Assembly (NCBI RefSeq): GCF_031453615.1
Contig: NZ_JAVIZT010000001.1
Span: forward strand, 310,001 to 374,000
From: Microbacterium sp. SORGH_AS_0428
Lineage (GTDB): Bacteria > Actinomycetota > Actinomycetes > Actinomycetales > Microbacteriaceae
DNA: 64,000 nt
Direction of reading: 5' to 3'
In this document: positions 1 through 64,000 of the stretch, one piece after another
How positions within the stretch are numbered: position 1 is the stretch's first letter
Layout of the letters: each line of letters opens with the position of its first letter
Notes under the pieces: model-generated
The model's input: only the letters and a program-made list of their open reading frames with translations
Database searches by the model: none
What the model was told of the DNA's origin: nothing
Program-made: the position numbers and the translations under genes

Positions 1-3000
1 GCGATGCCGCCAGAGACGAGTCCGTCTCCGCGGTGTGGCGCTCGAGCAGGTCGCGCAGGATCGCGGCGTCGCCGGACCCCAGCTCCCCCAGCTCGAGCTC
101 GCCGGAGGCGAGCGACTCGCGGTTGACCAGGTTCTCGTCGAGGCGATACACGTAGGCCGTGCCGCCGGACATCCCCGCACCGAGGTTGCGGCCGGTCGTT
201 CCGAGGATGACGGCGAGACCGCCGGTCATGTACTCCAGGGCGTGGTCGCCCACACCCTCCACGACAGCGGTCGCGCCCGAGTTGCGCACCAGGAAACGCT
301 CGCCCACGACGCCGCGGAGGAACATGGTGCCCTGGGTCGCTCCGTAGCCGATGACGTTGCCCGCGATCACGTTCTGCGAGGCGTCGAAGCTCGAACCGCG
401 GGGCGGACGCACCACGATCTGGCCGCCCGACAGGCCCTTGCCGACGTAGTCGTTCGAGTCTCCCTCGAGGCGCAGCGTGATCCCCGACGGCATGAAGGCG
501 CCGAAGGACTGGCCGGCGGATCCGGTGAGGTTCACGACGATCGAACCGCTCGGGAGCCCGTTCGCACCGCGAGCCTTGGTGACGTGGTGCCCCAGCATCG
601 TGCCGACGGCGCGCTCGGTGTTGCGCACCGGCAGGCTGATCTCGACCGTCCCGCCGTGCGCGATGACATCCTGCGCCCGCTCGATGAGCGCGACGTCGAA
701 GTGCTTCTCGAGCTCGTGCAACTGCTCGCGGGCGTTCCGACGCGGCTCGTCCTCGGCGAATGAAGGGCCCTCCAGGACAGGAGCCAGATCGAGGCCGCTG
801 GCCTTCCAGTGCTCGATCGCCCCGTTGACGTCCAGCAGCTCGTTGTGGCCGATCGCCTCGTCGAGCGAGCGGAACCCGAGCTCGGCGAGGTACTCGCGCA
901 CCTCCTGAGCGATGAACTCCATGAAGTTCACGACGAACTCGGGCTTGCCGGTGAAACGTTCGCGCAGAACGGGGTTCTGCGTCGCAACGCCCACGGGGCA
1001 GGTGTCGAGATGGCACACGCGCATCATGATGCAGCCGGAGACCACGAGGGGTGCGGTCGCGAACCCGAACTCCTCAGCGCCCAGAAGCGCGCCGATGATG
1101 ACGTCGCGGCCCGTCTTGAGCTGCCCGTCGACCTGCACGACGACGCGATCGCGCATGCCGTTGAGCATGAGCGTCTGCTGCGTCTCGGCGAGACCGAGCT
1201 CCCACGGCGTCCCGGCGTGCTTGAGCGAGTTGAGCGGGCTGGCACCCGTTCCGCCGTCGAAGCCGGAGACCAGGATGACATCGGCCAGGGCCTTCGCCGT
1301 CCCCGCGGCGACCGCGCCGATGCCCGACTGACTCACGAGCTTCGCGTGCACCCGCGCCGTCGGGTTCGCGCGCTTGAGATCGAAGATGAGCTGCTTGAGG
1401 TCTTCGATCGAGTAGATGTCGTGATGCGGAGGCGGCGAGATGAGCCCGACACCGGGCGTGCCGCCGCGAGTGCGCGCGACCCACGGGTAGACCTTCTGCG
1501 GAGGCAGCTGTCCGCCCTCGCCGGGCTTCGCGCCTTGCGCGAGCTTGATCTGGATGTCGTCGGCCTCGGTGAGGTAGAGGCTCGTGACACCGAACCGGCC
1601 CGACGCCACCTGCTTGATGGCGCTGCGTCGCTCCGGGTCGAGCAGACGCTCGACGTCCTCGCCGCCCTCTCCCGTGTTCGACTTGCCGCCGATACGGTTC
1701 ATCGCGATCGCGAGGGTCTCGTGCGCCTCCTTGGAGATCGAGCCGTAGCTCATCGCTCCGGTCGAGAAGCGCTTCACGATCGACGAGATCGGCTCGACCT
1801 CGTCGATCGGCACGGGAGGCCGGACGCCGGTGCGCAGGCCGAACATGCCGCGCAGCGTCTTGAGCTCGCTCGCCTGGTCGTCCACGAGCTTCGTGTACTC
1901 GCGGAAGATGTCGTAACGGCGCTCGCGCGTCGCGTGCTGCAGCCGGAAGACGGTGTCCGGGTTGAAGAGGTGCGGTGAGCCGTCTCGACGCCACTGGTAC
2001 TCGCCGCCGGTCCACAGTCGCTCATGCGCGCGCGCCGCCGCATCCTCCGGATACGCGAAGGCGTGGCGTGCCGCGTTCTCGGCAGCGATGACATCCAGCC
2101 CCACGCCGCCGAGCTTCGACTCGGTGCCGGTGAAGTAGGACGCGATGAACTCCTCGGACAGTCCGACCGCCTCGAAGACCTGGGCCCCGGCGTAGGACGA
2201 GACCGTGGAGATGCCCATCTTCGACATGATCTTCAAAACGCCCTTGCCGAGCGCCTTGATCAGGTTCTTGACCGCCTTCTCGGGTGAGATGCCCGTGATG
2301 AACCCGGCGCGCACGAGGTACTCGACGCTCTCCATCGCCAGGTAGGGGTTCACCGCCGAGGCTCCGTAGCCGATGAGGGTCGCCACGTGGTGCACCTCGC
2401 GCACATCGCCCGCCTCGACCACCAGGCCGACCTTCATGCGGGTCTGGTTGCGGATGAGGTGGTGGTGCACCGCGGCGAGCATCAGCAGCGACGGGATGGG
2501 GGCCAGGTCGGCGTTGGAGTCACGGTCGCTGAGCACGATGAACTCGGCGCCGTCCTCGATGGCGCGGTCGACCTCGGCGCACATCTGCGTGAGGCGCTTC
2601 TCCATCCCCTTCGCCCCGGCCTGCACGCGGTAGAGGCCGCGGATGGTGGCGGAGGTGCGACCCGGCAGCGCCGTGTCGATGTGCTGGATCTTCGCGAGCT
2701 CGTCGTTGTCGATCACCGGGAAGTCGAGCGTGACGGTGCGTGCGTGCTCCGCACCCCAGCTCAGCAGGTTCGGCTCGGGGCCGAGGCCCAGCGACAGCGA
2801 GGTCACGACCTCCTCGCGGATCGAGTCCAGCGGCGGGTTGGTCACCTGCGCGAACTGCTGGGTGAAGTAGTCGAACAGGAGCCGGGGGCGCTCGCTCAGG
2901 ACCGCGACGGGCGTGTCGCTGCCCATCGCGCCCAACGGCTCGGCGCCCGTCTGCCCCATCGGCGTCAGGAGGATGCGGACCTCCTCCTCCGTGTAGCCGA

Positions 3001-4432
3001 AGGTGCGCTGACGCCGCGTGATGGAGGCGATGGGATGCACGATGTGCTCGCGCTCGGGAAGCTCGGAGAGGCGCACGCGACCCTCATCCAGCCACTCCTG
3101 CCACGGCTGGAGCGTCGCGAGCTCGTTCTTGATCTCGTCGTCCTCGATGATGCGGCGCTCGGCCGTGTCGACGAGGAACATGCGACCGGGCCGCAGCCGG
3201 CCGCGGCGCTTGATGCGCTCGGGCGCGAAGTCGAGCACACCGGTCTCGCTGCCGATGACGACGAGGCCGTCGGTCGTCTCCGTCCAGCGTCCCGGACGCA
3301 GCCCGTTGCGGTCGAGGGTGGCGCCCACGACCGTGCCGTCGGTGAAGATCAGCGCGGCCGGGCCGTCCCATGGCTCCATCTGCATGGAGTGGTACTCGTA
3401 GAACGAGCGCAGCTTCGGGTCCATGTCGGGCTGCTTCTCGTACGCCTCCGGGACCATCATCATGATGGCGTGCGGCAGACTCCGGCCGGTGAGCGTCAGA
3501 AGCTCCAGCACCTCGTCAAACGACGCGGAGTCGCTCGCTCCGTCGGTGCAGATCGGCAGGAGCGGCCGGATGTCGCCCAGCAGCTCGGATTCGAGCTGCG
3601 ACTGACGCGCCCGCATCCAGTTGCGGTTGCCGTTGACCGTGTTGATCTCGCCGTTGTGAGCGACCATCCGCAGCGGCTGCGCGAGCGGCCACGACGGGAA
3701 CGTGTTGGTCGAGTAGCGGGAGTGGACGACAGCGAGCTCGGAGGCGAAGCGCTCGTCCTGCAGGTCGGGATAGAACGGCTCGAGCTGCAGGGTCGTGACC
3801 ATGCCCTTGTATCCGAGCGTGCGGCTGGACAGCGACACGAAGTAGGCGTCGAGCTCGTTGCGGGCGCGCTTGCGGAGCCGGAACACCCGGCGGTCCAGGT
3901 CGATGCCGCTGAGCGCGGGCGCGTCGCCCACGGCCGGGCGTGACAGGAAGAGCTGCTCGAACGCCGGGCGGGCCTCGAGGGCCAGCTTGCCGAGGTGCTC
4001 CTCTTCTGTGGGAACCTCGCGCCAGCCGAGCACCACGAGGTTCTCGCTCGCGGCGATGCGCTCGATGCCGGCCTTCTGCGCGGCGCGCTCCTCACCGTCG
4101 CGCGGCAGGAACGCCAGACCGGCCGCGTACTCCCCCACCGGCGGCAGGTCGAAGTCCACGACGGCGCGCAGGAACGCGTCCGGCATCTGCGTGAGGATGC
4201 CCGCGCCGTCGCCCGTGCCGGCGTCGGAGCCGATCGCGCCGCGGTGCTCCAGATTGCGAAGCGCCGTCAGGGCGAGATCGATGATGTCGTGGCCCGCCTC
4301 GCCGCGAAGGGTCGCGACCATGGCCAGACCACACGCGTCCTTCTCGAACGCGGGGTTGTACATGCCCTGCTTGGCAGGGAAGGCGCCGAAGCCCGCAGAT
4401 CCGGGGGCGCTGTGACGGGGGCTCGAAGCCAT
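1..4432 (-). CDS. gltB: Glutamate synthase (NADPH) large subunit, 3' end cut by window
   Basis: GltB makes two glutamates from glutamine and 2-oxoglutarate, working with the small subunit GltD in the cytoplasm. The ATG at 4432 opens a frame with no stop for 1477 codons to the window edge. Family members are about 1510-1530 residues, so only the last few dozen residues should be missing. The N-terminal class II glutaminase is marked by KDACGL, whose Cys34 would be the nucleophile exposed after removal of a propeptide. The central and FMN-binding synthase domains follow. The motif [14 protein letters not shown] (Cys1134, 1140, 1145; about nt 1000-1033) matches the 3Fe-4S ligand set. The GXGXG structural domain lies at the truncated end. 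A purine-rich GAGGACGG lies upstream of the ATG. gltD would be expected just beyond coordinate 1 but is not visible. Confidence 0.96.
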
Positions 4433-4483
4433 ACCAACCGTCCTCGATTGTTGCTGTTGCTGGGACGACGTCGGCCCGGAGAG

Positions 4484-5491
4484 TTACTTGGCGGCGGTGC
4501 TTGTGGCGCTGCCAGTGGTGATGGTTTCGTCGGCGGGGGGTGCGCTCACATCGACGAAGTCCTCGGTGTTCTGCGATTGTACAGCCGACTTGTCCACCCA
4601 CTCGCGACCGCGCCGGTACGGCGAGGCCTCCAGGCCCGTGTGACGAACCTTCTGGACGACCAGGATCACGAGACCCAGGATGACGCCGAGGATGGCGGCC
4701 CACACGTTCGAGCGCAGTCCGAGGAACACCTCGCTCGGGTCGATACGGATGTTCTCCCAGACGATTCGGCCCGCGGAGTACCAGACGAGGTAGAGACCGA
4801 ACTGGCGCCCCCACTGGAGCGTGAAGCGCCTTCCGGCCCACAGGATGACGGCGGCGCCCAACAGATTCCAGATGACCTCGTAGAGGAAGGTCGGCTGGAA
4901 AAGCGTGCCCTCTGGCAGTCCCACGGGGATCGCGTCGTTCGGCCGGGCGATCTCCAAGCCCCACCAGCCGTCGGTCGGCTGACCGAACAGCTCCTGGTTG
5001 AAGTAGTTGCCGAAACGACCCATCGCCTGGGCGATGATGAGCCCAGGGGCGAGCGCGTCGGCGAAGCTCCAGAATCGGATGCCCGTCCAGCGGCAGCCGA
5101 TGAGCGCGCCGATCGCGCCGCCGATGAGGGCGCCGTAGATCGCGATCCCGCCCTCCCAGATGGCCCACACCGATCCGGGCTCGAACGGGTTCCAGGTGTT
5201 CTTGCCGTCGCCGAAGTAGAACCCCGGGTGCGTGAGCACGTGGAAGATCCGTGCACCGATGAGCGCGAGCGGAATCGCGAACAGCGCGATGTCCACGACG
5301 ACCCAGGGTTCGCCGCCGCGCTTGGTCAGGCGCCTGTTCGTGAGGAGCGTGGCCACAACGATGCCGGCGATGATGCACAGCGCGTAGAAGCGGATCTCCG
5401 GGCCGCCCGGCCACAGGTTGAATCCGTTGATCGGAGGGCTCGGGATGCTGGCGAGCACGCCTGCGGGCGCGCTCGTGAGGGCGAACGTCAT
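4484..5491 (-). CDS. lgt: Prolipoprotein diacylglyceryl transferase
   Basis: Lgt is an integral membrane enzyme that moves diacylglycerol from phosphatidylglycerol to the lipobox cysteine of prolipoproteins, the first step of lipoprotein maturation. The 335-residue product has about seven hydrophobic helices and the family signature GRFGNYFNQELFG at residues 158-170, containing the essential arginine and asparagines. The motif EGGIAIYGALIG (about 113-124) corresponds to the HGG region of other Lgt proteins. A polar tail of about 45 residues extends past the last membrane helix, as in other actinobacterial forms. The ATG at 5491 is preceded by a -10-like TAGACT seven bases upstream and no Shine-Dalgarno, so it is probably leaderless. 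The trp-lgt neighbourhood is conserved in mycobacteria. Confidence 0.96.
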   Translation of the reverse strand: MTFALTSAPAGVLASIPSPPINGFNLWPGGPEIRFYALCIIAGIVVATLLTNRRLTKRGGEPWVVVDIALFAIPLALIGARIFHVLTHPGFYFGDGKNTWNPFEPGSVWAIWEGGIAIYGALIGGAIGALIGCRWTGIRFWSFADALAPGLIIAQAMGRFGNYFNQELFGQPTDGWWGLEIARPNDAIPVGLPEGTLFQPTFLYEVIWNLLGAAVILWAGRRFTLQWGRQFGLYLVWYSAGRIVWENIRIDPSEVFLGLRSNVWAAILGVILGLVILVVQKVRHTGLEASPYRRGREWVDKSAVQSQNTEDFVDVSAPPADETITTGSATSTAAK

Positions 5492-5498
5492 GACGACG

Positions 5499-5504
5499 AG
5501 TCTA
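5499..5504 (-). promoter_or_regulatory. Probable -10 hexamer (TAGACT) for leaderless lgt mRNA
   Basis: On the minus strand TAGACT ends seven bases before the lgt ATG, which would place the transcription start at or next to the start codon. No Shine-Dalgarno lies between. No clear -35 was recognised. Confidence 0.5.
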
Positions 5505-5532
5505 AAGGCGTCGATGGTGCGCTCGTGCGCGC

Positions 5533-6000
5533 TCAGGGATACCTGTCGAAGCGGGCGCCCCCGGGACGGGAACGACCGATCGTGAACACCAGCAGGACGA
5601 TGGCCCCGATCAGCGGAATCAGCAGGATGAAGAACCAGAGTCCGCTGCGATCGGTGTCGTGCAGACGGCGCCAGGTCAGGGCGAGACCGGGCAGCAGGGT
5701 GAGCAGCGAATAGAGGGCCGCGATGGCCCCGATCACCGTCGTCACGCCCGCGTCGGACTGTGCGCCGTTCCACACCAGGTACGGCGCCGGCCAGGCCGAG
5801 AACGTCAGCGGGTCGCCGGCGGCGGTCGAGACGATCTGGAATCCGACTCCGACGAGAGCGTTCGTCAGCACCCACCACCAGAACTCGCTGCGGCTGGCCC
5901 TGCCCGCGAACGTCGCATACTTCAGGAAGTACCGCGCGATCGACTGCAGCCAGGACGCTCCATGGAGCGGGTACGACAGGGGGATCGTGGAGGAGCTCAC
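5533..6000 (-). CDS. DUF805 family membrane protein
   Basis: This 155-residue membrane protein belongs to the DUF805 family, whose function is unknown. The family pattern is visible: an amphipathic lead followed by KYATFAGRASRSEFW near residues 23-37, three to four hydrophobic segments, the motif RRLHDTDRSGLW, and a C-terminal GRSRPGGARFD tail. The GTG at 6000 is chosen because it gives the usual family length and because TAGCGT sits seven bases upstream, suggesting a leaderless transcript. It lies between trpA and lgt on the same strand, but nothing ties it to tryptophan or lipoprotein synthesis. In mycobacteria trpA and lgt are adjacent, so this gene looks like a lineage insertion. Confidence 0.88.
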   Translation of the reverse strand: MSSSTIPLSYPLHGASWLQSIARYFLKYATFAGRASRSEFWWWVLTNALVGVGFQIVSTAAGDPLTFSAWPAPYLVWNGAQSDAGVTTVIGAIAALYSLLTLLPGLALTWRRLHDTDRSGLWFFILLIPLIGAIVLLVFTIGRSRPGGARFDRYP

Positions 6001-6007
6001 CTCGGCG

Positions 6008-6013
6008 ACGCTA
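6008..6013 (-). promoter_or_regulatory. Probable -10 hexamer (TAGCGT) for DUF805 gene
   Basis: TAGCGT on the minus strand ends seven bases before the GTG at 6000, the same spacing as at other putative leaderless starts in this window. Confidence 0.45.
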
Positions 6014-6043
6014 CGCGAACCGCGCACACGCTGCGACCCGGGC

Positions 6044-6829
6044 TCAGCGACGCGTGCCGTCGGCGAGGGCGCGAGCGGTGCGCCCGAGCTCCTCGAGTCC
6101 GCCGTCGCGGAGTGCCCGCACGAGGGCGGTGCCCACGATCGCGCCGTCGGCGTACTCCAGCACGCCGGAGACCTGCTCCGCGTTCGAGATGCCGATGCCG
6201 ACAGCGGCGTGCTCGACACCCCGCTCGCGCAGTCGAGCCACGAGCGTTCGGGCGGCCGCATCCAGCTCGGCGCGCTCTCCGGTGATCCCCATCGTCGAGA
6301 CCGTGTAGACGAAGCCCGTGGAGTTCTGCACGACGAGCTCGAGCCGCTCGTCGCTCGAGGTGGGTGCGGCGAGGAAGATGCGGTCCAGTCCCGTCCGCTC
6401 GCTCGCGGCGATCCACTCGGCGGCCGACTCGGGAGTGATGTCGGGGGTGATGAGTCCCGCTCCCCCGGCCGCAAGCAGGTCGTCGGCGTATCGGTCGACG
6501 CCGTACTGGAACACGGGGTTCCAGTACGTCATCACGACGACGGGAACGTCGACGCGGCTCGTGATCTCCTTGATCGCCGGGAACAGGTCGCGCAGGCGGA
6601 AGCCTGCGGCGAGAGCCGCCTGCGTCGCCTCCTGAATGACCAGGCCGTCCATCACCGGGTCGGAGTACGGCGGACCGAGCTCGATGATGTCGGCGCCGTT
6701 CTCGGCGAGCACGACCGCCGCCTCGATGCTGGTGGCGATGTCGGGGAAACCGAGAGGGAGGTAACCGACGAACGCGCCCCGTCCTTCGGCGTGGGCGGCC
6801 TCGATGGCCGCTGCGACGCGTGAGCTCAC
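6044..6829 (-). CDS. trpA: Tryptophan synthase alpha subunit
   Basis: TrpA cleaves indole-3-glycerol phosphate to indole and glyceraldehyde-3-phosphate and channels indole to TrpB in the alpha2-beta2 complex. The 261-residue TIM-barrel protein has the signature [15 protein letters not shown]. Its Glu50 and Asp61 correspond to the catalytic acid pair of the family. The Pro-Pro-Tyr form of the motif differs from the enteric V-P-F form but fits actinobacterial versions. The GTG start overlaps the trpB stop by four bases (GTGA), so translation is coupled and subunit stoichiometry is probably maintained this way. It is the last trp gene of the operon, and no terminator is evident after it. Confidence 0.98.
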
Positions 6830-8094
6830 AGCTCGGTCCCCTCTCCCTTTGCCTCGTCGGACGACGGCGGCACGTCGACCGGCGACCCCTCGTCGCCCGC
6901 GGCGTCGTAGAGGTCGAAGTAGCGGGCAGCCGTGTCCATGTCCTTGTCACCGCGACCGGACAGGTTGATGGCGATCACCGCGTCGGGGCCCAGCTCCTTG
7001 CCGATCCGCAACGCGCCCGCCAGCGCGTGCGCGGACTCGATGGCGGGGATGATGCCCTCGGTGCGCGAGAGCAGACGCAGCGCCTGCATGGCCTCGTCAT
7101 CGGTGGCCGGGATGTAGGACGCACGCCCGATGTCGGCCAGCCACGCGTGCTCGGGGCCGACGCCCGGGTAGTCCAGGCCCGCCGAGATCGAGTGGGACTC
7201 GACGGTCTGGCCGTCCTCGTCCTGGAGCACATAGGTCTTGGCGCCGTGCAGGATGCCCGCACGACCGCGTTCGATGGAGGCTGCGTGCTTCGGCGTGTCG
7301 ACCCCGTCGCCCGCTGCTTCGACGCCGTAGAGCGCCACCGATTCGTCGTCGAGGAACGCGTCGAACATGCCGATCGCGTTCGAGCCGCCGCCGACGCACG
7401 CGAACACGGCGTCGGGAAGCCGGCCCACCTGCTCGAGCAGCTGTGCTCGCGCCTCCTCGCCGATGATCTTCTGGAAGTCGCGCACGAGCGCGGGGAACGG
7501 ATGCGGTCCCGCCGCGGTGCCGAAGATGTAGTTCGTCGTCTCGACGCTCGCCACCCAGTCGCGGTAGGCCTCGTTGATGGCGTCCTTGAGCGTGCGCGAT
7601 CCGGTCGTGACGGGGATGACCTCGGCGCCCAGCAGCCGCATCCGTGCGACGTTCAGAGCCTGCCGCTCGGTGTCGACCTCGCCCATGTAGATCGTGCACT
7701 CGAAGCCGAACAGCGCCGCAGCCGTGGCCGTGGCGACACCGTGCTGGCCGGCCCCCGTCTCCGCGATGACGCGCGTCTTACCGAGGCGTTTGGTCAGCAA
7801 CGCCTGCCCGAGCACGTTGTTGATCTTGTGCGAGCCGGTGTGATTGAGGTCCTCGCGCTTGAGGAACACACGTCCACCACCCGCGTGGGCGGCGAACCGC
7901 GGCACCTCGGTGAGCACGGAGGGACGTCCGGCGTAGGAGTGCAGCAGCTCCGCGAACTCCGCCTGGAACGCGGGATCGACGATCGCCGACTCGTAGACGG
8001 CGGTCAGCTCGTCGATCGCGGCGATGAGCGACTCGGGCATGTAGCGCCCGCCGTACTGGCCAAAGAAAGGTCCTTTGACATCGCGCAGACTCAT
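6826..8094 (-). CDS. trpB: Tryptophan synthase beta subunit
   Basis: TrpB condenses indole with serine to give tryptophan, using pyridoxal phosphate. The 422-residue product carries the PLP-lysine motif GSHKINN with Lys90, the glycine-rich phosphate-binding segment [10 protein letters not shown], and the family start [12 protein letters not shown]. Its length is normal for TrpB1, the form that works with TrpA. The ATG overlaps the trpC stop by four bases (ATGA), and its own stop overlaps trpA. Nothing looks unusual. Confidence 0.98.
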
Positions 8095-8870
8095 GATCCG
8101 GCCTCCAGGAAAGCGTGCAGGGTCTCGACGGGCTCCGAAGTCACGAGAGCCTCGCCGATGAGGACGACGTCCGCGCCGCCGGAGCGGTAGTGACGAACAT
8201 CGTCAGGGGTCAGGACCGCCGACTCGGCGATCTTGATCGCATCGCTCGGGAAGGAACCGGCGAGACGGCCGAACAGATCGCGGTCGAGTTCGAAGGTGCT
8301 GAGGTTTCGGGCGTTGACGCCGATGAGTCGCGCTCCGAGGTCCGCCGCCCGCGACAGTTCCTCGGCCGAGTGCGTCTCCACCAGCGGTGTCATCCCGAGC
8401 TGGAGCACCAGGTCGTGCAGCTGCGCCAGGAGCGGCTGTTCGAGAGCCGCGACGATCAGCAGCACCAGGTCGGCACCGGCCGCTCTGGCCTCGAGCACCT
8501 GGTACGGCGTGGCGATGAAGTCCTTGCGCAGCACCGGAACCGAGACGCGCGCGCGCACCGCTTCGAGGTCGGAGAGGCTGCCTTTGAACTTGCGTCCCTC
8601 CGTCAGCACAGAGATCGCGCTCGCGCCGCCCTCTTCGTAACGGGACGCCTGGAACGCAGGATCCGGGATTGCCGCCAGATCGCCGCGAGACGGGCTGGCG
8701 CGCTTCACCTCTGCGATGATCTTCACGCGGTCCGCGGGGGCGAGCGCAGCGAGGGCATCGAGCGCAGCGGGACGGCTCAGCGCGGCGCTTTCCACTGCCG
8801 CCAGAGGCGTGCGCGACTCGCGCTCGCGGGCATCCTCGACTGCGCCGGCCGTGAGGTCGGCGAGCACCAT
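8091..8870 (-). CDS. trpC: Indole-3-glycerol-phosphate synthase
   Basis: TrpC closes the indole ring of carboxyphenylaminodeoxyribulose phosphate to give indole-3-glycerol phosphate, the TrpA substrate. The product has 259 residues. Recognisable motifs include [13 protein letters not shown] near residue 50 (catalytic Glu and Lys), [16 protein letters not shown] and IAESAV. The ATG at 8870 is chosen because it shares its A with the stop of the preceding small membrane gene (TGATG) and matches the family N-terminus. A longer upstream reading in the same frame lacks support. This is a single-function TrpC with no fused TrpF. Confidence 0.97.
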
Positions 8871-9100
8871 CAGTGCTCTTTCGCGACGTACTTCGGGCCG
8901 TTGACGCCCCAGCCGGCGCGGGCCAGGGCCCACCCGATGATCAGGCCACCCAGGAGCAGACCGACCGACGCCCAGACGAGCACAGGCATGTCGAGCACGA
9001 AGAAGACCGTGCCCAGCGCCACGGCGACGAGCATGATCACCACGGCTGTCCAGGCTGCCGGGGAGTGTCCGTGGCCGGGGTCGTCGATGGAATTGCTCAT
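8870..9100 (-). CDS. Small trp-operon membrane protein (HGxP/DUF6704-like)
   Basis: This 76-residue protein has two predicted membrane helices (about residues 16-36 and 40-62). It begins with a short polar segment (GHGHSPAAW) and ends in GPKYVAKEH. Proteins of this shape lie next to trpC in many actinobacteria and are grouped under a domain of unknown function; I recall DUF6704 but could not check it. The ATG at 9100 has a good GAAGGAG ribosome-binding site. A -10-like TAGACT lies about 38 bases upstream, overlapping the stop codon of the preceding gene, so trpCBA may have an internal promoter here. Function is unknown. Confidence 0.8.
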   Translation of the reverse strand: MSNSIDDPGHGHSPAAWTAVVIMLVAVALGTVFFVLDMPVLVWASVGLLLGGLIIGWALARAGWGVNGPKYVAKEH

Positions 9101-9138
9101 GTCTCTCCTTCGGGTGCGGCCACGTGACGGCCGGATCC

Positions 9139-9144
9139 AGTCTA
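9139..9144 (-). promoter_or_regulatory. Possible internal promoter -10 (TAGACT) for trpCBA
   Basis: TAGACT on the minus strand overlaps the TAG stop of the upstream membrane gene and lies about 38 bases before the next start, which has its own Shine-Dalgarno. It could drive trpCBA separately from the his genes. Confidence 0.35.
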
Positions 9145-9747
9145 GCGGGGCGCGTCGGGGAAAGTCGGATCGTCACCGCGGGAGAGGTCGTCCCACGAGT
9201 CGATCGCGTCCAGCGGTGCATCGTCGGCGACGGCCGCACGACGGCGCTGCGCGTCGTACTTGCGCCCTCCGCCCGGCCAGCGCCAACCGGTGACGAGGAC
9301 GAAGGAACCCGCTACCAACAGCACGACAGCAGCGAGGAGCGCGACGACCGGCCACCCCGTGACGCTCGTGCCGGCGACGAGTGCCGCCACCGACGAGTCT
9401 CCGGTGATGCCGGTGGTCTCCGTGACACTCGGGGCATACGCGTCGATGGGGACATCGACGGCGACGGGAGCCGTGAGCAGCGCGATGCCGATCGCTGCGG
9501 CCACCGTCAGAGCGCCGAAAACGATGCGGAGCACCCGGCCGACGATCGACAGCGCCGCACCCAGCGCCAGCACGGCGAGGCTCAGGGGCGTCAGCACCGG
9601 GATCGCCGCCGTCCCCGCGACGGCCACGTCGGCTGCTGCGCCGTCGGTCAGCGAGACGTGGATCCAGGTCTGGGTGGCCGCCAGCGTGGCCACAGCCCCC
9701 GCCGCCAGGATCGCCAGAACCGAGATCGAGCGCGCGCGACGGATCAC
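9142..9747 (-). CDS. Trp biosynthesis-associated membrane protein (Trp_oprn_chp family)
   Basis: This 201-residue protein has four hydrophobic segments, with a periplasmic-type loop between the first two ([10 protein letters not shown]). Its C-terminus is polar and acidic. It matches the TIGR/Pfam family of tryptophan-associated membrane proteins; M. tuberculosis Rv1610, between trpE and trpC, is the counterpart by position. The biochemical role is unknown. The GTG start overlaps the hisI stop by four bases (GTGA). In mycobacteria trpE sits immediately upstream of this gene. Here hisI takes that place and no trpE remnant is visible. Confidence 0.86.
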
Positions 9748-10100
9748 TCGCCGCCTCGCACGGGATCCAGATCGTCGGTGTCGAAGCAGGTGCGCGTTCC
9801 GGTGTGGCAGGCGGGGCCGGTCTGCTCGACGGACAACAGCACGGCGTCGCCGTCGCAGTCCAGACGAGCACCGTGCACGACCTGGATGTGCCCGGAGGTG
9901 TCGCCCTTGCGCCAGTACTCCTGCCTCGAGCGCGACCAGTACGTGGCGCGGCCCGACGTGAGCGTGCGCCGCAGCGCCTCCGCATCCATCCAGCCCATCA
10001 TGAGCACCTCACGGGTGTCCCACTGCTGCACGATCGCCGCGACCAGGCCCTGATCGTTGAAGCGCACGCGGGAGATGCGCTCTTCGACGCTCTCGCTCAC
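9744..10100 (-). CDS. hisI: Phosphoribosyl-AMP cyclohydrolase
   Basis: HisI hydrolyses phosphoribosyl-AMP to ProFAR, the third step of histidine synthesis. The 118-residue single-domain protein has the motif [20 protein letters not shown], with the metal-binding acidic and cysteine residues, and ends with CHTGTRTCF. It is not fused to HisE, which is a separate gene here as in other actinobacteria. The GTG start overlaps the hisF stop (GTGA), and the stop overlaps the trp-associated membrane gene, joining the his and trp parts into one transcription unit. Confidence 0.97.
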
Positions 10101-10861
10101 CGCCGCACCTCGATCCCGTCGCCGACCAGCGCGTCCTTGACGTCGCCGACCGTGAGCTGCCCGGAGTGGAACACGGATGCGGCCAGCACCGCGTCGGCCC
10201 CCGCTCGGATCGCGGGTGCGAAATCGCCGACGCTTCCGGCTCCGCCGGAGGCGATCACCGGCACGCGGGAGATCTCCCGCATCAATGAGACGAGCTCGAG
10301 GTCGAAGCCGTTCTTCGTCCCATCGGCGTCGATCGAGTTGACCAGCAGCTCGCCGGCACCGCGCTCGATCGCCTCGCGCGCCCAGTCCAGCGCATCGAGC
10401 TGGGTGAGTGTGCGGCCGCCATGGGTCGTGACGGCGAATCCCGAGGGCATCCCCTCGGCGCGCTTGACATCCAGCGACAGGACGAGCACCTGGGCGCCGA
10501 AACGGTCGGCGATCTCGTCGATCAGGGCGGGACGGGCGATCGCCGCGGAGTTGACGCCGATCTTGTCTGCGCCCACGGCGAGCAGCCTCGCGACGTCCTC
10601 GTCCGAACGGACGCCCCCGCCGACGGTCAACGGGATGAAGACCTCTTCCGCCGTGCGCCGGACGACGTCGTACGTCGTCGCCCGCTCGTCGACGGTCGCC
10701 GTCACGTCGAGGAAGGTGAGCTCGTCGGCACCCTGTTCGAAGTACAGCCGTGCAAGCTCGACGGGGTCTCCCATATCGCGGAGGTTCTCGAAGTTCACGC
10801 CCTTCACCACGCGCCCCGCCGCCACATCCAGGCACGGGATGACTCGGCAGACGACGCTCAT
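10097..10861 (-). CDS. hisF: Imidazole glycerol phosphate synthase cyclase subunit
   Basis: HisF uses ammonia delivered by the HisH glutaminase to convert PRFAR into imidazole glycerol phosphate and AICAR. The 254-residue TIM barrel has the two catalytic aspartates of the family in IPCLDV (Asp12) and LSLDVKR (Asp131). It also has phosphate-binding loops VGGGVRS and ASGGAGS. The ATG at 10861 shares a base with the hisG stop (TGATG). hisH and hisA are not in this window, so the his genes are split over at least two loci. Confidence 0.98.
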
Positions 10862-11703
10862 CAGAGCCTCGCCGCGTGGATCTCGGTCACGAGGATCGCC
10901 CTCGCACCGATCGCGTAGAGCGCGTCCATGACCTGGTTCACGCCCTTGCGCGGGCTCATGACCCGAACCGCCACCCACGACGGATCCCGCAGCGGCGAGA
11001 TCGTCGGCGATTCGATACCCGGCGCGACCGCGATCGCGTCGTCGACGAGATCGGCGGGCAAGTCGTAGTCGATCAGCACGTACTCGCGCGCGACGATGAC
11101 ACCGCGCAGGCGGCGCAGCAGGGTCTCGAGTCCCGCGGGCTCCTGCGCTCCGGTGATGAGGACCGCGTCCGACTCCAGGAGGACCGGCCCGAAGATCTCG
11201 AGCCCGGCCTGGCGGAGCGTGGTGCCCGTGGAGACGACGTCGGCCACCGCATCGGCGACGCCGAGTTCGACGGCCGACTCCACGGCGCCGTCCAGCGGCA
11301 CGAGATCGACTGCCACGCCGTGCTCGTCGAGGTAGGCGTCGACGAGACCCGGGTATGCGGTGGCGACCCGCATCCCCTCGAGATCGGCGAGTTCCGTGAA
11401 CCGACCGGGAGGTCCGGCGAAACGGAACGTGGAGCCGCCGAAACCGAGCGCCTCGATCTCCCGAGCACCGGGCATGCGGGCGTCCAGCAGCAGGTCGCGG
11501 CCGGTGATGCCGACATCGAGCGCGCCCGAGCCGACGTAGGTCGCGATGTCCTTGGGGCGCAGGTAGAAGAACTCGACGTCGTTGAGCGGGTCGATGGCGT
11601 GCAGATCCTTGGGATCACGACGCCCCTTGTAGCCCGCCTCGGCGAGCATGGCGGCCGCGGTCTCGGAAAGGGAGCCCTTGTTGGGCACGGCGATTCTCAG
11701 CAT
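10861..11703 (-). CDS. hisG: ATP phosphoribosyltransferase, long form
   Basis: HisG joins ATP and PRPP in the first and feedback-controlled step of histidine synthesis. The product has 280 residues, the long form with a C-terminal regulatory domain (about residues 210-280) that binds histidine, so no HisZ partner is needed. It begins [13 protein letters not shown] and contains the PRPP-binding motif [11 protein letters not shown]. The ATG is 43 bases after the hisE stop, the largest gap inside the his set. Only a weak AGAGAG precedes the start. Confidence 0.97.
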
Positions 11704-11746
11704 GGGAAAACTCTCTGAAGGGTGACGGATGCGGCGGGTGCGGGCA

Positions 11747-12010
11747 TCAGAGATGTCGGTACACGTCCGCCGGCGTCAGGCCCTTGGCCAGCATGAGCAC
11801 CTGCAGGTGGTAGAGCAGCTGGGAGATCTCCTCCGCCGCTTCGGAGTCGCTCTGGTACTCGGCGGCCATCCAGACCTCCGCCGCCTCTTCGACGATCTTC
11901 TTGCCGATCGCATGCACACCGGCATCCAGCTCCGCGACGGTGCCGGATCCGGCCGGTCGCGTCCGGGCCTTGAGCTCGAGCTCCGCGAACAGGTCGTCGA
12001 ACGTCTTCAC
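11747..12010 (-). CDS. hisE: Phosphoribosyl-ATP diphosphatase
   Basis: HisE hydrolyses phosphoribosyl-ATP to phosphoribosyl-AMP, the second histidine step. The 87-residue all-alpha protein shows the MazG-like acidic motif [13 protein letters not shown] and [14 protein letters not shown] chose the GTG at 12010 (reading VKTFDDLF) over an upstream in-frame start because it matches the family N-terminus and because a TACCCT hexamer lies exactly six bases upstream, indicating a leaderless mRNA. This appears to be the first gene of a hisE-hisG-hisF-hisI-trp transcription unit. Confidence 0.94.
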
Positions 12011-12016
12011 CGTCCT

Positions 12017-12022
12017 AGGGTA
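12017..12022 (-). promoter_or_regulatory. Probable -10 hexamer (TACCCT) for hisEGFI-trp unit
   Basis: TACCCT on the minus strand ends six bases before the hisE GTG, placing transcription initiation at the start codon. No Shine-Dalgarno is present. Confidence 0.5.
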
Positions 12023-12051
12023 CCGTCCGGCGACCCGCACGGATGTCGCCC

Positions 12052-12726
12052 TCAGTGGCGGTGCGTCCTCGCGTCGGCGGCCTGTACCCGGAGCCCGGCG
12101 ATCGCCGCATCCGGATCCGCCGCGCCGAACACCGCGGAGCCGGCGACGAACGTGTCCGCACCGGCGGACGCCGCCTGCTCGATGGTGGTCGGCGCGATTC
12201 CCCCGTCGACCTGGAGCCAGACCACCGACCCGACCCGCCGCGCGGCGTCGGCGAGGCGGGCGAGCTTGGGCATCGTCTCGGGCATGAACGACTGTCCGCC
12301 GAAACCCGGCTCCACGGTCATCACGAGGATCTGATCGAACTCGTGCAGCAGCTCCAGAAGCGGCTCCTCGGAGGTTGCGGGCTTGATCGCGACCCCGGCG
12401 CGTGCGCCGATCTGACGCAACCGTCGCGCGAGTCCCACCGGGTCGGCGGCGGCCTCGAGGTGGAACGTCACCGAGGCTGCGCCCAGTTCCGCGTAGCCGG
12501 GCGCCCAGCGGTCCGGGTCGTCGATCATGAGGTGCACATCCAGCGGCACGGGGCTCGTCGCCTGAACCCTCTCGACCATCTGCGGACCGAAGGTGAGGTT
12601 CGGCACGAAATGGTTGTCCATCACGTCCACGTGCACGAAGTCGGCACCGGAGATACGGCCGAGCTCCGCCTGCATGTTGACGAAGTCTGCGGCGAGGATC
12701 GAGGGGTTGATGCGGGGAGCGCTCAC
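12052..12726 (-). CDS. rpe: Ribulose-phosphate 3-epimerase
   Basis: Rpe interconverts ribulose-5-phosphate and xylulose-5-phosphate in the pentose phosphate pathway, feeding PRPP-dependent His, Trp and nucleotide synthesis encoded nearby. The 224-residue TIM barrel begins [13 protein letters not shown]. It has the metal ligands in [12 protein letters not shown] and VHLMIDD, and the phosphate-binding VDGGI and AGSAVF motifs. The GTG at 12726 is preferred over a longer reading because GATAAT lies six bases upstream, consistent with a leaderless message. Rpe at the end of the fmt-rsmB string is a conserved actinobacterial arrangement. Confidence 0.96.
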
Positions 12727-12732
12727 CCCGCC

Positions 12733-12738
12733 ATTATC
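12733..12738 (-). promoter_or_regulatory. Probable -10 hexamer (GATAAT) for rpe
   Basis: GATAAT on the minus strand is six bases before the rpe GTG, in the short gap after rsmB. Spacing and lack of a Shine-Dalgarno suggest a leaderless transcript. Confidence 0.5.
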
Positions 12739-12746
12739 GGCGACGC

Positions 12747-14111
12747 TCACGCGCGTCGCCGAAGGAGCGAGATCGACATGGCGTCCGTGCCGTGACGATG
12801 TGGCCACAGCTGGGCGCGTCCCGTGCCGTCGGCGGGCGTCGGCAGGTCGAGGGGGTGGCTCGCCAGGCCCTGCAGCACGGCGCGGGCATCGAGCTCCTCG
12901 ATGTCGTCGCCTCGGCGCTCACGCACCTCGGCCACGACCGCGCTCGTCTCGGCCAGGTGGGGCGAGCACGTGACGTAGGCGACGATGCCGCCCGGCGTGA
13001 GCGCATCGAGGGCGCTCTCCAGCAGCTCCCGTTGCAGCTGCGCGAGTGCCGCCACATCCGCCGGGGACTTGCGCCAGCGCGCCTCCGGTCGCCGGCGCAG
13101 CGCACCCAGGCCCGTGCACGGCGCATCCACCAGGATGCGGTCGTAACGGGCTCGACCGGCCCGCGAACGCCCGTCCTCCTCGCTCACCGCGATATCGGCC
13201 GGCACACCCGCAAGAGCCTGACGCACGAGGCCGGCCCGTGCCGGCGCGATCTCGTTCGCCTCCAGCAGCGCACCACCGGCCAGGGCCTCTGCGGCGAGCA
13301 GGGCCGTCTTACCGCCGGGCCCCGCGCACAGATCGAGCCACCGCTCCCCCGCGGTCACCGGCACGGCACGGCTGAGCGCGAGCGCTGCCAGCTGCGAGCC
13401 CTCGTCCTGCACGCGGATGCGGCCGCCGGCCGCGCGGATCACCGGTTCGGGATCACCGCCCGCGGAGAGCGCGCCCACGGGCGAGTACCGCGTCGGAGCG
13501 AGCTCGGCGGGCCGGTCGGCGAGACCCGGGAGCACCGCCAGTGAGACCCGCGGCGACGCGTTGTCCGCGCGCAGCAGGTCTTCGAGCTCGTCGGCGCGCC
13601 CCTCCGCGGCCAGCGCCCGTCGGAAGGCGCGGATCACCCAGACCGGGTGCGCATATGCGAGTCCCCGTCGTTCGTCGTCCGAACGCGCCGCCGCCTCGAT
13701 GCGGGCGAGCCACTCCCCCGGCGTGTCACGGGAGATCCGCCGGAGCACGGCGTTGACGAATCCCGTCGGCGCTGCGCCGATCGTCTCGCGCACGAGCGCG
13801 ACCGTCTCGTGCACGGCCGCGTGCGAGGCGATCCGAGTGGACAGCAGCTGGTGCGCGCCCAGCCGCAGGGCATCGAGAACATCCTCGTCGATCTCGTCGG
13901 TGGGACGCCCCGCCGCCGCCTCGATGATCGCGTCGTAGGTGCCCAGGCGCCGGAGGGTCCCGTAAGTCAGCTCGGTCGCGAGCGCCGCGTCCTTCGCGTC
14001 GAGTCCGGCGCGTGCGATCTCGACCGGCAGAAGCAGGTTCGCGTACGCATCGGATGCCGCGACGGCGCGCAGCGTGTCGAAGGCCACGCGCCGCGGATCT
14101 GAACGGCTCAC
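12747..14111 (-). CDS. rsmB: 16S rRNA (cytosine-5)-methyltransferase RsmB-like (NusB + methylase)
   Basis: This 454-residue protein joins an N-terminal NusB-like RNA-binding domain (about residues 5-140) to a SAM-dependent RNA m5C methyltransferase. Visible motifs are the SAM loop LDLCAGPGGKT (259-269), motif IV DAPCTGLGALRRRPE with Cys332, and motif VI TCSPHLAET with Cys382, the two cysteines used in catalysis and product release. By family it methylates C967 of 16S rRNA (E. coli numbering). The GTG at 14111 overlaps the fmt stop by four bases. The fmt-rsmB pair is widely conserved. Confidence 0.93.
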   Translation of the reverse strand: MSRSDPRRVAFDTLRAVAASDAYANLLLPVEIARAGLDAKDAALATELTYGTLRRLGTYDAIIEAAAGRPTDEIDEDVLDALRLGAHQLLSTRIASHAAVHETVALVRETIGAAPTGFVNAVLRRISRDTPGEWLARIEAAARSDDERRGLAYAHPVWVIRAFRRALAAEGRADELEDLLRADNASPRVSLAVLPGLADRPAELAPTRYSPVGALSAGGDPEPVIRAAGGRIRVQDEGSQLAALALSRAVPVTAGERWLDLCAGPGGKTALLAAEALAGGALLEANEIAPARAGLVRQALAGVPADIAVSEEDGRSRAGRARYDRILVDAPCTGLGALRRRPEARWRKSPADVAALAQLQRELLESALDALTPGGIVAYVTCSPHLAETSAVVAEVRERRGDDIEELDARAVLQGLASHPLDLPTPADGTGRAQLWPHRHGTDAMSISLLRRRA

Positions 14112-15028
14112 GACGCCACCAGCCCCTCCGCCGCGCGGAGGCCTCGAAGCCAGTCGCCCGCGGCCATCGCCGCCTTCCCCGCCGGTTGCACGCGTACGAG
14201 CGCGACGGGGTCGGTGGAGGTGCCGATGAGCACCTCGGACTGCGCGGCACGGATCGTCCCGGGCGCCAAGGCTGCGGTGTGCTCCGCTCGATGCATGTCG
14301 TGGATCTTGACGCGCACGCCGTCGAGCGTCGTGAAGGCGCCCGGTTCGGGTGTCGTGCCGCGGAAACGCGACAGCACAGCGTCGGCCGACTGCGTCCAGT
14401 CCAGACGGCCGTCCTCCGCGGTCAGCTTTGCCGCGTACGTGCTCTCCCCGATCTGCGGGACTCCGCGGGCCGTACCCGCTGCCAACTGGTCGACGACGTC
14501 GACGAGCACCGCAGCGCCGTCTCGCGCGAGATCCTCCAGGACGCGTCCTGCGGTGGCCGTCGCGGGGATGCGGTAGCGGGTGCCGCCGTATACATCGCCC
14601 TCGTCGAGACCCGCGGTCAGCTGGAAGACGTTCGTGCCGATCTCGCCGTCTCCGGCGATGAGCGCCCGCTGCACGGGCGCGGCTCCGCGCCAGCGCGGCA
14701 GCAGCGAGAAGTGGAGGTTGATCCATCCGAGTCGCGGCGTGCTCAGCAGCGGCTGCCGAACGAGGCCGCCGTACGCCACGATCACGCCCAGATCCGGTTC
14801 GAGCGCCGCGATGCGCTCGGTCGCCTCCGCATCCAGACGATCGGTCTTGAACACGTCGAGATCCAGTTCGGCGGCGACGGTGGCGACGGGCGACGCCGTG
14901 AGCACGCGCTTGCGCCCCACGGGCGCGTCACGGCGCGTGACGACGCAAGCGAGATCATGATCGGTGGCGGCCAGGGCGCGCAGCGAAGCGACGGCGGGTT
15001 CGGGCGTTCCCGCGAAGACAAGACGCAT
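14108..15028 (-). CDS. fmt: Methionyl-tRNA formyltransferase
   Basis: Fmt formylates initiator Met-tRNA with 10-formyl-tetrahydrofolate. The 306-residue protein has the expected N-terminal FAGTPEPAV, the catalytic Asn104 and His106 in NLHFSLLPRWRG, and Asp142 in GLDEGDV. A smaller C-terminal tRNA-binding domain follows. HFSLLP is the usual core motif in actinobacterial Fmt. The ATG follows the priA stop by a few bases and the stop overlaps rsmB (GTGA), so the three genes are tightly coupled. A deformylase gene is not in the immediate vicinity. Confidence 0.96.
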   Translation of the reverse strand: MRLVFAGTPEPAVASLRALAATDHDLACVVTRRDAPVGRKRVLTASPVATVAAELDLDVFKTDRLDAEATERIAALEPDLGVIVAYGGLVRQPLLSTPRLGWINLHFSLLPRWRGAAPVQRALIAGDGEIGTNVFQLTAGLDEGDVYGGTRYRIPATATAGRVLEDLARDGAAVLVDVVDQLAAGTARGVPQIGESTYAAKLTAEDGRLDWTQSADAVLSRFRGTTPEPGAFTTLDGVRVKIHDMHRAEHTAALAPGTIRAAQSEVLIGTSTDPVALVRVQPAGKAAMAAGDWLRGLRAAEGLVAS

Positions 15029-15036
15029 CGGGTTCC

Positions 15037-17037
15037 TCACAGCTCGGGATCGGGCACGTCCACCCGAACTCTGAGTGTATTCCGGCTCCGCGCGGGGGCC
15101 CGGCCGCGCGCACGGCGCGCGCGGACGGCGTCGGCGACGACCGCCGCCCGCAGCGCGCCCGTCACGGCCTTGCCGTGGCCGTAGTCGAAGCGCACGAGGG
15201 CGCGAGAGCGGGGCGGGTCCTCCCCGAGGATCTCCGCAGGCCCGAGCACGGCGTCCGGGTCGAGGGAGGGGACCTCGGCCCGCAGCTGCGCGAGCGCGTC
15301 GTGGACGGTTCGCGGCTCGCCCTCCACGACGGCGACCCGCACCGCGGGCGGCAGATGCAGCACCGCACGGTCGGCCAGCTCCGAGCGGGCGTAAGCGGCC
15401 TGCGTCCACGTCGCCAGAGCGCGAGCGAGCGGACCGGCGACCCCTGTGAGCAGCACGGGCGCACCCGGCGCCGTCAAGGCCGCGGCGTTCGACCACCACC
15501 GCAGGCACGACTCGCCGATGCGCAGATCCTCGGCGAGCAGCATCCGGTCGCCGTCCAGGAGCAGCACCGCGCGGTACCCGCCTTCCGCGATCGGTTCCGC
15601 CCCCCGGGTCGCGATGACCAGAGCGGGGCGGTGCTCGACGCGCGCGACCGGATGGTCGCCGTCGGCCACGATCACGCGCGTCCCGGGGAACGCCCGACCG
15701 AGCTCGTCCGCGGTGCGCTCACTCCCCGACGATGCGAGGCGCAGGTGCTGCCCCTCGCACACGGTGCACTGCCAGCCGGCGATGCCGCGTCCGCACCAGG
15801 CGCATTCCGGGGGCCTGCCCTGTCTGCGCACGCGGAGCGGACCCGAGCAGTGCGGGCAGCGCGCGGGTGCTCGGCAGGAGGAACAGACCACCACCGGCGC
15901 ATACCCGGGGCGCGCGACCTGGACCAGGACCGGTCCCTCCATCAGCGCGTCGCGCACGGCCTGGAACGCCGTGGACGGGATGCGTGCGTGCGCGACCGCG
16001 TCGGATGTCGCCGTCAGGACGACGCGCGGCGTCACCCGACGTGCCGCCGCCAGGTGGCGGAACCACCCGATCTGGACCAGCCGCTCGACATCCGTGGTGC
16101 GCGTGTGGCCGAGCACGAGCAAGGCGCTCTGTTCGCTCTCCTGCCGCAGCAGTGCCACGTCGCGCGCATGCACACCGGGGCTGAGCGGCTCTGCGAGCAA
16201 CGGATCGCCATCGTCCCAGATCACGACGAGACCCGTGTCGCTCGTGGGCGCGTAGACGGCGGATCGGTTTCCGACCACGATGCAGGGAGCCGCCGCGAGG
16301 GTGCGCAGATACGCACCGTAGCGTGAGGGCCCGGTCTGCCGCGCATCGGACTGCACGAGCGCGTTCGGCGGCACGCGCCCCGCGAGCGCGGTCATCACCT
16401 GCTCCTGATCGCGGTGGTCGGGAACGACGATGACGACGCTGCGCCCCGCCGCGAGGGTGATGGTCGCCGCGGCGGCGATCAGTACCGCCCACGATCCGAC
16501 CGTGCCGCCCCCCGCGAGCTCCACGACACGCGGCGTCGCATCCACGGCGAGGCGTTCACCGGCGCGGATGCCCTCGGCCAGGTGCGGAAAGGCCGCGAGG
16601 ACCTCTTCGGCGGTCTTCACCGCGTCGGGATGGGGTGCCTCGACGACAGGCTCGGGCGAGTGCAGCCATGCCTTCTCGGCACGCACCATCCGCTTCGGCA
16701 CGGCGAGGCGGAGGACGTCGGATGCGGAGCCCGCGGCTCGATCGGCGACGCGCCGGGCGAGATTGTAGAGACTCGGAGGCAGGACGGGCATCGGCGAGAC
16801 CACGCTGTCGAGCTCCGAGAGCGGACGCTCGTGGTCCGTCTCCTCGCCGCGTTCGACGAGGAACCCGTCGACGACGCGGCCGGCGCTGCGCAGCGGTACG
16901 CGCACACGCACCCCGGGCACGGCGTCCTCGTCGAACTCCGGCGGGATCGCGTAGTCGAAGAGGCGATCGAGCTGCGGCAGCGGCGAGTCGAGCAGCACGC
17001 GCGCGACGGGCCGAGCGGGGCCGGCTGCCCCGATCAT
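15037..17037 (-). CDS. priA: PriA-like primosomal protein N' with degenerate helicase motifs
   Basis: This 666-residue protein is the actinobacterial PriA homologue, expected to act in replication restart at stalled forks. The N-terminal 3'-DNA-binding domain (about 12-110) and the zinc-binding region are clear. Eight cysteines at 385, 388, 394, 397, 412, 415, 424 and 427 form four CXXC pairs. The Walker A GKT that should follow GSWAVLIAAAA is absent and the DEXH box is replaced by IWDDGD (273-278). ATPase and helicase activity is therefore unlikely. Loss of these motifs is known for mycobacterial PriA-like proteins, so this is family-typical rather than a decayed gene. It starts one base after the metK stop. 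Confidence 0.92.
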   Translation of the reverse strand: MIGAAGPARPVARVLLDSPLPQLDRLFDYAIPPEFDEDAVPGVRVRVPLRSAGRVVDGFLVERGEETDHERPLSELDSVVSPMPVLPPSLYNLARRVADRAAGSASDVLRLAVPKRMVRAEKAWLHSPEPVVEAPHPDAVKTAEEVLAAFPHLAEGIRAGERLAVDATPRVVELAGGGTVGSWAVLIAAAATITLAAGRSVVIVVPDHRDQEQVMTALAGRVPPNALVQSDARQTGPSRYGAYLRTLAAAPCIVVGNRSAVYAPTSDTGLVVIWDDGDPLLAEPLSPGVHARDVALLRQESEQSALLVLGHTRTTDVERLVQIGWFRHLAAARRVTPRVVLTATSDAVAHARIPSTAFQAVRDALMEGPVLVQVARPGYAPVVVCSSCRAPARCPHCSGPLRVRRQGRPPECAWCGRGIAGWQCTVCEGQHLRLASSGSERTADELGRAFPGTRVIVADGDHPVARVEHRPALVIATRGAEPIAEGGYRAVLLLDGDRMLLAEDLRIGESCLRWWSNAAALTAPGAPVLLTGVAGPLARALATWTQAAYARSELADRAVLHLPPAVRVAVVEGEPRTVHDALAQLRAEVPSLDPDAVLGPAEILGEDPPRSRALVRFDYGHGKAVTGALRAAVVADAVRARRARGRAPARSRNTLRVRVDVPDPEL

Positions 17038-17038
17038 C

Positions 17039-18232
17039 TCAGAGCCCGGCTGCGGCGCGCAACTCGTCGACGCGGTCCAGACGTTCCCAGGTGAACTCGG
17101 GGAGCTCGCGGCCGAAGTGACCGTAGGAGGCGGTGGCCGAGTAGATGGGACGCAGCAGATCCAGCTGGTCGATGATGGCCTTGGGGCGCAGGTCGAAGAC
17201 GTCGAGGATGGCCGCCGTGATGGTCTCGTCGCTCACATGCCCCGTGCCGAAGCTCTCGACGTAGAGGCCCACGGGACTCGCCTTGCCGATCGCGTACGCG
17301 ACCTGTACCTCGAGGCGCTCGGCGAGACCCGCCGCGACCGCGTTCTTGGCCACCCAGCGCATGGCGTACGCGGCGGAGCGGTCGACCTTGGACGGGTCCT
17401 TCCCGCTGAAGGCCCCACCGCCATGGCGTGCCGCGCCCCCGTAGGTGTCGATGATGATCTTGCGGCCGGTCAACCCGGCATCCCCCTTGGGGCCGCCGGT
17501 CACGAAGGGGCCGGCGGGGTTGATGTAGTACTGCACATCCGGTGTGTCGAGCCCGGTGTCCGCGAGGACGGGATCGATGACCTCCCGACGCACCAGCTCG
17601 CGCAGCTCGTCCTGGCTGATGTCGGGATGATGCTGCGTCGACAGCACGACCGACTCCACCGTCTTGGGCGTGTGGCCGTCGTAGCCCAGAGTGACCTGCG
17701 TCTTGCCGTCGGGACGGAGGAACTCGAGGGTGCCGGACCGGCGCACCGCGGCCAGGCGCTCCGCCATCCGGTGCGCGGTCCACGCCGCCATGGGCATGAG
17801 CTGTGCCGTCTCGGTCGTGGCGAAACCGAACATGATGCCCTGGTCCCCGGCGCCCTGCTCGTCGCGCGGATCCACCGATCGCCCCTCGCGCTGCTCGAAC
17901 GCCTGGTTGACGCCGGCCGCGATGTCCGAGGACTGCGCGCCGATCGAGACCGAGACGCCGCACGAGTCGCCGTCGAAGCCGGTGTCGCTCGAGGTGTATC
18001 CGATGCGGTTCACGACATCGCGCACGATCGCGGGGATCTCGACGTAGGCACGCGTGGACACCTCACCGGCGACGTGCACGAGACCCGTCGTCACCAGTGT
18101 CTCGACGGCGACACGGCCGGTCGGATCCTCCGCGATGATCGCGTCGAGGATGCTGTCGGAGATCTGGTCGCAGATCTTGTCCGGATGCCCTTCGGTGACG
18201 GACTCGGACGTGAACAGACGCAGCTCGGTCAT
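17039..18232 (-). CDS. metK: S-adenosylmethionine synthetase
   Basis: MetK forms SAM from methionine and ATP. The 397-residue protein has [17 protein letters not shown] at the N-terminus, the ATP-binding [10 protein letters not shown] and the phosphate loop [17 protein letters not shown] prefer the ATG at 18232 to a start ten codons upstream because MTELRLFTS is the family beginning and GGGAG precedes it by a suitable distance. The leader holds two consecutive hairpins. In many actinobacteria coaBC lies between rpoZ and metK. Here only a 91-base gap remains. Confidence 0.97.
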
Positions 18233-18251
18233 CGCAACTCCCACTCGAGAC

Positions 18252-18269
18252 GTGAGGGACACCCCTCAC
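18252..18269 (-). terminator. Short hairpin in metK leader
   Basis: A perfect 7-base inverted repeat GTGAGGG/CCCTCAC with a four-base loop lies 20 bases upstream of the metK ATG, right after the larger rpoZ hairpin. It may be a second termination element or a leader structure near the ribosome-binding site. Confidence 0.45.
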
Positions 18270-18272
18270 TGT

Positions 18273-18311
18273 GACGCTCCCCCCGGACACGGGAGTGCCG
18301 GGGGGAGCGTC
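18273..18311 (-). terminator. Strong stem-loop between rpoZ and metK
   Basis: A perfect 14-base inverted repeat (arms 18273-18286 and 18298-18311, GACGCTCCCCCCGG and its complement) with an 11-base loop follows the rpoZ stop. No U-tract follows it on the minus strand, as is common for GC-rich actinobacterial terminators. It should reduce read-through from the pyr-gmk-rpoZ unit into metK. Confidence 0.7.
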
Positions 18312-18323
18312 GAGGTGATCAGA

Positions 18324-18578
18324 TCACTCGGCGTGACGCAGCCGCAGCTTGTCCTCGTTGATCTCGTGCAGCGCGATCGTCAGCGGCTTGTCCTCGATCG
18401 TGGAGTCCACGAGCGGACCCACGTTGTCGAAGAGGTTGCCCTCGTGGAGATCGGAGTAGTAGTCGTTGATCTGACGCGCCCGCTTGGATGCGTAGATGAC
18501 GAGCTGGTACTTCGAGTCGACCTTGTCGAGAAGGCTGTCGATGGGGGGCTCGATGATGCCCTGGTTGGTCCCAGCCAT
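18324..18578 (-). CDS. rpoZ: DNA-directed RNA polymerase omega subunit
   Basis: The 84-residue omega subunit assists assembly and stability of RNA polymerase by clamping the beta-prime subunit. The conserved pattern [17 protein letters not shown] is present near residues 22-38, followed by the acidic middle and a typical short C-terminus. The ATG at 18578 has a near-perfect AGGAGGT ribosome-binding site. It follows the mIHF-gmk fusion by 54 bases on the same strand, the standard actinobacterial order. A strong stem-loop comes right after its stop. Confidence 0.96.
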
Positions 18579-18632
18579 GGCGGTACCTCCTGGTTCGGGG
18601 ATGTCGGCGGAGAGTCGTTCGACGACGACGCA

Positions 18633-19547
18633 TCACGACGGACGCGCGGAAGCCTTCGTCAATTCTACGACCTCGTGCGCCGCCTCGGCGACTTCTGCGT
18701 TCACGACCCGGTAGTCGAACTCCCCCTGAGCCGCCAGTTCCACCCGCGCGGTGCGCAGGCGTCGCGTGCGTTCCTCGGCATCCTCGGTGCCTCGCCCGAC
18801 CAGACGCTGCACAAGCTCGTCCCAGCTGGGCGGGAGCAGGAACACGAGTGCGGCATCCGGTGCGGCCGCCCGCACCTGCCTCGCGCCCTGCAGATCGATC
18901 TCCAGCAGAACCGTGCGACCATCGGCCAACGCGCGTTCGATCGGCCCGCGGGGCGTGCCGTACCGGTACTTGTTGTGCACGGTCGCCCACTCCAGCAGTT
19001 CTCCGCGCGCGATGAGATCGTCGAAGGCGGCGTCGTCGACGAAGAAGTAGTGCGTCCCGTCGATTTCGCCGGGACGGGGCGGGCGCGTGGTCGCCGAGAC
19101 CGAGAGGAGGATCTCCGGATAATGCTCCTGGATGTGCGCAGCCACGGTGCCCTTGCCGACCGCGGTCGGGCCGGCGAGGACGAGAAGGCGGCTGCGGGCG
19201 GCGCGCGGCTGCGGTTCCGGGAGTCGCCCGTCGAGCCACTGCTGGAGCGCGGCGCGCTGGCGCACCCCGAGACCGCCGAGGCGCTTGACGGGCGAGATGC
19301 CGAGCTCGGCGAGGATGCGGTCGCGCTTGCCCTCTCCGATGGCAGGCAGGGAGGTGAGGAACTCCGGCACGCGCAGCGTTCCTGAGGCGGATGCGGGGTC
19401 GGCCACCGCGCGACGCAGCACTTCCTGACCGCTGATCACGCGCGTGGCGAGGTCTCGCTTGAGGGATGCACGGGCACGACGCGCCTCGACGGCACGTCGC
19501 GATGCGGCGGCCCGGTCGACCTCCGGGGGCGTTCGACTGTCAACCAC
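18633..19547 (-). CDS. gmk: Fusion of actinobacterial integration host factor (mIHF) and guanylate kinase
   Basis: The 304-residue product joins two normally separate proteins. Residues about 10-108 match mIHF, the sequence-nonspecific nucleoid protein of actinobacteria, with the core [17 protein letters not shown] and the helix-two-turn-helix region [13 protein letters not shown] plus RRLGGLG-like [15 protein letters not shown]. Residues about 118-304 are guanylate kinase, phosphorylating GMP to GDP, with P-loop GPTAVGKGT (126-134) and the GMP-binding [13 protein letters not shown]. The GTG at 19547 has GGAGG eight bases upstream and overlaps the pyrF stop by eight bases. In M. tuberculosis mihF and gmk are adjacent separate genes. 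No stop or internal Shine-Dalgarno separates the domains here, so a real fusion is likely. Confidence 0.9.
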
Positions 19548-20396
19548 GGCGAACCTCCGAATAGAGCGCGCGTCTCTCGTCGATGCGGGCGACGAGGCGG
19601 GCGGGACCGGCCGACAGGATGCTCCTGCTCTCGCTGGCGACGACCTGCGCCGCGACATAGCCGAAGAGCGCGCCGAGATCCGACGGCTGAGCACCCTGCG
19701 CACCGAAGCCCGGCGCCAGGATGGGCGTGCCGGCCAGCACCATGTCGGTGAGTCCGAACGATGTGCGCTGCAGCGTCGCCCCCACCACCACGCCGGCGGG
19801 TCCGAGGGCGCCCGCGCTTCCTACGTTGTAGGAACCGACCTCGCGAGCGACGCGGGCCGCGATCGGCTCGTCGTCGCCCGCGGATGCATCCACCGTGATG
19901 GCGGTCTGGACGGCCGCGGCCTCACGGTTGCTCGTCGCAGCGAGCACGAACACGCCCTTGTCCGCCCGGATCGCGCGAGTGATGGTCTCGTGCAGCGACT
20001 CCGGTCCGAGATACGGGCTGAGGGTGAGCGCGTCGGCTTCGAGGGGCGAACCCGGCTCGAGCCACGCGGCGGCGTAGCCGTCCATCGTCGTACCGATGTC
20101 ACCGCGCTTCGCGTCGGCGATCACCAGCAGGCCCGCATCCCGCGCCGCCTGGAGCACATCCTCGAGCGCGGCGTAGCCCGCCGACCCGAACCGCTCGTAG
20201 AAGGCGACCTGCGGCTTGACGACGCCCACTCGCCCGGCCGCCGCATCCACGACGCGCAGGCCGAACTCGCGCACCCCGGCGGCATCCTCGCCGAGGCCCC
20301 AGGCGCGCAGCAGCTGTGCGTGGGGGTCGATCCCCACGCACAGCTGCCCGTACTGGTCGAGCGCGGCCTGCAGCCGCGTTCCGAAACCGGCTGCGC

Positions 20397-20400
<4 letters not shown>
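19540..20400 (-). CDS. pyrF: Orotidine 5'-phosphate decarboxylase (type 2)
   Basis: PyrF decarboxylates OMP to UMP, the last step of pyrimidine synthesis. The 286-residue length and the motif [11 protein letters not shown] (Lys98, Asp101) place it in the longer type 2 subfamily found in mycobacteria. The N-terminal CVGIDPH substrate loop is intact. The GTG start overlaps the carB stop (GTGA) and the C-terminus overlaps the mIHF-gmk start by eight bases, so it is coupled on both sides. pyrD and pyrE are not in this window. Confidence 0.96.
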
Positions 20401-23683
<3,283 letters not shown>

Positions 23684-23684
<1 letters not shown>

Positions 23685-24838
23685 TACTTGGTGTCCTTCT
23701 TGCTCTGCTCGGCGATGACCATGTCCCGGAACCGGTCGAAGAGGTAGTTCGCGTCGTGCGGGCCGGCGGCGGCCTCCGGGTGGTACTGCACGCTGAACGC
23801 GGGGATGTCGAGGGCGCGCAAGCCCTCGACGACCTGGTCGTTGAGGCCGACGTGGCTGACCTCGACGCGGCCGTAGCCGTTGGGGCTGTCACTCACGCCG
23901 TCCAGCGGCGCGTCCACGGCGAAACCGTGGTTGTGCGCGGTGATCTCCACGCGCCCGGTCGTGCGGTCCATGACGGGCTGGTTGATGCCGCGGTGACCGA
24001 AGGGCAGCTTGTACGTGCCGTAGCCCAATGCGCGTCCCAGCAGCTGGTTGCCGAAGCAGATGCCGAAGAACGGCAGGCGGTCATCGAGGACCGCGCGCAG
24101 CAGCTCCACGTGATCGGCGGACGCCGCCGGGTCACCGGGACCGTTGGAGTAGAACACCGCGACGGGATCGATCGCACGGATCTCCTCGATCGTGGCCGTC
24201 TGCGGCAGCACGTGCACGTCGAATCCACGAGCGGCGAGGTTGTCGATCGTCGCCTTCTTGACACCGAGGTCCAGCACGGCGAGGTTGCCGACGCGCTCCG
24301 CGGTCGCGGGGGTGATCTCGGTCTCGACCACGGAGACGGATGCGGACAGGTTCTGCCCCGCCATCGCCGGCGCCTCGCGCACGATGCGAAGCTGCTCCTC
24401 GGGCTCGATCGCGGCGGCGTCGCCCGAGAAGATCCCGCCGCGCATGCTGCCGGCGGAGCGGATGTGGCGCGTCACGGCACGGGTGTCGATCCCGCTGATG
24501 CCGACGATGCCGTCGTTCGTCAGCGCGTCGTCGAGCGACTCGTCGGCACGCCAGTTGGAGACGACCCGCGAGGGGTCGCGCACGATGTACCCGGCGACCC
24601 AGATGCGCCGCGACTCGGGGTCCTCGTCGTTGACACCGGTGTTGCCGATGTGCGGCGCGGTCTGCAGGACGATCTGTCCCGCGTAGGAGGGGTCGGTGAG
24701 GGTCTCCTGGTAGCCGGTCATGCCGGTGGCGAAGACGACCTCGCCGACAGTGGTGCCGGTGGCGCCGTAGGCGCGGCCGGTGTGGCGTGTGCCGTCCTCG
24801 AGGACGAGGACGGCCGGTCCGGTGCGGAAGAGAGTCAT
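23684..24838 (-). CDS. carA: Carbamoyl-phosphate synthase small (glutaminase) subunit
   Basis: CarA hydrolyses glutamine and passes ammonia to CarB. The 384-residue protein has the CPSase small-chain domain at the N-terminus ([24 protein letters not shown]) and a class I glutaminase domain with the nucleophile in [12 protein letters not shown] and the His-Glu pair in [13 protein letters not shown] start it at the ATG at 24838, which overlaps the previous stop (ATGA) and matches the family N-terminus, rather than using the longer upstream reading of the same frame. Confidence 0.97.
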
Positions 24839-25347
24839 ACGTCGGTTCCCGTCGAGGTGGGGTGGGGCAGGATCGCGTCGAGGGCGGCGGCGACCGCGCG
24901 TGCCGAGGCGTCCTGCGGGCGGAAGTAGGAGTCGACGAGCAGCTCGTCGTCGATGCGCCAGGTGAGGCGTGCGAGCCCGTCGCGCTCGACCACACGGTCG
25001 ATCGTGACGGTGGCCTGCTGCGCGGACACGAGTCGCGTTCTGTCGATGAACACCGGCTCGCCGCCGTGGGCAAGCAGTGCCACGCCGGCGTCGGTGATCA
25101 GGAGGTCGGCCTTGGCGCGGAATCCGAGTCCTCGAACGGCGAGGCGTTCCAGGGCGGTGTCGTGCGCGGTCGTCGCCACGTACAGGCCCGCGAAGCGTGC
25201 GAGCACGTCCGCATCGGCGGGCGGCGATCCGAGCGGCGCGGCAAGGCCGCTGTCTCGTCGGACGCGCCGCAGCCAGCCCCAGAGCATGAGGCCTATGAGC
25301 AGCAGAGCCACGGCGAGCATGACCAGCAGCGCGCCCTCCCGGCTCAT
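24835..25347 (-). CDS. Conserved membrane protein between pyrC and carA (PH-like)
   Basis: This 170-residue protein has one N-terminal membrane helix (about residues 6-24, followed by RRVRR on the inside) and a soluble domain with two predicted beta-rich parts containing [15 protein letters not shown]. By position and shape it corresponds to M. tuberculosis Rv1382, between pyrC and carA, described as a PH-like or membrane/export protein of unknown function. It overlaps both neighbours by four bases and is thus embedded in the pyr operon. Co-expression with pyrimidine synthesis is certain; a role in it is not. Confidence 0.85.
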
Positions 25348-26654
25348 GCGCGCACCTCCGCCGCATCCACCACGACGCCGTCACGCACCGTCGCCACGCC
25401 GGCGCGGAACGTCCAGCGCGTCGAACCCGGCAGCTCACGCCCGAGGTAGGGCGAGTTGGTGCTGCGGCCACGGAGGTCGTCGACGGCGAACGTCGCGCGC
25501 ACACCGTCGTCGTACAGAGCCAGATGAGCCGGCTCGCCCACGGCGAGCGGACGGCCGTGTCCCTGCAGGCGGCCGATCGCGGCCGGTGCACTGCTCATGA
25601 CGCGCGCGACGTCCGGCCAGTCGAGCAGACCCGTCTCGACCATGGCGTGGTGCACGACGCGCAGGGCGCTCTCGAGTCCGACCATGCCGTTGGCCGCAGC
25701 CTGCCACTCGCAGGCCTTCGCCTCGGCGGGATGCGGTGCGTGATCGGTCGCGACGATGTCGATCGTGCCGTCCGCGAGGCCCTCCCGGACCGCCTGCACG
25801 TCCTCGTCCCGCCGCAACGGCGGGTTCACCTTGAACCGCGCGTCGTACCCGCGAACGAGTTCTTCGGTCAACAGCAGGTGGTGCGGGGTGACCTCTGCGG
25901 TCACCGTGATGCCCCGCTTCTTCGCCCAGCGGATGATGTCAACGCTGCCGGCTGTGGAGAGGTGGCAGACGTGCAGACGCGAGCCGACGTGCTCCGCGAG
26001 CAGGACATCGCGGGCGATGATCGACTCCTCGGCGACCGCCGGCCACCCGGTGAGCCCCAGCTCGGCGGACACGGCGCCCTCGTTCATCTGGGCGCCCTCG
26101 GTCAGCCGCGGGTCCTGCGCGTGCTGGGCGATCACGCCGTCGAACGCCTTCACGTACTCGAGGGCGCGACGCATGATGAGCGGATCGAAGACGCAGAAGC
26201 CGTCGTCGCTGAACACGCGCACGCGCGCCCGGGAATGGGCCATCGCGCCCAGCTCCGCCAGCCGCTCGCCCTTCTGACCGACCGTGACCGCTCCGATGGG
26301 CTGGACGTCGACGAAGCCCGCGGCCTCACCGAGCGCGAGCTCCTGTTCGACGACCCCGGCCGTGTCGGCGACGGGCGATGTGTTCGGCATGGCGAACAGC
26401 GCCGTGTACCCGCCGGCGGCGCCCGCCCTGGAGCCGGTGAGGATGGTCTCCGATGCCTCGTAGCCGGGTTCCCGGAGATGCGTGTGCAGATCCACCAGGC
26501 CGGGAAGTGCGACCAGACCGTCGGCGTCGATGACCTCGGCCCCGCTTCGGCTGAGTCCGCTGCCCATCTCCTGGATCAGGCCGTCCGCGACGACGAGATC
26601 GACCGCGGCGGCGCCGACCGGCCGCACACCGCGGATCACGTACGTTCCGCTCAT
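25344..26654 (-). CDS. pyrC: Dihydroorotase
   Basis: PyrC cyclises carbamoyl aspartate to dihydroorotate. The 436-residue amidohydrolase has the metal ligands His57 and His59 in [10 protein letters not shown], further ligands in HVCHLSTAG and VTPHH, and the catalytic aspartate in IVATDHAPH. This is the class I/long type that usually pairs with PyrB in other bacteria. Overlaps with pyrB upstream and the membrane gene downstream (four bases each) indicate coupled translation. Confidence 0.97.
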
Positions 26655-27619
26655 GACGCACCTTCTTTCTCGGAGGCGGGGCGTTCGCCCGCAAGCAGCA
26701 GGTACAGCACGGCCATCCGCACGGATACGCCGTTGGTGACCTGCTCGAGCACCGTGGATCGCGGCGAATCCGCCGCCGCAGCGGAGATCTCCAGCCCGCG
26801 GTTCATCGGCCCAGGGTGCATGACAATGCTATCGGCCGGCAGCGCGTCGAGACGCTCGCCGTCCAAGCCCCAGGCTCTCGCGTACTCGCGCTCGGTCGGG
26901 AAGTACGCCGCGTTCATCCGCTCGAGCTGGATACGCAGCATCATGAGCGCGTCCGGGCCCGCGGCGATGGCACGGTCGAGGTCGTACTCGATCGACGCGG
27001 GCCACGCCGACACGTCCTGCGGGATGAGGGTGGGCGGCCCGACGAGAGTGATCCGCGCTCCCAGGGTGTGCAGCAGCCACACGTTGGAGCGCGCCACGCG
27101 CGAATGCAGGATGTCGCCGACGATCGTGACGGACACTCCCGAGAGGTCGCGCCCCCGGCTGTCGGCACCGAACAGGCGCTTGCGCAGCGTGAACGCGTCC
27201 AGCAGAGCCTGGGTGGGGTGCTCGTGCGTGCCGTCGCCGGCGTTGACCACGCCGGCGGTGATCCAGCCGCTCGTGGCGAGTGTCCGAGGAGCCCCGGAGG
27301 CGCCGTGTCGGATGACGACCGCATCCGCGCCCATGGCCTGCAGCGTCTGGGCGGTGTCCTGCAGGGACTCCCCCTTCGACACGCTCGAGCCCTTGGCCGA
27401 GAAGTTGATGACGTCGGCGGACAGGCGCTTGGCCGCCGCCTCGAAGGAGATCCGGGTGCGGGTCGAGTCCTCGAAGAAGAGGTTCACCACCGTCTTGCCG
27501 CGCAGAGTCGGCAGCTTCTTGATCTCGCGCTGCTGCGTGTCCGCCATGTCTTCGGCGACGTCGAGGATGCGCAGGGCCTGCTCACGGTCGAGCGTGCGGG
27601 TGTCCAGGAGGTTCCTCAT
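26651..27619 (-). CDS. pyrB: Aspartate carbamoyltransferase catalytic subunit
   Basis: PyrB condenses carbamoyl phosphate with aspartate, the committed step of pyrimidine synthesis. The 322-residue protein has the carbamoyl-phosphate loop FFEDSTRTR, the KGESLQDT loop, and [12 protein letters not shown]. No regulatory pyrI gene is present; control is expected through PyrR at the mRNA. ATGA overlaps join it to pyrR and pyrC. Confidence 0.98.
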
Positions 27620-28146
27620 GACTCGATCGTCACCTCCTCGACGCCGTCGGTCTCGGCGAGGCGGACGTTGACGCGCTCGTCGCGCGCGCTCGGAAGGTTC
27701 TTGCCGACGAAGTCCGGGCGGATCGGAAGCTCGCGATGGCCTCGATCGATCAACGCCGCCAACCGCACCGCCGCGGGGCGTCCGATGTCCTGCAGTGCGT
27801 CGAGAGCGGCCCGGATGCTCCGACCGGAGAAGAGCACGTCGTCGACGAGAACCACAGTGCGGTGGTCGATGCCGCCCGCGGGGATCTCGGTGCGATGCGG
27901 CGCACGGGTGGGGTTGCTCGCGAGGTCGTCCCGGTACATCGTGACGTCGAGAGCGCCCACGGGCACCGGTGCTCCGCCGAAATCGGCGACGAGGGCGCCG
28001 ATGCGGCGGGCCAGGGGCACCCCTCTGGTCGGGATGCCGAGGATCACCAGCCCTTCCGGACCGCGGTTGGACTCCAGGATCTCGTGGGAGATCCGAGTCA
28101 GGGCTCTGGCGATGTCGGCCTCATGCAGCACGGTTCGCGTGCTCAT
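27616..28146 (-). CDS. pyrR: Pyrimidine operon RNA-binding regulator / uracil phosphoribosyltransferase
   Basis: PyrR binds a hairpin in the pyr leader RNA when UMP is abundant and lowers expression of the operon. Many members also have weak uracil phosphoribosyltransferase activity. The 176-residue protein has the PRPP motif [18 protein letters not shown], the [10 protein letters not shown] flap and basic residues suited to RNA binding. The ATG at 28146 is chosen because a GGGAG ribosome-binding site lies 6-7 bases upstream and [11 protein letters not shown] is the family start. A PyrR-binding loop lies in its own 50-base leader, so autoregulation of the whole pyr block is likely. Confidence 0.97.
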
Positions 28147-28152
28147 CCGCCG

Positions 28153-28186
28153 CTCCCTTCTCCGCCTCACAGGACGGGGTTAAAGG
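28153..28186 (-). promoter_or_regulatory. PyrR-binding RNA hairpin overlapping the pyrR ribosome-binding site
   Basis: Read on the minus strand, the leader contains GUCCUGUGAGGC (28176-28164). It fits the PyrR recognition loop ARUCCNGNGAGGYU, with the closing A-U pair replaced by C-G. CCG (28177-28175) and CGG (28164-28162) close the loop. CCUU (28186-28183) can pair with AAGG (28159-28156), which is part of the Shine-Dalgarno region. Binding of PyrR would stabilise the structure and block translation, as in mycobacteria. No terminator follows, so translational rather than transcriptional attenuation is inferred. Confidence 0.75.
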
Positions 28187-28204
28187 TTGCTCTGGTTTGT
28201 GTAC

Positions 28205-28210
28205 AGACTA
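28205..28210 (-). promoter_or_regulatory. Probable -10 hexamer (TAGTCT) of the pyr operon
   Basis: TAGTCT on the minus strand lies about 59 bases before the pyrR ATG, leaving a roughly 50-base leader that contains the complete PyrR-binding hairpin. No convincing -35 was recognised. Confidence 0.45.
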
Positions 28211-28251
28211 TCGCAGACGGCCGGCTCCGCGCCCGGTGGCGCGGACGCTGT

Positions 28252-28257
28252 TAGGCT
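28252..28257 (+). promoter_or_regulatory. Probable -10 hexamer (TAGGCT) of the mevalonate operon
   Basis: TAGGCT lies 13 bases before the mvk ATG, with no Shine-Dalgarno in between, giving a leader of at most a few bases. It diverges from the pyr promoter about 45 bases away. Confidence 0.45.
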
Positions 28258-28270
28258 CGCGTGCGTTCCT

Positions 28271-29263
28271 ATGACCAGTTCTTCCGCCCGTCCCGCGCGC
28301 CCATCCGATGCGCCGGCGACGCCGACCCCCACTGCCGCAGCGAGCGGGCGGGCATCCGGCAAGGCGATCCTCCTCGGCGAGCACGCTGTCGTCTACGCAC
28401 GGCCCGCGCTCGCCATTCCGCTCTCCGCCCTTCAGGTGCGAGCCGACGTGCGCCGGTCGAGCGCTCCGAGCCACCTGCACAGCGACCTGTACGACGGACC
28501 CCTCGCCGCAGCACCCGCACGCCTCGGTCCCACGGCCATGGCGGCCGCCGCAGCGCTCGAGGCGGTCGGCGCCGCCGGTGAGTCGATCGATCTCCGTATC
28601 GCGAGCACCCTGCCTGCCGAGCGCGGCGTCGGCTCCTCGGCCGCCGTCGCCGCCGCCGTCGTGCGCGCGGTCGCCGCGGCGTTCGGGACCGTTCTGGATG
28701 CTGCCGCCGAGCACGAGCTGATCCAGCGGGCCGAGCGTGTCGCTCACGTGTCGCCGAGCGGTCTCGACGCGCACGCCGTGCGTGCCGGCGCGCCGATCTG
28801 GTTCGAGGACGGAGCCGTGTCGCCCGTCGCCGTGGCCGCGCCGCTCACATTCGTGATCGCCGACACCGGGGTCGCCGGCCGCACGAGAGAAGCAGTCGCG
28901 AGTGTGCGCGCGCGTCACGATGAAGACCCGCGGGGAACGACGGCCCTCCTCGACGAGTTGGGTGAGCTGACCCGCGACGCCCGCACGCACCTCGCCACCG
29001 GTGATGCCCGGAGCCTGGGCGCCGTCATGGACCGGGGTCACACGGCGCTCGATCGTCTGGGTGTGGGCGACCCGGCACTCGACGAACTCGCCGCCACGGC
29101 GCGCGCACACGGTGCCTGGGGAGCGAAACTTACCGGCGGCGGTCGCGGCGGATGCGTCCTCGTGCTGACCCGAGACGACGAAAGCGCCGCCGACGTCGCC
29201 GGTGCCCTGCGCGCCGCGGGAGCGGCCGCGACCTGGACCACCACGGTGGAGGCGACGACATGA
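28271..29263 (+). CDS. mvk: Mevalonate kinase
   Basis: Mvk phosphorylates mevalonate with ATP, the first kinase step of the mevalonate route to isoprenoids. The 330-residue GHMP kinase has GKAILLGEHAVVY (about 30-42), the ATP loop PAERGVGSSAAVAAA (about 115-129) and the C-terminal GAWGAKLTGGGRGGC. The first 26 residues are a low-complexity Ser/Pro/Ala/Thr lead. The ATG at 28271 is the first plausible start after the -10 element; a GTG at 28261 is out of frame. It opens a six-gene operon with ATGA or GTGA couplings, in the same order as the Streptomyces CL190 mevalonate cluster. Confidence 0.95.
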   Translation: MTSSSARPARPSDAPATPTPTAAASGRASGKAILLGEHAVVYARPALAIPLSALQVRADVRRSSAPSHLHSDLYDGPLAAAPARLGPTAMAAAAALEAVGAAGESIDLRIASTLPAERGVGSSAAVAAAVVRAVAAAFGTVLDAAAEHELIQRAERVAHVSPSGLDAHAVRAGAPIWFEDGAVSPVAVAAPLTFVIADTGVAGRTREAVASVRARHDEDPRGTTALLDELGELTRDARTHLATGDARSLGAVMDRGHTALDRLGVGDPALDELAATARAHGAWGAKLTGGGRGGCVLVLTRDDESAADVAGALRAAGAAATWTTTVEATT

Positions 29264-30228
29264 CCGAGGCACGCGCGATCGCGCATCCGAACATCGCGCT
29301 GGTGAAGTACTGGGGCAAGGCCGACCCGGCGCTCAACCTGCCGGCGACCGGCAGCCTGTCGATGACGCTCGGCGTGTTTCCCACGACCACGACCGTCGTG
29401 GTGGACGACGCGCTGGACACCGACGTGTTCGTGCTCAACGGCCGAGAGCAGTCGGGGGTCCCCGCCGAGCGCACGGCGCGTTTCCTCGACCTCGTGCGCG
29501 GGCTCTCCGGTTCAGCGCTGCGCGCGCGTGTGGAGTCGCACAACACGGTGCCGTCGGCAGCGGGACTCGCGTCCTCCGCGGCCGGCTTCGCCGCACTCGC
29601 CGGTGCCGCCGCATCCGCCTACGGACTGCAGCTGAGCGCGCGGGAGCTCAGCAGACTCGCCCGTCGCGGTTCGGGTTCCGCCGCACGCTCGATCTTCGGC
29701 GGCTTCGCCCTCTGGCACGCCGGCGACGACGAGCAGTCGTACGCCGAACCGCTGCCGGCGCCGGCGGATCTCGCGATGGTCGTGGCGATCGTCGACAGCG
29801 GCGAGAAGCAGGTCTCCAGCCGGGAAGCGATGCGCCGCACGGCGGATACCTCACCTTTCTATCCCGCGTGGATCACCTCCACAGCGGCGACGCTCGAGGA
29901 GGCGCGGCGCGCGTGCGTCGAGGGCGATGTGGCGCAGCTCGGACGTCTGACCGAGAACAACGCCCTTCGGATGCACGCCGTGATCCAGGCCTCGGCACCG
30001 TCCATCCGCTACCTGTCCCCGACGAGCATCGCGCTCTTCGACCGCGTGGCGGCGCTGCGCGACGCGGGCCTGGAATCGTACGCGACAGCGGACGCGGGCC
30101 CGAACGTCGTCGCCCTGTGCCGCGCCGCGGACGCGGAATCCGTCGCGGGCGAGCTCGGCGCGCTCGCCGAGACGGTCGTCGCGCTGCCGGGACCCGGGCT
30201 GGTGGTCGGCGGAAGGTCCGTCGGATGA
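29260..30228 (+). CDS. mvaD: Diphosphomevalonate decarboxylase
   Basis: MvaD converts mevalonate diphosphate to isopentenyl diphosphate with ATP. The 322-residue GHMP protein has the substrate motif HPNIALVKYWGK, the ATP loop NTVPSAAGLASSAAGFAAL, GSGSAARSIFGGF and the C-terminal TADAGPNV containing the catalytic aspartate. The ATG overlaps the mvk stop by four bases, and its own stop overlaps the pmk ATG. It is 322 residues long, a normal size, and shows no defect. Confidence 0.96.
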   Translation: MTEARAIAHPNIALVKYWGKADPALNLPATGSLSMTLGVFPTTTTVVVDDALDTDVFVLNGREQSGVPAERTARFLDLVRGLSGSALRARVESHNTVPSAAGLASSAAGFAALAGAAASAYGLQLSARELSRLARRGSGSAARSIFGGFALWHAGDDEQSYAEPLPAPADLAMVVAIVDSGEKQVSSREAMRRTADTSPFYPAWITSTAATLEEARRACVEGDVAQLGRLTENNALRMHAVIQASAPSIRYLSPTSIALFDRVAALRDAGLESYATADAGPNVVALCRAADAESVAGELGALAETVVALPGPGLVVGGRSVG

Positions 30229-31317
30229 CCGCGCCGATCGTCGTCCGCGCGCCGGGCAAGCTCTTCATCGCGGGCGAGTACGCGGTCGTGACTCCCGGCG
30301 AGCCCGCCGTGCTCGTCGCCGTCGATCGCTACCTGACGGTCCGACTCACGCCCAGTGCGGACTCCGGGAGCGTTCATTCGCCCGAGTTCGGCCGCACTCC
30401 CCTGGTGTGGGGCCGGGCGGGTGATGGGCTCACGATCGATGCCGAGCATCATCCCTACGAGTACGTGCTCGCCGCCATCACCCTCGCCGAGCGCCTGCGT
30501 TCCCGAGCGCGGTCTGCCGGCGCGGTACTACGACCTGCGCATCGACAGCGGACTCGACGACGCGTCCGGCCGGAAGTTCGGTCTCGGATCGTCCGCGGCG
30601 GTCACGATCGCGACGATCCGCGCGATCGACGAGTTCTACGGGTTCGCGCTCTCCCGACGCGATGTGTACCGCCTGGCCCTGCTGGCCACCATCCGTGTCG
30701 CTCCCCAGGCTTCCGGGGGCGACCTGGCGGCCAGCGCGTTCGGCGGCTGGATCTCCTATCGCTCGCCCGATCGCGAAGTGCTTCGAGCATCACTCGACGC
30801 GGAGGCGTCGGTCGCCGATCTGCTGGCGTCGCGCGGGTGGGATTCGCTGGACATCGCCCGCCTCGCGCCGCCCGCGTCCCTCCGCTTCCTCGTCGGCTGG
30901 ACCGGTCGACCGGCATCCACCGAGCGGCTCGTCGACGCGGTGCGAGACGGCTCCGGCGCCATGGACTACCCGGCGTTCCTGCTCGACTCCCGCGCGTGCG
31001 TGACGGACCTGGCGCGAGCCCTGGACGACGCCGACGACACCGCCACACTCGACGCCGTCCGCCGGGCGCGGCGGTTGCTGCGCCGCCTCGGGCGAAGCGC
31101 CGGTGTCGCCATCGAGACGGATGCGCTCGCCGCGCTCTGCGACACGGCGGAAGCGGCCGGGGCGGCGGCGAAGTCCTCGGGCGCCGGCGGCGGCGACTGC
31201 GGCATCGTGCTGGCACCGGAGGACGCCGACATCGCCGGCATGCTCCGCGACTGGGAGGAACGCGACATCCGGCGACTGACACTGTCGGTGTCCCCCGCAG
31301 AGGGAGGAGCGCCGTGA
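30225..31317 (+). pseudogene. pmk: Phosphomevalonate kinase, interrupted by an apparent +1 frameshift
   Basis: Pmk phosphorylates phosphomevalonate to the diphosphate, the MvaD substrate. Two reading frames together encode a normal GHMP-type kinase of about 363 residues. The first frame, from the ATG at 30225, gives VRAPGKLFIAGEYAVV through TLAERLRS. After about 30503 the homology continues in the next frame with ERGLPARYYDLRIDSGL, KFGLGSSAAVTIA and SSGAGGGDCGI, ending at the TGA at 31315-31317. Removing one C from the CCC at 30502-30504 restores a single frame. The rest of the gene has no stops and keeps the ATP-binding loops. It could be a sequencing indel, a recent mutation or recoding at TCC-CGA. 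Start and stop both overlap their neighbours (ATGA, GTGA). Confidence 0.85.
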
Positions 31318-32402
31318 GCGCCGCGGACCGCAAGGACGATCACGTGCGGCTCGCCGCCGCTCAGCATCCACTCGTCGCCGGCAACGGCTTCGACGACGTC
31401 CGCTTCCTGCACCACGCCCTCTCCGGCATCGATGCCGCCGAGGTGGCGCTCGACACCGAGGTGGCAGGGCGGCACTGGTCCGCGCCGTTCTACATCAACG
31501 CGATGACCGGCGGCAGCGCCCGCACGGGCGAGATCAACCGCGCGCTCGCCCGCGCCGCCGCGGCAGCGCGTGTCCCGATCGCTTCGGGCTCGATGAGCGT
31601 CGCACTCGACGATGCGGATGCGGCGCCGACGTTCCGCGTGCTGCGCGAGGAGAACCCGGACGGCCTCCTGTTCGCCAACATCGGCATCGAGCGCTCAGCG
31701 GATGACGCCCGTCGCGCGGTCGAGCTCATCGACGCCGACGCCCTGCAGATCCACGTGAACGCCGTGCAGGAGATCGTGATGCCGGAGGGTGGACGCTCCT
31801 TCGGCCACTGGGTCGCCTCTCTGGAGCGCATCGTCGCAGCCGTCGACGTCCCCGTCGTCGTCAAGGAGGTCGGGTTCGGTCTCAGTCGACGCACCCTGTC
31901 CGTCCTCGGTGAGATCGGGGTCTCCGCCGCCGACGTCGCCGGCCGCGGAGGAACCGACTTCGTGCAGATCGAGAACGCGCGCCGAGCCGGTGCCGACTTC
32001 GGCTACCTGGCCGGATGGGGACAGAGCGCCGTCGAGTGTCTGCTCGACGCCCCCTCGGACGCGCCTCCGCTGCTCGCCTCCGGAGGAGTGCGCACGCCTC
32101 TCGACATCGTCAGAGGCCTCGCCCTCGGCGCACGAGCCGTCGGTGTATCCGGCACCTTCCTGCGGATCGTCCTCGACGGGGGCTCGGATGCCCTGTCGGT
32201 GGCGCTCGAGGCATGGAAGACCCAGCTCCGAGCCCTCCTGACCGTCCTCGGTGCGCGCACGAGTGCGGACCTGGTCTGGACGGATCTGATCATCGGCGGC
32301 GAGACCGCCGACTTCGCGCGAGCACGCGCGATCGACATCACCTCGCTGGCGCATCGATCCGATGCGCTCAGCGCACCTGGAAGGAGCCGGAATGACCGGT
32401 GA
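31314..32402 (+). CDS. fni: Type 2 isopentenyl-diphosphate delta-isomerase
   Basis: Fni interconverts isopentenyl and dimethylallyl diphosphate using reduced FMN, unlike the metal-dependent type 1 enzyme. The 362-residue TIM barrel starts with RKDDHVRLA and shows NAMTGGS, LQIHVNAVQEIVMPEG (including the catalytic glutamine region), VVKEVGFG, RGGTDF and the FMN-phosphate motif ASGGVRTPLD. The GTG has a strong GGGAGGAG ribosome-binding site and overlaps the pmk stop by four bases. Its frame is the same as that of the pmk N-terminal part, and no stop lies between them. Type 2 isomerase fits the CL190-like gene order. Confidence 0.95.
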   Translation: MSAADRKDDHVRLAAAQHPLVAGNGFDDVRFLHHALSGIDAAEVALDTEVAGRHWSAPFYINAMTGGSARTGEINRALARAAAAARVPIASGSMSVALDDADAAPTFRVLREENPDGLLFANIGIERSADDARRAVELIDADALQIHVNAVQEIVMPEGGRSFGHWVASLERIVAAVDVPVVVKEVGFGLSRRTLSVLGEIGVSAADVAGRGGTDFVQIENARRAGADFGYLAGWGQSAVECLLDAPSDAPPLLASGGVRTPLDIVRGLALGARAVGVSGTFLRIVLDGGSDALSVALEAWKTQLRALLTVLGARTSADLVWTDLIIGGETADFARARAIDITSLAHRSDALSAPGRSRNDR

Positions 32403-33438
32403 GTTCACTCCCCTACCCACCCGCTGGGTCGGTCCGCTACGTCTGAGCGGCGACGTCGTGGGAGAGCAGGAGGTTCCCCTCGCCACCTACGAGAGTCCCC
32501 TCTGGCCCTCCGTCGGGCGCGGTGCGCGCATCTCGCGCCTGATCGACGACGGCATCCGGGTGACGGTCGTGGACGAGCGGATGACGCGCTCCTCGCTGTT
32601 CACCGCCGTCGACGCCGCGACCGCCGTCCGCGCCGGACGCGACATCCGAGGCCGCTTCGCTGAGCTGGCAGCCACTGTGGCCGCCCAGAGCCGGCACGCC
32701 CGGCTGCTCGATGTCGACACCGAAGTCGTCGGCAACCTGCTCTTCGTGCGCTTCGCTCTGTCGACCGGCGATGCGTCGGGGCACAACATGGTGACGCTGG
32801 CTGCAGAGTCGCTCATGACGCAGATCCTGCAGTGGCATCCCGAGCTGGAGTACGGATCGATCTCCGGCAACTACTGCTCCGACAAGAAGGCGACCGCCGT
32901 CAACGGCATCCTCGGCCGGGGTCGCAATGTCGTCGCCGACATCCTCATCCCGGCAGAGCTCGTCCAGACGCAGCTACGCTCCACCGCGGCGCGGATCGTC
33001 GAGCTGAACACACGCAAGAACCTCGTCGGCTCCACGATCGCGGGAGCGCTGCGCTCGGCGAACGCGCACTACGCGAACATGCTGCTCGCGATCTTCCTCG
33101 CGACCGGTCAGGACGCGGCCAACATCGTCGAGGGCTCGCAGGGGATCACGTGGGCGGAGGTCCGCGGCGACGGCGACCTGTACTTCTCCTGCACGCTGCC
33201 CACGCTCATCGTGGGCACGGTCGGCAACGGCAAGGACCTCCCGCAGGTCGAGGAGGCGCTCACCCGCCTCGGATGCCGCGAGGAGCGCGAGTCGGGCGAG
33301 AACGCGCGGCGCCTGGCCGCCCTCGTGGCGGCGACCGTGCTCTGCGGCGAGCTCTCGCTGCTGGCCGCCCAGACCAACCCCGGAGAACTCATGACCTCCC
33401 ACCTCCAGCTGGAGCGCAACGGAAAGGCCACGCGATGA
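32392..33438 (+). CDS. hmgR: Hydroxymethylglutaryl-CoA reductase, class I (NADPH)
   Basis: HmgR reduces HMG-CoA to mevalonate in the step that commits carbon to isoprenoids. The 348-residue soluble protein has class I features: FALSTGDASGHNMVTLAAE, GNYCSDKKATAVNGI with the catalytic lysine, GQDAANIVEGSQGITWAE, and a C-terminal SHLQLERNGK containing the catalytic histidine. Class I is the type in eukaryotes, archaea and Streptomyces mevalonate clusters. The ATG has an AAGGAG site and overlaps fni by 11 bases. No membrane anchor is present. Confidence 0.95.
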   Translation: MTGEFTPLPTRWVGPLRLSGDVVGEQEVPLATYESPLWPSVGRGARISRLIDDGIRVTVVDERMTRSSLFTAVDAATAVRAGRDIRGRFAELAATVAAQSRHARLLDVDTEVVGNLLFVRFALSTGDASGHNMVTLAAESLMTQILQWHPELEYGSISGNYCSDKKATAVNGILGRGRNVVADILIPAELVQTQLRSTAARIVELNTRKNLVGSTIAGALRSANAHYANMLLAIFLATGQDAANIVEGSQGITWAEVRGDGDLYFSCTLPTLIVGTVGNGKDLPQVEEALTRLGCREERESGENARRLAALVAATVLCGELSLLAAQTNPGELMTSHLQLERNGKATR

Positions 33439-34601
33439 CCGCGCCCCTGATCGGTATCCACGACCTGGCGGTCGCCACCGCCGGCCACGTGCTGGAACTC
33501 GACGACCTCGCGGCGGCGACGGGCGTCGATCCGGGTAAGTTCCACATCGGGCTCGGCCAGGACCAGATGAGCGTTCCCGGCCCGGACGAGGACATCGTCA
33601 CGATGGGCGCGAGCGCGGCCCGGCGCATCATCGACCGGCACGGCGTCGACGGTATCCGCACGGTCTTCTTCGCGACCGAGTCCGGCGTCGACCAGTCCAA
33701 GTCGGCCGGCGTCTGGGTGCACGACCTGCTGGGTCTGCCCTCCACGAGCCGGGTCATCGAACTCAAGCAGGCCTGCTACTCCGCGACCGCCGCACTGCAG
33801 GCGGCTGCGGGGCTCGTCGCGCGCGAGCCAGGATCGAAGGTCCTCGTCATCGCGAGCGACATCGCGCGCTACGAGCTGGACTCCGCCGCCGAGCCGACAC
33901 AGGGCGCCGGAGCGGTCGCGATGCTGGTCACCGCGAATCCGGCGCTGCTGAGCATCGAGCCGGCAACCGGACTGCACACCGCCCACGTCGACGACTTCTG
34001 GCGCCCCAACGACAGCGTGACCGCCGTCGTCGACGGCAAGCTGTCCATCGACGCGTACCTCGACGGCTTCATCGGAGCGTGGGACGACTACCGCTCCCAT
34101 GGCGGGGTGGACGTCGATGAGATCGACGTCTTCACACACCACCAGCCCTTCACGCGGATGGCGGCCAAGGCGCATCGCCGTCTCGCCGAGCACCTGGGTA
34201 CGGAGCTTGCGGAGGACCGCTACCTGCGCTCCACCCTCTACAACCGGCGCATCGGCAACTCGTACACGGCGTCGCTGTACTTCGGGCTCGCCGCTCTGCT
34301 CGATGGAGACGACGACCTCAGCGGCAAGCGTGTGGGGATGTTCAGCTACGGCTCCGGCAGCGTCAGCGAGTTCTTCGCCGGCGTCGTGCAGCCCGGTTAC
34401 CGCGAGCACACCCGGGCCGACGAGACCGCGAAGCTGCTCGCTGCCCGTACGCGTGTGGACGTGCCCGCGTACCGTGCGCTGCACGCGGCGGCCCACCTCG
34501 GAAGTCGGCAGGACGTGACCGTACCGGCACAGTCCCCGTGGCCGTACCACTTCGCCGGCGTGCGGGGGCGCGCCCGCCAGTACTCCGCCGACCAGGCCTG
34601 A
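33435..34601 (+). CDS. hmgS: Hydroxymethylglutaryl-CoA synthase
   Basis: HmgS condenses acetyl-CoA and acetoacetyl-CoA to HMG-CoA. The 388-residue thiolase-fold enzyme has the catalytic triad of the family: Glu82 in FATESGVDQSK, Cys114 in ELKQACYSATAAL and a histidine at 235/236 in FTHHQPF. It closes the mevalonate operon and overlaps hmgR by four bases. A large stem-loop follows its stop and separates it from the convergent MBL-Rieske gene. A dedicated acetoacetyl-CoA synthase or thiolase gene is not in the window. Confidence 0.95.
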   Translation: MTAPLIGIHDLAVATAGHVLELDDLAAATGVDPGKFHIGLGQDQMSVPGPDEDIVTMGASAARRIIDRHGVDGIRTVFFATESGVDQSKSAGVWVHDLLGLPSTSRVIELKQACYSATAALQAAAGLVAREPGSKVLVIASDIARYELDSAAEPTQGAGAVAMLVTANPALLSIEPATGLHTAHVDDFWRPNDSVTAVVDGKLSIDAYLDGFIGAWDDYRSHGGVDVDEIDVFTHHQPFTRMAAKAHRRLAEHLGTELAEDRYLRSTLYNRRIGNSYTASLYFGLAALLDGDDDLSGKRVGMFSYGSGSVSEFFAGVVQPGYREHTRADETAKLLAARTRVDVPAYRALHAAAHLGSRQDVTVPAQSPWPYHFAGVRGRARQYSADQA

Positions 34602-34618
34602 GCACCCGCTGCGAGATG

Positions 34619-34668
34619 GCCTCGCTCGCCGGCCGGGCAGCCGGCTCCGGCCGACGAGCGGGCGAGGC
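34619..34668. terminator. Bidirectional stem-loop terminator after hmgS
   Basis: GCCTCGC (34619-34625) pairs with GCGAGGC (34662-34668), with inner pairing CGGCCGG/CCGGCCG. It sits between the convergent ends of hmgS (34601) and the MBL-Rieske gene (34684) and can serve both strands. No T-tract is seen. Confidence 0.6.
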
Positions 34669-34683
34669 GGTACGCGCCCCGGG

Positions 34684-36243
34684 TCAGACGCCGGAGGCGA
34701 CCTCGGCGGTGGCGTGCGACGCGCGGATCGGGTGCCCCTGCGTCGTCAGGCAGCGCCCGCTCGTGAGGTCCCACTTCCAGTCGTGCAGGCTGCACGTGAG
34801 CACGCCGTCCTCGATCTTGCCGGTCTTCGTGAGATCCGCGCGCAGGTGAGGACAGCGGCGCTGCACCACCCAGTCGCCCAGCTGGGCGTCCTCGGTCTGA
34901 TCGGACTGCTCGGCGTACCAGTTCTCGACGTACTCGATGCGGTCACGTGAGAGGCACTTGAGGAATGTCGTGAGGAACTCGTTGAACTTGCCGCTGCGTC
35001 CGACCTCGAACTGCATCGACAGGAAGATCGAGTTCGACCAGTCGATCTCGTGGTCGGCGATGTTCGTCGACACGAGGTCGGCCGGGATCGTGTACCAGTA
35101 GATGCACTCCTCCCCCGCGTACTCGCGAACCTTCGCCTTCGGGAAGTCCACCACCATGTCCAGATCGCCGATGCGGAATCGGACGTTGCCTCCCACGCCG
35201 TTGCGGATCGTGCGGGCTCTGCGCAGGAGCGGTTCCCACCACTCCTTGATGGCGGCCAACATCTCGGCCGGCGGCAGCACCGCGGCGCGGCTCGCCTCCT
35301 CGTCGCGGATCTCCTGTTGACGACTGTCGCGCTGCTGGGCGAGGTAGGCCCACTTGTCGGCGAACATGCGCTCGATCTCGGCCTCGGTGTAGAGGGTCTG
35401 GGTGACCTCGATCGCCCCGTCATTCAGGTCGACCTGCGTGCCGGGGACGAACAGGTAGCCCTTCTGCTCGGGGCGGAGCTCAGCCATGTGCGCCAGGAAC
35501 TCGCTCTGGTCGGTGAAGATCGAGTCGTTCTCGAGACCGAGCCCGTTGTAGCGGAACAGCTCCTCGCGCAGGAACATCGGCGGTCCGGCCATCGGGAACA
35601 CGTGCTCCGCGTCGACCTTCTCGATGTAGTACATCGCGCGCTTGTTCTGAGCGTCGCGCTTGAGCTTCGCGAAGTTCTGTTTCGCGTCCTGCGGCAGGTC
35701 GTAGACCATCGGCCACCAGATCGCTCCCGAGACCTGTGTGAAGTACGCATCGGGCTTGGAGAACGCCAGCAGCTTCTCGAGATCAAGAGGGTGCGAGTCG
35801 TTCTGGTTCAGCACGGAGGCGGATCCGTCGTCGACGCTCAACGACGAGTCCCCGATGGGGCCGTCGCTCGGCGCGCGCAGCGGGGTCACCATGACCGAGA
35901 GCTTGCCGTACTGCAGCGGAACGCCGGACTGCGTGTAGACGATGTTCTCGTAGCCGAGAGCGCGCAGATCCTGCTCCAGATCGTCCGTCGGGTAGTCGGG
36001 CAGGAGTACGGGGATGTCCGAGCGCACGTACCGCTGAAGCAGCCGCGGGTCGAAGTGATCGCGATGACGATGCGAGATGTAGAGGAAGTCCGCCTTCCCG
36101 AAGCGCTCCCAATCGAGCCCCCGGTTGTCGGGGAACGGGAACCACGACCCGAAGAACGAGGGGCCGATGACCGGATCGCAGAGGATGCTGCCGCCCGCCG
36201 TCTCGATGAACATGCCCGCGTGGCCGAGACCCGTGATGCGCAT
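34684..36243 (-). CDS. Metallo-beta-lactamase fold protein with C-terminal Rieske domain
   Basis: This 519-residue protein has an N-terminal metallo-beta-lactamase (UlaG-like) domain with the metal motif SHRHRDHFD (His58, His60, Asp62, His63). A long middle region follows, then a C-terminal Rieske [2Fe-2S] domain with CPH (Cys464, His466) and CSLH (Cys484, His487). The combination recalls CMP-N-acetylneuraminate hydroxylase-like proteins, in which the two domains occur in the opposite order. The substrate cannot be told from sequence; an oxygenase-type or redox hydrolase role is only an inference. It is convergent with the mevalonate operon. An AAAGGA site precedes the ATG, and a TAGACT -10-like hexamer lies about 25 bases upstream. 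Confidence 0.85.
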   Translation of the reverse strand: MRITGLGHAGMFIETAGGSILCDPVIGPSFFGSWFPFPDNRGLDWERFGKADFLYISHRHRDHFDPRLLQRYVRSDIPVLLPDYPTDDLEQDLRALGYENIVYTQSGVPLQYGKLSVMVTPLRAPSDGPIGDSSLSVDDGSASVLNQNDSHPLDLEKLLAFSKPDAYFTQVSGAIWWPMVYDLPQDAKQNFAKLKRDAQNKRAMYYIEKVDAEHVFPMAGPPMFLREELFRYNGLGLENDSIFTDQSEFLAHMAELRPEQKGYLFVPGTQVDLNDGAIEVTQTLYTEAEIERMFADKWAYLAQQRDSRQQEIRDEEASRAAVLPPAEMLAAIKEWWEPLLRRARTIRNGVGGNVRFRIGDLDMVVDFPKAKVREYAGEECIYWYTIPADLVSTNIADHEIDWSNSIFLSMQFEVGRSGKFNEFLTTFLKCLSRDRIEYVENWYAEQSDQTEDAQLGDWVVQRRCPHLRADLTKTGKIEDGVLTCSLHDWKWDLTSGRCLTTQGHPIRASHATAEVASGV

Positions 36244-36342
36244 AGAAGAGTCCTTTCCGCGTTCGAGTCTAGGCAGCGGCGGCTGTGTGTCCCGTCCGCA
36301 CCGCCGACACCCGGGGTCGTGTATCGGTCGGCAGCCCGCCCG

Positions 36343-36753
36343 TCAGGCCGAGCGGGCGATGCGCGCGAGCACGCCGTGGACGAAAGACCCGGCCTCGTCG
36401 GTCGAGTACTCCTTCGCGAGCTCCACGGCTTCATCGATGGCGACGGCGACCGGTACCTCGTCGTTGAAGACGGCCTCCCAGACACCGATGCGCAACACCG
36501 CACGGTCGACCGCCGGCATCCGCTCGATCTTCCAATCGCGGGCGTGCGTGACGATCTGCTCGTCGATCTCGTCTCGGTGATCGATGACACCGTCGACGAT
36601 GTCACGCGCGTACAACCAGGAGCTCTGACGATTGGGTTCTCCCGCGGCGCGGGAGGCCTCTGCGGCGAGGATGGCCGCAGGATCTTCGCCGCGGACGTCG
36701 GCCTGGAAAAGGATGTCGAGGGCGCGCTTGCGCGCCTTGCTACGAGCGCTCAC
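36343..36753 (-). CDS. nusB: Transcription antitermination protein NusB
   Basis: NusB binds boxA RNA with NusE (S10) to promote antitermination on rRNA operons. The 136-residue all-alpha protein has the family opening SARSKARKRALDILFQAD and the C-terminal VAIDEAVELAKEYSTDEAGSFVHGVL. The GTG start follows the efp stop after three bases. efp-nusB is a conserved actinobacterial pair. In many relatives pyrR lies nearby, whereas here the mevalonate/Rieske segment intervenes. Confidence 0.96.
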   Translation of the reverse strand: MSARSKARKRALDILFQADVRGEDPAAILAAEASRAAGEPNRQSSWLYARDIVDGVIDHRDEIDEQIVTHARDWKIERMPAVDRAVLRIGVWEAVFNDEVPVAVAIDEAVELAKEYSTDEAGSFVHGVLARIARSA

Positions 36754-36756
36754 CCG

Positions 36757-37317
36757 TCAGCTGACGCGACCGAGGTAGTCGCCCGTACGCGTGTCGACCT
36801 TGACCTTCGTACCCGTCTCGACGAACAGAGGGACCTGGATCTCGTGGCCGGTCTCCACCGTCGCCGGCTTCGTGCCGGCCGACGAGCGATCGCCCTGCAG
36901 ACCGGGCTCGGTGTAGGTGATCTCCAGCACGACGGAGGCCGGCAGCTCGATGTAGAGCGGGTTTCCGTCGTGCAGAGCGATCTGCACCTGCTGGTTCTCG
37001 AGCAGGTAGTTCGCCGCGTCGCCGACCGTCGCCGCGCCCACCGTGATCTGGTCGTAGTCGGCGACGTCCATGAAGACGAAGCCCTCACCGTCGTTGTAGA
37101 GGTACGTGAAGTCGCGGCGGTCGACGTTCTGGATGTCGACCTTCGCCCCGGCGTTGAACGTCTTGTCGACGACCTTGCCGGTCATGACGCTCTTCAGCTT
37201 GGTGCGAACGAACGCACCGCCCTTGCCGGGCTTGACGTGCTGGAACTCCACGACGTTCCACAGCTGTCCGTCGATGCTGAGGACGACGCCGTTCTTGATG
37301 TCTGCGGTAGATGCCAT
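36757..37317 (-). CDS. efp: Elongation factor P
   Basis: EF-P relieves ribosome stalling at polyproline stretches. The 186-residue three-domain protein has the domain I loop [16 protein letters not shown], in which Lys32 is the tip residue that contacts the P-site tRNA. Pro-Gly-Lys-Gly-Gly-Ala is the usual actinobacterial loop, thought to work unmodified or with unknown modification, and no EpmA-like gene is seen. Domain III carries GDYLGRV. The ATG at 37317 lacks an obvious Shine-Dalgarno. A TAAGAT hexamer lies about 68 bases upstream. Confidence 0.97.
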
Positions 37318-37384
37318 GGGGGTGGAGGTTCCGTTCGTCGTGAGATCTGCGGGCGCGTCGCGACAGGCGAGGGCCCAGCTACCC

Positions 37385-37390
37385 ATCTTA
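37385..37390 (-). promoter_or_regulatory. Possible -10 hexamer (TAAGAT) for efp-nusB
   Basis: TAAGAT on the minus strand lies in the 133-base gap between the hydroxyacyl-CoA dehydrogenase and efp, giving a leader of about 60 bases. The rest of the gap shows no feature I can name. Confidence 0.4.
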
Positions 37391-37450
37391 CGGGATCGTC
37401 ACCGGCCCCGCCGGGCGCCCGAACGCGCCACGGCAGGGCCGGCAGCAGGG

Positions 37451-38305
37451 TCACGCGTACCGGTAGAAGCCCTCGCCGGTCGCGACGCCCAGCTTGCCCT
37501 GGTCGATGTAGTTCTCCTTCAACCAGGCGGCCAGCGCCTGATCCCCCGTGCTGGAGTGCGTGAGGATGTTGTACGGGGTGTTCAGACCGATGACGTCGAG
37601 CATCTGAAGCGGGCCCATCGGGGCGCCCGTGGCGATGCGCCATGTCTTGTCGATGTCGGCGACGGACGCGTATCCGCCCGCGGCGAGTCCCATGCCGGCG
37701 TTGAGCAGCGGGACGAGGAGCGAGTTGAGCACGTAGCCCGCCTTCTCCTTGCGGATGGCGATCGGCACCATGCCGATCGCTTCGGCGAAGTGCATGACCG
37801 CGTCGAAGACCTCGGGGGCCGTGCGCTCGGTTCCCATCACCTCGCCGGTGTTGAACTTCCACACGCGATTGGCGAAGTGGAGAGCGAGGAAGCGATCGGG
37901 CCGGCCCGTGAAGTCGACGATGTCCGACGGCAGAAGCGTCGACGAGTTGGTCGCGAAGATCGTGTCCTGACCCGCGAGCTCAGCGAGCTGCGCGTACACC
38001 TCGCGCTTCAGATCGAGCACCTCGGGAACAGCCTCGATCACGAGGTCGACCTTCGCCGCATCGGCGAGGCTGGTGGTGAGCGTCACGCGCGCCAGCGCAT
38101 CCTCGACACGCGTTCCCTCGGCAGCACCGGGCACCTCCGCGCGATAGGTGGCGGCCAGGCGCTCGAAACGCTCGCGCGCACCGGCGAGGGCGCGCTCATC
38201 GATGTCGTACGCGACGACGGGGAATCCGCTGTACGCACTCTGAAAGGCGATCTGCGATCCCAGAACACCTGTTCCGAGAACCGCGACGGTCGTGATGTCG
38301 GTCAT
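37451..38305 (-). CDS. 3-hydroxyacyl-CoA dehydrogenase
   Basis: This 284-residue NAD-dependent enzyme belongs to the 3-hydroxyacyl/3-hydroxybutyryl-CoA dehydrogenase family. It has the Rossmann loop VLGTGVLGSQIA at the N-terminus, the motif VIEAVPE, the catalytic Ser/His region TNSSTLLPS and ALHFANRVWK, and a C-terminal dimerisation domain. Its direction in vivo (short-chain fatty acid oxidation or 3-hydroxybutyryl-CoA use) cannot be set from sequence. It follows a TetR-type regulator on the same strand after 33 bases, and a good AGGAAGAG site precedes the ATG, so the pair is probably one regulated operon. Confidence 0.93.
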   Translation of the reverse strand: MTDITTVAVLGTGVLGSQIAFQSAYSGFPVVAYDIDERALAGARERFERLAATYRAEVPGAAEGTRVEDALARVTLTTSLADAAKVDLVIEAVPEVLDLKREVYAQLAELAGQDTIFATNSSTLLPSDIVDFTGRPDRFLALHFANRVWKFNTGEVMGTERTAPEVFDAVMHFAEAIGMVPIAIRKEKAGYVLNSLLVPLLNAGMGLAAGGYASVADIDKTWRIATGAPMGPLQMLDVIGLNTPYNILTHSSTGDQALAAWLKENYIDQGKLGVATGEGFYRYA

Positions 38306-38338
38306 GATCTCTTCCTTCTGACGGGGGTCCCCCGTCGC

Positions 38339-38962
38339 TCAATTCGCGGTCGGGTCGGCCGCGGTATCAGCGGCGCCGGCACGGTAGCCGGCGACGATCT
38401 GCGCGATCTGCACAGGCAGATCGGTGGTGTCGAACCCCTGTTCATCCCGGGGCCGGACGAGCACGATGTGCGCGCATGCGAAGATCGCGCGGGCCGCAGT
38501 GCGCGCGGGGACGGTCAGCCGACCGCCCGTCAGGATCCGTGCGATGCCGTCCTCCAGCTCGGCGACCACAGCCAGGCCGTCCGCGCGGAACGGCTCGTGC
38601 GCATCGCCGAACATGAGCTCGCGCTGGTACACCGCCGCATCCGCGGTGCGGCGCGCGGCCGTTTCGAAGAGCGGGGTCAGGGCGGCATGAACGGCTTCAG
38701 CCGCGTCCGGAATCGACCGGGCGGCCTCCAGCCCGCGGTGCACGGCTCGGCGGACGTCCTCGTTGCGCACCATGAGCAGCAGTTCCGCCTTGGTGGCGGC
38801 GTAGCGGAACACGGTCCCCGCGGCCACATCCGCGCGATCCGCCACCTGCTGCGTCGTCACACGCGCGTAGCCGAACTCGTCGAACAGATCACGCGCGGCA
38901 GCGAAGATCCGCTCCCGCTTCAGCTGCTTCGCGCGCTCGCGGCGCCCTGCATCGTCCGACAC
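38339..38962 (-). CDS. TetR family transcriptional regulator
   Basis: This 207-residue protein has a TetR-type helix-turn-helix at residues about 15-60 (RIFAAARDLFDEFGYARVTTQQVADRAD split over two helices, then GTVFRYAATKAELL) and an all-alpha C-terminal ligand domain. It is read first in a two-gene operon with a 3-hydroxyacyl-CoA dehydrogenase. Two similar inverted repeats lie immediately upstream of its GTG, so autorepression with an acyl-CoA-like effector is a reasonable inference. The specific ligand is unknown. Confidence 0.9.
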   Translation of the reverse strand: MSDDAGRRERAKQLKRERIFAAARDLFDEFGYARVTTQQVADRADVAAGTVFRYAATKAELLLMVRNEDVRRAVHRGLEAARSIPDAAEAVHAALTPLFETAARRTADAAVYQRELMFGDAHEPFRADGLAVVAELEDGIARILTGGRLTVPARTAARAIFACAHIVLVRPRDEQGFDTTDLPVQIAQIVAGYRAGAADTAADPTAN

Positions 38963-38965
38963 AAA

Positions 38966-38994
38966 TGAGTCAACTCAACAATGAGTCCACTCAT
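38966..38994. promoter_or_regulatory. Tandem operator for the TetR regulator
   Basis: Two inverted repeats, TGAGTCAACTCA (38966-38977) and ATGAGTCCACTCAT (38981-38994), share the form TGAGT-NN-ACTCA with centres 16 bases apart. They begin three bases upstream of the regulator GTG and would cover its promoter. The matching half-sites suggest two dimers binding side by side. Confidence 0.7.
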
Positions 38995-39015
38995 TCCCGT
39001 TTCGGGGAAGATCGC

Positions 39016-39474
39016 TCAGCCGTCGGCCTGGCCGGCGATCACCCGGATGAGGCGATCCACGGCCGTGGCGTAGCCCTGCACGCCCTCGCCGACGACGTGG
39101 ACGATCGCGACGTCGCGCACGTACGAGTGATGCCGGAACTCCTCACGAGCGGTGACATCGGAGATGTGCACCTCCGCGACCGGGAGCGAGACACCGCTGA
39201 GCGCATCACGAAGCACGACGGAGGTGTGGGTGAGACCGCCCGGGTTGATCACGATCCCCGCGCAGTCCTCGCGCGCGGCATGGATCTCGTCGAGCAGGAC
39301 GCCCTCGTGATTGCTCTGCACGGCCCGCATCTGGAAGCCGTGCGCAGCAGCGGCTTCCGACGCGATGCGCTCGACATCCGCGAGCGTCGCCGTCCCGTAG
39401 ATGCCGGGCTCGCGCGTCCCGAGCAGATTCAGATTCGGGCCGTTGACGAGCAGGAGGCGACGTGCGGTGGTCAC
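39016..39474 (-). CDS. aroQ: 3-dehydroquinate dehydratase, type II
   Basis: AroQ dehydrates 3-dehydroquinate to 3-dehydroshikimate. The 152-residue protein is of the dodecameric type II class, with LLLVNGPNLNLLGTREP at the N-terminus (catalytic Tyr region just after, at IYG), NPGGLTHTSVVLRDAL and EVHISD. It follows aroB by 38 bases but has its own TAGCGT hexamer six bases before the GTG, so it may be transcribed alone as a leaderless mRNA as well as with the aro genes. Confidence 0.96.
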   Translation of the reverse strand: MTTARRLLLVNGPNLNLLGTREPGIYGTATLADVERIASEAAAAHGFQMRAVQSNHEGVLLDEIHAAREDCAGIVINPGGLTHTSVVLRDALSGVSLPVAEVHISDVTAREEFRHHSYVRDVAIVHVVGEGVQGYATAVDRLIRVIAGQADG

Positions 39475-39480
39475 GCTCGC

Positions 39481-39486
39481 ACGCTA
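39481..39486 (-). promoter_or_regulatory. Probable -10 hexamer (TAGCGT) for aroQ
   Basis: TAGCGT on the minus strand ends six bases before the aroQ GTG, with no Shine-Dalgarno, in the aroB-aroQ gap. Confidence 0.5.
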
Positions 39487-39512
39487 CCAGGAGCGCGGGT
39501 CGGCCGCCGCCT

Positions 39513-40595
39513 TCAGCCCGCGACCTCCTGATACGCCGCGAACAGCAGTGATTCGTCGGGAGCCTGCAGCACGGTCGGGCGCGCGATGTCGTCCAGCACG
39601 ATGAAGCGCAGCATGCCGCCACGGGACTTCTTGTCGCGCTGCATCGTCGCCAGCAGTTGCGGCCAGGCCCCGGCGCGATAGCTCGTGGGGAGTCCGAGCG
39701 ACTCGAGGATCTCGCGATGACGCACCGCAGCCGCATCCGGCAGCCGCCCCGCCAGACGCGAGAGCTCGGCGGCGTACACCATGCCGATGGAGATGGCGGC
39801 GCCATGGCGCCAGCGGTAGCGCTCCGCGTGCTCGATCGCGTGGCCGAGCGTGTGGCCGTAGTTGAGGATCTCCCGCAGCCCCGCCTCGCGGAAGTCCTCG
39901 CCCACGACGCGCGCCTTCATGTCGATCGCGAGCTCGAGACAGCGGCGGAAGGACTCGGACGAGGGGTCCACGATCGACTGCGGCTCCGCTTCGATGCGGT
40001 CGAGGATCTCGGGCGCCCAGATGAAGCCCGCCTTGACCACCTCGGCGAAGCCTGCGGTCGCCTCGTTCTGTGACAGTCCGTCGAGCATCGACAGGTCGCA
40101 GACGACGGCCCGCGGCGCCCAGAAGGCGCCCACGAGGTTCTTGCCCTCCGCGGTGTTGATCCCGGTCTTGCCGCCGACGGCGGCGTCGACCATGCCGAGC
40201 ACGGTCGTCGGGACCTGCACCACCTGGATGCCGCGCAGCCAGGTGGCGGCGACGAAACCTGCGAGGTCCGTCACCGCTCCCCCGCCGAACCCGACGACCG
40301 CATCCGTGCGCGTGAAGTCCGCCTGGCCCATGACCTGCCAGCAGAACGCGGCGACCTCGACGCGCTTGCCCTGCTCGGCGTCGGGGATCTCCGCAAGGAG
40401 CACGTCGCGCCCTCCCTCGGCCATCAGTCGCTCCCGCAGCGATGCCGCTGCAGCCCCCAGCGTGGGCGGATGGACGACGAGCACCTTGCGCACGGACGGA
40501 GCCAGCGCCTCCCCGACACGGTCGAGGATGTCGCGCCCGAGGTGGATCGTGTAGCCGTTGTCGCCGGCCACGGTGATCTCGGTCGTCTCGGTCAT
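39513..40595 (-). CDS. aroB: 3-dehydroquinate synthase
   Basis: AroB turns DAHP into 3-dehydroquinate, the second shikimate step, using NAD and a metal. The 360-residue enzyme has GGGAVTDLAGFVAAT, VPTTVLGMVDAAVGGKTGIN (NAD and substrate binding) and the metal ligands in NYGHTLGHAIE. I use the ATG at 40595, which overlaps the aroK stop by four bases (ATGA), rather than a start 11 codons earlier. Shikimate genes for DAHP synthase and EPSP synthase are not in the window. Confidence 0.97.
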   Translation of the reverse strand: MTETTEITVAGDNGYTIHLGRDILDRVGEALAPSVRKVLVVHPPTLGAAAASLRERLMAEGGRDVLLAEIPDAEQGKRVEVAAFCWQVMGQADFTRTDAVVGFGGGAVTDLAGFVAATWLRGIQVVQVPTTVLGMVDAAVGGKTGINTAEGKNLVGAFWAPRAVVCDLSMLDGLSQNEATAGFAEVVKAGFIWAPEILDRIEAEPQSIVDPSSESFRRCLELAIDMKARVVGEDFREAGLREILNYGHTLGHAIEHAERYRWRHGAAISIGMVYAAELSRLAGRLPDAAAVRHREILESLGLPTSYRAGAWPQLLATMQRDKKSRGGMLRFIVLDDIARPTVLQAPDESLLFAAYQEVAG

Positions 40596-41128
40596 GGTTG
40601 TCCCTTCGGTGCGGAAGTGCGTGCCCACGCCACGATCTGGTCGACGACGTCGGAGAGCGGTCCGTGCGAGGTGTCGAACGTCGCATCGGCGACTTCGGTG
40701 TACAGCGGCATCCGCTCCTCGAGGATGCGGTGCCAGCGTGCGACGGGATCCTCCCCCTTGTCGGAGAGCAACGGCCGGTGCCCTCCCCCGATACGACCGG
40801 CCACGATCGCGGGCGAGACGGTCAGCAGCGCCACACGGTGGGCCCTGAGATCGGCGCGCGTATCGGGGTCGAGGACGGAGCCCCCGCCGAGCGACACCAC
40901 CCCGCCCTGCGCCAGCGCGTGGGCGACGGCGTCACGCTCGAGTTCGCGGAAACGTGCCTCGCCGTGCAGCGCGAAGATGTCGAAGATCGCGCCGTGCGTG
41001 CGCACCACCGCCGCGTCCGTGTCGATGAAACCGACCTCCAGCACCTTCGCGACCCGTTTGCCGATGCTCGTCTTACCGGCACCCATGGGCCCGACGAGCA
41101 CGATCGCCGAGTCGGCGGGTGCCGTCAT
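40592..41128 (-). CDS. aroK: Shikimate kinase
   Basis: AroK phosphorylates shikimate with ATP. The 178-residue P-loop protein has [11 protein letters not shown] (Walker A), the substrate aspartate in FIDTD, the GGGSV loop and the lid segment RPLLSD. It overlaps aroC upstream and aroB downstream by four bases each. Nothing unusual is seen. Confidence 0.97.
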
Positions 41129-42339
41129 CGGTCGAGGTCGGGATCGCTGGCGTCCGCCGTGCGCAGAGTGTCCGGGATGGCGGCGAGGTAGGACTGCAGG
41201 TTGCGACGGGTCTCGACGATGTTGTCACCGCCGAACTTCTCGAGCACGACATCGGCGAGGACGATGGCGACCATGGCCTCGGCCACGACGCCGGCGGCGG
41301 GCACCGCGCAGACGTCGGAACGCTGATGGTGTGCGGAGGCCGTCTCGCCCGTGGCGACGTCGATCGTCCGCAGCGCGTGCGGAACGGTCGCGATCGGCTT
41401 CATCCCCGCTCGCACCCGCAGCACGGTGCCGGTGGACATGCCGCCCTCGGTGCCGCCCGCGCGGTCGGTTCCACGGGTGATGCCGCCCTCCGCGGCGAAC
41501 AGCTCGTCGTGCGCGGCGGAGCCGCGTCGGCGGGTGGTCTCGAATCCGTCGCCAACCTCCACGCCCTTGATGGCCTGGATGCTCATGAGCGCCTGCGCCA
41601 GCTTGGCGTCGAGACGACGGTCCCACTGGACGTGCGAACCCAGCCCCGGCGGCATGCCGTAAGCGAGGACCTCGACGATGCCGCCCAGTGTGTCGCCGTC
41701 CTTCTTCGCGGCGTCGACCTCGGCGACCATCGCCGCGGACGTCGTCGCATCGAAGCAGCGCAGCGGATCCGCATCCAGGGCATCGACGTCGTCGGGCGTC
41801 GGAAGCGCGGCACCCTCGGGCACACGCACCGGGCCGATCGAGAGCGTGTGGCTCACGAGGCGGATTCCGAGCTCACCGAGGAACGAACGGGCGATGGCGC
41901 CCAGGGCGACGCGCGCGGCGGTCTCGCGGGCGCTGGCGCGCTCGAGGATGGGACGCGCCTCGTCGAACCCGTACTTCTGCATCCCGACGAGGTCCGCGTG
42001 ACCGGGCCGAGGACGCGTCAGGGCCGCCCCGCGGCCGCGTGAGCGCTCCGTGAGCTCCACCGGTTCGGGACTCATGACCTCGACCCACTTCGGCCACTCC
42101 GTGTTGCCCACGCGCAGGGCGATCGGGCTGCCGATGGAGTACCCGTGCACCACGCCGGAGGAGATCGAGAGTTCGTCCTCCTCGAACTTCATCCGCGAGC
42201 CGCGGCCGTAGCCCAGCTTGCGTCGGGCGAGGTCGGCTTGGATCGCGTCACGGGCGACGGGCACGCCGGCAGGCAGGCCCTCCATGATGGCGACGAGTTC
42301 GGGGCCGTGCGATTCGCCGGCCGTGAGCACGCGGAGCAT
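41125..42339 (-). CDS. aroC: Chorismate synthase
   Basis: AroC eliminates phosphate from EPSP to give chorismate, the precursor for Trp, Tyr, Phe and folate, using reduced FMN. The 404-residue protein starts [12 protein letters not shown] and contains the signatures [35 protein letters not shown] and [13 protein letters not shown] use the ATG at 42339 because the family N-terminus begins there; a longer reading only adds non-homologous residues. It follows aroE by four bases. Confidence 0.98.
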
Positions 42340-42343
42340 TCGT

Positions 42344-43177
42344 CTATTCTCCCACGAGCGCCCGGCGCATTGCGGCCAGCACCCGTGCTTCGTCATCGAG
42401 CGGCTGGTCCTGCTGCCCGCTCACGAACACGCGCACCTGCCGGAGTGCCTGATGAAGCAGCATCGGCAGCCCCGACACCGTGACGAGATCGCGTTCGGTC
42501 CATGCCGCCGACAGGGGTGTCGGCCAGGTGCCGTAGACGACATCCATGAGGACGCCACCCGCATCCGCCAGCGAGGACACGACCTCGTGCGCCAGGACGG
42601 CGTCCCCGGGAAGGGTCGCCACGGTGACGTCGACGGCATGATGCCGGGCGTCCAGAGGGCCGGCCGTGCTGCGCATCCCCAGCTCGGCGCCGCGGGTCAC
42701 GAGCTCGCTCGCCGCCTCCGGACGGCGAGCCACGATCTCCACGGATCCGACGCCCATCTCCGACAGCGCGACCAGGGCCGATGTGGCAGTGGCTCCGGCT
42801 CCCAGGATGCGCGCCGAGGCCGCCTCTGCGGCACCTGCCTCGCCGAGCGCGGCCACGATGCCTCCGACGTCCGTGTTGTATCCACGCGGACCGCCTGCAT
42901 CGAGCAGCAGCGTGTTGACGGCGCCGGTCGCGCGCGCCCTCGGGTCGACCTCGACCGCCGCGCGGAAACCCGCCGACTTGAGGGGCATGGTCAGCGACAG
43001 TCCTCGCCACGAGGCGTCGAGGGATGAGAGTGCGGGCGCGAACGCCGCTTCATCGACACGTCTCTTGTCGTACGTCCACGCCACATCCAGCACCTCGTAC
43101 GCGGCCGCGTGCAGCAGCGGCGACCGGCTGTGGGCGATCGGATCGCCCCACACGGCGAGACGCGTACCGGTCAACAT
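42344..43177 (-). CDS. aroE: Shikimate dehydrogenase
   Basis: AroE reduces 3-dehydroshikimate to shikimate. The 277-residue enzyme has the substrate motif [20 protein letters not shown] with the catalytic lysine, NTLL and GYNTDVGG with the catalytic aspartate, and a nucleotide-binding GAGATATSA. This loop lacks the NRT motif of NADP-specific AroE, and the ARRPEA stretch after strand two is similar to some actinobacterial types, so cofactor preference is uncertain. The ATG overlaps the end of mltG by seven bases. Confidence 0.94.
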
Positions 43178-44484
43178 CCCGAATCCGGGTGCTCGCTGCA
43201 CCACTGCTGGAACTGCTTCACGTACTTCTGATGCTCGGCATAGGTCGTCGTGAACACCGTCTCCCCCGTGTCCAGGTTCACGGTCACGAAGTACAGCCAC
43301 GGGCCGTCGGCGGGGTGCATCGCGGCATTGATCGCCACATCCCCCGGATTCGAGATCGGTCCGACAGGCAGGCCCGGATGCACGTACGTGTTCCACGGAT
43401 TGTCGTCGCGCTGCGCCTGTTCCGAGGTGCTCACCGAACCGGCATGGAGCTCGCCGTACCCGTACTGCGCGGTCGAGTCCATCTGCAGCAGACCGAAAGT
43501 CTCCTGATTCGAGGGGTCAAGTCGGTTGAGGATGACGCGCGAGACCTTCTGCATGTCCGCTTCGTATCGAGCCTCACGCTGGATGATCGAGGCGATCGTC
43601 AGGACGCGCTCCCGCTGATCGGCAGGAACCCCGGCCGCATCGAGCGACTGGACGGTGCGGTCGACCATCATCTTGATGATCGACGTCGCACTGGTGCCGG
43701 GCTCGATCGTGTACGTCGCGGGGAAGAGCCAGCCCTCCAGGCTCGACGCCGACACGCCGTAGGCCGAAGGGTCGGCGACGGCGGCGGTCAGATCGTCGAG
43801 CGAGACGCTCGCGCCGTCCGCGATCCGCTGCAGCGACACATCCACCGTCAGCCCTTCGGGGAGCACGACACGCCCCTCCAGGCGGTTGGCAGGATCACCG
43901 AGCGCCTCCAGCGCCGCCGCCGAGGTCATCTCTTGCTGCAGCTTGTACGTTCCGGGTTGGAAGGTGAAGGCGATGTTGTTGTCGATCATGTAGCCGTACA
44001 GCGAGTTCGCAGTGCGCGTCACGCCTGCATCGAACATCTTCTGAGAGACCTGGGGACCGGCGTCGCCGCTGACGATCGTGATCGTCGCCTCGCCGTGCGC
44101 CTGCCCGGCCTCGAACTCGGTCGGCTCCTCCCACCCCAGCACGGCGCGGATCTTGTCCTCGTACGTGTTCCACACCCAGAGACCTCCGGCAGCGACACCG
44201 CCGAGCAGCACGAGCACGATCGCCAGAGCGATCCACCCGCCCTTGCGACGCCGGCGCTTGTTCGGAGGGGGCGGCGGGGCCCCGAGCACGTCCGTCGTCG
44301 CATCACCCGCGAAGAGATCGTCCAGCGAGGGACGCGCGGGGGCCGTCGGGGCGGGCTCCGCCGGCGCGCGGAAGATCGGTTCGGACGCCGCGGATGCCGG
44401 CTGGGGAGCCGAGGCGGGCTGCGACGCGCTCGCGCGCTCGGCGGCCTCGCGCGCCTCGCGGCGGGAGGAGGGCGTGTCGGACAT
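43171..44484 (-). CDS. mltG: Endolytic murein transglycosylase MltG
   Basis: MltG is a membrane-anchored lytic transglycosylase thought to cut growing glycan strands and set their length. The 437-residue protein has a cytoplasmic N-terminal tail of about 80 residues rich in Ala, Pro and Ser, one membrane helix (about 83-105), a LysM-like region and the YceG catalytic domain. The catalytic glutamate is Glu304 in IIQREARYEAD. LLQMDSTAQYGYG and NTYVHPGLPVGPISNPG are the other family blocks. The start shares a base with the ruvX stop (TGATG). Confidence 0.95.
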   Translation of the reverse strand: MSDTPSSRREAREAAERASASQPASAPQPASAASEPIFRAPAEPAPTAPARPSLDDLFAGDATTDVLGAPPPPPNKRRRRKGGWIALAIVLVLLGGVAAGGLWVWNTYEDKIRAVLGWEEPTEFEAGQAHGEATITIVSGDAGPQVSQKMFDAGVTRTANSLYGYMIDNNIAFTFQPGTYKLQQEMTSAAALEALGDPANRLEGRVVLPEGLTVDVSLQRIADGASVSLDDLTAAVADPSAYGVSASSLEGWLFPATYTIEPGTSATSIIKMMVDRTVQSLDAAGVPADQRERVLTIASIIQREARYEADMQKVSRVILNRLDPSNQETFGLLQMDSTAQYGYGELHAGSVSTSEQAQRDDNPWNTYVHPGLPVGPISNPGDVAINAAMHPADGPWLYFVTVNLDTGETVFTTTYAEHQKYVKQFQQWCSEHPDSGC

Positions 44485-44957
44485 CAGTCGGTCTCCTGGT
44501 CCGGGTCGACGGGAGTGCCGGGCGCCCGTCCTGTCTGCTTCTCGACATCGAGGGCGTTCTGCAGCAGGATCACGGCGGCGACCTGGTCCACTATCCCACG
44601 CGAAGAGCGCTGAGAACGTCCTGAACGCCGAAGCGCCGCATGCGCCGACACCGTGCTCAACCGCTCGTCGACCAGCCGCACCGGCAAGGATCCTCCTGCG
44701 GCGAGGGCGCGTGCGAACTCGCGGGCGTCCTGTGTCGAGGCCGTCTCGTTGCCGCCCAGGCTGATCGGGAGTCCGACATAGAGCGCGGTCGCATTCTCGT
44801 CCCCGGCGATCGCGAGGACGCGCTGCACCGAGTCCTCGGCCCGCGCCACAGTCTCCACCGGCGTCGCGAGCATCCCGTCGGGATCGCACCGGGCTACACC
44901 GACGCGAGCCTTTCCGACATCGATTCCGAGCCGTACGCCCCTGCGGAAGTCGCTCAC
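44484..44957 (-). CDS. ruvX: Putative pre-16S rRNA nuclease / Holliday junction resolvase-like YqgF
   Basis: This 157-residue RNase H-fold protein belongs to the YqgF/RuvX family, implicated in 5' maturation of 16S rRNA. It starts with GVRLGIDVGKARVGVA (catalytic Asp) and has VGLPISLGGNE, VRLVDERLSTVSA (catalytic Glu) and a C-terminal DQVAAVILLQNAL. The GTG overlaps the alaS stop by four bases. alaS-ruvX-mltG-aroE is the standard bacterial order. Confidence 0.93.
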   Translation of the reverse strand: MSDFRRGVRLGIDVGKARVGVARCDPDGMLATPVETVARAEDSVQRVLAIAGDENATALYVGLPISLGGNETASTQDAREFARALAAGGSLPVRLVDERLSTVSAHAALRRSGRSQRSSRGIVDQVAAVILLQNALDVEKQTGRAPGTPVDPDQETD

Positions 44958-47620
44958 GCCGACGTGGTCTCCAGCGATCGCACGATGCCGTCGAGCGCGT
45001 CGGACAGCGCGGCCGCATCCGAGCCGCCGCCCTGTGCGACGTCGTCGCGTCCGCCGCCGCCCCCGCCGAGCACTCCCGCGGCGCCCTTCGCGAGAACCCC
45101 GGCCTTGACGCCGGTTCTCCGGGCCGCCTCGTTGGTGGCGACGATGACGATCGGACGCCCGCCCGTCGTCGCGCCCAGCGCGACGACGCTCGCGTCCTCG
45201 CCCAGCCGGTCGCGGACCGCCAGAGCGACCGTGCGCAGGTCATCGGCGGACCCGACGGCCCCGATCGAGGCGACGACGGCGCCGACCTGACCGACGCGTC
45301 GCACCTGCGACGCGAGCTCGGGAGCGCGCTGCGCGAGAGCCTGCGCCTCGAAGGCCGCGATCTTCTTCTCCGCCGCCTTCAGGCTCGCCGCGAGATCGGC
45401 GATCCGCGCGGGGATCTGCTCGCGCGGGACCTTCAGGTCGGACGTCAGCTGAGACACGATCGCCCGCTCCGCGGCGAGATCGCGGAACGCGTCGAGTCCG
45501 ACGAGTGCTTCGACGCGACGCGCGGTCGCGCCCACCGAGGACTCGCCCACGAGGTTGATGAGTCCCACTTCCGCGCTGGAGGCGACGTGCGTGCCGGCAC
45601 ACAGCTCACGCGACCACGGTCCGCCGATGTCGACCATCCGCACGGTCGTCCCGTACTTCTCGCCGAACAGCGCCATCGCGCCCAGTTCCTTGGCCTCGTC
45701 GAGAGGCAGGACGCGCGTGGTCACCTCGAGGTTGTCGCGCACGGCGTTGTTGGCGATCTCCTCGATCTCGCTCCGCGTCGCGGGCGAGAGCGCCTGGCTC
45801 CAGTTGAAGTCGAAGCGCATGTACCCGGCACGGTTCAACGATCCCGCCTGGGTCGCGGAGCTTCCCAGCGTGTCACGAAGAGCCGCGTGCACGAGGTGGG
45901 TCGCGGAATGGGCCTGACGCGCGGAGCGGCGGTTGGCCGCATCCACCACCGTGGTCGCCGCGTCGCCGACGCCGACCTCGCCCGTGAGAACCTCCACGGT
46001 GTGGCTGATGAGTCCGGGCACGGGCTTCTGCACGTCCAGGACGTCGAGCTCGAAGCCCGAGCCGACGATGGTGCCCTTGTCGGCGACCTGGCCGCCGGAT
46101 TCCGCGTACAGCGCGGTGGCGGGCAGGATCACCTCGACGATCTGACCCTGTCGCGCGCGGTCGACCGATACGCCGTCATGCAGGATGCCCAGCACGCGCG
46201 ACTCTGTGGCGAGGTCCGTGTACCCGGTGAAGACCGTCTCGCCCTGTGCGCGGAAGTCGCGGTACACGCTGTGGTCGGCGAGTTGGCGACGACGGCTCTT
46301 GGCGTCGGCCTTCGCACGGGTGCGCTGCTCCTGCATCAGGGTGTCGAACGCACCGCGATCGACGCTGAGCCCGGCCTCTTCGGCGACTTCGAGCGTCAGG
46401 TCGATGGGGAAACCGTAGGTGTCATGCAGGAGGAACGCCTGGTCACCGGAGATCGAGGAGCCGCCGGTCTTCTTCGTCTCGGCGATGGAGAGATCGAGGA
46501 TGGACGAACCGGACGCCAGCGTGCGCAGGAATGTCTCCTCCTCCGCGAAGGCGTACTGCGAGATCCGTCCCCAGTCCTCGGCCACGACGGGGTAGGACGC
46601 GGCCATCGCGTCGCGGGACGCGGCGAAGAGCTCGGGGAAGGTGGCGCCGTCGACGCCGAGCAGTCGCATCGCACGGATCGAGCGGCGCATGAGCCGACGG
46701 AGGATGTAACCGCGACCCTCGTTGGACGGTGTCACGCCGTCGGAGAGCAGCATGAGGGACGAGCGCACGTGGTCCGCGATGACGCGGTAGCGCACATCGT
46801 CTTCGTGCTCTTTGCCGTACGGACGGCCGGAGAGCTCCACCGCACGATCGAGGACGGGGCGCACCTGATCCGTCTCGTACATGTTGTCGACGCCCTGCTT
46901 GATGAAAGCGACGCGCTCGAGCCCCATGCCGGTGTCGATGTTCTTGTTCGGCAGTTCACCGACGATGTCGAAGTCGATCTTCGAGCGCACGTTGGTGATC
47001 GCGTACTGCATGAACACGAGGTTCCAGATCTCCGTGAACCGCGAATCGTCGACGGCAGGGCCGCCGTCACGCCCGTAGGCGGGTCCACGGTCGAAGTAGA
47101 TCTCGGAGCAGGGGCCGGCGGGGCCGGGCTGCCCAGTGGACCAGTAGTTGTCCTCGCGGCCGAGTCGCTGGATGCGGTGCTCGGGGAGCCCGGCGATGCG
47201 ACGCCACAGATCGGCGGCCTCGTCATCGGTCTCGTAGACCGTGACCCACAGATCCTTCTCCTGGAAGCCGAGACCGCCGTCCGCCTCGGAGCGCGTCAGA
47301 AGATCCCAGGCATAGGTGATGGCGCCTTCTTTGAAGTAGTCGCCGAAGGACCAGTTTCCGAGCATCTGGAAGAACGTGCCGTGCCGAGCGGTGTGGCCGA
47401 CCTCCTCGATGTCGTTCGTCCGGATGCACTTCTGCACATCGGCGGCCCGCGGGAACGGCGGCGGCACCGTTCCGTTCAGGAACGGGACGAACGGCACCAT
47501 GCCTGCGACGGTGAACAAGAGCGTCGGGTCATCGCTGACCAGAGAGGCGGAGGGAACGATGGTGTGGTCGTTCTTCTCGAAAAAGTCGAGGTAACGCTGG
47601 GCGATCTCGGCGGTCTTCAT
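44954..47620 (-). CDS. alaS: Alanyl-tRNA synthetase
   Basis: AlaS charges tRNA-Ala and edits Ser and Gly mischarging. The 888-residue protein has class II motifs in the first third (RCIRTNDIEEVGHTARHGTF split by motif 2), an editing domain with the zinc-type ligands in HSATHLVHAAL and LCAGTHV, and a C-terminal coiled and glycine-rich C-Ala domain (LAKGAAGVLGGGGGGRDDVA near the end). The ATG at 47620 has a GAGGAAG ribosome-binding site. Length is typical. Confidence 0.98.
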   Translation of the reverse strand: MKTAEIAQRYLDFFEKNDHTIVPSASLVSDDPTLLFTVAGMVPFVPFLNGTVPPPFPRAADVQKCIRTNDIEEVGHTARHGTFFQMLGNWSFGDYFKEGAITYAWDLLTRSEADGGLGFQEKDLWVTVYETDDEAADLWRRIAGLPEHRIQRLGREDNYWSTGQPGPAGPCSEIYFDRGPAYGRDGGPAVDDSRFTEIWNLVFMQYAITNVRSKIDFDIVGELPNKNIDTGMGLERVAFIKQGVDNMYETDQVRPVLDRAVELSGRPYGKEHEDDVRYRVIADHVRSSLMLLSDGVTPSNEGRGYILRRLMRRSIRAMRLLGVDGATFPELFAASRDAMAASYPVVAEDWGRISQYAFAEEETFLRTLASGSSILDLSIAETKKTGGSSISGDQAFLLHDTYGFPIDLTLEVAEEAGLSVDRGAFDTLMQEQRTRAKADAKSRRRQLADHSVYRDFRAQGETVFTGYTDLATESRVLGILHDGVSVDRARQGQIVEVILPATALYAESGGQVADKGTIVGSGFELDVLDVQKPVPGLISHTVEVLTGEVGVGDAATTVVDAANRRSARQAHSATHLVHAALRDTLGSSATQAGSLNRAGYMRFDFNWSQALSPATRSEIEEIANNAVRDNLEVTTRVLPLDEAKELGAMALFGEKYGTTVRMVDIGGPWSRELCAGTHVASSAEVGLINLVGESSVGATARRVEALVGLDAFRDLAAERAIVSQLTSDLKVPREQIPARIADLAASLKAAEKKIAAFEAQALAQRAPELASQVRRVGQVGAVVASIGAVGSADDLRTVALAVRDRLGEDASVVALGATTGGRPIVIVATNEAARRTGVKAGVLAKGAAGVLGGGGGGRDDVAQGGGSDAAALSDALDGIVRSLETTSA

Positions 47621-47683
47621 GCGGTGTCTTCCTCGGGCAGGACAGGAAGGCCGCCGGAGCGGCCGTTCGGAGTTCGCGGGCGG

Positions 47684-47896
47684 TCAGCGATCGTCGGCGG
47701 CGGAGCCTGCCGCGTCGGGTCCGGTGTCGAACCGGGCCTGCTGCTCGTGGTAGGCGTCTTGGATGCGGTCGGTGAACTCCGTGATTCGAGCGTCGATCTC
47801 GGCGAGCACCTCGTGTCCGCGCGGATCCTTGTTGACGAGGTGCGCGAGCACGAACCCGGCCGTCGTTCCGACCGCGAACCAGAGAAGACTTCTCAC
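47684..47896 (-). CDS. Small conserved membrane protein between rpsD and alaS
   Basis: The 70-residue product has one N-terminal membrane helix (RSLLWFAVGTTAGFVLAHLV) and a charged C-terminal part likely to form a helix (VLAEIDARITEFTDRIQDAY). Similar single-pass proteins lie between rpsD and alaS in many actinobacteria; I do not know their function. I prefer the GTG at 47896, which has GAGGAAGAGG eight bases upstream, to the ATG at 47944, which would add 16 acidic residues. The start is therefore uncertain. Confidence 0.7.
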   Translation of the reverse strand: MRSLLWFAVGTTAGFVLAHLVNKDPRGHEVLAEIDARITEFTDRIQDAYHEQQARFDTGPDAAGSAADDR

Positions 47897-47980
47897 CGTG
47901 ACCTCTTCCTCATCGTGACCGCGTCTGTCGCGAGCATCATCCATCGTAGGCGACAACGGATGCCGGCGACGGGCCGACGA

Positions 47981-48013
47981 CGAAGGGCGCCGGGATGACC
48001 CCGACGCCCTTCG
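47981..48013 (-). terminator. Stem-loop after rpsD
   Basis: A perfect nine-base inverted repeat (CGAAGGGCG, 47981-47989, with CGCCCTTCG, 48005-48013) follows the rpsD stop by 12 bases. No U-tract is present, as usual in this GC range. Confidence 0.65.
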
Positions 48014-48025
48014 TGCGCGAACGAC

Positions 48026-48655
48026 TCAGCGCGCGGCGTAGTACTCCACGACCAGCTGCACGTCACAGGTCACGGGGACCTCGGCGCGCTTCGGGCGACG
48101 CACGAGGCGCGCCTGGAGCTTGTCGAGCTCGACCTCGAGGTAACCGGGAACGTTCGGCAGGACCTCGGCGTGACCGCCGGCGGCCGCCACCTGGAACGGC
48201 TCGGTGCCCTCGCTGCGGGCCTTGACGTGGATGAGCTGACCGGGCTTCACGCGGAACGACGGGCGGTCCACGATCTGACCGTCGACCATGATGTGGCGGT
48301 GCACGACGAACTGACGGGCCTGCGCCGTGGTGCGGGCGAAGCCGGAGCGCAGCACGAGGGCGTCGAGACGCATCTCGAGCAGCTCGACGAGGTTCTCACC
48401 CGTCAGGCCGTCGGTGCGACGGGCCTCGTTGAACGCGATGCGCAGCTGCTTCTCGCGGATGCCGTACTGCTCGCGCAGACGCTGCTTCTCACGCAGACGG
48501 ACGGCGTAGTCGCTGTCAGCCTTGCGCTTGGTGCGGCCGTGCTCGCCGGGAGCGTAGGGACGCTTCTCGAGGTAGCGGGCGGCCTTGGGGGTCAGCGCGA
48601 CGCCGAGCGCGCGCGACAGGCGGACCTTGCGGCGGTCCTGGGACTTCGTGGTCAC
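48026..48655 (-). CDS. rpsD: 30S ribosomal protein S4
   Basis: S4 binds 16S rRNA early in 30S assembly and contributes to decoding accuracy. The 209-residue protein has the N-terminal domain followed by an S4 RNA-binding fold (RLDALVLRSGFARTTAQARQ, then VVHRHIMVDGQIVDRPSFRV). The N-terminal zinc-binding cysteines are absent, so it is the zinc-independent form. The GTG at 48655 has a GAAGGACAC site. The 152-base upstream gap includes a small GC hairpin that could be involved in autoregulation. Confidence 0.97.
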   Translation of the reverse strand: MTTKSQDRRKVRLSRALGVALTPKAARYLEKRPYAPGEHGRTKRKADSDYAVRLREKQRLREQYGIREKQLRIAFNEARRTDGLTGENLVELLEMRLDALVLRSGFARTTAQARQFVVHRHIMVDGQIVDRPSFRVKPGQLIHVKARSEGTEPFQVAAAGGHAEVLPNVPGYLEVELDKLQARLVRRPKRAEVPVTCDVQLVVEYYAAR

Positions 48656-48678
48656 GAAGGTGTCCTTCCGATGACGTG

Positions 48679-48695
48679 GCCGCGCCTTTCGCGGC
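48679..48695 (-). promoter_or_regulatory. Hairpin in rpsD leader
   Basis: A six-base perfect inverted repeat GCCGCG/CGCGGC with a five-base loop lies 24 bases upstream of the rpsD GTG. S4 is an autoregulator in several bacteria, but this structure is too small to assign to a known S4 leader. Confidence 0.25.
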
Positions 48696-48807
48696 TCACG
48701 GGCGTATCACCCGACTTCTCCCGATGACGCGCACGCCGGGGCGCGTCGGACGGTGGTGCTGAAGGAGGGGGATGCCCGAAAACTCGGTTTCGAGCCGATT
48801 CATGCTA

Positions 48808-48990
48808 TCAGACCGGCATGCGGCTCTGACGGGCGTGGCGCCCGGTCGTCAACCACAGCGAACTCTGCATCGCGATGATGGCCTCGCCGTAGAACACGAG
48901 CAGGCCGTATTCGAGGTTCCGGTCCGCGACGGATGCGGCCGCTTCGGCGTCACCGCTTGGCCGAGCCCTCATGACGCCGCCACCGGACAC
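48808..48990 (-). CDS. Small hypothetical protein after rarA
   Basis: This 60-codon frame begins with GTG directly after the rarA TGA. An ATG six codons in (48972) gives a 54-residue product, RARPSGDAEAAASVADRNLE followed by a hydrophobic stretch YGLLVFYGEAIIAM. Its position on the same strand, spacing and partly hydrophobic middle make a real gene plausible. I recognise no family, so it may be spurious. Confidence 0.4.
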   Translation of the reverse strand: MSGGGVMRARPSGDAEAAASVADRNLEYGLLVFYGEAIIAMQSSLWLTTGRHARQSRMPV

Positions 48991-50307
48991 TCAGCCCTCG
49001 AGGATCCGGCGGATCTTCTCGACGCGCGCGGCGATGTCGCGCTCGAGGCCGCGTTGCGTGGGCTGGTAGTACCGCCGCCCGCGCAGTTCGTCCGGGAGGT
49101 ACTGCTGAGTCGCCACACCGACGTCGAGGTCGTGCGGATAGACGTAGCCCTTGCCGTGCCCGAGACGCTTGGCACCCGGATAGTGCCCGTCGCGCAGGTG
49201 CGTGGGGACCCGGCCGAAGCCGCCGGCCTTCACATCGGCCATCGCGGCGTTGATGGCGTTGTAGGCGGCATTCGACTTCGCCGTGGTCGCCAGATACACC
49301 GTCGCCTCGGCGAGAGGGATGCGCCCTTCGGGCATTCCGATGAACGCCACCGCATCCGCCGCGGCGACCGCGATCGGCAGAGCCTGCGGATCGGCGAGCC
49401 CGATGTCCTCGGCAGCGGAGATGACCAGGCGCCGCGCGATGAACCGAGGGTCCTCCCCCGCCTCGATCATCCGCGCGAGGTAGTGGATCGCTGCGTCCGC
49501 ATCCGACCCGCGGATCGACTTGATGAACGCACTGATGACGTCGTAGTGCTCGTCGCCCTGGCGGTCGTAGCGCAGAAGCGCCCGATCGACCGCCTGTGCG
49601 ATCAGCGCGGCCGTGATCCGCGGTTCCTCGTCGCCGTCGGCCATGGCCGCCGCGGCCTCCAACGCGGTCAATGCCCGCCGCGCGTCCCCGGACGCCAGGC
49701 GGACCAGCGCCTCCCTCGCCTCGACGTCGAGCGCGATCCGCCCGGCCAGTCCCCGCGGATCGCTCACGGCCCGGTCGACGAGCTCTCCCAGATCGTCATC
49801 GCCCAGCGGCTGCAGCGTCAGCAGGAGTGAGCGAGACAGGAGCGGCGAGATGACCGAGAACGACGGATTCTCCGTGGTCGCTGCGATCAGCACGACCCAC
49901 CCGTTCTCGACGCCGGGCAGCAGCGCGTCCTGCTGGGCCTTGGTGAAGCGATGGATCTCGTCCAGGAACAGGATGGTGGACTGGCCGTACAGGTCACGCT
50001 GATTGAGCGCCTCCTGCATCACCTCGCGAACGTCCTTCACACCGGCGGTGATGGCAGACAGCTCGACGAAACGACGCCCGGAGGAACGGGCGATCGCCTG
50101 GGCGAGGGTGGTCTTGCCGGTGCCGGGTGGGCCCCACAGGATCACGGACACCGCCCCCGCGGTCTGCCGCTCGGGATCGGCCAGCGCGACGAGCGGCGAA
50201 CCGGGCTTCAACAGATGCCCCTGGCCCGCGACCTCGCCCAGCGATGCCGGTCGCATGCGCACGGCGAGAGGCGTCTGGCCCTGGAAGAGGGCGCCGGAGG
50301 AGGTCAC
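48991..50307 (-). CDS. rarA: Replication-associated recombination protein RarA (MgsA) AAA ATPase
   Basis: RarA is an AAA+ ATPase related to clamp loaders and acts at stalled replication forks with SSB. The 438-residue protein has Walker [10 protein letters not shown] (about 59-67), Walker [11 protein letters not shown], sensor 1 AATTENPSF and the C-terminal MgsA tetramerisation domain with [15 protein letters not shown] and YVYPHD. The GTG at 50307 is six bases after TAGCCT, so the mRNA is probably leaderless. It is divergent from the plus-strand gene at 50401. Confidence 0.95.
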
Positions 50308-50313
50308 TCCCCC

Positions 50314-50319
50314 AGGCTA
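50314..50319 (-). promoter_or_regulatory. Probable -10 hexamer (TAGCCT) for rarA
   Basis: TAGCCT on the minus strand ends six bases before the rarA GTG, with no Shine-Dalgarno between them. Confidence 0.5.
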
Positions 50320-50400
50320 ACGGCGGCCGACGACGCCCGGCTTTGATGCCCACCGTCACCGCCGCATAAGATCGGCTGGTCCGGCCGGCGAGGAGGAACC

Positions 50401-50682
50401 GTGGCATCGGTAAGCAAGCAGCAGCGCGCAGAGCGCGAGCGCGCTCGTCTGTACCAGGCGCGCCGCGCCCACCACGACGCGCAGATCGCTCGGCGCCGGC
50501 GCGACAACCTCATCGCCGGGCTCGGTGGCGGTGTGCTGGTCCTCGCGATCCTCGGCGGACAGATCGCGTATTACACGGTCGGCCCCGGCGCGGTCTCCCC
50601 GGCCGCCGAGACGCCCGCTCCGGCGCCCTCCGACCCCGCTCCCACCTCCAGCCCGCTGCCGACGCCGGAGCCGACGTCCTGA
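50401..50682 (+). CDS. Small single-pass membrane protein, unknown function
   Basis: The 93-residue product has a basic N-terminus (KQQRAERERARLYQARRA), one membrane helix (about residues 38-60) and a Pro/Ala/Ser/Thr-rich extracytoplasmic tail ending PLPTPEPTS. The GTG start has GAGGAGGAACC upstream and TAAGAT about 30 bases before it. Proteins of this build precede DUF349 or peptidyl-prolyl isomerase genes in other actinobacteria, but I cannot assign a function. Confidence 0.7.
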   Translation: MASVSKQQRAERERARLYQARRAHHDAQIARRRRDNLIAGLGGGVLVLAILGGQIAYYTVGPGAVSPAAETPAPAPSDPAPTSSPLPTPEPTS

Positions 50683-50711
50683 CCTGCACGGCGCCCGACC
50701 GGCCGGCGTAC

Positions 50712-50717
50712 TAGGCT
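50712..50717 (+). promoter_or_regulatory. Probable -10 hexamer (TAGGCT) for the DUF349 gene
   Basis: TAGGCT lies 43 bases before the GTG at 50761. The intervening leader contains a GAGGTG ribosome-binding site. Confidence 0.4.
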
Positions 50718-50760
50718 GAATCCGATTTCCCCCGCCGACGCGAGACGCTCGAGGTGCCCC

Positions 50761-52038
50761 GTGACTGCCGCGACAGACCACACCCCTGACCAGCCCGACA
50801 CCACCGGGGCCGCTGACGAGCCCTGGGGTCGGGTGGATGCCGATGGCACCGTCGCCGTGCGCGAAGGCGAGAACTGGCGCGTCGTCGGCCAGTACCCCGA
50901 CGGCACCCCGGATGAGGCGCTGGCGTACTTCGTACGCAAGTACACCGACCTTGCGAGCGAGGTGACGCTCCTCGAGGTGCGTCACCGCCGCGGCGGTGCG
51001 TCCGCATCCGACCTGCGCCACACGGCGAACTCGCTGCGCGAGAAGGTCACCGACGCCGCAGCCGTCGGCGATCTCGAGGCCCTGCGCGCTCGACTCGATG
51101 CCCTGGTCGCCTCGCTGGCCGAAGCGACCGCTCACGAGGCCGAGGCGGCGAAAGCCGCTGTCGACGAAGCGCTCGCGCAGCGCACCGTCCTCGTCGAGCG
51201 CGCAGAGGCGCTCGCTCAGCGCGACCCGAAGTCACTGCAGTGGAAGCAGGTCACCGCGGAGCTGACCGAGCTCTTCGACCAGTGGCAGAGCCAGCAGCAG
51301 AATGGCCCGCGCCTGCCGAAGTCCGCATCGCAGCAGCTGTGGACGCGCTTCCGCGACGCGCGCAGTGCGCTCGAGCGTCATCGCCGCGCGTTCTACGCCG
51401 AGCTCGATGAGGTCCACAAGGCCGCCAAGGACCGCAAGACGCGGCTGGTGGAGCGCGCCGAGGCTCTCGCTCCGCGCGGCGAGGACGGCATCCCCGCCTA
51501 TCGCGACCTCCTCGACGACTGGAAGGCCGCGGGGCGTGCCGGCAAGCGCGTCGACGACGCTCTCTGGGCCCGCTTCAAGGCTGCCGGCGATGCGCTCTAC
51601 GGTGCCCGCCAGGGCCGGGAGGCCGCCGAGGCCGAGGAGTCCAAGGAGCGGATCGTCGCCAAGCAGGCCCTGCTCGAGACGGCGAAGCCCATCGTCGACG
51701 AGAAGAACCTGTCCACGGCCCGTCAGCGTCTCACCGAGATCCAGCGCCAGTGGGACGAGATCGGCCGCATCTTCCCGCGTGATCGCGAACGCGCACTCGA
51801 CGACGAACTCCGCAAGATCGAGCAGCAGGTGCGCGGCCGCGAGGACGCCGAGTGGAAGCGCAACGAGCCCGAGACGACCGCGCGCGCGAACGATATGACC
51901 CGTCAGCTGACGGATGCCATCGAGAAGCTCGAGAGCGAACTCGCCGATGCCGAGGCCCGCAAGGACGCCAAGGCGGCGAAGACGGTACGCGAGTCCCTCG
52001 AAGCCCGGAAGGCGTGGCTGCGCGCTATCGGCGGCTGA
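50761..52038 (+). CDS. DUF349 domain protein
   Basis: This 425-residue, charged, mainly helical protein has several DUF349-type repeats. Three to four copies carry the pattern W-x(n)-F-x(n)-A-R, for example SQQLWTRFRDARSALERHRR, VDDALWARFKAAGDALYGAR and QRQWDEIGRIFPRDRERALD. The N-terminus (residues 1-75) is a separate small domain containing GRVDADGTVAVREGENWR. The C-terminal 45 residues form a likely coiled coil. The family has no established function. A strong stem-loop follows the stop. Confidence 0.88.
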   Translation: MTAATDHTPDQPDTTGAADEPWGRVDADGTVAVREGENWRVVGQYPDGTPDEALAYFVRKYTDLASEVTLLEVRHRRGGASASDLRHTANSLREKVTDAAAVGDLEALRARLDALVASLAEATAHEAEAAKAAVDEALAQRTVLVERAEALAQRDPKSLQWKQVTAELTELFDQWQSQQQNGPRLPKSASQQLWTRFRDARSALERHRRAFYAELDEVHKAAKDRKTRLVERAEALAPRGEDGIPAYRDLLDDWKAAGRAGKRVDDALWARFKAAGDALYGARQGREAAEAEESKERIVAKQALLETAKPIVDEKNLSTARQRLTEIQRQWDEIGRIFPRDRERALDDELRKIEQQVRGREDAEWKRNEPETTARANDMTRQLTDAIEKLESELADAEARKDAKAAKTVRESLEARKAWLRAIGG

Positions 52039-52058
52039 CCGCTTCTCCATCCGACCTC

Positions 52059-52101
52059 GACGCGCGGGGCCTGTCCACAGATCGGACGGGCCCCGCGCGT
52101 C
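52059..52101 (+). terminator. Stem-loop terminator after DUF349 gene
   Basis: A perfect 13-base inverted repeat (GACGCGCGGGGCC, 52059-52071, and its complement 52089-52101) with a 17-base loop follows the stop by 20 bases. GTCGCTTTCC downstream contains a short T run. Confidence 0.75.
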
Positions 52102-52130
52102 GTCGCTTTCCCTCCCGGCACACTGAGGCG

Positions 52131-52673
52131 ATGGGTTCCCGTTTCCTCTATTTCCCGAGCGAACTGCTCAGCCGCGCCGAGCTCACCGCAGCGTGCCTCG
52201 ACGGCGATCTCGTGGGACTCGGCGAAGGCTTCGTACCCGCCGACACGATCGAGACGGCGGCACTGCGCGCCGCATCCCTGAGCCCACTCGTCGGCGAACG
52301 AATGGCGGCGACCCACCGGAGCGCCGCCTGGGTCCACGGCTTGGTCGACGAGGCGCCCGTGCGCCACGACCTGCAGCGCATCAGCGCGCATCGCCTGCAC
52401 GAGCCCGTGGACCGACGCTTCGTCTACCGCGATCCGCGCATCCCCGACGACGACCTGCTGCGTCTCGGCGGTGTTCCCGTGACGACTCAGGCTCGCACCC
52501 TCGCCGACCTGGCGCGGGGTACCGATGAGACCGCCCACCTCCTGCTGGCTCAGTGCGCGGAGCGCGCGCCGCATGCGGTCGCCGGGGCCATCGAGTGGTT
52601 GTCCGCCAGACGACGCGTGCCGCGTCGCCTGGCTGCGCTCTCGCTGCTGGAGGAGCTCGTCAGGAGGATGTGA
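52131..52673 (+). CDS. AbiEi-like antitoxin family protein, orphan
   Basis: This 180-residue protein resembles the type IV antitoxin AbiEi family. It has a short N-terminal helix-turn-helix-like part ([19 protein letters not shown] followed by a basic-strand turn) and a core with [14 protein letters not shown], matching the family's S/T-H-x-S-A-x-x-x-H-G-L pattern, then [15 protein letters not shown]. No AbiEii nucleotidyltransferase gene lies beside it, so it probably is not part of a classical toxin-antitoxin pair. A GAGGCG site precedes the ATG. Its 3' end overlaps the relA 3' end by 14 bases on the opposite strand. Confidence 0.7.
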
Positions 52674-54915
52674 CGCGGTACACGTCGTAGACGGCGTCGA
52701 TGCGGCGCACCGCGTTCAGCACGCGGTCGAGGTGAACCGTGTCGCCCATCTCGAACACGAAACGGCTGAGCGCCAGGCGATCGTTCGAGGTCGAGACCGT
52801 CGCGGAGAGGATGTTGACGTGGTGCTCGCTCAGCACGCGCGTCACGTCGCTGAGCAACCCGGAGCGATCGAGCGCCTCGACCTGGATCTGGACGAGGAAC
52901 ACGCTCTTCGTCGTGGGCGCCCACTCGACGTCGATCATGCGCTCGGGGTCGGCCTCGAGCGCTTTGACGTTGGTGCAGTCGGCGCGGTGCACCGAGACAC
53001 CGCTGCCGCGGGTCACGAAGCCGACGATCTCATCGCCCGGAACGGGCGTGCAGCACTTGGCCAGCTTGACCAGGATGTCGGGCGCACCGCGCACGAGCAC
53101 GCCGGAATCGCCGTCGCGCGGCGCACGGCCCCGACCGATGTGCGGGATGTCGATGGGACCGGTGGAGGTGTCGTTGTCCGCAGCGACGAGCGCGGTCACC
53201 TTCTCGATCACCGACTGGGTGGAGACGTGTCCCTCACCGACAGCCGCATAGAGAGCCGACACATCCTCGTAGCGCAGCTGCTGAGCGACCTGGGTGAACG
53301 AGTCCTGACTCATCAACCGCTGCAGCGGCAGGTTCTGGCGACGCATCGCGCGGGCGATGGACTCCCGGCCCTGCTCTATGGCCTCTTCACGGCGCTCCTT
53401 GGTGAACCAGCCACGGATCTTGTTGCGCGCACGCGTGCTCTTGACGAACCCGAGCCAGTCCTGGCTGGGGCCGGCATCCGGGTTCTTCGAGGTGAAGACC
53501 TCGACGACGTCGCCGGAGTGGAGCTCGGACTCGAGCGGCACGAGCCGGCCGTTGACCTTCGAGCCCATCGTGCGGTGCCCGATCTCGGTGTGCACCGCGT
53601 AGGCGAAGTCCACCGGCGTCGCGCCCGCAGGCAGTCCGATCACGCGCCCCTTGGGCGTGAAGACGTAGACCTCTTTCGCGCCGATCTCGAACCTGAGGGA
53701 ATCGAGGAACTCGCCCGGATCCGCCGTCTCGGCCTGCCAGTCCGAGATGTGAGCCAGCCAGGCCATGTCGGCGTCGACGGCCTTGGCGTCAGTCTTCGCG
53801 CCCGACATCCGCTCCTTGTACTTCCAGTGCGCCGCAACACCGAACTCCGCCTGCTGGTGCATCTCGTTCGTACGGATCTGGATCTCGACCGTGCGTCCGT
53901 TCGGGCCGATGACGGTCGTGTGCAGCGACTGGTAGAGGTTGAACTTGGGCGTCGCGATGTAGTCCTTGAAGCGCCCAGGAAGCGGCGTCCACCGCGCGTG
54001 GAGCGCGCCGAGGACGGCGTAGCAGTCGCGGACCGTCGCCACGATCACGCGGATGCCGATCAGGTCGTAGATGTCGTCGAACTCGCGACCCCGCACGACC
54101 ATCTTCTGGTACACGGAGTAGAGCTGCTTCGGGCGACCCGCCACCCGGCCGCGGATCCGCAGCTCGCGCAGGTCTTCTTCGACCGCGTTGATGACGTTCT
54201 GCAGATACTGCTCCCGCTGGGGCGTGCGCTGCTTGACGAGGCTGTCGATCTCGACGTAGAGCTTGGGGTGGAGCACCGCGAACGAGAGATCTTCGAGCTC
54301 GGACTTGATGGCCTGGATGCCGAGCCGGTGCGCCAGCGGCGCGTAGATCTCGAGCGTCTCGGTCGCCTTCTTCGATGCCTTCTCGGGCGGCACGAAGCCC
54401 CACGTGCGCGCATTGTGCAAGCGGTCCGCGAGCTTGATGACGAGCACGCGGATGTCACGGGACATCGCCACGATCATCTTGCGGACGGTCTCTGCCTGGG
54501 CGCTCTCGCCGTACTTGACCTTGTCGAGCTTCGTGACTCCGTCGACGAGCATCGCGACCTCGTCGCCGAACTCGGCGCTCAGCTCGTCGAGCCGATACCC
54601 CGTGTCCTCGACGGTGTCGTGCAGCAGAGCGGCGGCGACAGCCTTCGGCCCGAGGCCGAGATCCGCAAGGATCTGTGCCACGGCGAGCGGATGGGTGATG
54701 TAGGGCTCGCCGCTCTGCCGCTTCTGTCCCTCGTGTGCCCGCGCCGCCACCACGTAGGCGCGCTCGACGATCGCGAGATCGCCCTTCGGATGGTGGGTGC
54801 GCACCGTGCGGACGAGCTTGTCGACGTCGTCACGGCGGGCGGCGCGCGAGAAGATGCGCGGGATCAGGCGGCGTAGAGAGGAACTCTGGGCGCCCGCGGG
54901 AAGCGTCTCGGCCAT
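52660..54915 (-). CDS. relA: Bifunctional (p)ppGpp synthetase/hydrolase
   Basis: This RelA/SpoT homologue makes and degrades (p)ppGpp in the stringent response. The 751-residue protein has an HD hydrolase domain with HDTVED (His99, Asp100) and the downstream KLADRLHN, a synthetase domain with [10 protein letters not shown] and the [13 protein letters not shown] region, a TGS domain starting near residue 415 ([17 protein letters not shown]), a zinc-finger-like [13 protein letters not shown] and a C-terminal ACT domain. Both catalytic domains appear intact, so a dual-function Rel is expected. The ATG has GAAGGGTGG upstream and its own -10 element downstream of secF. Confidence 0.96.
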
Positions 54916-54947
54916 GCCTCGATCACCACCCTTCGCCCGGTCGGATC

Positions 54948-54953
54948 ATTTTA
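54948..54953 (-). promoter_or_regulatory. Probable -10 hexamer (TAAAAT) for relA
   Basis: TAAAAT on the minus strand lies in the secF-relA gap about 33 bases before the relA ATG. It is the most AT-rich hexamer in this stretch. Confidence 0.5.
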
Positions 54954-54969
54954 CGCGCGTGCGATCCGA

Positions 54970-55959
54970 TCAGGCTTCGACGACCGCGCGCTCGCGCGCC
55001 GAGAGCACCCGCGCGTCGCTCGCTTTGACCTTCGCCTCGCCCTCGCGGAAGAGGCTGTACAGCGGCGCCGCCAGGAACAGCGTCGAGTACGCGGCCACGA
55101 TGGTGCCAACGAAGATCGACAGGGAGATGTCCGTGAGGGTCTGCGCGCCGAGCCAGAACGCGCCGATGAACAGGATCGCACCGGTCGGCAGGATGGCGAC
55201 CACGGTCGTGTTGATCGAGCGGATGAGGGTCTGGTTGACCGCGAGGTTCACCGACTCACCGAACGTGCGCGCGGAGATCTCCCCGTCATCCCTCGTGTTC
55301 TCGCGGATCTTGTCGAAGACGACCGTGATGTCGTAGAGCGAGTACGCGAGGATCGTGAGGAATCCGATGACGGCGGCGGGAGAGATCGCGAAGCCGAACA
55401 CTGCGTAGATGCCGATCGTGACGATCAGAACGTCCACGACACCGATGATGGCGGCGGCGGACATCTTCCAGGTCCGGAAGTACAGCGCCAGGATCACGAA
55501 GGTCAGCGTGAGGAAGATCGCCAGGCCCCACAGGGACTGACGCGTCACCCCCTCGCCCCAGCTCGGTCCGATGAACGACGACGTGACGTCGGCGGCAGGG
55601 ACGTTGTACGCCGCTGCGAGAGCCTCCGACACGCGCTGCGTGTCGTCGTTGGACATCTGATCGGTCTGCACCCGAACGGAGTCCGAACCGACCGTGGTCA
55701 CTCGCGTCTCGGCGTTCGGCACGACCGACTGCACGGCGTCGGTGGCAATGGCCTGGTCGGGGTTGGACAGCTCGTTGATCGTGAACTGGGAGCCCCCGGT
55801 GAACTCGATCGAGAACTCGATCGGTCGGAACAGAGGTACCAGCGCGGACGCGATGACGAGCAGGGCGCCGATCAGGAACCAGAGCCGGCGACGTCCGACG
55901 AACGGGAACGAGGTCTTGCCGGTGTAGAGGTCGTTACCGACCTGGGACATCGAGCGCAT
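54970..55959 (-). CDS. secF: Protein translocase subunit SecF
   Basis: SecF works with SecD to use the proton motive force in late stages of Sec export. The 329-residue protein has six membrane helices, the first extracytoplasmic domain with SIEFTGGSQFTI, the conserved helix-4/5 segment SLYDITVVFDKIRENTRDD and NQTLIRSINTTV. The ATG at 55959 shares a base with the secD stop (TGATG). A second ATG three codons later is possible. Confidence 0.96.
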   Translation of the reverse strand: MRSMSQVGNDLYTGKTSFPFVGRRRLWFLIGALLVIASALVPLFRPIEFSIEFTGGSQFTINELSNPDQAIATDAVQSVVPNAETRVTTVGSDSVRVQTDQMSNDDTQRVSEALAAAYNVPAADVTSSFIGPSWGEGVTRQSLWGLAIFLTLTFVILALYFRTWKMSAAAIIGVVDVLIVTIGIYAVFGFAISPAAVIGFLTILAYSLYDITVVFDKIRENTRDDGEISARTFGESVNLAVNQTLIRSINTTVVAILPTGAILFIGAFWLGAQTLTDISLSIFVGTIVAAYSTLFLAAPLYSLFREGEAKVKASDARVLSARERAVVEA

Positions 55960-57704
55960 CAGCTGCGACCGCCCTTCGACTGGGACACGGTTTCGTCCGC
56001 GGATGTGGAGCCGGCATCCCCCTGCTGCGCAGCGCGCTTGCGCTCGGCGATGGTCTGACGACGCTCCGCCTCGCCGCGCGAGCGGGCGACGCGACCGGTC
56101 TGGGCCACGGGAGCCCGGAACTGCGCGCGACCGCGGTAGACCGCCCCGAGCGCTGTCGGGTCGAGGCCGGACAGCGGGTGCCCCGAGCCGAAGAATCGGG
56201 TGCGGGCCAGCAGCTGCATCACGGGGTGGGTGAACAGGATGAAGATGAGCACGTCGATGACGGTCGTCAGGCCCAGCGTGAACGCGAAGCCCTTCACGGT
56301 CGCGTCGGCGAGGATGTAGAGCACGACGGCGGCGAGCACGTTGATCGACTTCGAGATGTAGATCGTGCGCTTGGCACGGCTCCAACCGTCCTCGACCGCG
56401 GCCGTGATCGACTTGCCGTCGCGTAGCTCGTCGCGGATGCGCTCGAAGTAGATGATGAACGAATCGGCCGTGAATCCGATCGATACGATGACACCCGCGA
56501 CACCTGCCAGCGACAACCGGTAGCCCATGCGCCAGGCCAGGATGCAGAGCGTGATGTAGGTCAGCACGCCCATGACCACGAGCGACGCCATGATCACCGT
56601 GCCGAGCGCGCGGTAGACGGTCAACGAGTAGACCGCGACGAGGGCCAGGCCGATGAGGCCGGCGATCAGACCGATCATCAGCTGCTGAGAACCGAGGGTC
56701 GCCGAGATCGTGTCCGAGCTCTGCACCGTGAAGCTCAAGGGCAGGGCGCCGTACTTGAGCTGGTCCGCCAGCGTCTTCGCGCTCTCCTGCGTGAAGGAGC
56801 CCGTGATCTGCGGCTTGCCGTCGGTGATGATGCCGTTCATCGACGGAGCGGAGAGCACCGTGCCGTCGAGCACGAACGCGAACTGGTTCAGCGGACGCTG
56901 CAGCGGGTACAGCCGCTGGCTGATCTCGGTGAACTTCTCGGTGCCCGCTGCGTTGAAGACGAGGTTGACGGCCCACTGCCCGTTGGTCTGCACGACCCCC
57001 GAACTGGCGTCGGCGACGTCGTCGCCCTTGATCTCGACCGGGCCGAGGATGTACTTCGCCGTGCCGTCCGTCGAACAGGTGATCAGCGGATCGGCGTCGG
57101 GAGCGTTCGCGGGATCGTTCGTGGGATTGGCGCAGTCATACGCCTGGAACTCCGCCTGCAGCTTCGGCGTGATCCAGCTGACATCGCTGCCGTTCGTCGG
57201 CGACGCGGTCGGCGTGGCCTCCAGCGAGGGGTCGGGCGTGGGATACGGCGTGGCCGTGCCGTCCTGACCGATGAAGCTGCCGCTGACTTCGCCCGACTCC
57301 ACGAGCACGGGGCGCAGCTGCAGCTGCGCCGAGTCCTGGATGCGCTGACGCGTCTCCTCGTCGGCCTCGCCGGGGATCTGGACGACCACGTTGCGTCCGC
57401 CCTCGGTCGTGACGTCCGCCTCGCCGACGCCGGAGGCGTCGACGCGCTGGCGGATGATCGTGACGGCCTGCGTCATCTGGTCACCGCTCGGAGCAGCGCC
57501 ATCGGCGGTCTGCGCCGCGAGGATGATCTGCGTGCCGCCCTGAAGGTCCAGGGCGAGTTCAGGAGACCAGGAGCTCGCGGGAGCACCTGCGGAGGTCTTG
57601 AAGACGTAGACGCCCAGGGCGTTCACGCCGAAGAGCACAGCGGTCACCGCGAGGAGCCCGATGAGGGCGCGCCAGGCGTGACGGACGGGAGTGGATGTCG
57701 CCAC
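55959..57704 (-). CDS. secD: Protein translocase subunit SecD
   Basis: SecD is the larger partner of SecF. The 581-residue protein has one N-terminal membrane helix, a large extracytoplasmic domain carrying LALDLQGGTQIILAAQ, and five further helices with VSIGFTADSFIIYFERIRDELRDG. A Ser/Pro/Thr-rich insert at about residues 160-180 and a basic C-terminal tail of about 60 residues are additions typical of actinobacteria. The GTG start follows yajC after 38 bases. Confidence 0.96.
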   Translation of the reverse strand: MATSTPVRHAWRALIGLLAVTAVLFGVNALGVYVFKTSAGAPASSWSPELALDLQGGTQIILAAQTADGAAPSGDQMTQAVTIIRQRVDASGVGEADVTTEGGRNVVVQIPGEADEETRQRIQDSAQLQLRPVLVESGEVSGSFIGQDGTATPYPTPDPSLEATPTASPTNGSDVSWITPKLQAEFQAYDCANPTNDPANAPDADPLITCSTDGTAKYILGPVEIKGDDVADASSGVVQTNGQWAVNLVFNAAGTEKFTEISQRLYPLQRPLNQFAFVLDGTVLSAPSMNGIITDGKPQITGSFTQESAKTLADQLKYGALPLSFTVQSSDTISATLGSQQLMIGLIAGLIGLALVAVYSLTVYRALGTVIMASLVVMGVLTYITLCILAWRMGYRLSLAGVAGVIVSIGFTADSFIIYFERIRDELRDGKSITAAVEDGWSRAKRTIYISKSINVLAAVVLYILADATVKGFAFTLGLTTVIDVLIFILFTHPVMQLLARTRFFGSGHPLSGLDPTALGAVYRGRAQFRAPVAQTGRVARSRGEAERRQTIAERKRAAQQGDAGSTSADETVSQSKGGRS

Positions 57705-57742
57705 GGACGATCAGCTTTCTCGTGCAGGAAGGGACGGAGGTG

Positions 57743-58198
57743 TCAGGCCTCGGGCTTGTCCTTCTTGTCGTTCTCGACCTCGTCGCTGTGCGACGAGTAC
57801 TTGTGGTCGTCGCTGATCGAGGTGATGTCGCCGTCGGCGACACCGCCGATGTACTCGGCCTCGCTCGCCTCGGCCTCGATGAACTCGTCCTCGGTCACGA
57901 CGCCCTCGACGGGATCGACGACGCGGAGGATCGCCTGGCTGTGCACCTTGATCTCGACGCCCGGGGCGATCTCGATGAGGGCCGGCTGGTCGAGGTTGTC
58001 GGCGTCGAACTCGACGATCGTTCCGTACAGCCCGCCCTGCAGCAGCACCTCCGCGCCCGGGACCGTCTGGCGGGCCTTCTGCTCCTGCTCGGCCTTCGCC
58101 TTCTGCATGCGGCGACGCGAGCTCCAGAACATGAAGATCAGGAGGATCACCAGCAGGATGATCAGACCGTAGTTGGCGAAGAAGGTCGCGAAGTCCAT
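57743..58198 (-). CDS. yajC: Preprotein translocase accessory subunit YajC
   Basis: YajC is a single-pass membrane protein that joins the SecDF complex. The 151-residue product has the helix FFANYGLIILLVILLIFMFW at residues 6-25, followed by the basic segment SSRRRMQKAK and the YajC domain with VPGAEVLLQGGLYGTIVEFD. The C-terminal 45 residues are unusually acidic and lysine-rich (EVENDKKDKPEA end), longer than in enteric YajC. It is located immediately upstream of secD. Confidence 0.94.
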   Translation of the reverse strand: MDFATFFANYGLIILLVILLIFMFWSSRRRMQKAKAEQEQKARQTVPGAEVLLQGGLYGTIVEFDADNLDQPALIEIAPGVEIKVHSQAILRVVDPVEGVVTEDEFIEAEASEAEYIGGVADGDITSISDDHKYSSHSDEVENDKKDKPEA

Positions 58199-58278
58199 GA
58201 AGAGGAGGAGCCCTTTCCGGGGCAGCGCGAACCGGGTCCAGCGCTGGTCGAGTCAGTTGCGGCGAAAGCCTTTAGCGA

Positions 58279-59307
58279 TTATAGGTCATCGAACCGCAGC
58301 GCTCCGGTCGGATGCGGTACGCCCAGGTGCCCATAGGCCTCCGGAGTCGCCACGCGCCCCCGTGGTGTGCGCCCCATGAAGCCGATCCGCACCAGGTAGG
58401 GCTCAACGACGGACTCGATCGTGTCGGCCTCCTCGCCGACCGCGACGGACAGGGTGTTCAGACCGACGGGGCCGCCGCGGAAGCGACGGATGAGCGCATC
58501 CAACACGGCCCGGTCGAGCCGGTCGAGGCCGATCGGGTCGACGTCGTACAGCTCGAGCGCCGCGTCCACGCTGGCGAGGCTGCCCGATCCGCCGTCGGCG
58601 TAGACGATGAGGTAGTCGCGCACGCGTCGCAGCAGGCGGTTCGCGATACGCGGGGTTCCGCGGGAGCGGCGAGCGATCTCGGAACGCGCCATGGTCGGCA
58701 GTTCGACGCCGAGCATCGAGCTCGAGCGGGCGATGACCCGTTCGAGTTCCTCGGGCTCGTAGTACTCCAGGTGCGCGGTGAAGCCGAAGCGGTCACGCAA
58801 CGGGTTGGGCAGCAACCCGGACCTCGTGGTGGCGCCCACCAGAGTGAACGGCGCGAGGTCGAGCGGGATGCTCGTGGCGCCGGCCCCCTTTCCGACCATG
58901 ATGTCGATCCGGAAGTCCTCCATGGCGAGATAGAGCATCTCCTCGGCCGAGCGCGCCATGCGGTGGATCTCGTCGATGAACAGCACCTCGCCGGGCGTCA
59001 ACGACGACAGGAGCGCTGCCAGATCGCCGGCGTGCTGGATCGCCGGTCCGCTCGACATGCGCAGCGCGCGTCCGCTCTCATGCGCGACGATCATCGCGAG
59101 CGTCGTCTTACCCAGTCCTGGAGGGCCGGAAAGCAGGATGTGGTCGGGCGGGCGCTGCTGGATGCGCGCCGCGTCCAGCAGGAGCTGCAGCTGGCCGCGG
59201 ACCTTCTGCTGTCCGACGAAGTCGGCGAGCGAGTCGGGGCGCAGCGCCCCCTCGATGGCGAGTTCGCTCTCGTCAGCGGGGGCACCCGCATCCCTCAGCT
59301 CATCCAC
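58279..59307 (-). CDS. ruvB: Holliday junction branch migration helicase RuvB
   Basis: RuvB is the hexameric AAA+ motor that drives branch migration together with RuvA. The 342-residue protein has Walker [10 protein letters not shown] (61-69), Walker [11 protein letters not shown], the beta-hairpin region contacting RuvA, sensor GATTRSGLL and a C-terminal winged helix ([14 protein letters not shown]). The GTG at 59307 overlaps the ruvA end by eight bases and matches the usual length. Confidence 0.97.
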
Positions 59308-59914
59308 GCACGGTCTCCCCCCGAGCCGGACCCAGTGCCGCGAGCGCGCGGCGCAGGAGGGCCGCCACCGTCCGCTCCCCGGGCGCGTCGGCGACCACGA
59401 CCGCGGCCGTCTCGGCTGCGACGCGCTCGGACCAGCCCAGGCCGACGAGCGCCTGCGCGAGCTGGTCGACGAGATCGGTCGACGCCGCCGAGGAGCCGGC
59501 GGCGGAAGCGGTGGGCGGCGCAAGCTTGCCGGCGAGTTGCACCACGATCAGCTTCGCCGTCTTGGGTCCGATGCCGGACACCTTGCGGAACGGGCCGTCC
59601 GCTTCGTCGGCCACCGCCTGTGCGATCTGGTCGATGCTGAGCTCAGCCAGCACACCGAGCGCCGACTTCGGGCCGACCCCGGACACGGCGATCAGCGCCG
59701 CGAAGACCGCCAGCTCCTCTCGCGTGCGAAAGCCCACGAGCGAGAGGGCGTCCTCGCGGACGATCATGTGCGTGTGCAACAGGATCTCGTCGCCCAGGTG
59801 CACCGTGCGCGAGACGTCCGGGGTCACGGCCACGCTGTAGCCGACACCGGCGACCTCGAGAACGAGGCCATCGGAGGATGCGTGCACGACGGAGCCGCGA
59901 AGCGAGGCGATCAT
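59300..59914 (-). CDS. ruvA: Holliday junction DNA-binding protein RuvA
   Basis: RuvA binds four-way junctions and loads RuvB. The 204-residue protein has an OB-fold N-terminus ([18 protein letters not shown]), two helix-hairpin-helix motifs ([13 protein letters not shown] and [13 protein letters not shown]) and a C-terminal three-helix domain separated by an Ala/Ser linker. TAGGCT lies seven bases upstream of the ATG with no Shine-Dalgarno, so it is likely transcribed as a leaderless ruvAB mRNA. Confidence 0.97.
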
Positions 59915-59921
59915 GGCTGCG

Positions 59922-59927
59922 AGCCTA
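59922..59927 (-). promoter_or_regulatory. Probable -10 hexamer (TAGGCT) for ruvAB
   Basis: TAGGCT on the minus strand ends seven bases before the ruvA ATG, in the 46-base gap after ruvC. Confidence 0.5.
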
Positions 59928-59960
59928 TCGCTGTTCGCACCTTTGTTCGATTCGACACGC

Positions 59961-60527
59961 TCAGCGTCGCGCCTTCTCCGCCGCTCGCCACGCCCGCTGC
60001 GCCGGCGTGAGTCCCGCCTGGGCGACCGCCGCTGAACCGGCACTGCCCCCGCGCCACGCGTGGCACAGCGCGAGCGCGAGCGCGTCCGCGGCGTCGGCAG
60101 GCTGAGGGAGGGCGTCGAGTCGAAGGACCCTGGCCACCATGGTCTGCACCTGGAGCTTCTCGGCCGAGCCGTAACCGGTGATCGCCGCCTTGACCTCACT
60201 GGGCGTATGGGTCGCCGTGCGCAGACCGTGCTCGGCAGCGACGAGCAGAGCGATGCCGCTCGCTTGCGCCGTCCCCATCACGGTGCTGCGGTTCTGCTGG
60301 GCGAAGACCCGCTCCACCGCGACGACATCGGGGCGGTGCTCCCGCACCGCGTCGCGAAGCCCCTGCGCGATGAGATGCAGCCGCTCGGCGATCGGCAGGT
60401 CGGGCGAGGTGCGGATGACGCCGACGTGCACGAGATCCGCGCGACGGTCGGGGGCGACGTCCACCACGCCCACGCCGCAGCGTGTCAGGCCCGGGTCGAC
60501 ACCGAGCACGCGCAGAGAAGAGGCCAC
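59961..60527 (-). CDS. ruvC: Holliday junction resolvase RuvC
   Basis: RuvC cleaves Holliday junctions symmetrically. The 188-residue RNase H-fold protein has the acidic catalytic residues in [22 protein letters not shown] and [12 protein letters not shown]. Two adjacent GTG codons exist at 60530 and 60527. I prefer 60527 because TAGCGT lies six bases upstream of it, the common leaderless spacing in this window; using 60530 would add one valine. It is followed closely by ruvA and ruvB. Confidence 0.94.
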
Positions 60528-60533
60528 CACGCC

Positions 60534-60539
60534 ACGCTA
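60534..60539 (-). promoter_or_regulatory. Probable -10 hexamer (TAGCGT) for ruvC
   Basis: TAGCGT on the minus strand ends six bases before the second of two GTG codons at the ruvC start. Confidence 0.45.
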
Positions 60540-60588
60540 CGTGCCGCGGGACGCGCCAGGGCCCCGACGCGCCCGTAACGGGAGACGC

Positions 60589-61347
60589 TCACTCGTCGGC
60601 TTCGAGCTCCGCCTGCACCTCGGGCGTCAGATCGAAGTTGCTGAAGACGTTCTGCACATCGTCGCTGTCTTCCAGCGCGTCGATCAGGCGGAACACCTTT
60701 CGCGCCGTCTCGGCGTCGACCTCCACCTTGAGGTTCGGCACGAATTCGACGTCGGCCGACTCGTACTCGATGCCTGCGTCGGTGAGGGCCGTGCGCACGG
60801 ACACGAGGTCGGACGCCTCGGTGATCACCTCGAAGCCCTGCGCGTGCGGCTCGATCTCCTCCGCGCCCGCCTCGAGCGCGGCCATCATGACGTCGTCCTC
60901 GCTCGTGCCCTCTTCGGACACGACGATGACGCCCTTCCGGGTGAAGTTGTATGCGACCGACCCGGGGTCGGCGAGAGTGCCGCCGTTGCGCGACAGTGCT
61001 GTACGCACCTCTGCTGCCGCACGGTTCTTGTTGTCGGTCAGACACTCGATCATGAGGGCGACGCCGTTGGGTCCGTAGCCCTCGTACATGATCGAGGAGT
61101 ACTCGACCGACTCGCCGCCGATGCCGGCTCCGCGCTTGATGGCGCGATCGATGTTGTCCTTGGGCACCGAGGTCTTCTTGGCCTTGAGGACCGCATCGAA
61201 GAGCGTCGGGTTGCCTGCCAGATCGGCGCCGCCCAGCTTCGCGGCGACCTCGATGTTCTTGATGAGCTTCGCCCACGACTTCGCACGACGCGCGTCGACG
61301 ACGGCCTTCTTGTGCTTCGTGGTGGCCCATTTGGAGTGACCGGACAT
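60589..61347 (-). CDS. YebC/PmpR family DNA-binding regulator
   Basis: This 252-residue protein belongs to the YebC family, described as DNA-binding regulators and, for some members, as translation factors helping at polyproline sequences. The family start [15 protein letters not shown] and the blocks [20 protein letters not shown] and [16 protein letters not shown] are all present. It lies next to ruvC, as in most bacteria. A GGGAGACTC site and a TAAGAT -10 element precede the ATG. Confidence 0.95.
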
Positions 61348-61385
61348 GAGTCTCCCGTGTTCAGCGGCTGGAAAGTCCAGCGTCG

Positions 61386-61391
61386 ATCTTA
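61386..61391 (-). promoter_or_regulatory. Probable -10 hexamer (TAAGAT) for yebC
   Basis: TAAGAT on the minus strand overlaps the pdxT TAA stop codon and lies about 38 bases before the yebC-family ATG. Confidence 0.45.
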
Positions 61392-61991
61392 GTTCAGCCG
61401 CGCGCGGACCCGCTCGAGGAGGCGTTCGTGGAACCGCGTCTCGTCCGAGACCTCGGGGTGGAACGAGGTTCCCAGCACGTTGCCCTGCTCGACCGCGACC
61501 ACGCGCCCGTCGTCGAGGGTAGCGAGGATCTCGACGCCGGCACCGATCCGCTCCACCACGGGCGCGCGGATGAACACGGCCCTGACCGGAGGCCCGCCGA
61601 GGGCGTCCACCCGCACGTCGCTCTCGAACGAGTCGAGCTGGGAACCGAACGCGTTGCGCCGCACGGCCACATCGAGACCGCCGAAGCTCTGCTGCCCGGG
61701 GAGGCCGTCGAGGATCTCGTCGGCGAGGAGGATGAGACCCGCGCACGTGCCGTAGACCGGCAGCCCCGCTGCGATCTCCCGGCGCAGCGGGTCACGCATC
61801 CCGAACGCCATGCTGAGCTTGTCGATCACGCTCGACTCGCCACCCGGGATCACGAGGCCGTCGACCTCGGCGAGTTCCGTCGGCCGGCGGACCGGCTGCA
61901 CCGCCGCGCCGAGCAGGCGCAGGATGCGCACATGCTCGCGCACGTCGCCCTGGAGCGCGAGCACCCCGACGCGCGGAGCGTCACCACCCAC
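61389..61991 (-). CDS. pdxT: Pyridoxal 5'-phosphate synthase glutaminase subunit
   Basis: PdxT hydrolyses glutamine and hands ammonia to PdxS for PLP synthesis. The 200-residue class I glutaminase has [14 protein letters not shown], Cys83 in [11 protein letters not shown] and the His-Glu pair in [10 protein letters not shown]. The GTG start overlaps the pdxS end by 11 bases, coupling the two subunits. PLP is the cofactor of TrpB and of the regulator encoded next to pdxS. Confidence 0.96.
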
Positions 61992-62871
61992 GGTCGGCGA
62001 GGCGGTGCGGAGCGGGGAGGTCGGCCACGTTGATGCCGACCATGGCCTCGCCGAGCCCGCGTGAGGCGTCGGCGATGACGGCGGGATCGTCGAAGAACGT
62101 GGTCGCCTTCACGATGGCCGCGGCACGCTGGGCGGGGTTGCCGGACTTGAAGATCCCGGAGCCCACGAACACGCCGTCCGCTCCCAGCTGCATCATGAAC
62201 GCGGCATCCGCCGGTGTTGCGACGCCGCCGGCGGTGAACAGGACGACCGGCAGCGTGCCGGTGCGGGCGACCTCGGCCACGAGCTCGTAAGGCGCCTGGA
62301 GCTCCTTCGCCGCGACGTAGAGCTCGTCGGAGCTCTTGGCACCGAGAGCCGCGATCTCACCGCGGATCGTGCGGATGTGCTTCGTGGCCTCCGACACGTC
62401 GCCCGTGCCCGCCTCCCCCTTCGAGCGGATCATCGCCGCACCCTCGGTGATGCGCCGCAGAGCCTCGCCGAGGTTCGTCGCCCCGCACACGAAGGGAACG
62501 GTGAAGCCCCACTTGTCGATGTGGTTGGCGTAGTCCGCCGGCGAGAGCACCTCGGACTCGTCGACGTAGTCCACACCGAGCGCCTGCAGAACCTGAGCCT
62601 CCACGACATGACCGATCCGCGCCTTCGCCATGACTGGGATCGACACCGCGGCGATGATCTCGTCGATCAGATCCGGGTCGCTCATCCGCGCCACCCCGCC
62701 CTGCGCGCGGATGTCGGCGGGGACGCGCTCGAGGGCCATGACGGCGACGGCGCCCGCATCCTCCGCGATCCGGGCCTGCTCGGCGGTGACCACGTCCATG
62801 ATCACGCCGCCCTTGAGCATCTCGGCGAGTCCGCGCTTGACGCGCGTGGAACCGGTGAGGGAATCGTTCAT
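61981..62871 (-). CDS. pdxS: Pyridoxal 5'-phosphate synthase lyase subunit
   Basis: PdxS builds PLP from ribose-5-phosphate, glyceraldehyde-3-phosphate and ammonia in a 12-mer coated with PdxT. The 296-residue TIM barrel has the active-site lysines in [10 protein letters not shown] and [17 protein letters not shown] start it at the ATG at 62871, which has a GAAGGAG site seven bases upstream and begins the family sequence; an in-frame start eight codons earlier has no such site. It is divergent from pdxR. Confidence 0.97.
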
Positions 62872-62909
62872 CGGGTGCTCCTTCGTCCACGCCACCCCGT
62901 GCGGCGTTT

Positions 62910-62938
62910 TGTCCTAGGCCAGAAAGTAGCATGTCCTA
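62910..62938. promoter_or_regulatory. Direct repeats in the pdxS-pdxR intergenic region
   Basis: TGTCCTA occurs at 62910-62916 and 62932-62938, 22 bases apart, about two helical turns. MocR-type PdxR proteins bind direct repeats between divergent pdxR and pdxS genes. An AAAGTA element between the repeats resembles part of the corynebacterial PdxR motif as I recall it. Confidence 0.5.
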
Positions 62939-62943
62939 CGGCG

Positions 62944-62949
62944 TAAGCT
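62944..62949 (+). promoter_or_regulatory. Probable -10 hexamer (TAAGCT) for pdxR
   Basis: TAAGCT ends seven bases before the pdxR ATG and directly follows the second TGTCCTA repeat, so a repressor bound there would block initiation. No Shine-Dalgarno is present. Confidence 0.5.
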
Positions 62950-62956
62950 GTCGTCG

Positions 62957-64000
62957 ATGTCCCTGTCTGACACGCGTCCCGAGATCCGTGGTTCCTCCGC
63001 CGCGGAGATCGCCGACAGCGTCCGCGCACTCGTCGAGCGCGGCGAGCTCGCTCCCGGGCAGTCACTTCCTCCGGTCCGGGCGCTTGCCGAGGCGCTGGAG
63101 CTCAACCGCAACACGGTCGCGGCGGCCTATCGGCTGCTCACCCAGGCAGGTACCGTCGTCACCCGCGGACGCGGTGGCACGCTCGTCGCCGAGGCCGCGC
63201 CCGTCGCGCAGGAGGGCTTCGCCGCCGGCACCGTGCTCCGCGACGTGGGCACCGGCAACCCCGACCCGGACCGCATCCCCGACGCCGTTCCCGCGCTGAC
63301 ACGCGTCGCCCGCCGGCCGGTCCTCTACGGCGAGCCTGTCATCGACCGCGATCTGGAAACCTGGGCACACGACTGGGTGAGCACCGACCTCGCCCCGTCG
63401 AACGTGCGCTTGACGATCACGAGCGGGGCGGTCGACGCCGTGGAGCGCCTGCTCGCACAGGCGTTGACGAGGGACGACGCCGTCGCGCTCGAAGACCCCT
63501 GCTTCCTGGCCAGCATCCACACCGTGCGTCTCGGTGGCTATCGAGCCGTTCCGGTGCCCGTGGACGCCGAGGGGATGACGATGGACGGGCTTCGCGCGGC
63601 GCTCGCCGCGGGCGTCCGCGCGATCGTCTGCACGCCGCGCGCACAGAACCCGACCGGTGCCAGTCTGAGTGCTCGCCGCGCCGCCGAGCTGCGTGCTGTG
63701 CTCGAGAACCACCCGTACGTGCTCATCATCGAGGACGACCACTTCTCTCTGCTGTCGCCGCAGCCTTACCACTCGATCATCGGACGCGAGCACCGACGGT
63801 GGGCGCTCGTACGGTCGGTCTCGAAGTTCCTCGGGCCCGACATGTGCCTCGCCGTCGCGGCATCCGACCCCGAGACCGCGGACCGTCTTGCACTACGGCT
63901 CAGCCCGGGAACCACCTGGGTCAGCCATCTGCTGCAGCGTCTCGCCATCGCGCTCCTCGCCGACGACGCGGTTCAAGACGCGATCCGAGCGACAGGACGT
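62957..64000 (+). CDS. pdxR: MocR/GntR-type regulator PdxR, cut by window end
   Basis: This protein has an N-terminal GntR-type winged helix (about residues 8-75, with SLPPVRALAEALELNRNTV) joined to a fold-type I aminotransferase domain. 348 codons are present and the C-terminus is outside the window. The aminotransferase part has NPTGASLS, the aspartate of IIEDDHFSLL and the PLP lysine Lys290 in VRSVSKFLGPD. Such MocR proteins sense PLP. The divergent position next to pdxST supports assignment as PdxR, which activates pdxST in actinobacteria when PLP is short. The ATG at 62957 is seven bases from TAAGCT. Confidence 0.92.
   Translation, partial: MSLSDTRPEIRGSSAAEIADSVRALVERGELAPGQSLPPVRALAEALELNRNTVAAAYRLLTQAGTVVTRGRGGTLVAEAAPVAQEGFAAGTVLRDVGTGNPDPDRIPDAVPALTRVARRPVLYGEPVIDRDLETWAHDWVSTDLAPSNVRLTITSGAVDAVERLLAQALTRDDAVALEDPCFLASIHTVRLGGYRAVPVPVDAEGMTMDGLRAALAAGVRAIVCTPRAQNPTGASLSARRAAELRAVLENHPYVLIIEDDHFSLLSPQPYHSIIGREHRRWALVRSVSKFLGPDMCLAVAASDPETADRLALRLSPGTTWVSHLLQRLAIALLADDAVQDAIRATGR

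Follow-up and report, generated by a model that had tools for sequence, protein, structure and literature searches.

Background

The mevalonate operon of Microbacterium sp. SORGH_AS_0428 contains a gene for phosphomevalonate kinase, pmk, whose two parts lie in different reading frames. Is this a true and very recent knockout of the gene? Is it a site at which the ribosome is recoded to take a +1 step? Or does the assembly contain a base that the organism does not have? An earlier note, made from the letters of this DNA, had set these three options side by side; in the present analysis the assembly indel is strongly favoured, recoding is contradicted by the other Pmk-bearing genomes, and a knockout retains a small share of the probability. 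The answer guards against mistaking the split gene for a mevalonate knockout or for a new site of recoding.

The host genome, G000, is a single contig of 3,300,177 bases and is 99.86% complete. The window, which is the whole stretch of DNA that was analysed, has 64,000 nucleotides and corresponds to G000:C1:310001-374000. Window positions are used here for the operon and contig positions elsewhere.

One Pmk in two frames within the mevalonate operon

Six mevalonate genes, mvk, mvaD, pmk, idi, mvaA and mvaS, are arranged head to tail between 28271 and 34601. The features are as follows:

28271..29263, + strand: mvk, mevalonate kinase, intact, start codon uncertain (TIGR00549, 228 bits, above cut-off; start from our own gene caller)
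29260..30228, + strand: mvaD, diphosphomevalonate decarboxylase, intact, overlaps the pmk start (TIGR01240, 293.7 bits)
30225..30503, + strand: pmk N-terminal piece, 93 codons, frame of the ATG (TIGR01220 1-90, 86 bits)
30502..30504, + strand: CCC, the frame-change point (one base fewer in relatives)
30505..31317, + strand: pmk C-terminal piece, 270 codons and stop (TIGR01220 98-354, 276 bits)
30225..32402, + strand: open frame as written, Pmk N-terminus/out-of-frame/idi, 725 residues (open reading frame and profile matches)
31314..32402, + strand: idi, type 2 isopentenyl-diphosphate isomerase, intact (TIGR02151, 360.7 bits)
32392..33438, + strand: mvaA, HMG-CoA reductase, intact (TIGR00533, 288 bits; start from our own gene caller)
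33435..34601, + strand: mvaS, HMG-CoA synthase, intact (TIGR01835, 449.7 bits)

The frame of the ATG at 30225 changes at 30502-30504, and the gene ends with the TGA at 31315-31317. Bases 30500-30507, the site of the change, are TTCCCGAG; the frame of the ATG reads CGT TCC CGA GCG here, and the frame ending in the TGA has GAG at 30505. In a profile search the N-terminal piece (30225-30503) matched positions 1-90 of TIGR01220 and the C-terminal piece (30505-31314) positions 98-354, which in combination span this model of 358 positions. Since the first positions are found in one frame and the rest in the other, the two pieces are one Pmk split over two frames, as the earlier note had read it. Only the C-terminal piece passes the TIGR01220 cut-off of 165.7, and pmk as written has no full-length match above this cut-off in a single frame. 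The site of the frame change lacks a stop codon and, by eye, has no run longer than CCC. Past the site the shifted frame stays open, without a stop, to the end of idi, and the written product of 725 residues is comprised of the Pmk N-terminus, about 270 out-of-frame codons and a complete Idi in frame.

The remainder of the operon had been described as intact with its couplings around pmk preserved, and this holds. The NCBIfam cut-offs are passed by mvk, mvaD, idi and mvaS, and mvaA, which is 99% identical to the copy in the relative G136, matches its model over nearly the whole length at a score below the cut-off of 441.8. Overlaps of 4 bases join mvaD to pmk (30225-30228) and pmk to idi (31314-31317). 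The operon is adjoined, in divergent orientation, by a run of genes resembling those of pyrimidine biosynthesis (window 20397-28170), in which carB was identified by profile and the remaining genes by eye only.

The pmk site in relatives

At the pmk site G136 (92% DNA identity), G035 (86%) and L037 are each one base shorter, which bears out the extra base that the earlier note had placed at 30502-30504. In the alignment L011, L013, L038 and L039 also have one base fewer, and L018 and L020 are one base shorter too, their gap lying a few bases off the site; the alignment of L021 was too poor to judge the site, and in this search no other locus aligned there.

Pmk is present in 16 of the 198 genomes of a genus sample, and a frame change at this site was found in 0 of the 15 others that carry it. 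In 13 of these 15 a single frame covers 350 or more of the 358 positions, and in G098 Pmk is found as two pieces in the same frame. In G091, a genome that is 68% complete, the Pmk (G091:C1:2663972-2665024) contains one internal TGA and has a piece in a second frame, elsewhere in the gene than the present site. Searching genome contigs with the C-terminal piece returned three relatives, and a plasmid collection gave a single weak match, to mvaD. A protein search gave 1899 matches, and among the best 120 of them 118 have a length of 350-389 residues. The top match has 363 residues and shares 91% identity with the C-terminal piece. Each of these matches represents a cluster made at 90% (27 sequences in the case of P0001), in which a copy from the same species could hide.

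These comparisons bear directly upon +1 recoding, in which the ribosome would slip at TCC C/CGA and full-length Pmk would be made from the sequence as written. In its favour, TCC and the CGA after it could conceivably act as a slippery pair, no early stop interrupts the shifted frame, and both halves of pmk are constrained. Conservation of the frame change, which had been named as an argument for recoding, is however contradicted by the 15 genomes, and the aligned relatives are without the extra base. The low usage claimed for CGA stands in that it makes up 7.6% of Arg codons in G000 (5.7 per 1000 codons), but it is fourth of the six and not rare, and the site lacks a stop codon. The seven other gene breaks of G000 described below are in different contexts by eye, one being of two bases, and no motif common to all eight is evident by eye. 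In the sections of PMC3711429 drawn on here, programmed frameshifting is marked by a site conserved across a gene cluster or genera, and singletons are attributed to indel mutation or sequencing error. We therefore hold recoding at this site to be very improbable.

Could the run itself be switching, with slippage in the CCC causing reversible phase variation and a mixed population? The inserted base does lengthen a short run. However, by eye the site has no longer run, and three bases are far below the length of the usual slippage tracts; the chance of this explanation is minute.

Constraint on the two pieces of pmk

For the N-terminal piece dN/dS is 0.060 against G136 and 0.052 against G035, and for the C-terminal piece 0.084 and 0.096. 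Both lie within the range of the other operon genes, 0.010 to 0.162. A decaying pmk pseudogene was rejected, as neither piece shows relaxed constraint (dN/dS 0.05-0.10). This constraint would fit an assembly error and a very recent mutation alike, and would not separate the two.

The alternative route to isoprenoids

The earlier note had considered that the organism might lack the MEP pathway, in which case a true knockout would be hard to tolerate. Absence of the pathway was rejected when its genes were located in G000. None of the following five has internal stops (coordinates are the spans of the profile matches):

G000 403904-404737: dxs, open frame, full length
G000 879872-880894: ispG, open frame
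G000 890280-890594: dxr, two pieces, one open frame
G000 3036892-3037707: ispE, open frame
G000 3104981-3105814: ispH, open frame

The premise for intolerance depends on the pathway being absent and is weakened by these genes, but ispF is itself frameshifted as written. Part of an ispD-ispF fusion, it has its profile match divided between two frames, which join at G000 2831515; it is in a single frame in 6/6 relatives searched, and the intact G035 copy of the broken fusion gene matches bifunctional IspD-IspF. As written, each isoprenoid route has one broken gene, pmk in the mevalonate route and the ispF part of ispDF in the MEP route. A living cell cannot have both routes dead, so that one or both of these breaks must be something other than a true null. 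Whether the same assembly simultaneously breaks the alternative route is a cheap test for cases of this kind.

In the genus sample IspH is found in 197 of 198 genomes, compared with 16 for Pmk. From this distribution, the mevalonate pathway appears to be optional and patchy, sitting atop a near-universal MEP pathway. The IspH of G184 is in two pieces, and its best E-value of 3.6e-44 is much weaker than those of almost every other genome, pointing to a broken ispH.

A true and very recent knockout of pmk in the strain, with isoprenoids supplied by MEP and the ispF frameshift as the artefact, gains from these observations. The MEP genes are present, and a null would be tolerable where the mevalonate route is optional; the portion of PMC10663253 consulted likewise has the enzymes of both pathways encoded by a subset of Microbacterium species. 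Yet the knockout would have to be too recent for either piece of pmk to show relaxed constraint, and the pmk insertion is one of eight in the sample, several of them in genes that should be hard to lose. On balance we consider a knockout unlikely.

Split genes elsewhere in the assembly

Two regions of G000 (150001-454000 and 2740001-2940000, together 504 kb) were set against their counterparts in G136 and G035. Coding and intergenic labels are unreliable at broken genes, with three gene-splitting sites of G000 labelled intergenic and some indels labelled coding lying at gene ends; therefore, gene breaks were taken from whole-gene tblastn split lists. Of approximately 359 testable conserved G000 genes, testable being the counted splits and the full-length genes together, 8 are split by small indels that neither G136 nor G035 shares:

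182.5 kb: FMN-binding-domain gene (named from the intact G035 copy)
249.0 and 250.0 kb: two neighbouring FhuB-like permeases (named from the intact G035 copies)
340.5 kb: pmk (TIGR01220)
428.5 kb: sucB (TIGR02927, 762 bits in the G035 copy)
2828.0 kb: PhoR-like histidine kinase (named from the intact G035 copy)
2830.5 kb: carD (protein 100% identical on either side of the break)
2831.5 kb: ispDF (bifunctional IspD-IspF in the intact G035 copy)

Loss of several of these genes would be hard for the cell. In G035 0/347 genes are split (Fisher p = 0.008 against G000), a test that was queried with G000 genes and is not an exact mirror; G136 genes as queries gave 343 at full length.

These counts rest on the following tests. 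Of 485 G136 genes tested against G000, 351 were full length, 12 split, 6 partial and 116 without a good match. Eight of the 12 splits were counted and four were set aside: a frame that fuses mvk to mvaD in G136, a G136 frame of 596 aa at a place where G000 does not differ from G035, the broken dxs frame of G136 itself, and one with a diverged N-terminus. The fusion of the mvk frame with mvaD results from an extra base near the mvk 3' end (G136:C1:3395299-3397092). Testing 438 G000 genes against G035 gave 347 full length, 3 split, 3 partial and 85 without a good match, and none of the three splits, which are frames of G000 itself that are broken or antisense, was counted. Three splits of G136 genes against G035, all of them G136 open frames, were also set aside. 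One of these last three, 3475787-3477199, falls together with a deletion of one base in G035 at an apparent gene boundary and might be a change in G035.

In G136 six genes are split relative to both other genomes, including carB, dxs, pstC and a phosphoglycerate-kinase-like gene, the sole family match of which is to the kinase part of a bifunctional phosphoglycerate kinase / triosephosphate isomerase model. Left out of these six were an antisense frame over sucB and a split at 2581264 without a G035 counterpart. Frame-breaking insertions in dxs, carB and the phosphoglycerate-kinase-like gene are at G136:C1:3460546, 3389545 and 3292541, respectively. G136 likewise looks error-laden, with a break load similar to that of G000.

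The eight G000 sites cluster, two within 1.0 kb and three within 3.5 kb, with pmk outside the clusters (p = 0.003 for three gaps of at most 2.5 kb between neighbours, a threshold picked once the data had been seen). Error spread uniformly would not produce clusters; uneven or locally low read depth could be their source. Outside the window, at G000:C1:2828011-2831517 (L087, L101), the PhoR-like kinase, CarD and IspD-IspF are each frame-broken within 3.5 kb.

Over the 372 kb aligned three ways, eight breaks correspond to about Q47. If this rate holds throughout, users of G000 for gene presence and absence should expect some 70 breaks.

The kind of indel at the breaks

The eight G000 breaks are all insertions, seven of one base and one, in ispDF, of two, and by eye the inserted base is beside an identical base in 7/8. 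The six breaks of G136 are also all insertions, one of them of two bases. Sorted by hand into gene-splitting and other, the G000-specific small indels fall into 8 insertions and 0 deletions at the breaks and 2 insertions and 8 deletions among the other 10 (p = 0.001), and so the gene-breaking changes in the G000 lineage look unlike its other small indels. Polarised small indels number 10 insertions and 8 deletions in G000, 16 and 5 in G136, and 23 and 13 in G035, the last being the outgroup of the three, with its own indels less well polarised. A looser list of one-base gaps between G000 and G136 (47 insertions, 46 deletions) was left unused, as most were compensated by a neighbour or unpolarised. 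The all-insertion pattern supports assembly error, and is not proof of it because G035, which has no split genes, also leans to insertions. Raw error dominated by insertions occurs with some single-molecule methods.

Might the strain instead truly carry many insertions, tolerated by genome-wide frameshift suppression through, for example, an altered tRNA? If so, pmk, carD and sucB would be translated across their breaks, and the two-base insertion in ispDF would need a further mechanism. We give this explanation next to no credence.

A probable insertion error, the favoured explanation

The extra base at 30502-30504 is very probably a residual insertion error of the G000 assembly. The sequences show that the frame changes within pmk, that the relatives lack this change, that genes split by insertions are in excess in this assembly, and that ispF is broken in parallel. 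Counting against it, the pmk run is only CCC, which is short for a homopolymer error. The true sequence would carry a shorter run at the pmk site, as the reads would be expected to show, and the living organism would most likely have an intact Pmk of about 363 residues, a working mevalonate operon and a working MEP pathway.

Comparison with known systems

Programmed +1 frameshifting as in prfB, going by the sections of PMC3711429 drawn on, resembles pmk in that a +1 step joins two frames of one protein. Unlike frameshifting of the prfB type, the slip in pmk would occur without a stop codon, and no frame change is present in the 15 other genomes with Pmk. An ordinary indel pseudogene is similar in having one pathway gene broken while a second pathway is encoded, but the remainder of pmk is undecayed and its insertion belongs to an excess that also hits core genes.

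A further comparison is with residual long-read indels, which in the excerpts consulted of the papers on Kastor (PMC12007338) and Polypolish (PMC8812927) likewise fragment genes in bacterial assemblies. In the same excerpt on Kastor (PMC12007338), long-read errors are mainly homopolymer indels, with deletions exceeding insertions in the two assemblies compared. In G000 all eight indels are instead insertions and the pmk run is three bases long. The likeness lies in indels of one or two bases that are scattered over the conserved genes of a single-contig assembly and hit genes that the cell should need.
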